DNA from: Rhizophagus irregularis
Taxonomy: Eukaryota; Glomeromycota; Glomeromycetes; Glomerales; Glomeraceae
Assembly: GCF_026210795.1 (NCBI RefSeq)
Contig: NC_089437.1
Span: 1,116,001 to 1,180,000 of the forward strand
Length of the DNA stretch: 64,000 nucleotides
Reading direction: 5' to 3'
Below the pieces are notes generated by a model, which worked only from the letters and a program-made list of their open reading frames with translations, ran no database searches and was not told where the DNA came from. Made by a program: the position numbers and the translations under genes. This document shows, piece by piece, positions 1-64,000 of the stretch. The first letter of the stretch is position 1, and every line of letters starts with the position of its first letter.

Positions 1-2800
1 ACTTCTTAAAATATAAAAAAGGTTTCATTTATTTTAACTATAATTTTTAAACAAATGTTCAGATATACTGTGACTTATTTGAGTATTTATAGACAGATAA
101 ATACATAACCTCAAATTATCTTTATGAAACTTTATCCTTAATTAAAATTTACAAACATTTTGGGAAAATGTTATAGATGGACTTGGGACATTTTTTGAAA
201 ATAGGTCTGAAGCACACTATTTACAGATTCTTTGCTACAATTTATAGAAGATAGTTCATCTATCTTCTTTTTTTACATTATCAGTAAAAAACAACTTACT
301 TTGTAAAACATTTATAACGTAAGTTATATGATAATTTTGAATCTTTTAACAAGAAAAGTTTGGTTAGTGTTTTGAATTATTAAATTAGTTAGCAACTTAT
401 TAAATCATGTTATTATTAAAAAAAGAGGAGAATTAAAATTAGTAAAGTACTTTTTTTTGAATGTGAGAAACTATTCTAACTATTATAATACTTTCAAAAA
501 TATAAATTTCTTTTCATAAATAAAATTTAAACAATTGGATTTTATCGTTATACTGTATATTATAAGAGCTTAGTTGTTAATAAGACCTTCAGTTGTCAGG
601 ATTTTTGATATCATTTTAGGAGTGTAAAAACGCTAAATCATTGTTGTAGAGCGGCTTGGCATATACTGATATACATTGATGAATCAAATTCGCTGATAAG
701 CTCCTTTGACGTTAGCTTCACTGGTTTGAGCGAAATAAAGCGGTTAACACAGAGTACAATTAAAGGTAGTAAACAATAAAACACTTTTTTTTGCCACTTT
801 TTATCGAGATTGACGCGCTCATAGAATTCCTTTTATTCCATGTTTCATTCTTACAAAAAAAAAAGAACGTGAGGTTGAATTTTTGCGAATAGGAATACGG
901 CACCCTTCCAAGACTATGCAACTCCTGCTTCAGAAAATGATTACGTAAATTACCTTTTGTAACAGTAAAGTCGCAACTATAACTTGCTCATTATCTCAGC
1001 AATAATTCTTTTTCGGATGTAATAGTATCGCTTTCAAAGGCTTGACCAATAGACATAAACATTGATTTTAACGTTATAAAAAACTCAAGTATGATAAATC
1101 TGATGAAGAGAATACGAATCATAGTTATCACAGGCCTCATCTGGAAATTACCGCCTGCAATGTTCATTAAATATGACAGTATGTAAGTAGTAAATGGTGG
1201 AAATGGTGGGAAGTAGTGTGTGTAATTTGCGCTTTTACGATCACATGTCATCAATATTTTAAACTGTCGTAAGAATAATTCCTTGCTCGTAAAATATATT
1301 CATTCTCACTCCTACGTGATCTGTCGAATTATTAAGCTATTGTTGCCCAAAATTAAAAACACTACCTTGAAAATTTACCGCTCATAGAAAACAAAAAATT
1401 TTACGGTTTTTTTTACATTATACTACAAAAAAAAATACATAATAAACAATATGTATTCATGCTTTATTTTAAAATATATCACATTAATTTATAAAAAAGG
1501 TAAATTTCTGTACTTATTGAAAGAGTTTTGAAAGAGAATCATAAACATTATCGATTAGAATAATAAATTGAATTTTTCTTTTTGTCCTAAAAAATAAACT
1601 TAGGGTAATTTTTGGATATATTATTGAATATTATTGGACGAAACTTTTTGTGATATATAATAACTAACCGGGTTAAATTGTGGCTATTTCCTTCGGGAAA
1701 AAAAAATAAAATAAATAAAATAAAATATTGAAACAATAAGCCAAAAAAAAAAAAATTCAAAGCCATACCCGAAAATATTTTTATTTAAACACTTCTCCTT
1801 CCAACATTTTTTTCTTCCCTCGTTTTTTTTATTAAAAACTTTAACGGATAATGAAAAAATATATAAAATAATTTTATTTTACCTTTAATAATCTTAAAGA
1901 ACTTATAGTAAGCATTTCTATTAAGCTTTCAAATACTTGAACTTTACTCTAAAAAAATGATATTTATTTATTATAGATGATATATTTATAATATTAAGCA
2001 ATTTTATAACATAGAATATAGATAAGAAGATTTAACACAATAATTATTATTTAACTTGTTTCTAACAATAAAAGATCCAAGACTTATAATTCATTGTATT
2101 CATTGTAAAATTGTTTTTTTTTTCTTAAATACGAAAAAGAAATAATTTCAAGGTATTATAAGGTTATAGTTGAAGAAGTAATATCTATTATAAAAGACAA
2201 AATAATTATAGACTTCAAAAAGTTTATAGGCAATATTGAACACCATGAATTATAGATTACTTGACATTTAAACATTTATCTTAAGAATAAACCAACAATT
2301 ATATTATACCGAAGGATACAACAGATTATCACGATAAGAAAAAGTAATATCTAAGGTAAAGTTAAAGATGACGGAGGAAAACTAAACATTGCCAAAGAAG
2401 AATTAGAAGATGTCATAGATGCCATCAAAAAATTAAAATAATATAAAATTATAATGATATGAAAGAAGAAAAATACTATAATTAACATCTGTTGTTTTAA
2501 TACCATGCCTAGATCTTGTTATGGATATCTTAAAGGAATCCAAAAATGGATTTAGGCTCTTTACCTAAAATGTGGTCATTACAAATATATCATGAACAGG
2601 TGACAACTTCTTATTTAGCCGTCAAAAATTTTTAACAGAATTAAAAAAAGATTAAATCAACTCTCACTGAGAAAAACAATATATGAAATTATTACTAAAA
2701 GAAAGGAAAACAATATAATAAAAATAATAACAAACTGAATTACGCATGTACTATACCACGTGAAGCCTGTATCATTAATAATTTTTACCAAGAAAAACAA
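1..2800. other. Gene-poor A+T-rich left end
   Basis: No open frame of convincing length, no spliced coding signature and no RNA gene could be recognised here. Homopolymer A and T runs are common and stops are frequent in all frames. A short frame around 2366-2440 reads as a Lys/Glu-rich peptide but has no recognisable family. Given the transposon relics just downstream, this is probably decayed repeat DNA. That is inference from context only. Confidence 0.5.
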
Positions 2801-2839
2801 AAAGTTACAAAAAGAAAGAAATAGAAGGAGGAGACAAAT

Positions 2840-2960
2840 GACTTATGGAGAGAATTGTACAGTGAAGGATGATGGAAGTTGTGGGCAAGATCACTACATG
2901 AAAATATTTCAATTCTTAAGACAACAATGTTTATTGAAGGACACTGGAAGGCTTTATTAA
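2840..2960 (+). mobile_element. Relic of MULE-like transposase (C-terminal part)
   Basis: In one frame the sequence reads LWRELYSE, then after one stop WKLWARS, then ILKTTMFIEGHWKAL. The order W..LWARS ... LKTTM..E.HW is, from memory, that of Mutator-like (SWIM-zinc-finger) transposases abundant in Rhizophagus genomes. There is one in-frame stop inside the block and another at its end, so the copy is inactive. Only about 40 codons are recognisable; no terminal inverted repeats were found. A translated search against MULE proteins would settle it. Confidence 0.4.
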
Positions 2961-3859
2961 CGTGAAGGATTTTATGGAGATAATCAAGAACTGATTGCTT
3001 GGAAGATTTCATGCGAGCATGTGACGCAAATGGAATCCAGAATGCACGAAAATTAGAAGTTGTACCTGCTTATTTGGAAAAAAATCAGATTTTCTTTATA
3101 AATTCTCCCCTTTATCTTGTTATTATAATATATATTTTTTAGATTCTAAGATTATTTTCAAATAACGTTAAAAGAGAAAGACAATGAAGTAGATAAACTT
3201 CTTAAACACGATTAAACAATATTCTGCAGTCAAAAAAATACTTAACTATTTATAAAAGAATTCATTAATTTATTAGAATAATATAATAACATGGTATAGA
3301 TTGGGATGGGCCAATTTTTACTATTAATATAGAACTTATACAATTTGTTATAAAATACTAAGAAAGAAATATTCGGACATAGAAATTGACATTATTAAAT
3401 GCCAATGTTCTAGTAAGTTTTTGCTGATTATTTATTAAATCTAATACATTTAATAATTTAACAAATATATTACTATAATTACAAACAACACTGAATGCCG
3501 TAAGAAACATGCAAACAACATTAAATACCATTCAGCGTAATCAGCAGGCAGATCAAGCATCACTAAGAAATATGCGTTAATTTATAACTAAGGAGTAATT
3601 CATTTTTCTTAAAAGAAACACAGATGCTTAGTTTGGAATTACTGATAAAATTCAACAACATAAATAAGCTATTAATGATAAAAGACAAAGGATGACTGAA
3701 CTGTATAATAATTATTTGCATGGATGTATATAACCATTCACCACTTCTTCCTGAAAGAACTCCTAATGGAATTAAAGATGATCTTCAGATACTAATAAAA
3801 AGATTGTAAAGGATAACAATATGACTAAAGAAGTGGTTAATAATTTGAATTAACTACTA

Positions 3860-3955
3860 AAGATTTCTTTGTAAAAGATGTACTTGGAAAAGTTATAAGC
3901 TCATGTTCATGTAATAGAATTCCAAAAACGTGGATTACCACATAGTCTCACTTTG
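3860..3955 (+). mobile_element. Helitron-like replication protein fragment
   Basis: A frame at about 3899-3950 reads AHVHVIEFQKRGLPHS, a close match to the Helitron Rep (Helitron-like N-terminal) signature in which HVHVIEFQKRGLPHAH is highly conserved. Just upstream, in another frame, FVKDVLGKVI fits the usual preceding segment, so at least one frame shift separates the two parts. The fragment is cut short after LPHS, where a different coding remnant starts. No 5' TC or 3' CTRR hairpin end was identified. Fossil copy, family call fairly safe. Confidence 0.55.
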
Positions 3956-4080
3956 TTCTTGGATTCGTTCCATTTGATGGTAATTTTAACAAATTTATAC
4001 TACCATTTATTTATGAAATGAAAGAATTTGAACAAGAGAAATTAATGAAAGTGAATGGCCAAGATGCTTGGAAAATATAG
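3950..4080 (+). mobile_element. Coding relic, perhaps Tnp2/CACTA-like
   Basis: An open stretch reads FVLGFVPFDGNFNKF, then ILPFIYEMKEFEQ, then KLMKVNGQDAW before a stop. From memory this block resembles transposase-like proteins repeated many times in Rhizophagus genomes and related to Tnp2/plavaka (CACTA) elements. It begins exactly where the Helitron-like frame stops matching, which suggests an insertion or a rearranged junction. The family call is weak. The rest of the element was not found. Confidence 0.3.
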
Positions 4081-7000
4081 GTGTTATAACTACTGAGTAT
4101 AGTTCTTTAACATATAATCTTTTCACTCTTTTCAAATAAAAAAAATAAAAAATATAATCTATTCTTCATAAACTATATAGAAATTAAATCCACAATAATA
4201 TTAATAATTTATCAATTACAACTTCAACTTTGTTTTAGCAGAAAGTGATAAAACTACACACAGTCACACATAATATATTACCTCAATTAGTAAAATATTT
4301 TCATTTCATACATTTTTAAATTTATTCAATAATTGGCTGAATTTGAAAAGATTATCAAATTTATTTTAAACCTTTACAATTATACTTATGGAATTTATTA
4401 CTTAACAATGAGATTCTCATCCAAAAATTGTTTTCATCAATAACCTGACTGATGTTATTGAGAAAACTCTTTTCAACCATCTAAAATCCTACTCCATTAA
4501 TATCAAGAAATCAGGTGTTAAAAATCATACAGAGACTATAAAAAATCATCAAGGTGCCTGATGTTCAAAATTTGATGTCCTCCTAATTTTAAAATTTCTG
4601 AATAACATATTTAATGTTAAGTATCTGTCAACATCCCAAACTTTTAACATTCATTAATGGCTGTATTACTATCTGTATACATTACAGCACACACACAAAA
4701 AATATGAATGTTATTTAGAAAAAAAAAAGAATGAAGCACTCCAGGCCACAAAAAAAATTACCATTTGGACCTAACATCTGGAACTTGGCTGTAATAGACA
4801 ACTCAGACGCAAAAGTGCACAATGATTTACTTGATAAATATAATAAGGTGATAAGAGAGTTTTTAGAAAAAAATGATGACAAATAATGTATCAATTGGAT
4901 TAATCTATATGAAATTTGAGATACTCTTATATACTTCTATAAAGATGTGATCAGACCTACTCAACAATTACCTCCTTTACCTTTTCCTTCTCAATAATTA
5001 GAGCATCAAAAGTTATCTTCTTTTAACATTACAAATTACTACTAAAGATACAGAATTAATTTTTTATGTATAATTTTAATCCCAACTGAATTTTTTAAGT
5101 ATACAATGAAAATATTTGAAAAATACTATTTAGAGTATAATTATTATTTGACCAATTTAAAAGATAGAACAGTAAAAGCAGTGGAACTCCAATTATTTGA
5201 TCTTTATCATAACTTGCTAAAGTTATATTTTCAATCACACCATATTCTGCCAATTTGTGAACCTATTTTTTTCTTTAGGCTGGTTTGATTGGAAAAAAAA
5301 AAGAACAAATTTAGATACTCAAACAATTGAATCAAAGGCAAAAATTTAAAAATAATAGAATTGAGAAAATATATATTACATTAAAATAAGTAAAAAAAAA
5401 ATGTTGTTTACATAGAAAAAAGATATCTTAATTAGAAAGTTTAATCCGCCTACACAATTGAATTATGCTGAAGCATCTATGTATAATAATAAATAAATTT
5501 ATCAGAAAAAAACAATCAAATTTCCCGAAATATATATTGAAGGTTATCAGCGGCTTTCCTAGTCTTGTGGATCCGCTCAAAATCAAAGGGGAGACGCCTA
5601 TTTTTACATAGTATTTGTTATATAATTCATTATATATTTATTAAAATTAAATTACATTTTAATGAAGAACTTTGTAATAAATCAAGAAAGGAAAATGTTG
5701 AAAATTAAATTTTATTAAATACTACTCTTTTCCGATTCCATATTCCAGTAAGTTTCAACTTTTTTTGTTTACCGCTATAAAAAACATGTTTTTTTTAAAA
5801 TATTCTTCACTTTAGATTGGAACGTAGAGATGAACGCGGTCACCTGATCTCTTTACAATTATTTATTTTACCATACAAGATATATCTCATATTTTTTGTT
5901 TTCTTCTAGATCATGTATCTAGGTCATGTAATGATATTTATCTTTTAATTTTCTACATTAGAAACAATCAAATTTTGTTTCAAACACGAATTTTGGAATG
6001 GCAAATCTCTTCTTACGATTCTTTCTATTGCAAGCTTTATTTCCTTTGTAACAATGTCACTGTAATGATTAAACACATACAGTACATTGATTTGATAAAA
6101 ATCGCCTATAATTTAATTTAATACACGCGGAAACCCTCCAAACCAACGTGAAAATCCACTATTACTTATTTTACATACTTATTTTACATTACGCCATAAA
6201 ATATTCATTTTAATGATTAATAATTTAATACAGTTTAAATATCAGAATATATACAGAAAAATAATATTATTTTACCATTATGGTTAACAAGAAAAAATAT
6301 TTACAATATATATATATAGTATTTTACAAAAAGATAATATTCTACGTAATTTATCAAGTAAATGAGATTACTTCCAATTTAAAATATAATTTATTAGAAA
6401 AGATCTCAAAGATGTGTTACAACTCATATGAAAACGTTTTAGCATGTCATTGGGAGAAAAAATGATTAAAATTCAGACCTTCATAATGCGCTTCTTGCAA
6501 ATGGTATGGATATACAATCTCTTTACTAAATGAATCCAGTATTATTCAAAAATTCAATTTTTCGTCGGACATGACTATATTAATTGTATACGGTCGATCA
6601 TCTGCTATAATTAAATGCAAACTTCTTCCAGCTGAGCACTCAAATCTCTGATGATATGGACGGGAGGAGTAGAGGAGCAAACTGCCAGCTGGCTCTACCA
6701 TTTACGACTCAAACTTTCTCTCTCTAAAAAACACTTCTTTCTTTTTATATACAGATTTATTTCCATAATGGTCACTAAATTGTATGGTTCGAAATTTTAA
6801 TAAAGATAACAGTGTTGATATTTTTAGAATTTTGTGGAATGGAGGAATGGGAGCAATAGAAGTCGTTGGTCCATATGGCATAGTCAAAAGCAATCAGAAA
6901 ACCATATAAAAGCAGATGGAGAAAAAGTGAATGCTTTTCATTTAAAATTATTGATAATTTAAAATATTATAATTTCTATTTATCATAATGCAAAAGATGA

Positions 7001-7509
7001 AGTTTCGTGGAAATCAAAAGACTCAAACCTTAAGAAACGACAATTGCATAAAAAAAAAGACATTAATTACATTAATTCATCTCAACACCTCTATTATTAT
7101 AGTACTATAAAGAATTTACTTTCTGTCGGGTTTTGTATTTTTATTCATTCATATAATACTTTTTAAAACTTTTATAATTGTTTTATTTTATTTATTTTAT
7201 TTTACAACTTTTTAACCTTTTAACAAATAATTCTCAAAGCTTTATTAGTAAAAAAATAACACATTATTATAAAAGAAGTAATTAAATAATAATCGTTTCT
7301 AAATATTTTATAATAAAATATTAACTTCTACTAGTATATGAAAAAAAAAAACCTATAATTTTATTATTTTATATTAAATAATAAATCTAAAAAAATTTAT
7401 AAATAACTTTTTTATTAATTAAATAAAAATAATTATATAAAATAAATATTATTTAATTTTATATTATTGAAAATATTCTTTTTTTTTATACAAAGAATTT
7501 ATTTTCAAC
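4081..7509. other. Gene-poor region with unclassified decayed coding-like pieces
   Basis: No intact gene is visible. A frame at about 4745-4885 reads PFGPNIWNLAVIDNSDAK and then KVHNDLLDKYNKVIREF before a stop; another at about 5436-5495 reads NPPTQLNYAEASMY. Both look like decayed protein-coding remnants, probably of repeats, but I do not recognise the families. A relatively GC-rich patch at about 5550-5600 has no identified role. 7140-7509 is extremely A+T-rich and is likely the downstream flank of the USO1 gene. Confidence 0.4.
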
Positions 7510-7512
7510 CTA

Positions 7513-7545
<33 letters not shown>

Positions 7546-10500
7546 TCCCTCTCCTTCATCATCTTCCTCTTCAATATCGGAAACTTCTTGGTTTAATGCT
7601 GTTAATCTTTCTCTATATTTTTTAATAGATGCTTCTTGATCGGCAACACAATCATATAAATCATCTCGTTCTTTTTCCAAATTAGCACAATTGGCTGTTT
7701 TAGTTTCAATTGTTTGTTTCAAAATATCAATTTCGTTGTTTAATGAACTTATTTGTCCCTCCGCTGATAATTTCTATAATTAAATGACAAGTTAATTAAG
7801 GAAAAAAAATAAATTCTATTTAAACATTTCAATTAACGTAATAAATATTTTCAATTTACTTGTGATTCCAATTGTTGTTCAAGCTGTTTTATTGATTCTT
7901 TTAATTGACTTAATTCTTTCTCTTGGGTTTGAATAACATCTTTATACGATGCAATTACTGAAGTTGAATCATTGTCGCCTTGATAGTCTGAACCTAAAAA
8001 TTAATAATTATTAGATCAAAATAATTTTATTATTAAAATAAGAATACTAAAGAACCTTTTAGTCCTGAAAATGATTTCGTATTCGGATCTGCTCTAATAG
8101 ATCGTTGAATTGTTTCTACGAAATAAGAAAATATTAATTAATTATTAAGAATTTTGAGAAATCCAACATTTAATAATCTTACCATAATTATTTTTAAAAA
8201 ATTCTACAAAGGCATAATCAAAGTATAATTCTGGTAAGCCTCTTGCTGCTTCCTCTGGTACAACCTAAATGTGAATTCATGTTTAATCCTCAATTACATT
8301 AAAATAATTTATAATACTGTTATTTACCTGTAAGTATTGTGAAGCATGTTTAAAATGCGGAGATTCTCTTAATCTTGTAATACGATTAACAAATTGGTCA
8401 TATCCAATTCTATTAAGTAAAATTTGTTGAAGTGTTGACCTAAAAACAATAATTACTTATTATTAATTTCAATCTTTTGAAGAAACATAAGCGTATGATT
8501 GATATCATACTTTGTAATTTGTGGATCTAAATTATGATTAAATTCATAACATATTCCCAATAAAAATGCACATAAACCTTGAACTCTTGCATCTACTCCA
8601 GAAGATTGAGTTATTGATGTAATTAGCTATAAAACAAAAATATTATTTAGCTAAAGAGTTTAAAAATAAAATATAATTATTCGTTATGTTTAAAAAAGGT
8701 ACCATTTGTAAATGACCGCTTTCTGACAAAAATTCTCTAACACTTATTGGACTGTCCCATAACCAAATGCAAAGAGTACAAAGATATCCTATCAACACCC
8801 TCACATCTGCATTTTGTCTTTCTGCATTTTGTCTTGTTGCTATCATTAAGTTTCCAGCAATTGTGTGCAATAAAGTGATATTTTCTTCTCCGTTATCATC
8901 ACCATCACCAAAAAATATTCCTCGTGCATACTCTTTTGATCTTTCATTATTCATAAGAATGTGAGAGAAAATTACCGAAGCAAACCAAACAACATATGGG
9001 TCTGCCTCCGAATCTTCCCATTCTAATAATGCTGAAAGCAACAAAGAACCAGCTGATTGAGGTTTAGCTAAAAAATCGTTGATTAATAAGAATTGTAATT
9101 AATTATTTCAAAAATATGATATTATAAATTAATAAATTGTAAATCTTTCTCAACCTATAATTATTTCTGAATTAGGATTATCATCGGGTGGTGGTGTCAG
9201 TGTTGATGCTAATACAAGTTGTGCATTAATATTATTAAATGTGTAAGACTAAAAAAAAAAAATTTTTATATATATTATATTAAAGGGTTCATTAATTGAA
9301 AAAAAATGCAAAAGATGAAATAATTTTAATATTAATGAATCTACCTCAAACGCATAAGTGGCAGCTGCCCTAGTTGAATAACTTTCTAGATACTCTGCTC
9401 CGACCGCAACAACAATAAGTGACATTACAGCAGGACGTGGTGGTATAAGAATTTGATCATAGGAAGACGACTTTGCATCATTTTCACTAGATTGAGATGG
9501 ATGTGGAACAGGAACAACTGTTTTTGCTAAATATTCTTGACCATTTTGATTCCCTCTTATGAGGTCTGCCAAAGCATAAAGTGACTAAATTTAAAATTTT
9601 ACAATTAGATAAATCAATGTTAATAATTAAAAATAAACTTAGAGCTGAAAGAAAAACGTACATGGGATTTCACTATTGAAGGGGCATTTGAAGACAAAGA
9701 TAGTTCAATAACTGTTTTTAATACTCCACACTGAATCATCACATTCTAAATAAACAAATTACAATAAGTTGACTATTATCAAAATTTGTTATGAGTAAAT
9801 TAATTGAATAAAATTTAATCCACCTGGTTGGTCACCGTATTCATATTATTCGGAACAACCAATATCTTAATTAATTCTAATAATACAATAGTATTGGCAA
9901 TTTTCTGTTCATGCCAATCTTGAGTCAAAAATTCAAGATCAAATCCTTGATGTTGATATTCTGCTGAAAAATTCAACAATGGAGGAATTTTTTGTATACA
10001 GCTTGTTTCCCGGAAAAAATTCTAAAATACAATAAATTAATTAATAAATTAACTATTTTAAATACTAACAATTGTAAGATTTTAATTTCATACCTGATTT
10101 GAAACATTATACCGTAATAAATTGAGAATTAAATGCAAACAATCCTGAACAATAATTCCACCATTTAATCCATCCTCCTCTGTAATTATTTCCAAAAGTT
10201 TTTCAAATGCATTCTCAAATGCAACAATTTTTTGAATATCAGCATTATTTTCAGTAAGTGATATTAATAATAATAGCCCCTCTATATAGAGAAAATTAAC
10301 ATTAGTTAATGAAATTATGAAATTAATTAGTTACTTTGCTCCACAAAATATTTAACTTGCCATTTCTTATAATTTCTCTTCGGTCACCTAATAAATCCAT
10401 CAAACGTGAAATTCCCATAGGAGCAGTTAATACACAATCCTGTACATGATCTGGTCTTATAGCTAACAATGTACCCAACAATTGTATATCATGAAAACGA

Positions 10501-11118
10501 ACATAAAAATCATACTCTTGTAAAATATCCAAGAATAAATTTATATTTGCAGAATTCTAAATTAAACAAAATTTTGATTCAATTGAAGAATTGAAAAATA
10601 TTAAATTTAGATGTTAAAATTAAGTTTCAGTTTACCTGAACAATTTCATCTGTGAATTTTATGGCCACATCGGTTGCAGAATCCTAAATCAAAACAATTA
10701 AAAAATAAAAATACTATAATAATTCATGTATCAAGAGAAAAAAGTAAATTAATTACCTGTCTATCAGGTGTACATAAAATATTTAATATTTCTAAAACAG
10801 CTTTTGCCGTATCGATATCTGCCCTATCCTCATTTAAAATATGTAAAAGGGCACCAATTCCTTTTTCTCCAACTTCCTATTTTCATCAATATTAATTAGT
10901 AGTAATATTTTTAAAGGAAATATAAAAAAAATTATCTCTACCTGCCGATATTCTCTTGAAAGGCCTTTTAAACCTAAAATAGCAGCTCGTCTGTCCTCCA
11001 ACAATGTAGAACTAGAAGCGCGATCCACTAGTTTTGCAACAGTGTCTTCGACTGACTGAGGTTGACCTTTTTCTCCCAGTAACCCTTTATAACTTCTACT
11101 AAAAAAGTCCATTATCAC
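7510..11118 (-). CDS. USO1: Vesicle tethering factor Uso1/p115
   Basis: Golgi tether that links COPII/COPI vesicles to SNAREs and Rab1/Ypt1. Sixteen exons: 11118-10942, 10876-10757, 10683-10636, 10556-10361, 10281-10094, 10021-9824, 9745-9662, 9584-9345, 9248-9155, 9067-8703, 8626-8511, 8439-8328, 8264-8183, 8115-8056, 7993-7860, 7773-7510, giving about 825 residues. The N-terminal armadillo head is clear (SSTLLEDRRAAILGLKGLS near residues 35-53; LLLLISLT; FENAFEKLLEIITEEDG). It is followed by a coiled coil of only roughly 100 residues, then an acidic tail of Glu/Asp ending in ten Asp and one Glu. Metazoan p115 is about 960 residues and yeast Uso1 about 1790, so the rod is very short. The start may be the third codon (11112, MDFF). 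Intron 4 uses a GC donor. Confidence 0.93.
7512..7545 (-). repeat. Trinucleotide (CAT/ATG)n tract coding poly-Asp
   Basis: About eleven CAT units on the + strand encode the run of Asp residues at the C terminus of USO1. The acidic tail is a known p115 feature; the pure repeat probably expands and contracts by slippage, so its length may vary between strains. Confidence 0.8.
10282..10360 (-). other. GC-AG intron (USO1 intron 4)
   Basis: The exon ends AGA AAT G and the intron begins GCAAGT, the consensus GC donor; it ends TATAG. Joining G to AG restores GAG and the conserved p115 order R-N-E-G-L-L-L-L. The only nearby GT, three bases further in, breaks the frame. Confidence 0.8.
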
Positions 11119-12032
11119 TGTTGTTTTAGTGATTTTTTAAACGGTTAAATACAAGTTCGCAAATTTGGAAATCATACCGAAATTTTATGTTGATCTGACA
11201 ACTTTTATTTATGATTGGATGAAATGTTTTACAAAAACTGCATGCATATCCTTTTTTGTGGCGAAATTTGATTGAATATAATCACAGTAACTGCGGTAAC
11301 TTTACAAAAAGGATCTAATAACATGGAATCACATGCATGATGGTTAATCATTTGATTTCGTTAATGAACTCTATGTCTTTGCCTTCGCCTTTCGCTGGGA
11401 TCTAATCGTCACCACGTGGTTCTTTTTAAAGCAAAATGAATTACAATTAAAAGGAACAGAAATTTACTAATGTTAAATCCTTTCTTGCAAACTAATATAA
11501 ATTATATTGATAAGACCACGTTCGTACCAACTAAAAAGGTCCTTGGTAAAAATGCGAATAATTATCTTAGGACCTGCGAGTCATAATTCGAAAAAGTAAT
11601 CGTTATGACAGTGACGGTTTCTGGCTTTCTGCATTATCATTTAATTAATTTTACCCCGATGATTTTTTGATGATGTTGCAGCCTTGCAGTTGCAGATTGT
11701 GAAGACGTGACCCTTTGCGTAACCATTAAGTACACAAAAAGTTCGTGATCATGCACAAACACCAGATACTGCGTAATTTATTTATCATTTCAAAAAAATT
11801 TTCACCTTTCTTTCAAGTCATAATCAATTTTCTTAAAAAAGGTATATACTCTTTTTGCTGCTACGGTTAATTGTCCACATTTTTGAGAATGAAACAAGAA
11901 TTACTATTTTATTGCGGTGTTCGACTTTATGAAGAAAAAAATTAAAATCTTTTTATTCCAATTTTACGTTTTAAATGCGATGTGTTTCCCAACGTACATC
12001 TATACTTGTTTAGTTTAGCTTTACTCAAACAC
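11119..12032. promoter_or_regulatory. Divergent intergenic region USO1 / coiled-coil gene
   Basis: 914 bp separate the two start codons. It contains a palindromic E-box CACGTG at 11413-11418 within CCACGTGG. No coding frame or RNA gene was seen. Assignment as a shared promoter is inferred from the head-to-head arrangement. Confidence 0.5.
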
Positions 12033-15000
12033 ATGTTGCGATCTGTACTTGGCGGGATAAGAAGACAAGGTCAGAAAAAAACTGTTATGTGGTCCCCTGA
12101 CGTGGAAGATAATTCTAAACCTTTACCAGGTGTGTTTTGTTTTCTCTTTATGTACTAATATTTTTATAATTTTACTAATAAAAGCATTATCTTTTATAGA
12201 CCTACCAAGAGAAGGTATGACTGACGACGAAGCTTTAAAAAAGTCAGATGAGAAGTCTGTTATCCGACGTGCTAAAAAACATGGATATGCAAACAACAAT
12301 TCCGATTTTGCACAAATAGGTTCAAGCAGCAAAGTAAATTATAACGTTAACCAAAAATCAAATTTTAGTTTTAATCAACCAACATTAACGAATGCAGTCA
12401 ATTACAACTTTACACCAAGTAATAATAAACCGATTTTTAATTTTGATACCATGAGTGGTAGGTTTTATTTTATTTAATCAAAATTTCAACATATAATTTT
12501 ATTAAATCTAGAAATTTTAATAGCTGTTCAAACCCCCGAAAGTGCAAAAAAATTTTGGTTTGGGATGCAATCATCAGATAATGAAATTCTTATGGATCAA
12601 TCAAGTGCACCCAATTTAAGCCAGCAGGCAATGGATGGCGTGGAAAATCTCATTAACGAACAAAAGACACATATACGCAATAATCAAGCGAATAGTTTCA
12701 TAGACCAACAGTCAGTTAAATCAGGCATAAATGGTAATTCCATCTTTTTAATTGCCGCATTAGCATTTACCCTGGTTTAATAATCTTATTTATTTACATT
12801 CAAAATTATTTAGCAGAAAAATTTAATACATTCTCGAATAGTGGAGGTCATCAAGCCTTTCGATTTGAGACGCAATCATCTGAGGATGATAATAGTGTAG
12901 TTCAAGAAAATAAAATGGATCCGCTATCAGACTTTGCTGTAGATCAAGGTATATATAGTGTAATTTTTCGTTATACTCTGAGCCTTTTATACTCTGAGCC
13001 TTTTTATTTGTTAATATTAAAGTATTCATTTTATCTTCTAATAGCTGCACAGATAGGTAAACTAACTGAAAACGAAAGAAAACGTAATCGAACCCTTCGG
13101 TTCGCACAACCGTCACAAAATCAAAAGGTATGTCTTAAAGTATTTATTTTCCTATGGAAATTTTTAAAAATAATGATTCTTTGTTTTTATTAATTTAGTC
13201 TCAAAAGATAAAGAGTGCGAATATAAAGTCCCAAGAATTAGAACAATTAGAACAATTAGGAACGAGAGTAAAAGATTTCGTTGATACAACAAAGCTTTAC
13301 GCTCAAGTACAGGATGCAATAATTTTAAAGACATCAAACGAAATACCATCAAATGCGTCAGGACGGAATCGAGCATGGGACTATTTCGATGACGGTTTTA
13401 AAGCTGAAACAAAAATCTCAGCCAGAGTCGAGTCCAAGGTTGAATCTTTAACCGTTTACCAGGAAACCCCGCGAGTTTTAGATAATGTGGAGGAAGATAA
13501 CAAATCCGGATTAAAACTTGGAAACGATTTGACACATGAAAATGACGAGCATCGTGACGTTGATGCGAAAGTGGTTCAAGTGATTGAAGATTTCCCTTCC
13601 GTTCCTGTCTTACCGTTATTAAATCAGATTATAAAGACTTCCGAGGTTACTCCCGTTCAATATGAGGAACAACCCATTACAGACGGAAACAACGACAACG
13701 AGATCGTCGATAAAGATACACTCGATAAATCGAATACATTTGAAAAATCGGATATTGATACAGAGAAGAAGGAGGAGGAGAAGAAGGAGGAGGAAGAGGA
13801 GGAAGAGGAGGAGGAAGAGGAGGAGGAAATAGACCCTGCTTTTCGGTTTGTGCAGTAATTTTTTTTATTAATAATTGATTTTAGTTCTGCCTTTTTATTT
13901 TTAACTATTTGTAAAATTAATTAGATTCACAACAATCTGCGATTTGCGCGACGAGGTCTTTAGATCTTCACCTCCTCAATCGCGACGAGAGGTTTCCCTT
14001 AAGCGAAAAGCTACCTTTAAAAGGGCTCCGACAAAAATAAAGAATGATAGTAAACCTGAGACAGAACATTCACGGAGACGAAAGGATCGTCTGTCAATTT
14101 TCGACGCGAATCGCGCAAATTCGATTACTAAAGTTCTTAACGAACTTGATTCAGTGATAGACCTTGATACTCCTGCTGAACGTCTATTTCGGCTTGAACA
14201 TCCCGAATATTTCCCAATTGAGCCCTCGGAATCACGTGAAGAACGACTTTACGAGTACGAACGGGCACGTAGTACGCATGAAGCATACGTGGCTAAGTTA
14301 ATGGCCAAACAAGAAAGCCGTCAAGAAAAAGTAATAATTATTAGTTGTTATTTATTGTATTTATTATATGTACTTAATATTAAAGCCTTATCACTTTTAG
14401 GTTGTGAAAAAACGCCTTCGCGAACTAGAAGATGAAGAGCTTCTTCGAGAAGCTAGAAAGGTGGCCCGAAAGAGAATCCAAGAAGAAATGGGCTGGACCC
14501 CACCTTCTGACGCAGAGATCTCGAGTTGGCGGGAACAAAGAGGAAGGTTTTCCCCGGCTGAAGAAGACGTATATGATGAAAAAGAGAGCGACGAAGAAAA
14601 TGTTGAAACATATTTCACTCCTTTCGAAGAATCTACAAACCCATCAACTGCCCTGCGATCTTCTTCTATTCAACGCAGTAAGAAGGGTTTATCATACAGT
14701 GAACTTCGTCGTAGGACCAGGGAGAAAGAGCGTAACAAAAAGATTCAGGCCGAACTTGCAAAGATGCAAGAAACGGTACGAAAATGTCAAATTGAGGATT
14801 TACGTCACCAAATTCTTGAAGAAGAGCGTGTTCATAAAAGGCAGAAGCTTGTTGACCTTTCTAACGAAAGGGATAGGCGCGACGCAAAAACTATTCAACA
14901 TATTCGCGAAGTGGCAACATCCAAAATTGCAATAGGACGAGCGATTCGCGAATTGGAGGATAAGATTGCTGCCGCAGAGGCAGAACTTTACCGAAAGAGG

Positions 15001-15087
15001 CGATTTGAAGACATGGTAAATGATCAGTCTGTCTATATGAAATGCATAAGAGATGAAGAACTTCAGAATGGAACCGTAAGCTCATGA
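12033..15087 (+). CDS. Coiled-coil protein of unknown function
   Basis: I do not recognise this protein. Eight exons: 12033-12129, 12200-12457, 12524-12733, 12814-12948, 13045-13127, 13199-13854, 13925-14330, 14401-15087; about 843 residues if translation runs to the TGA at 15085. The N terminus is basic with a CDK-like site (KKTVMWSPDVED). A Ser/Asn-rich low-complexity part follows, then a Lys/Glu stretch with fourteen Glu in a row (13765-13830), then a highly charged helical C-terminal third. Clusters such as SRREVSLKRKATFKR and RRRKDR suggest nuclear import. The 3' end is uncertain: GTAAAT at 15016 and AG at 15092 could define a 77-nt intron leading to a stop at 15143, and a coil-like frame continues to about 15290. 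Function open. Confidence 0.75.
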
Positions 15088-15143
15088 AATAGGTTGGAAT
15101 TGACCTCAAAAAAAGATTATTTGATGCCCGAATCTGGTCATAA

Positions 15144-15773
15144 AACTTTGTTGATGTTGAACAAATTGCTGAAGAACGGACTGAGTCGAACCGGAAGCTT
15201 CTAGAAAGGATAAAGGCAAAGCTTCATCAATTACTTACTGAACGAACCTCAGCATTATTAGACAATATATTGCTTGATACGAATTTGTTTCCTATCATAA
15301 TTATCTTGTATATATTTTTTATATTTTTATTTTTATATCAGAAATTCTTAATTAGTAATCATTAAATTCAAAGGATATTGTATTTAAAACATAATTTTAT
15401 TTCGTTATTTCAATATTTTGCAGACCAATTTTTATTGTATTTTATTATTTGTTATTTTGGGCAATTATGTAGTTGATAACAATATCAAATATAACGTAAA
15501 TTTATAGAAAAAGTAATATATATATATATATATTAATTTTATTGAAATAATATTTTAGGTGATATATTTCATCTGCATTAATTTGTAAATAATTAGAAAT
15601 TTGGTAAAGAAAACCAAACAATTTGTAAATATCAAAAACCTCAAAAATGTGATTCACTTATTAATTTTACTTTATTCATATAATGCTAAATTGTAATTTT
15701 AACAATAAACGAAAAAAAATTACTAAATTTAAGAAAGTTATTCAAATAACTTAACCTCCACAAGACTATCTCT
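15144..15773. other. Convergent intergenic region, coiled-coil gene / fibrillarin
   Basis: 15150-15290 still looks coding in one frame (EQIAEERTESNRKLLERIKA) and may be the lost or unannotated end of the upstream gene. The rest is plain A+T-rich sequence with a (TA)n run near 15520. No RNA gene seen. Confidence 0.5.
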
Positions 15774-17111
15774 CTATTTTGAACGTATATATTTTCCAAT
15801 AACAAGAGCATGATCACGCTCATACGGTTCAAGAGTAATTTGCTCTATAGGTTTTATACGCTGTAATTTTAATTTCGATACTTCACTTGCAAATACTGAT
15901 TCAGCTTTTGCTGTAGAATCAATGCAATTTGCTTTGATAGATATGACAATATATCCATTATTCTTTAAATAATGATGTGCATTCAATGTTATAATACGTG
16001 CTTGATCAGGTTGTGCAACATCAGCAAAGATAACATCTACCATACCAACTAACATTCTGTATTTGTGTGGATGTCGAGCATCTTCAATAATGGGTATAAC
16101 ATTTGTACGTTTCTTTGCCACATTAATAAGATCACGTCCTGATCGATGAGAAAACTCAACAGCATATACTATACCTTCCTATAATATAAATATTAACCAT
16201 TAGACATTATTTCAAATACACGTTTCAAAGAAAAGAATGATAAATACATACTGGACCAACAATATCAGCTACATGAGATACCGTAGTCCCTGAAGCTGCA
16301 CCAAGGTACAAAACTTTTTTATCAGGAGCAATAAAAATATCTTCAACACCACCAAGAATACCGGCAGCTAACTTTGATCTGAATGGATTCCAAACTCGAT
16401 ATTCGATTTTGACACCATCTGGTCCTTCTACTGAAATTCTTTTTTCTCCATAAACAGATTCCCCACTTACAAGATTTTTTGTGACAAGAAGATCTTCTTT
16501 ACCACGAGCAACGAAAATACCTAATAAAAAAGAAGCAATGAATTATGTTATTAAAGGATAGATTTGAGTCAGCAATATATATATATATATATTATAGAAT
16601 AATTACCTTTATGTCTGTGTGGTTCGATTATAACTCTTGATCCTCCTCTAGATCCTCCCCTACCACCTTTTCCACCACGACCTCTTCCTCCTCCTCCTCC
16701 ACCACCACCACCACCACCGCCGCCGCCGCCACGGCCACCGCCACGGAAACCGCGTTTTTGAACACTTCCTAATTTAGATCAATTTTATTAATTTTTTTTA
16801 TTTTTTTTTAAAAAAAATGCAATCAATATAAATATTCTTACCACCGCGAGTACCTTTACATTTATCGAATGCAATTGCAAATAATTTAAACATAAATTCA
16901 TATATGTTAAGTTTCATTAAATCAACTGTACAAAAAAATTCTTTACCAAAATTTGCACCACCACCGCGTCCACCGCCTCTACCGCCTCTACTAAACGGAC
17001 GACCACCGCGATTACCACCGCCTCGTCCTCTATTTGTAACTTTTATATTGTAATATAATAATAAGAAAATTTGATAATATCCGAGATAAAATTATTTTAC
17101 TTACAAGCCAT
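15774..17111 (-). CDS. NOP1: Fibrillarin, box C/D snoRNP 2'-O-methyltransferase
   Basis: Nucleolar S-adenosylmethionine-dependent methyltransferase of box C/D snoRNPs, which methylates rRNA riboses. Six exons: 17111-17101, 17029-16947, 16853-16842, 16768-16607, 16520-16252, 16178-15774; 313 residues. The N terminus is a Gly/Arg-rich (GAR) domain including a run of fourteen Gly, followed by [18 protein letters not shown], the classic start of the fibrillarin fold. The catalytic domain continues with [10 protein letters not shown], then [16 protein letters not shown], the SAM-binding loop. It ends in GKYIRSK. The first coding exon has 11 nt and the third only 12 nt, both needed to keep frame. 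It is head-to-head with RRP7, another nucleolar factor. Length and motifs match the family; no oddities besides the tiny exons. Confidence 0.96.
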
Positions 17112-17314
17112 TTTAATTTGTATCCCAAATCTACTTAATGAGAGACTTTTAAATCAAATGAAGGGTATTTATAGACTTTAAAACGAAAACTAGGTCAATG
17201 GTGAATGATACAAAACAAACAACAGTTTATCAAAAAAAAAAAATGTCACGTGAAATCTGACATGAAAATATCGAGAATTTTTTATCCTGATTATCAGAAA
17301 AATTTTATTACAAT
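17112..17314. promoter_or_regulatory. Shared divergent promoter fibrillarin / RRP7
   Basis: Only 203 bp lie between the two start codons. It contains an E-box CACGTG at 17247-17252 (as TCACGTGA) and, at 17296-17306, AGAAAAATTTT, one mismatch from the ribosomal RNA processing element (TGAAAAATTTT) of yeast rRNA-processing genes. A TATTTATAG lies near 17167 on the fibrillarin side. Function is inferred from yeast; both genes work in the nucleolus. Confidence 0.5.
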
Positions 17315-18627
17315 ATGCCTAAGAAAAAAAAACAATCTCGAACTACTAACAACGAGTCTTATAACAATAATAATGAAAAACAAAAAGAAACTTCTTCAAC
17401 TAATCAACAGATTCATGATGAGACAACTAATAGCAGTATAAATGAAGTCCGATTACCACCATTAGAAGAACTTTCTAATACAGGATTTAAAATACTTCCG
17501 ATTGAAATATCTTCACAAAAAACTATTTTTGATTCAAATTCATCTGATCCTTCTACTTTTACCTCAATTCATTATTGTTATTTTAAAAGTCATGAGTCAC
17601 GTAATACTAATAATGATGATAATGATAAACACTTACCTCTCAACAGTACTCTGTTTATTTCAAATTTACCAATAGATTCAACAGAAGCACATATTAAACA
17701 TTTGTTTCAAGAATGCGGAAAGATCGATAGAATTATATTTAATGAAGTTATTAAAGATGATGAATTTTTAACTAATATTGTTAATGGAAGTGATAATAAT
17801 GAAGGTGAAAATAATAATGGATTAAATGAAAATGAATCAATACAGCAAGGAAAAAAATCTAAAAAAAAGAAAAAGAGAAAGCCAAACATGCAAGGGGGAA
17901 TTGAGAAGAATGTAATTAGAAATTTTGAGGAAGGTGGCTTAAGAAAATTGTTGATACCAGATTCTTCTGCTCATATTGTATTTCAAAATTCAGAAGGATT
18001 AAAAAAAGCTCTTGAAATGACTCAAAAAAAGAGAATATGGACTATTAAAGATGTTGTTGAAATTCCATCATTGGGATTATCTAGTAATATTCTTTTTTTT
18101 TACGTATATATCGACTGTTTTTATTTTTATATAATAATTTTATTAATATATATTTTGACAGGGTGGTTACAAGATTATAGATTACATCGTCCAGGTCAAA
18201 TAAAACTTCAAGAAGAAGTTGATGAATATATGCGTAAGTTTGAAGAAGCTGAATTAGAACGACATAAAGCTTTAGAAGCCAAACTCAATCAACCAGACGA
18301 GGATGGATTTATCATGGTAACAAGAGTTGGAAGACGTAGTGCTAATACGGATGGTACAATCACCGTAACAGCTGCTAAACCAGAGGAAATTAAGAATTTG
18401 AAGCCAAAGAATAAAGAATTGACAGACTTTTATCGATTCCAAATGCGTGAAACAAAACGAAATAGTAAATATGAAATTTATTTCTTATAAACGTTTATTT
18501 TTGCATACCATTATAACTTTATTTTTCATTTTCATTTTAAGAACTAATCGATCTTCGCAAAAAGTTCGAGGAAGACAAAGAAAAGATCGCTAAACTTAAG
18601 GCCGCTAGAAGATTTAAACCATATTAA
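17315..18627 (+). CDS. RRP7: Ribosomal RNA-processing protein 7 (Rrp7)
   Basis: Component of the UTP-C/Rrp7 module of the 90S pre-ribosome, needed for early 40S assembly. Three exons: 17315-18083, 18162-18464, 18542-18627; about 385 residues. After a low-complexity Asn/Lys/Thr-rich start, an RRM-like region is visible (NSTLFISNLPIDSTEAHIKH), interrupted by a basic linker (KKSKKKKKRKPN), then AHIVFQNSEGLKKAL. The diagnostic C terminus is present: GFIMVTRVGRRS, FYRFQMRETKR and LRKKFEEDKEKIAKLKAARR, ending in FKPY. The intron at 18084-18161 has no in-frame stop, so retention would add 26 codons and alter the RRM-C-terminal link. Start chosen as the first ATG of the open frame. Confidence 0.93.
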
Positions 18628-18742
18628 TTATATTAATTGAGAAATTTATGTGTATATATATAGCATCTTGTAGTTTATTAAATCTGAACTCTTTTTTTTT
18701 GTTTTTTTGAAACTTATATTTTTCTCGATCGCAATTCATTAC

Positions 18743-20333
18743 TTAAGGAATTTTCTTTCCTGGTTCTACTTGATATATCACTCCAGAACCTACAAATATG
18801 CGTCAAATTAATATGGTTTCTTTTTTAAAAAAATACTAATTTGGAAATACTTGCCTTCAATACCATCATAAAGAAAGAAATTGTTGATAGGTAATTCCCT
18901 TTGTGATAACGTATTAAGGATATCCTGAGCTAATATACCTCCAAGAATAGCGCATACAGGCGATAATTCCGCTGTTATACTCAGAGTAAATGTCCTGAAT
19001 TGCAATAACTATTGAATAAGTCTATGTTCGCAAATCGATTTCAATGATAAAATAGAGAGCTTACCGAAGAAATTCATCAGTAACAGTTGACACGTTAATA
19101 TTATTCGAAGTAAATAATGAATCTTTTAATGATTTTAATTTTGTCATATCAATTTCATTAGCTGTGGGTAATCTTTTTTCTTCCTGTTGAAATTTCCATA
19201 AGACTGCATTATACAAAAATTGATTTACTAATTTATGCATCAATAATGAGAAGTGTGCACAATTATGTAATTAATCACTTACTTAGTACGCTCCACAATA
19301 CACGGGAAATTTTATTTAGTTTCTTAACGGAAATCTGATCCCAGTCATTTTTTGACAAAGCTGTTTCTAAGCTCACAAATTCCTCATTTTTCTTTAATCG
19401 TGTTATTTCGGGTTCTTCCTTACCCGGTACAACTGTTTTTTTCTCCCTATATAGTCAAACAGTTAACTTTTTTAAAGTCACAAGCACAAATAAGCAAACA
19501 CGTGACTTACTGTATATAGTCATGATGATTTAGATCACTGAATATATATCCAAAGAAACCATATGTACAAGCCGAATAGAACTTTTTGTTATATTTTCGG
19601 CAAATACGATCTACGTGAATCTATTACACAAAATGAGCACTATTTTTTAATTCGTTGAATAGACAAAAAAGTTAAGAATCTAGTCCTACCATAGTATCAG
19701 GACCACTATCTGTAAGACATATTAAATCGTAATTTTCAAAAAATTCCTCGGCCTTTTCGCGTATGTCATCCGTATCAGTTTTTACAACTACACGAGGATT
19801 CAAATGTCTAACACCATTAGCTGAAGCCAATGCCCTCTTGATGAAGTTGTTATAAATTAGCAAATTTTATCTACAACAAATTAGCATAAAGAGAATAAGT
19901 AATTCATGTTTAATTACATTCTTTCCAAGATCCTGTTCTGTTATTAAGAATTGTGCACCCAAATCTTCTTCCGTAACAATATTGTGATCAATGATTGTAA
20001 CCGAACCAACACCGGCTAATACGAGATTCTTGCATACTTCATTACTTAACCCTCTTATTCCACTTATAAGAATCGAAGAATTACGCATTCTTTTATAATT
20101 ATAATTATAAATAAAATCAATCTAAAAGTCTATATTTAATTAGAAACCAAATTTTTAATGAAATTTAGATTTACCGTTGTTGAGCTTCCAAGCCCCATAG
20201 TCTTATCTGTCTATCATACAAAGCAGCTTCATCTATCAACAGGAAAACAAATATTTTAATTATAATTTTATAAATATCAACATATAGTCAATTAATCAGA
20301 ACCTTCAGTTATTTGTAAAGTTTGTGAATCCAT
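18743..20333 (-). CDS. AOS1: SUMO-activating enzyme subunit 1 (Aos1/SAE1)
   Basis: Small subunit of the heterodimeric SUMO E1 (with Uba2), which adenylates SUMO before transfer to Ubc9. Nine exons: 20333-20303, 20232-20175, 20089-19918, 19836-19690, 19620-19511, 19446-19283, 19203-19065, 18994-18855, 18789-18743; 335 residues, normal for the family (yeast 347, human 346). The ThiF-type nucleotide-binding fold opens with EAALYDRQIRLWGLEAQQR, then GIRGLSNEVCKNLVLAGV, IIDH and DLGAQFL. The C-terminal SPVCAILGGILAQDI and LPINNFFLYDG motifs are also typical. The last intron (18790-18854) uses a GC donor (G|GCAAGT). The gene is head-to-head with OPY2. Confidence 0.95.
18790..18854 (-). other. GC-AG intron (AOS1 last intron)
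   Basis: The exon ends GGT ATT GAA G and the intron starts GCAAGT; it ends TTTGTAG. Splicing gives DGIEGSGVIYQVEPGKKIP and a stop. The GT two bases further in (in GCAAGT) would shift the frame. Confidence 0.8.
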
Positions 20334-21047
20334 TTAGAAATGAACGAAAAGATCTGATAAAGACTAAAGAGACAATTTAAACTTTAGAACTATTGACTAA
20401 AATGGAATAAATAATCGTTGTTGATCTGAAGTTAAAAATGATTAACATTAAAGCACCGGTTTATTTGTCATATGGTAACACAGACTTAAGCAATAGGTGC
20501 GATTGTTAACGGGTCCAGATTGTAACGTTTAATTTACTTAGTCTCCTGAAAAGGAAACGTTCGAGTGACAAGGGCCAAAATTACTGATTTTAAAGTATTT
20601 TCAATTGGTACATACATATGGTTTTACTAATAAGGCAGTGAAACAATATTTTGTTAAAACTAAAAATTTCTTCCGGGAAGAATAAACTTTCAGACCTTTT
20701 CGTCGCTTGCGAAATAACTTGTCGATGGTTTCCCATCTCCCATTACTGGCTTCAAAGCCCACTTAAACACTCTCTAGCGGAATTCATATTAAAACAATCT
20801 CACGCTTCTTTGTGCGAATTCTGTATTTTTTGACTTTTTCTTTTTGGAGCTCGCAATAACTAAACTCACTCCTCGACTAGTATAAACACCAAGCGTTAAT
20901 ATTACAGTCAAAAAAAATCATATTATTACATTCTTTTACTTCATTTTTTATCTAATTTATATCCTTATTTTTTTTATCTTTATTTCATTCCTTTCCTTGT
21001 TCATTTGTTAGCAATTATTGTTTATAAGATAATAAAGTTAATTATAG
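20334..21047. promoter_or_regulatory. Divergent intergenic region AOS1 / OPY2
   Basis: 714 bp with no supported coding sequence; a 60-codon open frame at 20651-20833 lacks any family resemblance. The part before the OPY2 start is pyrimidine-rich (20910-21010), common in fungal promoters. Confidence 0.4.
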
Positions 21048-22430
21048 ATGTTTTCAATATCAAAAATAAAATTGTATATGCTCGTTTGGTTAGTGTGTAT
21101 AACAATAATATTCATAAATATAACGCCGGTAACAGCACAAGGTAGGAAAGATTATTTTTTTATTTTATTTTTCAATTCTTAAATTATCTAATATTCAATT
21201 ATTAATACACAACCAAAACCTTTAGAAAATAAAGGTAGTTCGTCATGTATACCATGTGATGTCGTTCCAACATGTCCTCCATGCGGTAAAGATTCAAAAT
21301 GTACTCTATCATTAAGAACATGTTTTCAATGTCCACAAGCAAGTTGTTCCAAATCATCATCAGACTTAGTGGACAATAATAATAACAGCAATAACCAAGG
21401 AAATAAAATTTTATTGCCAGCGGTTATTGGTGGTATTCTTGGGGTTGGTTTTTTGACAGCAATAGGCTATGTCTCCTTTGTACGGAGACGAAAAGCTCGA
21501 AATAATAGGGGTATTAAATTAGATAGTAACGAAGAAATGACGTCATTGAATGGAGAAAATGTCATTCCAATTGCATATATTCCATCAACTACTCCAACGA
21601 CACCAACCACTCCTATACCGGAACCATCATATCTAAGAATACGAGTTTCTAATGTTAGCGCTGGAACCACACCGTTAGCCAGTCCCTTACCTCGTAATCT
21701 ACTCGATGAACAATTAATTGATATTACAGATGATGATGATACAGCTCCTGATATTGGTACAATATTGCAAGCGACAAAAACATCACCTGCAGCTTCTACA
21801 GCTACTCTTGTGACAGCAACACGCGCCAAACCAGCACTTGTTCGGCTTAATACTATAAAACAAGCAACAAATAAAGAAATGAGTTCTACTCAATCTACGA
21901 GAAGTGAAAATAGCATTCCTAGTACCCCAAAGACACCTATGAAGAATACTTTCTTATACGCTCCTTCAATATCATCAGTACCAAGCAGTCCAACTTCCTT
22001 AAGAATTGGTGGTGATTCCGATACTGAACAAATGATGCCTCATATAGATATAGAAAGACCATCAGCGGAATCTTTTCGTGTTACAAATCCAAATCAAAAC
22101 ACGACGTCACAAAATCAAAATTTAAATTCGGCTGCATTAGATCCAATAGAAGGTCGACAATCATTTGGATTATTTGGTAGTGATGAAGTATATAGTAACG
22201 ATCCATCATCACCTCAATTACATAGAGAGAGTATAATAAGTTCTTCGAGCTCAAACGGTAGAAGTACAATGTTTTCAGATGATGGAGATGGTGAGATCAT
22301 GATCTTTTGGGGAGGAAATACACCATCTTTTGTAAATGTAGCAGGAGGGGAAGTTAAAGAACCTGGAAATAACGTAGATTCAACTAAAAAAGGCCAGAAT
22401 GAGGAAATAAAAACGAAGGAATCCATATAA
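21048..22430 (+). CDS. OPY2: Membrane anchor Opy2
   Basis: Single-pass plasma-membrane protein that in yeast recruits Ste50 and thereby the MAPKKK Ste11 to start HOG osmostress and related MAPK signalling. Two exons: 21048-21141 and 21226-22430; 432 residues. Residues 1-30 form a signal peptide. A short Cys-rich extracellular domain follows (CIPCDVVPTCPPC then CTLSLRTCFQCPQASC), the Pfam Opy2 signature. A transmembrane helix (LLPAVIGGILGVGFLTAIGY) ends in FVRRRKAR. The long cytoplasmic tail is Ser/Thr/Pro-rich with many SP/TP sites and an acidic DITDDDDTAPDIG patch. In yeast the tail binds Ste50; no clear RA-domain-binding motif is provable here. A single phase-1 intron splits the signal peptide from the Cys-rich domain. 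Confidence 0.9.
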
Positions 22431-23047
22431 AAAAAAATAAGACGAAAAAAAGTTACATAAATAATTAACATTTAAGGATGATAATTTTTTAATTTAATCC
22501 GGAATTGTATAGTTTTTCCTTTAATTGTTACATATATGTGTGACTTGGTTAACTGGAGTCACGATTTCAGATATATTCGTCGGGGTTAAAATATCTTGGG
22601 TATAAATAAGTATAAATAAAAATAAAAAATTTAGATAGGCTAGCGGGTTCTAGCTAGTTTTCTTATAGCTTGGTTCATCTAATCGTCTACAGTAATTTAA
22701 ATGGTTAAGAGTTATATACAGACTTTTTTCCTCGGAACACATTTCAATTTTTCTATTATACTATATTTTTTAATTTCCATTCTCTTATGCATCACACTCA
22801 ACATTCACTTTTTTTTTAATTGTTTTCTTGCACTCAATTTTTTACATTTGTTTTATATATACAAAAGTTCGAGCATTAAACGGAAAATGAGATATATATA
22901 TATAATATATATATATATCACTTTTTAAACATCAATTCTTTTTTTACTGTAAATTTTTGTAAGAAATAGAATAAAATTATTAAATTTTTTTATTGTTGGG
23001 GAAAGTGCACCACTAATTTATTTAACCGCTATTATAAACATATAAAA
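22431..23047. other. Convergent intergenic region OPY2 / MTAP
   Basis: 617 bp between two stop codons. A+T-rich, with a palindromic (TA)n segment at about 22890-22920 that could form a hairpin. No gene or RNA seen; it presumably carries both 3' UTRs. Confidence 0.4.
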
Positions 23048-24053
23048 TTAAAACCAATCTGAAGAAAATCCTAATCTATTCAAAATATCTGGGAACACAA
23101 ATTCTAATTTCTTTACTTGTTCCTTGTTTGCTACTTCCTTACTTGTAATAAAAGAATGATTCATGTATCCTTTATTTGATTCAAATTTCCCATCACTTAA
23201 CGACTGTCTTAAATCCGGCAAAATTGCTTCTAATAATTTTTTAGAATTCGCAGTATTTTTAGTCATATTATTTACAACCATTTCAACAGTAACAATCTCT
23301 TCACCTTGTTTCCAACAATCATAATCAGTTGACATGCAAACCATTTGATAAGCAATTTCTAATTCTTTAGCTAATTTAGCTTCAGGTATAGCAGTCATGT
23401 TTATTATATCACAACCCCAACTACGATACAAATTTGATTCAGCTTTAGTACTAAAAGCTGGCCCTTCCATACATACTAAAGTTTTGTTCTGATGCAAAGT
23501 ACTTCCTTCTTCTTCTAGTACATTTTTATGTTTATAAATTAATTCTGATAATATTTGATTAAATGGATCAGCAAAAGATACATGAGCTATTAAACCATCC
23601 TCAAAAAATGTAGAAGGACGAATCCCTTTCGTTCGATCTATAATTTGATCTGGTAAAACGAAATCTTTTGGCTTAATTTCTTCACGTAATGAACCCACAG
23701 CTGAAAATGCTATAATAACTTCTACACCAATATTTTTAAGTAACGCCAAATTTGCTCTTGTTGGAATTTCTGAAGGATTATACTTATGTCCTTTACCATG
23801 TCGAGATAAAAATGCAATTTTGAATCCACATGGATCTTCAGCTATTGTAATTTTACTACTAGGATAACCCCAGGGCTAAAAAAAAAGAGTTTTTTTTAAA
23901 AAAAATGATTTTTTTAGAAATATAAAAAAATAAATAAATTCTTACGGTTTCATAGTAAATTTCATCAATCGTTTTCAAATGGTCAACTTCATAAATTCCA
24001 CTACCACCTATAACACCAATTCTTACTCTATCCTCGTTATTATTACCTGCCAT
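23048..24053 (-). CDS. MEU1: S-methyl-5'-thioadenosine phosphorylase
   Basis: Splits methylthioadenosine, a by-product of polyamine synthesis, into adenine and 5-methylthioribose-1-phosphate for methionine salvage. Two exons: 24053-23946 and 23875-23048; 311 residues (human MTAP 283, yeast Meu1 337). Phosphate-binding GVIGGSGIY at residues 13-21 and SRHGKGH at 60-66 are present. So are NMTAIPEAKLA (substrate Met/Glu) and STDYDCW, whose first Asp contacts the purine base. The start is the ATG of MAGNNN; an upstream ATG in the same open frame gives an unlikely extension. The C terminus is about 25 residues longer than in human. Head-to-head with the G-alpha gene. Confidence 0.95.
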
Positions 24054-24587
24054 TTTTTTTTGGGGGGGGTCTTTTTTTGAGTGGTTAAAGTAGATTAAGT
24101 TAAAGTAGCACATATTTTCACGTGACTTTAAATAGTATAACAAACTTGGTGATTTTATAAAATTGATGAAAGATGTCTATCATGCTTAGATTTGGAAGGG
24201 CGTTCCGTTACTCTAAAACAATTTTTTAGTTCTTTAAGAGTGTTACATACGTCGTTGGACCTTTTTCTAACACTCTTCGAGGAATTAATAAAAAAAAAAT
24301 TAATTTCCTAATTTCATCAGTTTCAGACAATTTAGAATTTCTTGTTAGATTTATTTTTAAGTTTGGAATCAAAGATGTGATATTTAGTTGCATCATGAAT
24401 GTTACATTTATAACATTTATAACATTACAATTATGCCTATCCTTTTATAATAAATTGTTCTCTGTAGCTCAAAAATTGTTTAATATTGTATGTTAATAAT
24501 TATTGTCTTTGAATTTTTTCATTCATTGCATTCTTGTACATTATTTCATTATTTTCATTAAACAAAAAAAAATAATAATAATAAATC
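24054..24587. promoter_or_regulatory. Divergent intergenic region MTAP / G-alpha
   Basis: 534 bp. An E-box CACGTG (as TCACGTGA) lies at 24119-24124, about 65 bp upstream of the MTAP start. In yeast this core is bound by Cbf1 on sulfur/methionine genes, which would suit a methionine-salvage gene; that link is inference. Pure T and G runs lie next to the MTAP start. Confidence 0.45.
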
Positions 24588-26274
24588 ATGGCTTCATCTG
24601 TTTCAACGAACGATATGAGTGATCCCTTAAAACCATATATTCCTTCAAATGAAACCGCTGAGGACAAGCGTAGACGCGTAATTGCAGAAAAGGAAGCAAA
24701 AAAGAAAAGTGAAGCTATTGACAAACAAATTAAAGCTGAAAAGGAAAGACTAAATAAACAAAAAGTGGCAAGATTGTTGTTGCTAGGTAAATATAAAAAT
24801 GTTTGCATTAGTGATTAGTACTTGTTATTTTAATATTTTGACATTCTTATCATTTATTCAATCTTACAAATAGGTTCGTCTGAAAGTGGTAAAACAACTG
24901 TACTTAAACAGCTAAAAATTATTCATGGAAATGGTCTTGAGGATGAACGCGAGCAATATCGAAGAATTGTTCACCTTAATGTGCTTACTGCAATGAAGGC
25001 TTTAACCAACGCTCTTACAAGCTTTGGCTATACGTTAGATTCTAGCAATTTGATTCATCTCGAGAAGTTTAGTAGATTAAATTCAGTTAAAGATTCTTTG
25101 AACCGCAATTCTATTAGTGTTCAGGCAGGTGTTAAAGATTCTAGATTGAATGACAATGCATATCAATTATTCATGGAACATTCTGAAGCGATCGAGGCAT
25201 TATGGAAAGATCCAGCTATTGTAAAAGCTTATGAACATGCTAGCGAAATTGGTTTACAAGATTCGGCGAGATAGTAAGTGTACTGTACTCTTTCATGTAT
25301 CAATTCTGACATTTTTATTAATTCTAATTTTTTTTTTAGCTTTTTAGATAACGTGGATAGATTTACCGATAAGGACTATACACCTTCTGATGAAGATATC
25401 TTACAAGCTCGAGTTCGAACACTTGGCGTAACTGAACATCTTTTCAAAATAGACGGCACTACGTATAAGTAAGTATATAATAATGATAACACAATTTACG
25501 AAAATCAATGCTATATATTTACATTTAGTAATTCTTTTCTCTTCTTTTAGAATTTATGATGTAGGCGGTCATCGTTCTCAGCGACACTTTTGGGCGTAAG
25601 TTTCTTTTTTTTTTAATGTATTCTTTTTTTATATATATTTTTGTTCTGTAATAATTTATAATGTAATTACATAACCGACTTTAGTCCTTATTTTGATGAT
25701 GTGAATGCCATAATTTTCATGGCTGCTATCTCATCGTTTGACCAAACACTTGAAGAAGCTCCAAATGTTAATCGTATGGCTGATGCAATTCAATTGTTCA
25801 AAAGTATATGCAATCATGAAATGTTTGTAAATACGAGTATTATCTTGTTTCTTAACAAGATTGACATTTTAAAGCATAAACTTACTTATATTAAATTGAA
25901 GGACTATTTTTCTGATTACGAAGGTATACTTTATAAAATTTTCTTCTTTTCTTTTTTATTTTCTTATATATCTTTTACATCTTTAACGTATTATATAGGT
26001 GATAATAAATTCCAAAGTGTAACAAAATTCTTTCAAAAAACATTTATAAATTGTAATGAAAATGATGACAAGCATATTTATGTCCACCTTACACATGCCA
26101 CGGTAAATAATATTTATTCTATTTAACATTTTGATATTTTATCATTTTTAATGATATTAATCATTTGGCGTTTCATTATCTCTTACAAAGGATACAAAAC
26201 AAATGCGCGTTATTGTTGCTTCAGTGAACGATACAGTTCAGAGAATGAACCTCAAAGCTTCGGGTCTTATCTAA
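24588..26274 (+). CDS. Heterotrimeric G-protein alpha subunit, divergent
   Basis: Membrane-associated GTP switch coupled to receptors. Seven exons: 24588-24786, 24874-25273, 25340-25468, 25551-25595, 25685-25923, 25999-26102, 26191-26274; 399 residues. P-loop GSSESGKTT is at 67-75, the helical domain follows, then switch I ARVRTLGV with the Arg and Mg-binding Thr kept. Switch II DVGGHRSQRHFW is at 246-257, NKID at 315-318 and THAT replaces TCAT. Two departures stand out. His250 replaces the catalytic Gln of DVGGQ, and the N terminus (MASSVS) lacks the MGxxxS myristoylation motif and starts with a 50-residue charged helix. Similar divergent alphas are known in expanded fungal G-alpha families. 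Intrinsic GTPase is probably low. Confidence 0.93.
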
Positions 26275-26656
26275 ATGATATTTGCAGATTATCAGACACT
26301 CATTCGACTTTTTCCTTCGTTTGCAATTTTTATTTAAATATTTATTTAATTTATTTATTCGGGAATTAGTGATTTATATATTGCTATTTCCAAATTTATT
26401 TATTCATTATTCTTTTTAATTTAAACGTCATTAGAGGCATTAGGAATACTGTCTGATGGATATTCGTTACTCTGTTGTCATTTCACAAAAAAAAAAAAAT
26501 TGTTGAACAAATAATTAACGAGTACAACAATTGTATTTATAAAAATTTTTATGCTTTTCTGTGTTATATATTAAACATCAATTAAGAAAAAAAACTTTAA
26601 TTTATTAAATAACTTAGTAAATATAACATTTTTTTATTTTTTTGAAGTTAAAAATT
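26275..26656. other. Convergent intergenic region G-alpha / HisRS
   Basis: 382 bp of A+T-rich sequence with a run of thirteen A near 26490. No gene or RNA seen. Confidence 0.4.
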
Positions 26657-28573
26657 TCAGATTTTAATATATTGCAGAATATTTTCAATTTTACATCCTT
26701 TTTGAATTTTATTATCCAAATCCTTTATTGTTACTTCACCTTTCGCAATTTCATTTTCACCTACAAATATTACATGTGAAGCATTTGTCTTTACGGTATT
26801 ACTTAATATATTTTTCAATGATGATTGGTGCGAAGAATGATAAAATAATGTCGGTATATCTTTATCACGTAAGAATTTGGAGAGGTTAAGCCCATAATAA
26901 TAAAGCTTATTATTCTTTGAGGAAATAATAGGCTCAGTTTCTGTTGAAAGATTTTCAGACTTTTCACGATCCGGTATTATTATAATTGCCATTGGTCTTT
27001 TTCTCGACGGTATAAAGTTATCATTTAATATCATTGCTAGTCTATCAATTCCAGCAGCCCAACTATTAAAAAATAATATTATTAGTATAAAATATATATA
27101 AAAAGATCTTATTTAAAGAAATTGTATTCGTACCCAATTCCAGGAACTTTTTCTTTTCCGCCCATGATTTGAACGAGGCCATCATACCTACCACCTGCTA
27201 ATACAGTTCCTTGAGCGGTCCCAAGATTAGGGTTCAAACACTTGAATTCAAATATTGTATTATCATAATAATCTAATCCCCTAACTAAACGGGGATTAAT
27301 TTTATATAATATATTTAAATCTTGAAGTCCTTGACAAACATCATCAAATCTCTTGGCAGATGTTGAATTATAATATTCAGTAATTGTTGGACAGTCTTGA
27401 ATAACTGGAGCATCTTTTGGATTTTTTGAATCCAAAACACGTAAAGGATTCGTTGAAATCCTTATTATTAGAGAATTTCAAATAATTAATATCTTCTAAT
27501 ATTTTAAAAATTTAGATAATTTTTGTTACCTTTTTGCGCTATCCTCTGAAAGATGGTGTTCATTTTTACGCAAATATTCTCTTACAACATCTCGATATTT
27601 TGTTCGAGATTCACTGTCGCCCAAGGAATTGATTTCAAGCTAATGCAATAAATTAAATTAAATTAATAACTTGCGGTTATAATACAAAATTTTTTAACTT
27701 AAATGCTTACTTCAATAGAATCACCAAGTCCAATCTTATTTAAAAATGTCCAAGCCATGTCAATTACTTCAATATCAGAGGTTGGATGTTCATGACCAAA
27801 CAATTCAACACCAAATTGTTCAAACTATTATTATGTGATATAATTTCCTTTTAGTAACAATTGCGAATATTACAATAAAATAATTTCTTTAGATGTTCAC
27901 CTGCCTTAACCTCCCTTTTTGGGGTCTTTCATGACGAAACATAGGTCCATAATAATAAAATTTTTGTGGGAGATCATAAATTAGATTATTGCTAATTAAT
28001 GCTCTAACAATACCTACGCCAAATATCAAAAGTAATAAATTAAGTTCAATTGTTTTTCAACTTCGGAACATTCATCGGGAACTTTATTCCTTACCAGCAG
28101 TTCCTTCTGGTCTCAAAGTTAACTTGTCGTCTCCCTTATCAACAAAACTATACAATTCTTTTCCAATTATATCAGAATCTTCTCCTAAAGTTCGTTCAAA
28201 AACTTGAGACAATTCTAATATTGGAGTGGAAACCTAACATAATATAAAAAATAAATAGATTATATAATTGTTTAGAATTCAATCTACGAAAGATTGATTA
28301 TATATCATTACATGATCATAACAATATAATTCCGCAATGGACGACGCAATTTTCAAGATATGACTATATTTTATATTTTCGCTTCCAAAACGGTCGCGTG
28401 TTCCTCTAATAGGTCGAGCGGGTTCAATTCTACCTGACGAATAAGTTTGCTCAAAATAACCGAATTAATTTCACTTAAACTGTTATAAGCCAAAGTTACC
28501 TATCAGTAATAACCTTCGATATGACTCTCTTTTGAAAGCCCTGCCATAATAATTGACCATGCGACTTAATCAT
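26657..28573 (-). CDS. Histidyl-tRNA synthetase, bacterial/organellar type
   Basis: Class II aminoacyl-tRNA synthetase charging tRNA-His. Eight exons: 28573-28500, 28429-28312, 28233-28095, 28013-27901, 27824-27711, 27639-27530, 27460-27134, 27062-26657; 466 residues. The motifs are those of bacterial HisS, not of cytosolic eukaryotic [25 protein letters not shown], motif 2 [48 protein letters not shown] and [15 protein letters not shown]. The C-terminal anticodon-binding domain follows. The leader ([16 protein letters not shown]) is basic and amphipathic, fitting a mitochondrial presequence. A second ATG at 28560, in another frame, also yields a basic leader if the acceptor four bases upstream is used. 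Introns and position show it is a nuclear gene. Confidence 0.92.
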
Positions 28574-28736
28574 TATTATTTTATTTATTTATTTTTTTTA
28601 TAGCATATAATCAATTTTAAAAATTTTATTTAACCAAAGTTTTTTCCGATCAGTTATTGAGCTATTTTGGCCAGAATCACGATTCAGTCGACTCGGAGAT
28701 TTTTTATAATAATAAAAGAATTCTGTTTGTTTTACT

Positions 28737-29693
28737 ATGGCACAAGAAAAATTAAATGGCGTGTCTGACGATTGGAAAAAACAGACAAAGCATATAAGTT
28801 TTCAAAATAGCAATAGTGCACCTAGTTTTTCTGACAATATTCTTTATATTTACAATACGGTATTTGAAGGGGAAATAAATTTGTCGCAATTTCCTAATTT
28901 AAGAAGAATCAGTTTTGCTAACAATGTCACTGTAAATAATTTGGAAAGTATTGACATTAGCGAAAACAAGGAGTTAAGCAAGATAGTGCTAAATGAAAGT
29001 GCCGCCCTATATCCTTTGAGGAATTCCAACTGTAATTTACTTATCAAAGAAAGGCAACTAAGTCAAGTTGTTGTAATGTATCATCAATTAATGTATGTAA
29101 ATGGTACAAGTGTTTGGTTAGAAAAATATAAGCTTTTGGGACAACAAGAATTATTACCTTACGTTTTGATTGAAAATGGTAAAAAATTGGAGCAATTAGA
29201 AGCAGAAATAGAAAAATTAAATCAAGCCATCGCGGAAAAGGACCAACAAATAGAAAGTTTGAAAAAGGAAAATGAAGAAACTCCAACTCTCAGTCAATTT
29301 CAAGAGTTAGTTGACATAGTATTTTCGCCTAATACTGATCTTGACTTTAATAAATTGAAAAAAGAAATCAAAGGGCTTAAACTGAAGTTTTATCTTCCTC
29401 ATTTTCAAAAAGAAGAAAATACCCTTAAAAAGTTAATAACCGATGCTAAAGAAAAAGCAGGCACTAACATGGGAAAGTTTTTGGATCTTCTTCTCCAAAT
29501 CCAAAAGCAAATATTTGAAAGACAACAAGAGAACGATTCTTTTGCTCAAGGCCAACTAAGTGCTTATCAAATTATTTTGCAGGAGAAATTGGACTATGAT
29601 GAACTGCAAAAAATTTTAACTGAACAGAAGAAGCTTTTAAAATTAGAACAACAACTACGCTTCTTGCAATCTGATGAAGAAGAAATAGAATAA
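28737..29693 (+). CDS. Intronless LRR-like / coiled-coil protein, lineage-specific
   Basis: Single exon of 318 residues in a window where nearly every other gene is split. Residues 15-95 show degenerate leucine-rich-repeat-like units (NLRRISFANNVTVNNLESI, DISENKELSKIVL). Residues 145-190 and about 255-318 are Gln/Glu/Lys-rich coiled coil (QLEAEIEKLNQAIAEKDQQ). I know no function. Proteins of this build, a short LRR-like head and a coil, are common in Rhizophagus and in its Mollicutes-related endobacteria, so transfer between them is conceivable; that is recollection and inference. No signal peptide or membrane segment. Starts 163 bp from the HisRS start on the opposite strand. Frame is clean to the TAA. 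Confidence 0.75.
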   Translation: MAQEKLNGVSDDWKKQTKHISFQNSNSAPSFSDNILYIYNTVFEGEINLSQFPNLRRISFANNVTVNNLESIDISENKELSKIVLNESAALYPLRNSNCNLLIKERQLSQVVVMYHQLMYVNGTSVWLEKYKLLGQQELLPYVLIENGKKLEQLEAEIEKLNQAIAEKDQQIESLKKENEETPTLSQFQELVDIVFSPNTDLDFNKLKKEIKGLKLKFYLPHFQKEENTLKKLITDAKEKAGTNMGKFLDLLLQIQKQIFERQQENDSFAQGQLSAYQIILQEKLDYDELQKILTEQKKLLKLEQQLRFLQSDEEEIE

Positions 29694-30050
29694 ACAGAAT
29701 AAACAGACGATTTGTATAGTTAGAGCATTATTAGTTTTATGAAATTTTTTATGTATTATACACGTATTATACACACTAGAATTGAAATTGATGAAAGTCT
29801 AATATCTATACCTATGAAAATTGACTATACAAATTGGAAACACTTGTATATTCTTTTAGCTTATAGTTATAATATTGCCAAGCTTCACTGTGTAATATTG
29901 TTGTTTCTTGACAAATTGTAAAACATTGTAAAACATTAAACAAACAGTGTAAAATATATATTAGCTGTAAAAAAATTTTATTTACGGTACATAATGTACA
30001 AAAATAATTATGAATAATACTTCAAATTTTGAGGATTTACATCGATTAAA

Positions 30051-30128
30051 TCTCGGTTAGTATAATGTTAGTATCCCCACCTGTCAGGATATCAAGCACA
30101 CGGGAGACCGGGTCAATTCCCTCGTGAT
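30051..30128 (+). pseudogene. tRNA-Asp(GTC)-like pseudogene
   Basis: Starts TCTCGGTTAGTATAATG, the 5' half of a eukaryotic tRNA-Asp with A box, then GTATCCCCACCTGTCA with anticodon GTC, and after about 12 extra bases CACGGGAGACCGGGTCAAT with a B-box-like T arm. The extra bases sit at the canonical tRNA intron position (37/38). The acceptor stem does not pair, two anticodon-stem pairs are lost and the T arm is short, so it is most likely a pseudogene or the head of a tRNA-derived SINE rather than a working gene. Confidence 0.6.
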
Positions 30129-30458
30129 GATTTCTCTTCCCAATATTATTCCTAATATAACCGAAAAAAATAAATGCAAAATGAATTAGTAATATTATCA
30201 TAAATTAATGTATTACATTTATCTGTAAAAGAATATGATCAAGAGATCAGAGAACCTTGTCTCATCAAGACATGTGTCGTTCTGACGGCAATTCCTATCG
30301 TTAACAATATTCAGTGTATTTTCGTCATTTCTCTCAAGAATATTCTCATATATCAAAAATCGGTAAATACTTAATAAATAAACTAACCTTGATTTTTGTC
30401 AAATACACAGGCCTTTTTTTGTTATAAATTTTATTTAGATACGTTTGGGGAGCAAAAT

Positions 30459-30717
30459 CTTTCGATGGAAACTGCTAATAAAACGGAATGTATCTTCATA
30501 TCTCGCGGAAGATCTTACCAACCAAAAGTGAATCTATTACAAAAGATTTTAGAGGTCAAGAGTAAGTGTGAAAGTTAGTATTATAAACAACACAAACATT
30601 AATAATTAAAGATTATATAAGAGGTCAGACATCCAAGGATTGTTTGCCATCATAAGGTATTATTATCCTTTCGGTGGAAACTGCGAATCAAACGAAATTT
30701 TATCATCATGCCTCTCT
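30459..30717 (+). repeat. Local imperfect duplication
   Basis: About 50 bp at 30459-30508 (CTTTCGATGGAAACTGCTAA...) recur diverged at 30668-30717 (CTTTCGGTGGAAACTGCGAA...). Copies share most bases over their first 30 nt. Part of a larger dispersed repeat or an old tandem duplication; no family recognised. Confidence 0.5.
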
Positions 30718-31019
30718 AACACTCAAGAAACTAAATATCAACTCACCAAATATTTTAAAAGAACGTACAATAACACCTATACATAATAAAAAAACCAAAT
30801 ATTAGAGAAGCGTATTAAAGCTAAAGAGTTTTTAATCATTTATTTATATTTGCTATTTCAGACAGGTACTGGCTAAAGTAAATCTTTCATTTTTCCTCAT
30901 GGTCGATAAGATGGGGAAAGAATAATAATATCATCATTCAATGAAGTCTTCGATGATAAAGAATTGCGTAATTTACCTTATCATAAAATGTCAATCATTA
31001 TTTTTAAACTTTTGTCCGA

Positions 31020-31108
31020 TATAAAAAAAAAAGAGAGAAAAAAAAGAGAAAAAAAAAGAGAAAAAAAAGAGAAAAAAAAGAGAAAAAAAAGAGAAAAAAA
31101 ATTTTTTT
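31020..31108 (+). repeat. Purine-only (A)nGAG tract
   Basis: Roughly 90 nt of tandem AAAAAAGAG-like units with no pyrimidine except at the ends. A simple repeat, not coding; able in principle to form triplex DNA. Confidence 0.8.
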
Positions 31109-31264
31109 TATCAATCTACCGATTAGACCACATTATATATGGGTGGTTTAAAAAAGCACGTGATGTTCGTTAATAATAATGATTCACTGTTAGAAAATTG
31201 GTATACATTCAAATAATTTATAACCGTCCAAGAATATTATGTTTTGCAAAATAGCTTAGAAAAT

Positions 31265-34200
31265 ATGACTTCTATCTTAGACCAAGCGACTCAAAGTGGT
31301 TCTTTAACTCAAACAGGCGTGTTAACTTCTGAAACTCTGTTATTTAGCGACTTTTGCCGTTTCTTAGAAGTAGTTTCTAAAGAGAGTGGAGACGCGAAAA
31401 AGAAAAAGTGTGCAAAATTTATACAAGTGAGAGGAAGTTCTTTTTAAGCCTTTGAATGATTTTAATTTCTTCGATAAAGCTAATAATTTTCCGGATAGAA
31501 TTATCGTAGTAAATATGGAAATGATTTTTATCCTGTTATGCGTCTATTACTTCCACATGTAATTTTTTTTCTAATAAAGATGAATATTTAATGTCTTTTA
31601 TATAAATTGATATGTATGTTTAATTGAATTTGTTATCTGTGTTTTAGCTTGACAAAGAAAGAACGAATTATGGTATGAAAGAGATGGTTCTTGCCAAAAC
31701 TTATATATCTGTCATGGGATTAGCCAAAGATTCTGTTTATGCTAAAAGATTAATTCATTGGAAGATGCCTGGAAGCTCGAGAAGTGTATGACTTAAATCA
31801 TTTGAAATTTCAGTATCTTTGGTATTACTTTAAATAAATTAATTTTAATTATATGATGGTATGCAAATAGAAAACTGCTGGTGATTTTGCATCTGTAGCA
31901 TTTGAAGTAATTTCTCCTCGATCTACAGTTGTTGGTCGTGGAACAATGCCCATTGAAGATGTAAATTATCAACTTGATGTTTTAAATGCAGCTAGCGGAA
32001 AGTATGTTATAATCTTGACTCTCGATTTTTTTTTCACGTTCATTTGAAATTAATCATAATTAAATTTTTCAAAAATGAAGACAAGAATACCAAAAAGTAA
32101 TACGACATTTCTTTAACGATTATACTGCCATGGAACAAAAATGGATTATAAGGATAATTTTAAAAGGTATATCTTTAACGATGAAGGTTTTTAAGTATGT
32201 AATAAGGCGATCCTTTTTTTTAATTAATTATAAATTTTTAGAGCTCAAGATTGGAATCAGCGAAAAATCAATATTTTCATTATTTCATCCCGATGCTTCT
32301 AATCTTTTCAATGTTTGTAGCGATTTGAGAAAAGTTTGTGAAGATCTAAGTGATCCTCACACTAGACTTCAAATATCGGTACGTATAAAGATGAACTATG
32401 AACATATAAATTTATCGAAAACTCGTATTTTATTATTAATTTCTTTTTTTTTCCATAGGATATTATTCTTTATCATCCATTCAAACCTATGCTTTCTAAA
32501 CCCGTTGCTGTTCAGAATGTTATTAAGACTATGGGTGGTGATTTTTGGATAGAAGAGAAAATTGACGGAGAAAGAGTACAATTACACATGAAAGATGGGA
32601 GATTTGAATATTTTTCAAGGTAGGCTACAACTTTAAATAAAAAGACAAGTAATAATCAAGATAAATTCCTCATATCAAACTATTTCTTTAGGAGAGCCAC
32701 ACAGTATACTTATTTATATGGTGGTAGTAAATTTGAAGGTTCATTAACGCCATATATAGCTGAATTGTTTCATCCGCGTGTTAAGAAGTAAACAATATTG
32801 ATTTAAAATCATTTTTTTACCAAAACAAAAATTTCAGTTGACATCTTTTACAAATTTTTTAATAGTATTATTCTGGATGGAGAGATGGTAGTATATGATC
32901 CTTTATTAGATATCTATAAGCCATTCGGAACTCTGAAAACCGCCGGGAAAGGTATTTATAATAATATTATCTCTTTAGTTAATGTTCGAATTTCTTATGT
33001 TTAACTATTATTTTCTATATGATAAGATCACTCCAATGACCCAAATAAAGAAAGACCTTGTTGTATGCTTTTTTAGTGATATTCTGATCTTTAGGGCTTT
33101 ATAATCATGCTTTAACACATAATTATATTGAACAGTCGTAGTATTTGATGTTGTCTTAATCAATGACAAGCCAGTAATTGATCAACCATTACAGAAAAGA
33201 AACGAATGGCTTAAAACGTTGGTTACTGAAAAACCAGGATACCTGAGACTCCTTAGTCACAAAGAAGGCAGCACGGCTAAGGATTTAATTGATGCGTTAG
33301 ATGAAGCTGTTATGAAAAGGTAGTATAATAAACTTTATTTAAATATATAATAGTGTTAACTTTAAAAATTTTAATTAAATAGGCAAGAAGGAATTATCAT
33401 TAAGAAACCATCCAGTAAATATGTCCTTAATGAAAGGATTGATGACTGGGTTAAGATAAAGCCCGAGTACTTGGATTCCCTTGGCGATAGTTTAGATTTG
33501 TTAGTTATAGGTAAGTTTATAGGTATTTCTGTAATATAAGTTATATGAGGTTATTTATAAAAATTATTAGGTGCGGATTTTGGCGCCGGAAGACGTGGAA
33601 ATATGTTCGGCAGTTTTATGTGTGGCCTAAGAGATTCAACATCGTCAGATGATAACCCAAAGTTGTATTTTATTTGAAGACAACTTTTTTATTGTAATAA
33701 ATGTACATGCTTATTAAAATTCGGGGTTTCAAATTTTATTTATAAGGTTTATATCATTTTGTCGATTTGGAACTGGTCAGACGATGAAAGAAGCTGAAGA
33801 TATTAAGTAAGTGACATGTATGAAAATTACTTGAAGTTTGAAGAAAGTTTACCACTAAATTGATAACATTGTTCATAGAAATAATTATGAAGGTTGGCAG
33901 CGATATGACCCAAATAATCATCCAGATTGGCTTGAACTTGGTAAAGACAAGCCTCATATGATAATTCATCCGGAAAAGTAACATTTACATTTTACTTTTG
34001 TTGAGAATTTATTGATTGTGAGTTTTACTAATTTGATTTTGATCAATGTCTAGTTCATTAGTGGTACAAGTTAAAGCAGCTGAAATTGTTGCTGGAAGTA
34101 ATTATTTGCGATTTACAAATTTAATGCTCGAGAATGAGATAAAATGTCACTGAATTAACTTCATTGGATATAAATTATTAGATCAGTTTGCTTCCAATTA

Positions 34201-36022
34201 TACGCTTAGATTTCCTCGATTTGAGAAAATTCGCGAGGATAAAGATTGGGAAAGTGCAATGAATTATGAAGGTATGTTACTCAACTTAATTATTTCATTA
34301 ATCGTATCTATATTAAATTTTTTAATTTATCTTAAGAAATGATGAACCTTCGCAGACAGGCATCAGGACGATTGCAGTCCAGAAAAGTTACCGAAGATGA
34401 TTTAGTGTAAGTTAACAAAAATGTAAAATTATGGTTATAATTATTATTAATGAGAATCTAAATTTGATGAAATTAGTACCACCGCGCGAGCCGTTAAGAG
34501 AAAAGGAAAGACGGCAGCACCACGTAGAGTAAGGCCAGTTCAGATTTTACTTAACCTTTTTCATTATATTTGTTCATTTAATTTATTGTTTATTTTAGGT
34601 TAAGAAATACACTATGCTTGAAACCTTTACTTCCAATATAGGACCGGTAGAAGAAAAATCCATGATATTTAAAGATATGAAATTCCGTAAGAGAATTACT
34701 TTATTCAATCTTTTAAATCTTTCATGATTGTTCAAATAATAACACGTTAAAACTTTTTATATTTCGTATAGACATAATGTTGACAAAATATAAAGAATAT
34801 ACAAAATCAGATTTTGAGCGTATGATTAAAGAACACGGAGGTAGCTATTCTCAACATCCTGGCTCTGATTCTGAAATTCATTTAATAGCTGAAGACGCAT
34901 CAAGTAACTTATTTATTTATTGCTATATATATTCAACATTAATTTTGCAGATACTTAGTGAGTTATTTATATTACTATAGACTTTAGAGTCAAAAATCTT
35001 ATCAGCCAAGGTGTAAGAGATATAATTCATCCTAGATGGATTACGGAATGTATTGATGCGTTAAAGCTGATCCCCTTGAGTCCAAAGTTCGTAAAACCTT
35101 TTTTTACTTAAATTGTTAATACTGTATTTCAAATTTTGCGTTATAAAAAGACAAATTATCTTATAATGTAGATATATGGTATTTATTACTGAATCAACAA
35201 AACAAGAATTTTTGACAAGGATGGACGAATGGGGAGATAGTTATACGGATGAAGTTACTATAGAAGATTTGCAGGAGGTATACTAACAAAATTTTGCTTT
35301 TTTTAAAAAAATAAATAAATAAATAAAAGTAAATCTTTTTTGATGATTTAAGACATTTGATTTAATGCCCTTGGATGAAGAAACTATCTTTTCAAATTAT
35401 CCAAAGCGTCAAAAGTTAGCTGACGAGATCGAGGAACGTTATTTTGCAGATACTGGATTACCAAATTGTTTATTTCGTCGTTGTGTAGTTTATATCGATT
35501 ATCCGCCACCATTAGAAAATATAAACAAATTATGGGCTTTATATGAAGGATGTCGTGATAGGTTTGTTGATTTACCTCAATATTATTTATTATATAATTC
35601 GTGGTAGTTTGTATATTTATATTTTATTATGTAATATTAAATAGGTTGAAGCTTATTGAATTGACTCTTCGTTACCATGACGCTCAAATTGTCTCCGATT
35701 TTTCGTTAAGTAAAATTACCCATGTAATTTTTGACGAAAAAGACTTAAGTAGATTTAATGAAATAAAGGAATTTCATGAAAAGTATGATTTAATTATTAT
35801 TCATTTCATTTTATTATATATTAATTCATAATTCAATAATATTAAATTTGCAGGCGTAAAATATCACCATATTATGTGCGTTCTTCATGGGTTACAGACA
35901 GCGAGAATTGTGGAGTTTTACTAGAAGAGAATGGTAATTGATAATTGATTACTTAAATGTTTAAAATATTTATTAATTCTTTCTTAATATTAACAGAATA
36001 TATTCCAAAAATATCAAAATAA
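31265..36022 (+). CDS. LIG4: DNA ligase IV
   Basis: ATP-dependent ligase that seals double-strand breaks in non-homologous end joining with Xrcc4/Lif1. I resolve 27 exons (first 31265-31426, last 35997-36022) coding about 931 residues (human 911). The N-terminal helical domain, the adenylation motif EEKIDGER with nucleophile Lys272 (exon 32459-32619), LDGEMVVYD, VVFDVVLIN, EGIIIKKP and WVKIKPEY are followed by the OB fold (VVQVKAAEIV, LRFPRFEKIREDKDW). Two BRCT domains end it (GVRDIIHPRWITECI; KISPYYVRSSWVTDS). Every exon phase matches except in exon 31871-32002, where one extra T in the run at 31980-31984 breaks frame after QLDV. Assembly error or real lesion is unresolved. The start is the first ATG; an upstream ATG is closed by a stop. 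Confidence 0.93.
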
Positions 36023-36496
36023 TGGCAACTGGATTTGTTCCTCATAAGCTTGCAATTGATATTTTCAATAAGTTGCTTCAGGCCTATTTTTTAATTTGCT
36101 AATTCCGGTATAAGCTTTAATAACAAAAATTTATATATGGATTTGCATTCTGGATATAAAATTTGCAAGCCCGGATCCGTCCTGTTACAGGCTTATTCAT
36201 GATTAAATTGGTAGAAGCTACATTAATTGACTGTTAATTATTTGCACTGTTACTTTCTATATATTTATTTTCGTAGCATATTATCATTATTCAATAAATT
36301 GAATTTGAATCTGTGCAATTTGTCAAATTATTGTTCCATTGACCATTTCGTAGTGTTTTTTATCAGTAAACTGATAAGATCGGCAATTATGTATATATGT
36401 ATGATATATTTCACAAACAACAAAATTTAGATTCTTCCCATGCGTTAAATTTGCAAATATGATAAAAATTCTCCTTGGTTTACAAAATCTTTAAAA
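36023..36496. other. Intergenic region LIG4 / ALG5
   Basis: 474 bp with no gene seen. A GC-richer patch GCAAGCCCGGATCCGTCCTG lies near 36168; its role is unknown. Confidence 0.4.
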
Positions 36497-37785
36497 ATGG
36501 AATTAATTAATTTAATAATGCTCGCTATTGTAGCAATTTGTGGAGTAAGTCTTAAGTATGGTTTTGCACGATTCCTAATCGTGTTGTAAGTTGTATAACT
36601 TCCAAAAAAAAAATCAAATGCAATTTTTATTATTAATTTAATCAAATCCTATTAACCTCTTAATTATCTTTTATAGTTGATAATATGTATAATATGTTTA
36701 ATCGTATCATCACCGCGACCACGATCACGAACTGAAAGTGAGAAATATTACAAAAGTTCTAATACAGATAAAGCACAATTGTTGCCTAGTATACATGATG
36801 AACCACCTAAATATACTTATTCAATTATTGTACCAGCATATAATGAAATAAAGAGAATCCCAAATATGTTAGAAGAAACAGTAGAACATTTAGAAAATCG
36901 TAAAAATTCGGATAAAAATTTTTCATACGAAATTATTATAGTTGATGATGCCAGTAATGATGGTACTAGTAATTATGCTTTGGATTTTTCTAAATCTAAT
37001 AAAAATGTTGAATTAAAAGTATTAACTTTGGAAAAAAATAGAAAAAAAGGAGGAGCTGTTACTCAGGTATTTTATTTATTATTATTGGGAAAGTTTTCTT
37101 TTATTAAATTAATCGATGAATTATTATAGGAATTTAATTATTCTTTATATATATTTAGGGGATATTATGTGCCAGTGGAAAGTACATTTTATTTGTTGAT
37201 GCAGATGGAGCAACAAAATTTTCCGATTTAGATTGTTTAGAAAGGGAATTAAATAAAATTATATCAAAAGAAGGATATGGGGTAGCTGTTGGTTCTAGGG
37301 CACATTTAGTAAAAACTGAAGCCGTAGTTAAGGTAAACTTTTATAATCCTTTTCCTTCACACATAGATAATAATCACATTTTAACACAATTTAACTTTTT
37401 TTTTTTGTTTACGCAGAGATCATTTATTAGAAATTTTTTAATGCATTCATTCCATAAAGTATTATATATATTAGGAATAAGAACAATAAAAGATACACAA
37501 TGTGGGTTTAAATTATTTACAAGAAAGGCTGCATTAAATATTTTTAATAATATGCATGTAGAAGGATGGATATTTGATATTGAAGTATTATTATTAGCAA
37601 AATATTTTAATATGCCTATTGTAGAAGTATCTGTTACTTGGCATGAAGTTGATGGTTCTAAAGTTTCACTTATAAAAGATTCTATAAAAATGGCTATCGA
37701 CTTATCAATTATTAGGTTAAACTATTTTTTAGGAATTTGGAAAATTAAAGATTATAATTCTTTGGGTAAAATTAAAAATGAGTAA
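36497..37785 (+). CDS. ALG5: Dolichyl-phosphate beta-glucosyltransferase
   Basis: ER-membrane GT2 enzyme that makes dolichol-phosphate-glucose from UDP-glucose for the last three glucoses of the N-glycan precursor. Four exons: 36497-36544, 36677-37066, 37159-37332, 37417-37785; 326 residues (human 324). An N-terminal membrane anchor formed across the first intron is followed by the GT-A domain: [34 protein letters not shown] with the metal-binding [18 protein letters not shown] and [16 protein letters not shown]. It ends with [16 protein letters not shown]. For exon 1 I chose the perfect GTAAGT donor at 36545; an alternative GT at 36581 would keep frame and lengthen the anchor by 12 residues. 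No lesions. Confidence 0.95.
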
Positions 37786-38059
37786 ATGTGAAAGAACTTT
37801 TATGTTTATTTATTTTTTTTTTTTGTATGTGAATAAATGGTTTATATCTAAATCCCTTTAATATTTTTCTTTATATGATTGTTTAATATAAAAATTAAAT
37901 TTATGATTTCTCGTATTAAAAAAAAAAGGCTATTGAAAAAATGACAAAAATTTATAATAATAAAATTATCTTTCACCAAAATCCTATTTACTTTCAAAGA
38001 AACTAAAATTTTCCCTTTCCACCCTTCTATTCTCCTTCTTTCACCTTTTCCCATTTAAT

Positions 38060-39121
38060 TCACATTAATATATTAAAGTCTAAAGAAACAACATCAGTAT
38101 CAACACCATTACCAAAAGATGATAAATTCCAATTCGCTTCAATTGTAGGTACCCAACTAAAATGACTATATCTTGTTTCATCTTCATGTATAAAAGATTT
38201 TAATACATTAGGACCAATAAGTGCAGTATAAACATGATTAAAATCTGCTAAATTAAAATCAAGATAAGTAGAAGCTTCATCAAAAGTTACAACTAAAAGA
38301 GTTTTAGTAGAAGTTAATAAATGTTGAATTGAAGGTATAAACTCATTTTTTAAATAATTACTAGCGTATGTTAAATTAGTATTTTCTCCATTATTATTAA
38401 TATTTGGTACATAAAATATATATTGAGGAACTTGATTTTTTTTTAAATCATGTTTTAATTGTGATGAATTAACAATTTTTGATACCAATGTTAAATTATT
38501 TCTTATATTATTCATTGAAATAAATGGATTATGTTTACGAACATATAATTTATCTTCTGATACATCTGCTTTAAATCCATCACCAGGATAATTTTCTATA
38601 TATGCTTTCCATGTAATTCCTTTTTCTTCTAATGATTCTGGTAATGAAGGTCCTCCTAGATCTTGTGAAAAGTCTGTTAACATCCCACTTTTTGATGCAC
38701 ATATCATTGCTATATAATTTGGTTGTGATGGATGCCATATTCCATGTATATGTTTTAATAATATCCCTTGCTTAGACTAAAATAAAAGGAGAAATGTCAA
38801 CAATTAATCGAGAACCTAAACCTTTTTTTTGTGATAACTTTATTTATGCTGCAAACATTGAAAAAATTTGAAAATATTTCTTACAAGGTACGACAAATAC
38901 GGATCCTTAATTGCGTCTTCGTAATCAGTTGATCCCAAGACATACGTTATGATACTATTTATTTTTTTAAAAAAAAGAGTTTAATAAAAAATAATACCTA
39001 ACATTCAAAACGTATGAATTACGTACCGATCAAAATATACTCCAGGTACTTCAGCCACACACGTAAAATTCAATAAACTTATAATAACTAAAAAACTCAA
39101 GTATATTCGAACTATTTCCAT
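38060..39121 (-). CDS. Secreted phosphoesterase (acid phosphatase-like)
   Basis: Member of the phosphoesterase family PF04185, which includes fungal acid phosphatases and bacterial phospholipase C. Three exons: 39121-39027, 38954-38885, 38776-38060; 293 residues. It opens with a signal peptide (MEIVRIYLSFLVIISLLNF). Family motifs are HIHGIWHPSQPNYIAMICAS near residue 70 and VTFDEAS further on, the latter matching the conserved F-DE. Several N-glycosylation sites (NLT, NSS, NLS) fit secretion. The substrate is unknown; release of phosphate outside the cell would suit a mycorrhizal fungus, but that is inference. The second intron needs the GTAAGA donor at 38884 rather than the nearer GTACCT to keep frame. 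Convergent with ALG5. Confidence 0.88.
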
Positions 39122-39579
39122 TTCTATTAAATAGGAACTAAAGAATTTTATATAAGTAAAAGTTTATTCAGTCAAGAATGCTCGTTATGAAATAAAGTTC
39201 TTGAGAAAAAAGAATAAAATCAATTTTTTTTTACATAGTATGAAAAAAAAAATGTTTTTTTTATAAAGGAACAGCCACAAAAATATCATACAAGTTTTTC
39301 TATGAAATAACCATTTATTAAAAAAACCTCGATGTACGTGATACGATAATGTTTCACCAGAATTATTGCTACTGCGGTGATTTGCCTATGAAATACTAAT
39401 ATTGTTTTTTGACAAATAAAAATATTTATCAAAAAACTTTTAAAATAAAGATTATGAAAAAATTCATAAATTAATTAATTTCTATTTACGATTAAGATCA
39501 ATTAGAAAAACTTTGTGACACATCTTTACTAGTATTATTATGTACTATGTACTTTTTAATTAATTTTTGAAAATATAAT
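39122..39579. promoter_or_regulatory. Phosphoesterase upstream / eIF2A 3' flank
   Basis: 458 bp, A+T-rich, between two genes on the minus strand. It must hold the phosphoesterase promoter and the eIF2A 3' UTR. No motif stands out. Confidence 0.35.
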
Positions 39580-42482
39580 CTATTGAAGATTCAAACGGTC
39601 CAACTCTTTCCGTAATGTTGCTTCAGTCTCGATTTTTTTTATCTGATTAAATTAAGAAAAAATAAAAATTAAATAAAAAAAAGAACCATTTACATTATAA
39701 GAAAAATAAATCTACTTGATAATACCTGTGTTTGTTCCAACTTATCACCGTTCTTTTGTCTCTCTTTAAGTTCATCAATTTGTCTTAATTTTTTTGTCAG
39801 ATTTCGAATCTTTTTATCCTTTTCCGATAATTGACTCGCAGAATCAGATTTTACCGTGTCAACAGAATTATTAATATTATTAATACCGTTACTTATTATC
39901 GGTGATGTTGGATCTAAAGAGTTTTGAAAAATGTTAATAGAAAATTTATAAATGAATCGGGAAATTCATTAAGAATATGACCTTTATTCTCTGTCTCATC
40001 AACTTTAGCAGTTTCTTTTGCAACTTCTTCCTCCTTTTTTTGTTTAGGTTTCTTTTTATTTTTAGATCCTACGGGTTTAGCTCCATTTTCATGAACCTTT
40101 TCATCCGAAATGTTAACGAATAATAAATAAGCATTTTTAATATATTACGTTTATGGAATGAGAACAAAAGAATACCTTGACAGCACTTGGTGCACCGCGA
40201 GCACGTGCATGTGGTGGTAAATATGCACCTGCTTTTGTAGCTGCTTGGTATTAAAAACAAATATACATTGTATTATAAATAAAATTGTGATAAATTATTA
40301 AGTTGTATATTAGCAACAAACTTACGTGCAGTTTTTGTTGGGGACGCGAGACCCTTTGTTATTTCAGGTGCTGGAGGCAAATCAGCCAGAGGATAAAATT
40401 CAACACTTGTAGGACGCCATTGTATCTATCGATTAATAACATGCTCAATAAACATTTCAATTTTTTCATCCTAAAATAAAGAACTAACCTGCAATAATTC
40501 ATCGATATTCTGATTATGCACTAAACTACCAGTATAATGCCAAATTTTATAACCGTTATCTACTCGAAGTCGTGGACTTAATATTGCTGTCATAATATAT
40601 ATCCCATCTGGCGACCAGGAACTTTCAGATGAATTGGGAGCTTCAATTTCTGCTATTTTTTTCAATGTTTTACGATCCCAAATGTCCATTTCTCCTTTCA
40701 AATTGCCAAATCCAGCTATGAACACCAGTAAAATCAGAAATAAAAGAATTAAGGTCATTTTAAAAGTTCTAATACGTTATAATTCAATATATAAAAAGGT
40801 TTGCATCGACATAAAGAAAGGATATATCGTCCTTGAGGATTAAATCTAACGGTGTTACGGAATATGCCAGTACCAAATTCATGTATGGGATTTGCCCGAT
40901 GGTCAAATAACGTTGCTTTTGCAGGCATATCTAATTTATTTAAGAAAAATTATCTATTTTAAAAATTTTGTCAAAAGAAAAAAACATATACTAATATTAC
41001 TTACATCCATAGATGACTACAAATTCTTTTGAACTTGGACCCCATGTAACATCGTGGATCGGACCTTCTTTGTCTATTAAATTAATAGAAAAAACATTAA
41101 TATAATTAATTATGACTACTCGTATCCTGCCAATAAAAAATCCTTCGATTACCAAGCATAACGCGACAATCGTAACTGCCTGTCACTGATAAAAGGAACA
41201 AATTTGTCTCTAAAAATCAAAAGGAATTTAGTTTTTTTATATATATTTTTAAAACAACTTAAATATATTAAAATGTATTTACCCCCGTAGTATGATTTAT
41301 TCGTTTTGTCTACATCAGTTTGGGTTAAAACTAATAAATTAGTACCCGAATCATTCCATTTCATTTGAATTTTGTCGGCTTTATAAAATGTCTTTTGTGC
41401 CAAAGGAACTTTAAAATTGGCAATGGAATATATTCGAACGATAGCAGGTGCTGCCTATAACACATAAATTATATTAAAAAGTGAATACAATTTATACAGA
41501 AATAGTCATAAAGTAAAACTTATCATAACCTACGTTTTTTTCGGGAATAAATACAGCTATAGAGGCACTCTTCCCAGGTGATATGGAAAAATCGCCAATA
41601 TTTTCCAAACGTAATTTATTAGTAATCCCCTCATCCAAACGTTTACTATCGTAAAAATGAACCTCTCCAGTAACCATTCGACTAAAATACATTTCGTCTT
41701 CAGTCCATTGAACATTCCTGTATGTAAATAATATAACAAATTAATGTGTTTAACCAAACATACAAAATATATTAATTACAAACGAAAAATTAACTAACCA
41801 ATTGTTTTGACTTTTTTGGGTAAACGAAATCAATTGTTTTCCAGTTATTACTTCCCAGATAATTAAATTTTTATGAACCGATCCATCTGCCGATTTAACT
41901 AATACGCATTTTAAAGGGTTAGATCAGTACAATCAGCAATAAAAAAAAAGATCGATGAACTACCTGGACGCTCCCAAGTGGAAATATATGTTCCCTTTGG
42001 TGAAAATCCGATTTCAACAATTTGTTTCTTCGGAATTTCACTCACAAGTTGAGCAGTTTCAGCATCAAATATTTTTACGCTAAAATAAAGTATTAAATAA
42101 GTAATTTTGAATTTAACAGATTTGACGTTACAAACAGCTATTTACCTTTCTGGTAAAGCACAACCAAGATATTCACCATCCTTACTATATTGAAAAGTTT
42201 TGACGTTGCTACCTGGGCTATTGAAGGTGATTTGTAAAAATAAAATAAAAAAAACACACATACAAAACGCTAATTTTATAAATATCTACTCTTCAAAATT
42301 TGCTACTGGTTCGTAAGTTGGGTGTCCAAAAACTAAACCTAAATTATTAGCCGAACGATCTGTTGAGCAAATCAAAAGAATTATTGAATTATTAAGTTAT
42401 TTGTTAAAAACACCGGGAATCATAATATGTTAATATACGATAAAAACTTGCAGGCAAATTGTGTAGGTGGTGCGTCTGTCAT
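39580..42482 (-). CDS. Translation initiation factor eIF2A
   Basis: Alternative initiation factor (beta-propeller protein) that can deliver Met-tRNAi independently of eIF2. Sixteen exons: 42482-42452, 42359-42290, 42217-42146, 42079-41964, 41898-41799, 41717-41534, 41454-41283, 41209-41153, 41073-41005, 40930-40811, 40715-40489, 40425-40326, 40240-40176, 40096-39982, 39913-39726, 39642-39580; 582 residues (human 585). Motifs: QFAYRSANNLGLVFGHP, KADKIQMKWN, TDVDKTNKSYYG, AGFGNL-like SGFGNLKGEMDIWDRK, SPRLRVDNGYKIWHYTGS, AYLPPHARARG, and a C-terminal Lys-rich coiled coil that binds ribosome and mRNA in homologues. Intron 1 uses a GC donor. The 40810 donor is weak (GTCGAT), so that junction is the least certain. 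Confidence 0.93.
42360..42451 (-). other. GC-AG intron (eIF2A intron 1)
   Basis: The exon ends TTT GCC T and the intron begins GCAAGT, ending CAACAG. Splicing gives TQFAYRSANNLGLVFG, which matches the family; the GT inside GCAAGT gives the wrong phase. Confidence 0.75.
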
Positions 42483-43114
42483 AACTTCGAGCAGTATTAG
42501 ACGTTACACTGACAACGGCAAAGAGGTAAACAACGAGACGTTTTTTTCAAAAAAAATATATATTTGATCAATTTATGTAGAAAAAAAAAATATTTTTATT
42601 GATTCCAAAAAAATTCCGTTGTCCGACACTAATTTAAACTGTGCATAATTCTTGTTTCTATGTTAATCATGTAAATATAAATTTATAATATAACAAATAA
42701 ATAGTTTTTTTTTCAAATGCTCATCATGATGAATTAAGATTATTATTACAAATCTAAGTGAAACGTGACAAAATATTACGTTATGTCTGAAATTCACTTA
42801 GTAAATTTTTTGAAGCTTAAAGATCTAGATCTTTGGAAAAAAGCTAAACACCACTCATTATCATTAACTAGACAAAAGTGTATCTACACTAGCTCTGTCA
42901 ATTTTGTCCAACCAAAGAAACTATTAAACTAGATTGCTTTTACAGAAAATCATACACACACCTAGTAAGTACAATTATATAATCGATCACTAAGTAAAAA
43001 ATGTCTTTTTACGGCCATTATCATCTCTTAAAGCCCAAATCATCAAAAATTATTACCAATCCGAATCCTTTTTGAGGAAGGACTACCGATGTCGGTTGGA
43101 TAGAAGTGGTTTGG
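42483..43114. other. Intergenic region eIF2A promoter / SNW1 3' flank
   Basis: 632 bp. No gene or RNA recognised. It holds the upstream region of eIF2A (42483 onward) and the SNW1 3' UTR. Confidence 0.4.
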
Positions 43115-46100
43115 TCAGTATTTTCCACGCTTGCTCTTGCTACTTTCAGATTTTCTAATAAATAGTAAAATAACGTTAACATTTATTAAAACACTTAAAT
43201 TAAAATCAATCGACTATAACAAACAAATGCTTACGATGTATCTAACCCGCGTTTACTCCCTTTCTTAGCATCATCCAAGAACTGATTAAAACCGAACGGA
43301 TCTGCTTCTTCTTTCTCGAATTCCACAGGCCCGTCCCTCGACTGTAAATTAAAACATATTATCATTAGCTATCTTAAAATTTAAGATTCGGAAGGAATAT
43401 TGAATGAACTTCACTTACATGGGCGGTGTCAGCCCCTTGGAAACCTTTTGTAATCCCAAATCGGTCTACGTTAAGCATTTTATTAACGCTCTCAGCATTC
43501 CCACCTCCATACAGATCCGAATCGTATTCCTTTTTAGGTCTATATATGCTCGAAGAACTTGCACCGGCAAACAGCGGTTTATCGTAAAGATCATAAGCTA
43601 TTTAAAAAACCAATATTGTTATTAAATTAAGACAGAAAATTATAACTTATAAAATTGAAAATGTAATAATTACCTTCATCATCTTTAAAACCAGAATCAA
43701 GACCTTCAGATTGATTAAATAATCGAGCGTCAAACATGCTTTCTTTGCTCAATGTTGGTTTGGCCAATCCCAAAGCAATCTTTTCTGAAATATCTCTATT
43801 TTGCTCACTAAACAAAAACAATAATAAAATTAAAATTTACTTTAATTTGGTAACTATCAAATAATATCAAAAGGATATCTTACCGAGCAAGATATTTTGC
43901 CCTTTGTTCAGCACCCATTCTAGAAAGTCTATATTCTCTCTCACGTTCCTTCCGTCGATCTCGTCTTAATTCTTCTCTCTCTCTCACTTTTTCCTCATCG
44001 GATTCAGACTCCGATTCCGACTCTGCAACAGCTCCAGTAGCTCCTCCAGAGGCTGAAGATATACCGGCTCTATTATTAAGTATAACTTTTAATATTTTTA
44101 TTTATATGCAAAGAAAATAATTTTAGTTGCATACCTTTCTTCTCGTGCTTTCTGTGCTAACATACGTAATCGTTTTTCTTTTTCTTCTTTTTCTTTTTGA
44201 GCAAGTTTATCTCGCATCAAAGCACGCTGTTTTACTTCCTCACGAGCATGTCTATCCGCAGCAAAAAGAGCCTCAGATAATTTTGAAAAGTTATCATTAA
44301 TTGTAACCTCCTGCAACCCTCGTCCATCTGCCGCCAAACGTTTGTCAAGTGGAATAGTATATCCTTTCGCATTTTTCCAGTTAGATATACAAGGTGGAAT
44401 AATCCATTCTTGTTGTTCTTTAGCAGTAACTTTGCGAGGAGGAGAATGTAAAACTGGTGCCGGCGGCGATGGTGGACCTATAATAAAAAAAAAAGTTAAT
44501 AAAATTGTAGTGGATTACTCACAAATTTTTATGAATATAGAGAACATTTAAACCTTACCTCGTGGAATCTTTTTGTGCTTGAATTTCGGAGGTTCCATTG
44601 GATCAACAGGCATTTCCACCATTCTAATAATTCTCTGAGTAGCTCCGGAATTATAAGTTTCACCTTGCTGTCCAGGAGTATAACGGATATATGTTGGTTC
44701 TAACGGTTTATTAACTTTTACATTTTTAGGCTGTGCTGCTTTTATTTTGCCTAGAAAATCGAGAATTATAATAAATAAATTGAAGCGACAATTGCACTTG
44801 GAGATTTTTATTTAATTATATTCTGCCAAGTTCAGATAATTTAGATGTAAACATAATTTCGCATTGATTATGTTTTTATCAATCTTATATTATTGGGACG
44901 GTAAACATAATTTAAGCCTGCATATAATCAAGTCTCTTTCAATCATTATATTTATACCATTTTAATCGAATTTCCTCAGGTCCTTTCCCTATTCGTAATC
45001 TATCAACTAAACACTAAATAATTATTTCAATATTCCATATTATGCGCAAAAAATCGGAAGTTGTCATTATAATATTACTCTTTTTTCTCATTTTTTTTTC
45101 GTCCTTATTTCAAAAGCGAAACCTAACATCCTTCGATCACAGATTATATAAATTTTCAATGGTTGTCGCAGTGATGAAGGAGTCTGGCTGAGACTCTCAG
45201 CCTCTCCTGATTGTCGACGAATCTCCACTAATTAAACTAGGTCTTCTACTCCAGGTTATTTATTCATCGATTTTTAGATGAAATGACGATAGTTGTTAAT
45301 TTTGAGCTCGTTAAAAAAACACATTTTCTTTTTCATCATCACGATGATTTAAATTCCAATTCCTAATAAATCCAGCTTATCCACTCTATTATTTACCGTC
45401 ACCAACACCACTATGATTTTCTTACTGGTATCCTTATAAGACATGTTATGTTAGCAAATAATTTACCTTGTACAATTTTTTCTAACGCCTCTCTTGTTTT
45501 TTCCGTTGTTTCTTTTACTTCATCTTCGCCCGGTCTTTCTAAAGTAACTTTTTCGATATCGGCTCTTTGATTGAGGGGTACCAAGTCTTTGAATTGTGAA
45601 TGAATAACTCGAGATTCAGTATGTCCATGTTTCGCAATAGCATCATATTGAATGTTTCCTTCAGCATCAACTTGTAATGCAAGCGATTCAACGCTTTTGG
45701 TCTATAATAGTTGGTAGAAACGTTGGTTTGTAGAGATAGTTATCGTATGATGTTAGATATATTATTGATTTTTATAATTATTATAATTATTTATAATATA
45801 AATTAACTCTTATACTCACTGTTGTAGTGCGACCCATATCCAGTGGATATTGCGCTACATGGATTTCAGGGAAAGCACCACCATTGCCAAAATCTTCCTG
45901 AGTTTTTGGTTTCCAACCAGATCGTTGTCCATATGGAGGTGGCTGTTTCCTTGGCTTTACAGATGTAAGTTCATCATATTTTCGTTCATACTTATTTTGT
46001 TGTTCCGAACTTAAAAGTTGTTGTCGTGGCTTTGGTAGAACACTAAAATGTATAAAAACTCGAATTAGAAGAAGTATATAAAGTAGATCTACAAAAATTT

Positions 46101-46172
46101 AATAGATCTTGAGTAAAAAGAAAAAAAATATTTTAAAAATTTCACAAGAAATTACCTTGAAAGAGTAGTCAT
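43115..46172 (-). CDS. PRP45: Spliceosomal SNW-domain protein (Prp45/SKIP)
   Basis: Component of the activated spliceosome (NTC-related) and, in animals, a transcription co-regulator. Ten exons: 46172-46156, 46042-45820, 45701-45467, 44750-44559, 44477-44135, 44069-43884, 43807-43674, 43597-43419, 43341-43235, 43154-43115; 551 residues (human 536). Features: PPYGQRSGWKPKTQEDFGNGG, IPPCISNWKNAKGYTIPLDK with the name-giving SNW, LSEALFAADRHAREEV, then charged helices with a Ser/Glu repeat (ESESESESDEE). The C-terminal PVEFEKEEADPFGFNQFLDD matches the conserved end. The last exon adds only SKSESSKSKRGKY-like residues; without that splice the protein would stop at 43234. Intron 3 is long, about 716 nt, against 60-120 nt elsewhere. 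Confidence 0.95.
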
Positions 46173-46481
46173 TATTTTAAAAAAAGTTATTATGAAAGAT
46201 CTTAAAAAAGTTCGTTGTTATTTCAGCCAGTTTATTTAAACATTTTAAATCACGTCATAAATCTTAGTTCTAAATTACCCAAAAGGAAAATTCGTTTGAC
46301 GATCATTTCTTAAGATATACCAGAAGAACGTTGAACATAAGTCTGTCATAATCTATAATTAATTTACTTTCGATATAACGGATTTCTCGATTTAACGAAT
46401 TTTTAACAAATTTTACTAATGGAACGGATGGTTTCATTATATCGAATTTCACTGTGTATTATATTAACTTTATAAAAAAAA
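46173..46481. promoter_or_regulatory. Divergent intergenic region SNW1 / HINT3-like
   Basis: 309 bp between start codons; contains the inverted-repeat element at 46369-46458 described separately, ending only about 23 bp before the HIT-protein start. Confidence 0.45.
46369..46458 (-). mobile_element. Short inverted-repeat element, pogo/Tigger-like terminus
   Basis: TTCGATATAA at 46369-46378 is repeated in inverse as TTATATCGAA at 46437-46446. On the minus strand the outer end reads CACAGTGAAATTCGATATAA. Ends of the form CAGTGAA...TTCGATATAACG are, from memory, typical of Tigger/pogo-class Tc1-mariner elements. The piece is about 90 bp and non-coding, so it would be a MITE or terminal fragment. 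The family call is tentative. Confidence 0.4.
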
Positions 46482-47139
46482 ATGTTGCAATATTTTTTTT
46501 CCTGTTTTACGGATACCACACAAGATTGTGTATTTTGTGACCTAACTGACAAAAAGATAGTTTATGAAGATGAAAGAATTGTCGCATTTCATGATATAAG
46601 TCCGGCCGCTAAATTACATTTATTGATTATTCCTAGAAATCATATAGGTAAACGAAAATATTAAAAATAAAACTTGTTATAATTAACTAATTTAGTTATT
46701 AAATATTTTCTCGTTTCAAAGATAACGTAGATTCTTTAACACCAAATGATGCTCCTTTATGTAAGTTTCTTTTTTTTTTAATGTTTTTTTTTATATTCAG
46801 TGGTAATTAATAATTATCTCGCGTGCCATTTAGTAAAACATATGATTGATACAGGGAATCAACTTCTATCCGAATCCGGTTATCAATTATCAGAAAGAAG
46901 GTAATAAAATATAGTTCTCTCTCGGATAATTTGTAATGATGTGATCTGTACTAATACAATAATTTGATTTTAGAGTAGGATTTCACGTTCCTCCTTATAA
47001 TAGTGTTCATCATTTACATTTACATTGTATCGGCCTTCCTTATAGAAATATATTCTATTCAACAAAATATACGGAATTGGTGCATTGGTATTCCAGCGGT
47101 GAAAAGATATTGAAATCTTTATCATCATCTACTGAATAG
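46482..47139 (+). CDS. HIT-family hydrolase, HINT3/aprataxin-branch
   Basis: Histidine-triad nucleotide hydrolase; HINT3-type proteins cleave adenosine phosphoramidates and acyl-adenylates. Four exons: 46482-46647, 46722-46760, 46834-46900, 46974-47139; 145 residues. The HIT domain starts CVFCDLTDKKIVYEDERI, continues FHDISPAAKLHLLIIPRNH and carries the catalytic triad in HHLHLHCIGLP (His-phi-His-phi-His-phi-phi). The tail (KYTELVHWYSSGEKIL) matches HINT3. The substrate is unknown. The start ATG is the first in frame; a poly-A run lies immediately before it and a palindromic element just upstream. Confidence 0.92.
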
Positions 47140-47646
47140 AACATAGCATGGACTTAATTTAATTTAATCTTTTAAAATTAATAATTAATTTATGGAAACA
47201 AAATATAGAAAATAATTAAAATAATTAAAATAATTAGAAAAGTAAAAAACTTTTTTTAAAAAAAATTACAAACAAAAATAAAGACAATTCACATAATTTA
47301 TTTTTGCCAATGACAGCTACTTATTACCAAAAAAAATCTTGAAATTGAAATATTTTATTCAATTTTATTAATTCACAAGTATTATCTTTAGATTGTCAAA
47401 GAAATACCAACCAACCAAAATATTTAAAGAATAATAATTTTGCAAGTTCCAAAGATCAATATATTTTTATATATTTTATTAAGAATAATTATTATAATTT
47501 TAAAATTACATTAACCAGTAATCAATCTACAATAAATATTGACCAGGTCTATATGATAATAAGGCAAGAATGGTTAGAGATTTAAAGAATTTTTTCGATG
47601 ATAAAAAAAAATAAAAATTTTTTGTTATTTTGATTACCGGAAAATT
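47140..47646. other. Convergent intergenic region HINT3-like / SRP9
   Basis: 507 bp, A+T-rich, with no gene or RNA seen. Confidence 0.4.
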
Positions 47647-47972
47647 TCATTTACTTTCAGTTGTTGTTTCTTTTCGATTTTGCATTTTTAACATCATCGA
47701 TCGATTTAAACGTTCAAATTTCTTTAAATCGCTGGCTTGATCTGTTTTATATTTTAATGCTGTAAAATTGTCCGTAACTTTTAAAACTAATTTTCCATGA
47801 CGCCAACTTGTTAAATATCGCGTCTATAATATATTATTTAATGGATAATATAAATACTTAATTAAACTGAACATTGAATTATTTTTAAAAAATGCTTTAC
47901 CTCTTTTGGAGAATTCAAATAAAGTTCTTCAACTGCTTCTTGGTATTTATTCCATTCCTTAATGTAAACCAT
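47647..47972 (-). CDS. SRP9: Signal recognition particle 9 kDa protein
   Basis: Binds the Alu domain of SRP RNA with SRP14 and pauses elongation during ER targeting. Two exons: 47972-47901 and 47823-47647; 82 residues (human 86). Visible similarity: YIKEWNKYQEAVEELYLNSP at the start, RYLTSWRHGKLVLKVTDN, ALKYKTDQASDLKKFERL, then a short basic tail. SRP9 of the animal type rather than the yeast Srp21 form. Head-to-head with YHM2, 280 bp apart. Too small to show other features; the start is the only ATG that fits. Confidence 0.92.
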
Positions 47973-48252
47973 TGTATAAACAAGAATTTATTATATCAGA
48001 ATTAGAATTCTTACGCCCGTAAATATAGATGCACCTATTGCGTTATGCACAGCGTAACTCAATTTCACCCAATTATATTGAAATCGGTAAATTTTTTTTG
48101 ATGATTGACGATCTAGATACATACTTAAAATCTTCCAAAGGAGAAAAGATGGACATCTAATCTTATATTTATACTCTTATTTCTCTTTCCTTTTTCTCTC
48201 TCATCTTTTAAAAATCCTGTCCTCACCTCCATTAAAGTAATCTTTTCACAGT

Positions 48253-49609
48253 ATGGCACCAGTTGGTATTTCTGTTCCTATAGAAAAAGATGGCAATTTA
48301 GAAAAGAAACCTGTTAGTTTTATCAACCTTGCCGTAGGTGCAGGTGAATATTTATTTTTTTGTTCGATATATCGCATAAATAGCTCATTTAAACTAGAAG
48401 TTTCAATTTAATTGAAGGATATGTAATAAATGATAATTTATTTATTTAATTTAGGGTTAAACATGTTTGAGGTAACTACACTTGGTCAACCTTTTGAAGT
48501 TATAAAAACTCATTTGGCAGCAAATCGAGGTGATAATATCATAACAGCTACAAAAAAGACTTATCAAAGAGGTGGTCTTTTAGGATTTTATCAAGGATTA
48601 ATACCGTGGGCTTGGATTGAAGCTAGCACAAAAGTATGTTATAACTATTTGTTAAGATTTTCGATTAATTTATTTAATTTAATTGATTTAACATTTTTTT
48701 ATTAAAATTCAGGGAGCAGTACTTATCTTCACTGCCAGTGAAGTCGAATATAGAGCACGTGTTGCCGGTGCGTCTCCTTTTGTGGTATATATATATAAAT
48801 ATAAAATCTAATTAATCTTGGTTTATTTTGTTTAAATGATTCATTTTATATTTACATTCCGTTCATAGGCCGGAATTGTTGGTGGTATGGGAGGGGGGTT
48901 AGCGCAAGCCTATACCACTATGGGATTTTGTACTTTTATGAAAACTGTAGAGGTTACTCGTCATAAAGCTCCTGCAGGACAACAAGTTTCAACTATCAAA
49001 GTTGCAGCTGATATCTGGAAAAGAGAAGGTATTCGTGGAATAAATAAAGGTGTAAATGCCGTAGCACTTCGACAATGTACCAATTGGGCAAGTAGATTTG
49101 GGTTAACAAGAGCAGGTGAAACCATAATTAGGAAGGTTCGAGATGGTGAGATACCTGATTATAGTAAACCATTGTCTCCAATCCAAAAAATTTGTGCTAG
49201 TGCCATCGGAGGGGGTTTGTCTTGTTGGAATCAAGTAAGTGACAAATTTATTAGTATCAAAAAATACTTATTTAATCTAATTCTAATTTATTTATTTTTA
49301 CAGCCTATTGAAGTTATTAGAGTAGAAATGCAATCTCAGGTTAAAGCACCAGGAAGACCCGAGAAAATGACAATTGTTACTTGTGCTAAATATATTTATA
49401 AAAATAACGGGTTTAAAGGATTCTTTCGCGGTGTGACACCTAGAATTGGTTTAGGTGTTTGGCAGACTATTTGTATGGTATTTGGTGGAGATGCTGTCAA
49501 GGTAAATTAATATAATTTTATTATTGTTGTTGTCATTGTTTATATTTTTACTAACAAATATTTTCATATTAAGGCTAAAATTGCTCAAAGGCAAGCTGCA
49601 AAGATTTAA
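48253..49609 (+). CDS. YHM2: Mitochondrial citrate/oxoglutarate carrier Yhm2
   Basis: Inner-membrane carrier that in yeast exchanges citrate for 2-oxoglutarate and also binds mitochondrial DNA. Six exons: 48253-48343, 48455-48633, 48713-48784, 48869-49234, 49304-49501, 49574-49609; 313 residues (yeast 314). The three carrier repeats are visible, with the signatures PFEVIKTHL in repeat 1, [10 protein letters not shown] in repeat 2 (Met replacing Pro, as usual for this subfamily) and PIEVIRVEM in repeat 3. The Gly-rich [14 protein letters not shown] helix and [11 protein letters not shown] near the C terminus are typical. In a lipid- and citrate-exporting symbiont this step feeds cytosolic citrate; that role is inferred. 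Confidence 0.95.
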
Positions 49610-50254
49610 TTAAGATCAAAGAGGAAAATAGATAAAGGTTCATGAAAATGTCACTAATAATATATATAATATATATATGTATAGATATAGATATCACAAA
49701 CTTATTATTTAAATTATTTTTTTTTTTTATTAAATTATTAAATTATTTTAATTTAAATATATATATATCCATATATATATATTTTTTAATTAAAAGAACG
49801 AGTATAAATAATTAGCATATTAATAGTTTTATCTTTTTGTGAAGTCAAAAAAATATTGAAATTTATAAAATATTATTAAAAAAAAAATAGTACATATAAA
49901 ATTGAAAATAAATTACAATATTGTAAAAGCAAAAAAAAAAAGTCCAAAAATAAAAGTTTATATGATTGAAAATATCTAAGTAAGATGTAACCAAAAATTT
50001 TTATTTTTTTAAGAAAAAAAAAATTTTTACTGATTAAAATTAAAAAAAAAAAAAAAATGATGATGTCACTTATGAAGAATACAGGAAAAAGTCACTGTAA
50101 ACTGAACTAAAGACTAGTGGTGAATTATTTTTTTTTTACAATTAACATCTCTCAAATTTCTCTTTGATAAAAATTTTTTTTTTTTTATTATTCCTTTTTT
50201 TTTTTATTTATTTATTTTTTCTTTTTTTCTTTTTTAATAGAATCAAATAAGAAA
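49610..50254. other. Convergent intergenic region YHM2 / RAD6
   Basis: 645 bp dominated by A, T and TA runs (for example 49760-49790 and 50040-50058). No gene or RNA seen. Confidence 0.45.
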
Positions 50255-51134
50255 TTATTCCCATGAATGCTCAACAACTTCTTTGACTCTTCTATTATAT
50301 TCTTTACGATTTTCTCTAAACAGATTAGCAGCTTCGGCATTTGCCGGTGAATTTGGATTAGGGTCATGTAGTAAACTTTGAATACTTGTCAAGATAGCAG
50401 CGACATCATAAGTTGGTGACCATCTATTTTGAAGAATATCAAGACATAGTTCTCCATTAGCATACACATTTGGATGAAACATTTTTGAAATGAATTTAAC
50501 CGAAGGAGGCTTATTGGGATAATTTTCGTCAAATTGGAGAGCCAATTTAAAAGTTCCGTCTTCAAATGGTGTATCGGCTAAGAAGGAGAAGAAAAAAAAG
50601 GAGATAGAAAAAATAGAAAGAATAAAATTAAAATATAGAAATATAGAAATATAATGTTTTCATAATTCAATAATTTGTCATCGTATTTTTGTATAATCGA
50701 TATTTCAATAAATATAATAGATCATATAATCATTTTCTAAATAAAATAAAGATATCTCAATATAATTAACTCATAAATCACACATTATGTGGAGTTAAAA
50801 CAACTTCTATTGAAAGAACTTTCTTGAAAATTAATCAGACAAGATAATTATTAAAAAGATTTTCCCGACTTTTAATGTTTTAAAAAAAAGTTGTCTGATA
50901 AAAAAAAGGGCAAACTAAAAGACAAACTATACAAACATACTGCAAATTTCTAAGTAAGAAAGTTTTAAAGATTATAAAAGGCAAATAATAAACCTTTTAC
51001 TTACCAGGACCAAAGATGACAGCATTCCATAATAGAATATTATCAGGGCAAGGTGCTCCTGAGATGCCACCTGGAGGATCATTTTGAAGTCGTTTAAAGT
51101 CTCTCATAAGTCTACGACGCGCTTCAGTGGACAT
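50255..51134 (-). CDS. RAD6: Ubiquitin-conjugating enzyme E2 Rad6/Ubc2
   Basis: E2 that with Bre1 ubiquitinates histone H2B, with Rad18 ubiquitinates PCNA in DNA-damage tolerance, and with Ubr1 serves the N-degron pathway. Two exons: 51134-51005 and 50577-50255, with a 427-nt intron; 150 residues. [20 protein letters not shown] is the classic Rad6 N terminus. The UBC core has HPN at 78-80 and catalytic Cys88 in [13 protein letters not shown]. It ends HSWE without the long acidic tail of budding-yeast Rad6, as in animals and fission yeast. Head-to-head with MAD2. Confidence 0.97.
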
Positions 51135-51447
51135 TTTTTAATTTTTTTTTGTAGGTTCAAATATGAAAAAAAAATTTAATAATTATAAACGGGGGCTTCA
51201 AAGGTTTGCTGTTTGTTCGTGAAAATTTGATCTGCGGGGTTTATAACTGAACATTCTGGCCTTATTATTTATATGCATCAAAAAACGTTACGCCATTTCC
51301 AGTCATGTGAATTATTTGATTAGAAATCTGTCTAGCCAATCAAAACTCAAGTTAAAAATATCGTGAATATAAACGCGTCAGAAAAATAAACAACCTTTAA
51401 TAATTTATTTTTTATCCTTTTTTTTTTTTATATTTAATTTTAAAACA
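51135..51447. promoter_or_regulatory. Shared divergent promoter RAD6 / MAD2
   Basis: 313 bp between start codons. It holds an ACGCGT (MluI cell-cycle box) at 51373-51378 and a CCAAT pentamer at 51336-51340. In ascomycete yeasts ACGCGT is bound by MBF on G1/S and repair genes, which would fit these two genes. Binding here is inferred. Confidence 0.5.
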
Positions 51448-52466
51448 ATGAGCTTCGAAACAAAAAATATTCGAGAAAATATTTCGTTAAAAGGTTCTAC
51501 CAAGATAGTTGTGGAATTCTTTGGTAATTTATAACTTTTTAAATCTATGCTATAAATTTTTTATTTTATTTTTTTTTTAAGCGTTCGAAATTAAACTTTT
51601 TATTTACTTTATATTCAAAAAAAGAATTTGCGCTGAATAGGTAAATTTATTCATTACCTTTTTTTTTTATAAACTTATGGTTAATAATCCTTAATACTAT
51701 TAAAATAAAAGTATTCTATTTCAACGTGCCATATATCCTCCGGAGGATTTTAAAATGGTAAAGAAATACGGACTCAATGTTCTGGTAACAATTGATGATT
51801 CTTTAAAATCTTATTTGAAAAAACTTTTAACTCAAGTAGAAGGTACGTTTTGTTGATTTTTTCGTGTTTTCTTAACTATCCATACCTTTTAATTAATAAT
51901 TTCTTGGGACAGTTTGGATAAATGCTGGAAAAATTAGCAAACTTATATTAGCAATCATGAATGTCGAAAATCGTGAAATTCTTGAACGATGGCAATTTGA
52001 TATACAAATCATCGATGAGGAAAATAAAGAAAATAAGGGACCGTATGTATTATATATATAAAGTTTGCTTTATTTTATTAATTTTTTTTGTTTATGAAAA
52101 TCAGAGGTGGGGGAAAGAAACAAAGAACCGATCAAGAAATAAAAAATGAAATTCAAGCAATTATTCGTCAAATTACGGCCAGCGTTACATTTTTACCTGT
52201 ACTGGAAGATGAATGTACGCTTTTTTTTTTAAAAAAAAAATGAATTCTGAATTTTAAATTTGTAATCTATAATTTATATAGGTACGTTTAATATTCTTGC
52301 ATTCACCGACAAAGATGCGGAAGTACCAGCTGAATGGGATGACTCAGATCCACTTATTATTCAAAATCCTGAATACGTTAGGTTGAGATCTTTTTCAACC
52401 AAAAATCACAAAGTTGATGCAATCGTTTCGTATCGTTTAGGTTTTTATGATGACCCAAAACGATGA
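51448..52466 (+). CDS. MAD2: Spindle checkpoint protein Mad2
   Basis: HORMA-domain protein that captures Cdc20 until all kinetochores are attached. Six exons: 51448-51523, 51625-51640, 51712-51842, 51913-52042, 52105-52214, 52282-52466; 215 residues (human 205). Similarity runs along the whole length: SLKGSTKIVVEFFEFALN, SILFQRAIYPPEDF, VKKYGLNVLVTID, ERWQFDI, IRQITASVTFLPVLE, and the safety-belt region EYVRLRSFSTKNHKVDAIVS. The second exon has only 16 nt. A Gly/Lys insertion (PGGGKKQRTDQ) lies before the conserved I-R-Q-I-T helix. Confidence 0.96.
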
Positions 52467-52853
52467 ATTAGATAGCAATATAACGTGTATTACGTGCGAA
52501 GCTTGAAAAACGCTTTTAACAAGGTTTGAATTTTATATGTATAAAAAAAATAATAATAAAAATTGTTTATTAATTGAATTTTTTTTTACTGTAGTTAAAT
52601 AAACAATTTATTACAACGAAGAATTTTAAATTATATTTATACAAAATTTTTTAAGAATAAATAGTCAAACAGTTTAGGTAGTCATGGATAGGATCAAGGA
52701 TTAAATAATCTTTGTTACTTTGTAAGAAAAAATTTAAATGACTCATCCTATAACTCTGCAACATGAGGTAAATGGTCCAAATTTATTAAAAAACGATTTT
52801 TTTAGAATTCCACATAAAAATATTAAGTATGGCTTGTAAATCTATCCTAACAG
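52467..52853. other. Convergent intergenic region MAD2 / ALKBH6
   Basis: 387 bp of A+T-rich sequence, presumably two 3' UTRs. No gene seen. Confidence 0.4.
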
Positions 52854-54042
52854 TTAAGTATTTTTCTTAAATATTCCCACTTTCATCACTTTTTCTACCA
52901 CACGGTAAGTCAGACTAACTCTTGTACTCCTTTCCAGAATTGCGTCTCTATTCACATCATCCGATAAATTCATTATATTCTTTTGGCTCAAATTATCAGA
53001 CTTTCTTTCTTCGATTCCGTGTAAATAAGTTTTATACAAATCATCTTGAAGTACTAAGAGACTAATATACAAAATGATGCGTTTATAATTGAAATTTTTA
53101 CAATGATTAAAAATTTAATGTTACCTTCGAGGTTCAAGAAGTAAAGAAAATTCTGGTATAAAGTTTGTCACATTTTGTTCCAAGTTTAATTCCTCAGTAC
53201 GACGTTTATATAAATCAAGAATAGTATATGAATTTAGTGAAACTGTTGCCACTGTAGGATAATAAAACGGACCATCCTCATGTGGCTTCAAAAAATTCAA
53301 TTAAAAATTTTTTAATCGGTCAAATAGTAAGATAATCTAAGATAATCAAATAATACAATATCTATCAAAATTCATATTCACTCACCATAATACCCTGACC
53401 AGATTCGTATTCATTAATTAAACAATGATTTGGCAATTTAAATTTTGAGCAATTATTAAAAATTTCAAGTTGTGAGAATTTACTAAAAATAGAATCTTTT
53501 AACCATGATGGAAGTGGTTCAGCTATCATACCACGTTCCGTTGGTTTACCACCTAATAAAAAATACATATGAAGATTAAGCAGTGTCATCATTATTAAAA
53601 AGAGAAGCATAATTATTTTTAATTCTTTTTACCCCAATTCTGAAGTCTGTACAATGATATCATATTTTTTTTTCGAGTTTTTTTTTTAAAAATAGATCAA
53701 ATTAAAGATTTTCCTTTTTTTCATGTGTTTGGAACAAAAAAGAAAAAATAGGAAAAGAAAACCTTCGATTTTTCAGAGTGACCCATTTTGGTTTTGGAGC
53801 TGAATAAACCTAAATGATTAATTAATAATTATTGATTATAGGTATGAATTAAATTAATAAATTAATTAATCGGTTTCTTCATTTTCATACAAAATAAAAA
53901 TATATATATATATATATGTAAATACCTTATTTAAAAGTTCTTGTTCTTCTTTTTCTGATATAAAATCTCTTATATAAAAACCACTATCTGGAATATTTTC
54001 TATTTTAAAATCTTTTAAATTGACATTATCAAAATCGACCAT
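52854..54042 (-). CDS. AlkB-like dioxygenase, ALKBH6 type
   Basis: Fe(II)/2-oxoglutarate dioxygenase related to AlkB; the ALKBH6 substrate is not firmly established (nucleic-acid binding and alkylation tolerance are reported). Six exons: 54042-53926, 53809-53763, 53646-53633, 53552-53386, 53285-53125, 53061-52854; 237 residues (human 238). Motifs: APKPKWVTLKNRRLQNWGG, the iron ligands in MPHEDGPFYYPT (His and Asp), YLHGIEER with the distal His, and RVSLTYR with the oxoglutarate-binding Arg. The third exon is only 14 nt. The start is the ATG of MVDFDN; the open frame upstream is low-complexity and unlike the family. Confidence 0.93.
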
Positions 54043-57000
54043 ATTCGACCGATCTCTAAAAAAAAAAATAAATAGATAAAAATTTTTTTTTTCCACAAAA
54101 AAAAAAAGGAAAAAAAGAAATTTTTTATGGATTACATCATCATAATGAAACAATGGATCATGGTGATGTATTTGATTATGTCAGAATATGGTTCAATAAT
54201 ATTCAATTAATTATTAATTCTGAAAGAACCGTATCACAAAATCCCGTATAGGATGTGATTAGCAAGTATCTCTATCTTAGAATCTTTGAGTAACATCGAC
54301 GATTATCGTTCATTATCGTTCGACCATAATATCGACATGTTCGTGATTTTTTTTTAACGTTTTAACGAATCATGGACTAATTATAACGATAAAATCACAA
54401 ACACAAATACCAGTAAGAGATTGGAAATCAAAAGGAAGCATCTTTATCTTTATTAAAGGAAAATGTATCTAATTTGAAAATCAATTTTTACAAAAAAAAA
54501 GGGTTGAATTTGAAAGAAAGTAAGTAAGAAAAAAAAGAAAAGAAAAGAAAGAAATAAAAAAAGAAGAACTACTCCTCCATCCTTTTCTCAACAAAAAAAA
54601 AACCTATCAAAATTTTTTTTAAAAAAAACCTCTATTGAATTTGAATCATTTAAAATCAAAAAATCTTTCAGTTATTTCAGTTATTACAGATAATTTAAAA
54701 AAATGAGTTATTACTAATAAATTTATTATTTTCTTTTTTTATAATAAAATGAAACAAAGTACTCGCCGAATTTAAAATGTATTTTTATAAATTGTAAACG
54801 TGGCGTAAATCACCATAAACGCGGTTTGCAAATTGCAGGTCTATAATAATAATGTCGTAAATTGTAATGGTTAAAAAAGTGTTAACTGGAACGTATATTA
54901 CCTTTTAAAGGAGCTTTACATATAAAAACGGTACTGTAAGTCTGTAACATGAAACTTTAAAATTTTAAATTATGAAAAAAAAAGTCAAAAAAAGAAAGAG
55001 AAAGTCAAAAAAGAAAGAAAAAAAAAAAAAGAATAATAATAGTAAGGTAAAAATGGTTCAAATCGAGATAAACAAAAAATTGAGATCAAAATGAGATTTC
55101 ATCAATCTCATGGGGTTTGAACGAATAGCAAATAGTTGAACGAATTTGAAATTGTGATATTATTGTTGGATGGAAGCCCAACAAAAAACATGAAAAAGGA
55201 TTGATAGAAGGGTTGACAGATTACATAATTAACATTTTTGGAAATGTTTTTCGTCATCGTGCAGATTTTATCACGTTCTTCATTATCTCAGCAAGTTTCA
55301 ATGATATATTTACGCATGTAAATTCCATATAAGTAATAATCAGCAAGACTTATATAATCAAAGATCGACGAAAATTTTTACAAAAACTTTACGCAGTAAT
55401 GTAAATCGCAACAAAAAGTTTATACAGTATATCTCTTTGACTCTTATCTATTATGATTAATGAAAAATACAATGAAAATTGAAAATCTGATTGTTTTTTT
55501 TTAAAGTTTTTACGATACCAATGAATGATGCATTTACATATTAGATTGTATATCATATTTAACAAATGAAAATAAAAAAAGTAACACAAACTATTTTAAA
55601 AAAAGAAAAGTTTTTTATGTTCTCGCGTAAAAAAAGATTAGCGATTCATTCAATTTAATGATTCTATAACAGGATTTTTTATCTTTTTGTTCTAAAAAGA
55701 GAATAACAAAGAATTTTGTTTATGCGATGCAAAAGAAAATCTTTTCAAAAAAAAACTTGCATCAGAACTTACCATCTTTATTTTCAATGAAAAAATACCC
55801 AAATTTTCTTTAACCCACTTTTTTTGATATTTGTAACACCACATTTTTATACAATTTTTTTCAAATATAACAATATAACGTAATACAAACAATGAAATTG
55901 GTTCTATACACGACATACAACACGTGGTCGCGTGATTTCTATAATATAGGGAAAAGTTGGAAAGTTAATTCTCAAAATTCTATTATTTTCATCATCATCT
56001 TCTCGTATGTAACCACCCCGCAGTTTTTGCAGTTTTCCTAAATAATTATGTCATGTCAAAATCTTTCTTTGAATGATCATTTTTTTCAATTTCTTCTTTT
56101 ATACATCTGTCGGAATTTCCTCACAATTTCATTGGAAGTTCAGAAATGGAAAATAACGCCATATTGCTGTTTTTATGTATTTTTTTTTTCGAACTTCTTT
56201 ATTTATAGAAAAAGAATACGTAATGTACGATGACATAAATTACGTAATTTTTAATTTCATGTTTCTTTATCTTTTTTTTTTTTGCTTGCATTTTTTTATT
56301 TCCCGCTTGTTCGGTTCAGCCAACTCATAAGAAAAAAGATTATATTTCGCGTATTCAAACATCGGCATTATTCCGAATCAATTAGTTTAAACCAGAATAC
56401 ATAAAAAAAGGGGTCTTTTTCGTTGTTTCAATAAAGTCTCTTTTTTTTTTTTTTTTTTTTTTTTGAATTATGATGATAATAATATTTATTATTGCTACTA
56501 TCAATTGATAATTATCTTTAGATATTTTGACATCCTATCAAAGATTTTTTTTTTCTTCTATAAAAAGAAAAATTTGTATATGAATCCATTTTAGAAAACT
56601 AGATTTTTCTTTTTTCTTTTTTAAAAAAAGAATCATTTTTTTTTACTTTACGTAAAATATTATTAATATTATTATTCGTTTTTTTTTTATCCTTTGTCAC
56701 TTTAAAAAACGTAATTGTATTCAAAATGTAGAAATCTCTCAATTGGAGGATGCAAGAAAATTTGATAACAAAGTAAATGCAATGAAATGCACTTATTAAT
56801 CTCATCGTATAATGTCGTTGCTAAAGTGACTATCTTTCCGAATCGAGTTGAATATACCACATCTTTGTCTTTTTTTTTTTGATTATTATTATAATTATTA
56901 TTTCGTTCTATTCGTTTGTCATTGTTTTTTTTTTAAATTCAAAAAAAAAAAAAAAATTTTTTAATTTAATCATTATATTATATTTTCTTTATCTTTGTTG

Positions 57001-60000
57001 TACAAACGATTTAAATGACTTGTAATAAACTGCAAGAAACAAACAAAATATTAAATCATTAACTATTAACAATGACTGCGCCCAGATGAATTTAGAATAA
57101 TTCGATCCCTCCATGCTTTCCGAACCTGGTTGTTGGAAGAAAAAAAAAAATTAAAATGAGTGCATAAATGTTGAAATTTATGATATCATATTGCTAGCAA
57201 GTTCATCTCTGCAGATCATATCTGGCGAGTAAGAAATCGAGAACAATTCTACTTGTTTGAAAAAAAAAAATCTATTTTTTTTTTCTACAAATGTATGTCG
57301 AACAAATTTTGCAGAAATATGAAATAATGTATGCAGCTAAAATTTGTCAACATTCTTGTAGATTATTTATTATTCTTTCTAAAGGTATTTATTCACGTAG
57401 ATTTCGGTTTGTACCTTTTTTTTTTTTTTTTTTAATTCTCTCTAACCCACCAATTCATTCCTTTATTTTATAATTAAATATCTTCGCCCCCCCCTTTAGA
57501 TTTCGACATTACTTACCGTTAAAGAGTAATAACTAAGGGGGGGAGCATGAGAATTCAAGTATCTTTCGTGATACATCGCTCTTCCTTTATTTTATACTCG
57601 ATTTTTTCTAATATTTCAGTCAGTATAACACGTTTGATCTTTAATAATGTTGATCTATTTTCATTTATTTGCTTATATAATCTTACTTTGACTTCTACCT
57701 TTTCTTTTCGGTATTATGGATATTAAAATTTTTTATCATAATAAACTTTTATTTTCTTATTTATTTTTCCTTTCCTTTCATCTTTCTAGCTTGCGAACGG
57801 ACGGACCAAATCGTTACGGCTTATCGTTTCTATCATCTTTTTTTTTAAATCTCGTAAAACAAATTACATTTTCGATTTTTTTTTATATGCCAAATCATTC
57901 AAACCATTCAACCATTTTGTTTATTTATGCATTATGAATTTATTATTTTTTTTTTCATATTTTCCTTTTGTGCTCTGGATGATAACATCCAATTTTTATT
58001 TTTAAATATTATGGTTCTTTGTTCTATTTTTTTTGTTGTTTCTTTAAAATTCGTCTTTTTGAAACTCATCGACCCTTTAGTGATCGTATTTATTTCTAGC
58101 CGAATATAATTTGGTTAGTATGTTATTATTAAGGTTGGTTGTATTCCTTATAACTTAAAAGTGCGGAAAAACTCAAAGTCAAATTATCAGATCTTAGCTG
58201 TTTATAGTAAAATATGCCGTGAACAACAACAATATGCGCGATTTCACGTAAAACATTTTTTTCAAACTTTATTTTTGTTTTTTAATATTTTTATTCTTTA
58301 CATTACAGGCTTATCGTAACAGCCACAACATTATAACTTTAATGTTATCTTTTTCAAAGTGAGTAATATTTATTTAATACGCGTTTGAACGGACGGTGAT
58401 GGTGACTGGATTTAAATATATATATTTTTTTAATTTTAGGAATTAATTCGCTAAAGTTTTTTGCGTGTTTTTAGAATTTTTTTTCTAGTCGTATTTACTA
58501 TATATTTAAAAAAAATTTATACGCACTTTTTATTTATTTGTTTGCCCTTTTTTACTTAAACATTCATTCATTTTTTCAAATCAAAAAAAAACCATTATTT
58601 TTTTTTAAAAAAAAAAAAATATTTTTTTTATTTATTTGTTCATTTTGAATTCTTTTTTTTTTTTCTTCTTTTTAAATTTTTTTTTCACTATTTTTTTAAA
58701 AAACATTTTAAAGTGAAAAACAAATTGAAAAGAAAATTATTTTAAAAAAAAAAAGAAATAATTTTTTTTAAAAAGTTAGGTTTTTTTTTTGTATTAGTAG
58801 TAGGAGGGGGGAAAATAAAAAAATAATTATAAAATAAAGATGTGCGGAATTTTTTTATCTGAAAAAAAAAAAAAAAAGAATATCTTCTTTTTTTTTGTAA
58901 AAGGACCTGTTGTTTGTTGTTTTGTTTTGTTTTGTATTGTATTGAAAAAAAAAACAGTATTTTTTTTTTGGAAAATCATTAGTTAGTTTTCATAAAAAAG
59001 TTAATATTTAAAGGGGATTGGAAATCCCCCTTTTTTTTATAATTTTTTTTAAAAAAAAGAGAAGAAAATTGGGAGCAAAAAAGGTTAAGATAAAAAAAAT
59101 AAAATATTTACCTCAATTATAAAAAATTTGTTAATGATATATATATGATATGTAAATTGAATTACAAACTTTTAGACATTGATGGATTTTTTGTTAATTG
59201 TTTTGTTAAAAAAAAAAAGTGAGAGAGAAAATAAATTTTGTTCAAATTAGTTGTTTTCCAAATTGGGTTTCCTTCTTTTTTTTTGTAGGTTGTGTGTATT
59301 TTAAAAGAAAAAAAAAATCTTCCTTTTTTTCCTTTAAAAGAAAAAAAAAATCATTATTATTATTTTCATTTCAAAAAAAAATTCATTATTTTTTAAAAAA
59401 TTAAAAAAAAAACCAAATTTTTGGTTTTTTTTTGAAAAATTGTCCAAAAAAAGGCTTCTAAAAAAAAAAAAAATTTTTTTTTTTGCTAAAGGAGATCTTT
59501 TTTTCTTGATTTTTCTTGATTTTCAAAAAAAAAAAAAAAAATAATTTTCTTTTTTCTTTCCTTTTTTTTTTTTTTTGGTTCCAAAAAATCATTATTTTTG
59601 TTATTATAATATATTATTTTTTTTTTCTTTTAAAAAAAAAAAAAAGAAATTTTTTTTTTTAACTTCATTACGATTTCATTACGATTGTTGATTTTTTTTT
59701 TTTTGTGTTTTTTTTTTGTTATTTTTTTTTGTTATTTTTTTTTTTTTATAATCGATATTCGATTCATTATATCGATTATTTTTCATTTCATTAAAATTTG
59801 TTCGACATTAAAAAAAATATTGATCATTAAATTAAAAGATCAATTGTAATTAAACATATATATATATATGTATGTAAAAAATAGAAGAAAAAAAAAATTA
59901 AGCTTGACCGAAAAATAAACGAAAGGGATAATTTCCATTATATTGCGGGGATTTTTTTTTTGATTTTGAACGAGCTTCGTTTTTTTTTATGATTTTTTTT

Positions 60001-60791
60001 CTAAAGAATCAAATCTTAAAAAATTAGAAAAAAAAATAATAGAAATTATGGAAATGATTACGTCATATACTTCTTATCACGTGTTTTTAAATCGCAAAAA
60101 ATATAAAGAGAGAGAATGATTTTTTAAGAAGAAAAAAAAATATGGAAAAAAAAATTATGCATATAACGGGATTATAAGAAAATATCTTAAATTTTTTTGG
60201 TCCATGATATAATGAATGATTATATCATGACTAATTATCTTATAAAAAACATATGCTTGTAAAAAAGAAATATTTGGGTTATAAAAATTATAAAAATCAT
60301 AAAGCGTATTAAACATGCTAGGGAATTTGGAATCATATTTAAATTAATAATTTAAGGTAGATATCGAAAAATTAGGTGCGGTAAGAAAATGTAAGGGAAT
60401 ATAAATTATTTTACAAAAATGATTTGCTTTTGATAATAAAAAAAAACATAAATCGCTATAACGAATTAGTATCAAAAAGCAAATGAATCGATTATAATGT
60501 TTTATAAAAAATTTTGGATAAAGGTATGTATATGAAGAAAGTATTTGAAAGATTTCATGTTATTTAAATTCTTCGGTAAGTTCTTCAATGTCGTATCCGT
60601 TAAGCTTTTAGCTCACTCTCCTCCCTATGATATGAATCGTAAAAAAAAAGAAAAAAATTGGAAAAAAAAATAAGAAAAAAAACCTACCAATAAAAAATAA
60701 AATGAAAAAAAATGATGATAAAAAAAAAAAAAAAAAAAGAGGGTGCATGCACTAAATTTTTTTTACTATATTACTAAAAATTTTTTTTTAT
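54043..60791. other. 6.7-kb gene-free, homopolymer-rich region
   Basis: No frame with family resemblance, no spliced gene and no RNA gene was recognised in this stretch; the open frames of 60-75 codons present are low-complexity chance frames. From about 58400 to 60780 runs of eight or more A or T follow each other closely on both strands (for example 59460-59760), with T17-T19 near 56445. E-boxes CACGTG occur near 55921 and 60078, and ACGCGT at 58379. It contrasts with about one gene per 2.2 kb to its left. It may contain the bZIP 3' UTR, non-coding transcription or an A+T-rich chromosomal element. Confidence 0.5.
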
Positions 60792-62092
60792 TCACATTAC
60801 AACAGTATCACTACCACTAGCGGTAGTGACAACATTATTATTGTGTTGTTGTTGTTGAGGCCAATTATTCATACCAAGGTTTTGCGGCAAAGCGGGTCTT
60901 GATCTTGTTTTCAATAATTCACATAAATCATCATATACTCTATCAGTATCTTCATCGTTGCTTGAATATCCCCTTCCATTGTTGTTATTATTTTGAGAAC
61001 CTCCATATGGACCACGGTTACGATCAGAAGATGCAGATGATGGTGGGGATGGGCTATTTGAATTTGGATGACGATAATCTGGTCTAAAAATTGGTTCGAC
61101 TGTAGAATCTGTGTTTGGACCTGGTAAAACTAAACTTGATCCTCTTGATGGAGTATCTGTTACAGGACGATTCAATGCTGATTTACATAATGACGAAGAA
61201 CTTGGAAAGTAAGAATACTGGTAAGAACAGTCTTTATTTACAAAACCATTTTAAAAAAAAATTCAAAAAAAGCTCACCTTCTTTACGAACGGAATCCCTA
61301 TGTCTGAGCCAGGGTTCTTCACCAAGACCTTGAGATTCATCTTCATTTCTTGATGAATTATTATAATGAGAATAACTTGAATTTGCACCAGTACTAGAAC
61401 TATTTCCATTATGTCTGTTATCATCATCGATAACTTCCTCCCCTTTTAATTTTGCATTTTCATTTTTTAAATTACGAATAATCACTGCCATTTCAGCTTT
61501 TTCTTTTTGCAAAGCCTCCAACTGCTTTTTTGTAGTCTCTAGTTCCTTAGCTTTTGCCTCCAAATCTTTAATATATCTATCCTTACGTTGGCGAAAAGCG
61601 CGTTGAGCAGCTCTATTTTGAGCAGCTCTCTTAGAATTTGTCAACTGTCTAGTAGGAGGTCTATTAGCAACCATACTTGCTGCATTTGTCATATCAACAC
61701 CAGGATGACTTTGTGGAGGGGGAAGAGTAGGTGCTTGGTGTGTACCCATGGTATGTTGAGGATAGATAGGTTTTTGAATTTTTTCATCCATCGCAACTAT
61801 ATTATGGACTAAATTCAATATTATTATTAATTAAAAAAAAATTAAGGGATTAATATTAAATTTTTTTTAAAAAATTGAAAACGATATAATAAAAACCGAA
61901 AAGCAAACCAAAAAATTGAAGAAAAAAAAAAAAATTTAAAAACGAAGGACGAATTTTTTTTCTTATAAAAATATATAATATAAAAAAAAAAAAATTTAAA
62001 ATAATTTCTTTGTTGAGAAAAAAAAATATGATTATATAAGAAAAGGAAGATCAGGAAAAAAAAAAACTGTGACATTATATATATATATGTAA

Positions 62093-62125
<33 letters not shown>

Positions 62126-63025
62126 AAATAATGATTACTGGAAATTAAAATACAAAAATAGGGACTGTATATTAATTGATATTAATTGATGCCCTCGGGT
62201 TACGACAACTTTTACTGGCAAGGATGTACATGCCGTTGAGCCGTTTCTCCGCTGGTCCCGCATCGATCATCCCAACATGGATTTTTTTTTTCCAAACCCA
62301 ACAAATAAAATAAAAATAAAATAAAATAAAAAAAAATAAAGAAATATTGATGCAAGACTTTAATAAAAGAACTGGCAAATGTGTAGATGTTATATATATA
62401 TAAATAAATAAATAAATATACAAATAAATGTATATTATTAAATTAACGGTTTTTTTTTTTTAAAAAAAAAAAGATATTCAGGTAAAAACGGGTGGTCAAA
62501 GCACCAACTATAATAAACAAGGTAAAGAAGAAATTCGTGAAAATAAAAATAAAAATATTTGATGAAATAAAAATGTTCGAAAATAATAATAATAAAATAA
62601 TAATATAATAATATAATCAAATAATAAAATAATAATATTCAAATATAAAGGCAAGTAATATCAAGAAAGAATCGTTTCTATCGTTTCTTTTTTTAAAAAA
62701 ACTTACTTGAACCGTTCGATGGTTGATAAGGGGAAAAAGATGAAACTGGATACATTGCATTAATTCTGTTATCTGTCCATTGTGTTGATGGGATGGTTGC
62801 CTTTTGAGACATACTTTGATGTGATTGCTCAATAACAGTAGTAAGTGGAGGAGGTTGAATATGATGATAATAAGGACTTGTTGAAGTATTATGGCTAGGA
62901 TTATTATTAATAGAGGAAGCGTAATTTTGTCTTCCGTATATAGTTGAATTAGAAGAAGGAAGGGGACCCAAAGAAGACGTATTATGTGTGTACACTGAAC
63001 TAAAAGACATGGTTGGAGATGACAT
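60792..63025 (-). CDS. AP-1-like bZIP transcription factor (Yap/Pap1 class)
   Basis: DNA-binding regulator of the fungal AP-1 class, whose members usually control oxidative and metal stress responses. Three exons: 63025-62707, 61808-61278, 61231-60792; about 429 residues. A Ser/Asn/Pro/Gln-rich N terminus precedes the basic region SKRAAQNRAAQRAFRQRK at about 165-182. The NxxAQxxFR core is that of Yap/Pap1, and a leucine-zipper-like coil follows. The acidic/Ser-rich C-terminal half has a patch DRVYDDLCELLKTR resembling the c-CRD of Yap1/Pap1 but with a single Cys. Exon 3 begins at an AG (61232-61233) chosen because it alone keeps frame. Intron 1 is about 900 nt and contains a GC-rich island; the downstream part could also start from an internal ATG (MDEKIQ). 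Confidence 0.88.
62090..62116 (+). repeat. (CA)n microsatellite in bZIP intron 1
   Basis: About ten ACAC units flanked by short TA runs. Plain simple repeat. Confidence 0.8.
62188..62282 (-). other. GC-rich island inside bZIP intron 1
   Basis: About 95 bp of balanced composition in the middle of very A+T-rich intron DNA. On the minus strand it is open for at least 32 codons from an ATG (MIDAGPAEKRLNG...) and contains near-complementary GC-rich words. It may be an alternative exon, a small upstream frame or an intronic non-coding RNA; none can be shown from sequence alone. No clear splice acceptor lies at its upstream edge. Confidence 0.4.
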
Positions 63026-64000
63026 CGAATGTTAGTTTGAAACACTTAATGTCGATTTTTTTTTTTTTCGTAATAAGAAACGAAACGAAGGTAATACGAA
63101 AATATTTCCGTATAATATATATAAAGAGGGTATTGGCTTAGTAGGACGAAAAGATTTATATATTTGCGAAGAACAGGTGAAAAGAAGTAAGAAATCTTAA
63201 TTATTTTTTTTTTCTTGCATTAAAAAAAGAGTACTTGAGTGGTTTATATAATAAAGTATAAGAATAAAAAAAAAAAGCCATTTAAATTAAATTACCTGAA
63301 AAATTTTTTTTTGTGTATGTTTTAATCGATGCAATAGATGCAAATACACCTGAAGCGAGTATATATTATTTAGAATAAAAAAAAAAAAAATTTTTTTTTT
63401 GTTATTTTCAAAAACGAATACAAAGTATTACATAAAGGCCAAAACTGCTTATTAATTATCATTCGAACTTTATAAAAGTTAGGGCGGCCTAGTAATATGA
63501 TTTTAGTTTGATGCAAATATAAATACCTGTATCTCTGATTACATAAATTACAATTTTTCTGTCACCACACTTTTTCGGGATCTAAAAAAAAATCTGATAA
63601 TAACAATGTTTGTTATTAAAAGGAAGATAAAAAAAAAGAAAAAAGAAGGTACGTTTAAAAAAGTAACAACCTTTTTTGTATAAAAAAAAGTGTGGTGTAT
63701 TTATAATTATAATATAATAGAAAAAAAAACAAATAGAAAAAATTAGTTGTGATACTTAAATAGAAGAAAAAAATTTTGTTTCTTATGTTGTTTACTGTAA
63801 AAAATTTTTATTTATATTTTTATTTATATTTTTTAAAAATCATATAAATAATAATTCAAAATATGCTAACCATATTTTATATGTATATAATAACTATAAT
63901 AACTATAATAACTTTAATAATATATATATATATATATATATAATAATACATAAATATATATGATATATGATATTATTTACTGTATTATAAATATATACTT
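63026..64000. promoter_or_regulatory. Upstream region of the bZIP gene
   Basis: 975 bp to the window end, A+T-rich, with many poly-A and poly-T runs and a (TA)n run near 63920-63942. No coding frame or RNA gene seen. It presumably holds the bZIP promoter and 5' UTR. Confidence 0.4.

Follow-up and report, generated by a model that had tools for sequence, protein, structure and literature searches.

How does a fungus come to carry a bacterial-type histidyl-tRNA synthetase (HisRS) in its nuclear genome, and which tRNA would such an enzyme serve? The question is raised by a gene in a window of 64,000 nucleotides from Rhizophagus irregularis, the whole stretch of DNA that was analysed here. The initial annotation of this locus had offered two origins, a gene retained from the mitochondrial ancestor or an old transfer from a bacterium, perhaps an endosymbiont. 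Judged from its sequence, the gene quite probably encodes the mitochondrial HisRS of the fungus, an enzyme of alphaproteobacterial type that would charge a bacterial kind of tRNA-His, and we prefer an origin by descent.

Gene structure and leader

The gene and its surroundings were resolved into the following features:

26657..28560, minus strand: bacterial-type HisRS gene, coding sequence of 463 aa in 8 exons (splice model and profile matches)
28500..28560, minus strand: exon 1, basic leader, putative mitochondrial presequence
28514-28573, minus strand: alternative first exon, with which exon 2 begins at 28449
28434..28499, minus strand: intron 1, 66 nt, GTAACT...TCAG, phase 1
28312..28433, minus strand: exon 2, in which the catalytic core begins, with PIRGTRD, a region that we take to be motif 1 (splice model, alignment)
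28095..28233, minus strand: exon 3, contains LTLRPEGTA (splice model)
27901..28013, minus strand: exon 4, motif 2, Gln139 equivalent to E. coli Gln118 (splice model, residue comparison)
27711..27824, minus strand: exon 5 (splice model)
27530..27639, minus strand: exon 6 (splice model)
28311-28234, 28094-28014, 27900-27825, 27710-27640 and 27529-27461, minus strand: introns 2-6 (splice model)
27134..27460, minus strand: exon 7, contains AGGRYDGL (splice model)
27063..27133, minus strand: intron 7, 71 nt (splice model)
26657..27062, minus strand: exon 8, last part of the catalytic core, then the anticodon-binding domain at the C-terminus (PF03129, residues 378-462)
28561..28736: intergenic stretch of 176 bp between the HisRS gene and a divergent ORF

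Splicing yields a single frame of 463 aa that ends with a TGA stop at 26657. All seven introns (66, 78, 81, 76, 71, 69 and 71 nt) have GT...AG borders; the seven spliceosomal introns of a nuclear gene that had been read from the sequence earlier were thus recovered, with eight exons in one frame, and the three bacterial HisS motifs quoted at that time are all present in the spliced product (one of them corresponds to residues 101-113).

The 5' end assumed in the initial annotation, position 28573, is the first ATG of the gene. From this ATG the frame is open with a GTTATT donor and closed with a GTAACT donor. As the predicted start we prefer ATG 28560 combined with the GTAACT donor, because similar donors open the remaining six introns (five with GTA, one with GTG). 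In this model the leader holds five K/R and one D/E among 21 residues, and it is basic from either candidate start, in agreement with the basic leader described before. Its helical moment lies at the 73rd percentile among the protein's own windows.

Genomic setting

The window is part of contig C9 (5.26 Mb) in an assembly of 146,748,485 bases and 32 contigs. The strand opposite to the HisRS gene carries part of a G-alpha gene at 25662-26126 (130 bits), and a divergent ORF of 318 aa on the plus strand (28737-29693, ATG at 28737), in which no Pfam match was found, adjoins the HisRS gene; the intergenic stretch 28561-28736 is a possible common promoter of the two. The coding sequence has a GC content of 33.2% with a GC3 of 20.9%, the introns have 20.5% and the window 28%. 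Nothing except the bacterial best matches speaks for bacterial contamination or an assembly artefact, while the seven GT-AG introns, the large contig, the intron GC and GC3 values and the nearby G-alpha gene all oppose it. This explanation was rejected as having a negligible probability, and the bacterial-type HisRS gene is a resident nuclear gene.

Family assignment and active site

On the hisS model TIGR00442, an NCBIfam equivalog, the product reaches 420.7 bits (cut-off 286.75, E 6e-126), and the Pfam models PF13393 (tRNA-synt_His), PF00587 (tRNA-synt_2b) and PF03129 (HGTP_anticodon) match above their cut-offs. Among solved structures the product matches 1kmm and 2el9, which we take to be E. 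coli HisRS, at 302 bits, compared with about 71 bits for 4g84 and 4phc, presumably human cytoplasmic HARS. The assignment to the bacterial type therefore holds. Of the E. coli positions that we presume to matter, 26 of 29 are identical in the fungal enzyme, including the equivalents of E83, R113, Q118, Q127, E131, R259, Y264, Y288 and R311, and, with intact class II motifs, the active site is predicted to be functional.

The motif-2 loop reads RPQKGR, and its Gln139 corresponds to E. coli Gln118, a position occupied by Gln in 135 of 135 alpha-type rows and in 62 of 63 gamma/beta rows (the remaining one has X). The fungal protein carries LRPEGT and not the eukaryotic LRYDLT-type motif. That fungal and animal HisRS read LRYDLT, as was stated earlier, is correct for human HARS and for the second HisRS of this genome, the two in which it was checked.

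A second HisRS in the same genome

A Pfam search of the assembly for HisRS led to two places, the bacterial-type gene and contig C12. A search of the fungus's own genome with the bacterial-type protein gave eight matches at its gene and one weak match (E 0.35) on C12, but no further bacterial-type copy. The C12 gene, on the minus strand of L001 from about position 2012 downward, encodes an N-terminal WHEP domain (PF00458, 46 bits; MELLKQKIKEKGEQVRALK...), followed by SLRYDLT and YRRDQPAMTKGRMREF. Its partial product has human HARS as the best PDB match (536 bits), so that the eukaryotic-type enzyme for which a search had been advised is indeed encoded in this genome. With its 3' end incomplete, the C12 HARS scores 265.4 bits on TIGR00442, below the cut-off of 286.75; motif 2 is AMTKGR, the eukaryotic Met-Thr form, and identity to the bacterial-type HisRS amounts to 25% over 382 aligned columns. 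An in-frame stop lies 12 nt upstream of the ATG of the C12 HARS, and therefore a direct presequence like that of the mitochondrial form of yeast HTS1 is absent, although a presequence could be supplied by a spliced upstream exon.

Bacterial relatives

A scan of an 84,980-species genome collection gave at least 590 stretches, at least 586 of which encode relatives; among the best 80 of 586, which were kept, Alphaproteobacteria are on top (47%, 4e-120), and gammaproteobacterial sequences follow at about 1e-100 to 1e-90. Class and order names in the surveys below rest on the label of each survey's centre genome. In the class of the top Alphaproteobacteria-labelled MAG, 373 of 385 genomes matched, the best two among the matches listed with 378.5 bits (56%, residues 25-358) and 376.5 bits. 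Many of these 385 genomes match the fungal HisRS weakly (e.g. G013, 5.5e-13), which would fit carriers of the divergent Caulobacter-type HisRS. The class of Buttiauxella, which we take to be gamma plus beta in the GTDB scheme, matched in 112 of 114 genomes (best among the matches listed 310.6 bits), and the phylum of a Bdellovibrionia MAG in 36 of 39. A second look at alpha genomes already sampled matched 40 of 40, and at E 1e-60 matches came from 10 of 11 genomes in the order of the best alpha match and from 61 of 70 in that of a Rickettsiales-labelled MAG. None of the bacterial matches listed in any survey, those of the best-hit order and the Rickettsiales-labelled order included, exceeds 56% identity, and a recent bacterial transfer is therefore unlikely and was rejected.

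Viral contigs yielded eight stretches and no HisRS relative in a single-protein scan, and one locus apiece, L011 and L225, in the alignment scans. L011 (positions 1-1677, IMG/VR) joins an RNA-phage-like polymerase stretch (YGDD) to a hisS fragment at the contig end that looks gammaproteobacterial by eye; it is probably an assembly chimera.

Phylogenetic placement

In a FastTree tree of 212 rows the fungal HisRS falls within an alpha-type clade of 141 rows (99) and within its 138-row part (99), inside which no well-supported smaller set contains it. An IQ-TREE analysis of 97 rows under a site-mixture model, the bootstrap of which was not fully settled, unites alpha-type and fungal sequences with 100/99 and an inner group of 77 rows with 99/81. 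There the fungal HisRS is joined to L159, from a 0.9-Mb genome, with 90/83 (long branches joined), and these two to L098 and L160 with 81/87; L098 comes from a genome of the order of the Rickettsiales-labelled MAG, but the row of that MAG, L085, has another position in the tree. With 24 long or AT-rich rows dropped, L159 among them, the clade of alpha-type and fungal sequences again has 100/99 in the remaining 73 rows, as has an inner clade of 54 rows, below which four forks have 74/88, 38/42, 76/93 and 28/0. The trees contain no firmly supported sister of the fungal HisRS (28/0 to 90/83). Its branch is long (1.04, 1.32 and 1.56 with 212, 97 and 73 rows), and its composition deviates from that of the alignment in the 97-row and 73-row trees. 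Bacillota were represented by one partial sequence, 1qe0, which we take to be S. aureus HisRS and which served as the outgroup.

Constrained placements were compared by AU tests, and none was rejected at 5%: p was 0.060 with gamma/beta (36.4 log units worse), 0.127 outside all alpha rows (25.2 log units), 0.134 with the outgroup (32.4 log units) and 0.435 outside the alpha crown (2.3 log units). A tree-free test used 22 sites at which 135 alpha-type sequences differ from 63 gamma/beta sequences: the fungal HisRS agrees with the alpha type at 13 of them, with the gamma type at three and with neither at six. From trees and sites together, an alphaproteobacterial affinity of the fungal HisRS is likely, its exact place being less certain.

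For the phylogeny called for in the initial annotation, the alpha-type clade stands with 100/99, while the AU values of 0.06-0.13 leave other places unrejected. Judged against the HARS of this genome and human HARS, the gene does not belong inside HTS1. The two suggested origins are supported in part: a retained gene of the mitochondrial ancestor fits the alpha placement, with the same reservation from the AU test and with an old alpha donor also possible; of the endosymbiont origin, a betaproteobacterial donor appears disfavoured (the Polynucleobacter row is on the gamma/beta side, AU p 0.060), whereas an old, unsampled alphaproteobacterial donor is possible.

The alpha-type clade of the 97-row tree also contains three Bdellovibrionota rows. 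HisS of L019/L142, L143 and L144, from the phylum of the Bdellovibrionia MAG, lies within this clade. In the 212-row tree the alpha-type clade also takes in L145, a row with a long branch. A transfer between bacterial phyla is suggested by these three, perhaps four, genomes.

Origin of the gene

Descent from the hisS of the mitochondrial ancestor is, in our judgement, the likelier origin. We prefer it because it explains alpha affinity, long branch, introns and core function together, although an old transfer explains these too. In that other scenario hisS would have passed from an alphaproteobacterial associate to a fungal ancestor, where it acquired introns and a presequence and became responsible for mitochondrial charging. 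We regard this as clearly less probable, yet as a serious competitor. Three trees place the fungal HisRS among the sampled alphas and not next to them, and its weakly supported neighbours (81/87) include L098, from the order of the Rickettsiales-labelled MAG, which would suit an intracellular donor as well, even if that MAG itself is found elsewhere. Early-diverging fungi are reported to acquire bacterial genes, and R. irregularis xenologs may have many introns (PMC11291939). However, no listed bacterial match comes closer than 56% identity and no sister is firmly supported, while the seven introns, the long branch and the core function in tRNA charging point to a very old gene; in the main text of a survey of horizontal gene transfer in R. 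irregularis no word begins with "histid" (PMC5982333).

By descent, the bacterial-type hisS would have come from the mitochondrial ancestor and been kept in this fungus, and in well-studied fungi and animals the ancestral hisS would have been replaced by a dual-targeted or duplicated HTS1/HARS. We are evenly divided on the stronger statement that a proto-mitochondrial HisRS is here still in its original job, paired with a G-1:C73 mitochondrial tRNA-His and orthogonal to the other HisRS/tRNA-His system of the cell. If true, the fungus would mark a state before the opisthokont HTS1/HARS assumed the mitochondrial role.

Proposed function and comparison with known enzymes

From its basic leader, intact active site and motif-2 Gln, the enzyme would be a mitochondrial HisRS whose partner is a mitochondrial tRNA-His of bacterial type. 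The motif-2 loop of HisRS is reported to covary with C73 (PMC9976931), and the Gln of bacterial HisRS to contact the discriminator C73, with a Met-Thr motif at this place in the main eukaryotic family (PMC10375062). Since one enzyme of this fungus is of the Gln type and the other of the Met-Thr type, the two should prefer different tRNA-His. Together with the basic leader, the two motif-2 types therefore make the simplest split one in which the C12 HARS serves the cytosol and the bacterial-type HisRS the mitochondria. The leader would bring the latter enzyme into mitochondria, where it would form histidyl-adenylate and charge a bacterial kind of tRNA-His (G-1:C73), and the C12 HARS would charge the cytosolic tRNA-His (A73, with G-1 added by Thg1).

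It is improbable that the bacterial-type HisRS is cytosolic or serves both compartments, with a leader that is no presequence. The statistics of the leader, a candidate presequence, are modest; against this reading, an ordinary cytosolic-type HARS is also encoded on C12, and the Gln-type motif 2 fits a C73 tRNA, whereas tRNA-His in the eukaryotic cytosol usually has A73. That the product is a HisZ-like regulator or another paralogue without catalysis is far less probable still. HisZ models do match the product, but the 148.9 bits on TIGR00443 are far under the cut-off of 271.65, an anticodon-binding domain is present and the active-site residues are kept, and HisZ identity was rejected.

The HisS family is known, as are nuclear-encoded bacterial-type mitochondrial synthetases as a kind. 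With bacterial HisS of the alphaproteobacterial type (TIGR00442) the fungal enzyme shares the full-length architecture, the Gln118-type motif-2 loop and alpha signatures, among them RTLG and FEF; it differs in being encoded by a nuclear gene with seven introns, in its basic N-terminal leader and in an insertion of 20 residues (about residues 366-385) that is absent from six compared alpha sequences. The divergent Caulobacter-type HisRS also occurs in some Alphaproteobacteria, but it is reported to read A73 without G-1 (PMC9976931), whereas the fungal enzyme has the C73-type Gln. Yeast HTS1, described as a single gene serving cytosol and mitochondria (PMC7600831), and human HARS/HARS2 catalyse the same reaction and belong to another HisRS branch, a member of which is separately encoded in this genome. 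Plants likewise have an organellar HisRS in addition to the cytosolic enzyme, but theirs is reported to be apparently of archaeal origin, with the Met-Thr motif in place of Gln (PMC10375062).

In many fungi and animals one HisRS is reported to serve both compartments (PMC10375062), and two HisRS of separate origins in one fungus would show that this rule is not general. Such a fungus would help to date the replacement of HisRS within fungi, and the pair of Gln-type and Met-Thr-type enzymes offers a natural test of joint change in synthetase and tRNA identity. Among the literature matches listed (titles and beginnings of abstracts, with few subscription papers covered) there was no report of a bacterial-type HisRS in fungi, and the literature gave nothing of use on the mitochondrial tRNA-His of R. 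irregularis.

A tRNA search of the whole window found none, and a tRNA-His pattern search of the fungus's own genome returned one match, with one mismatch. The COX1 search of the assembly found no complete mitochondrial contig and three short fragments only, which lie on nuclear contigs (G000:C1:6523829-6524014, G000:C18:4223505-4223687, 2691292-2691513) and are perhaps mitochondrial insertions.
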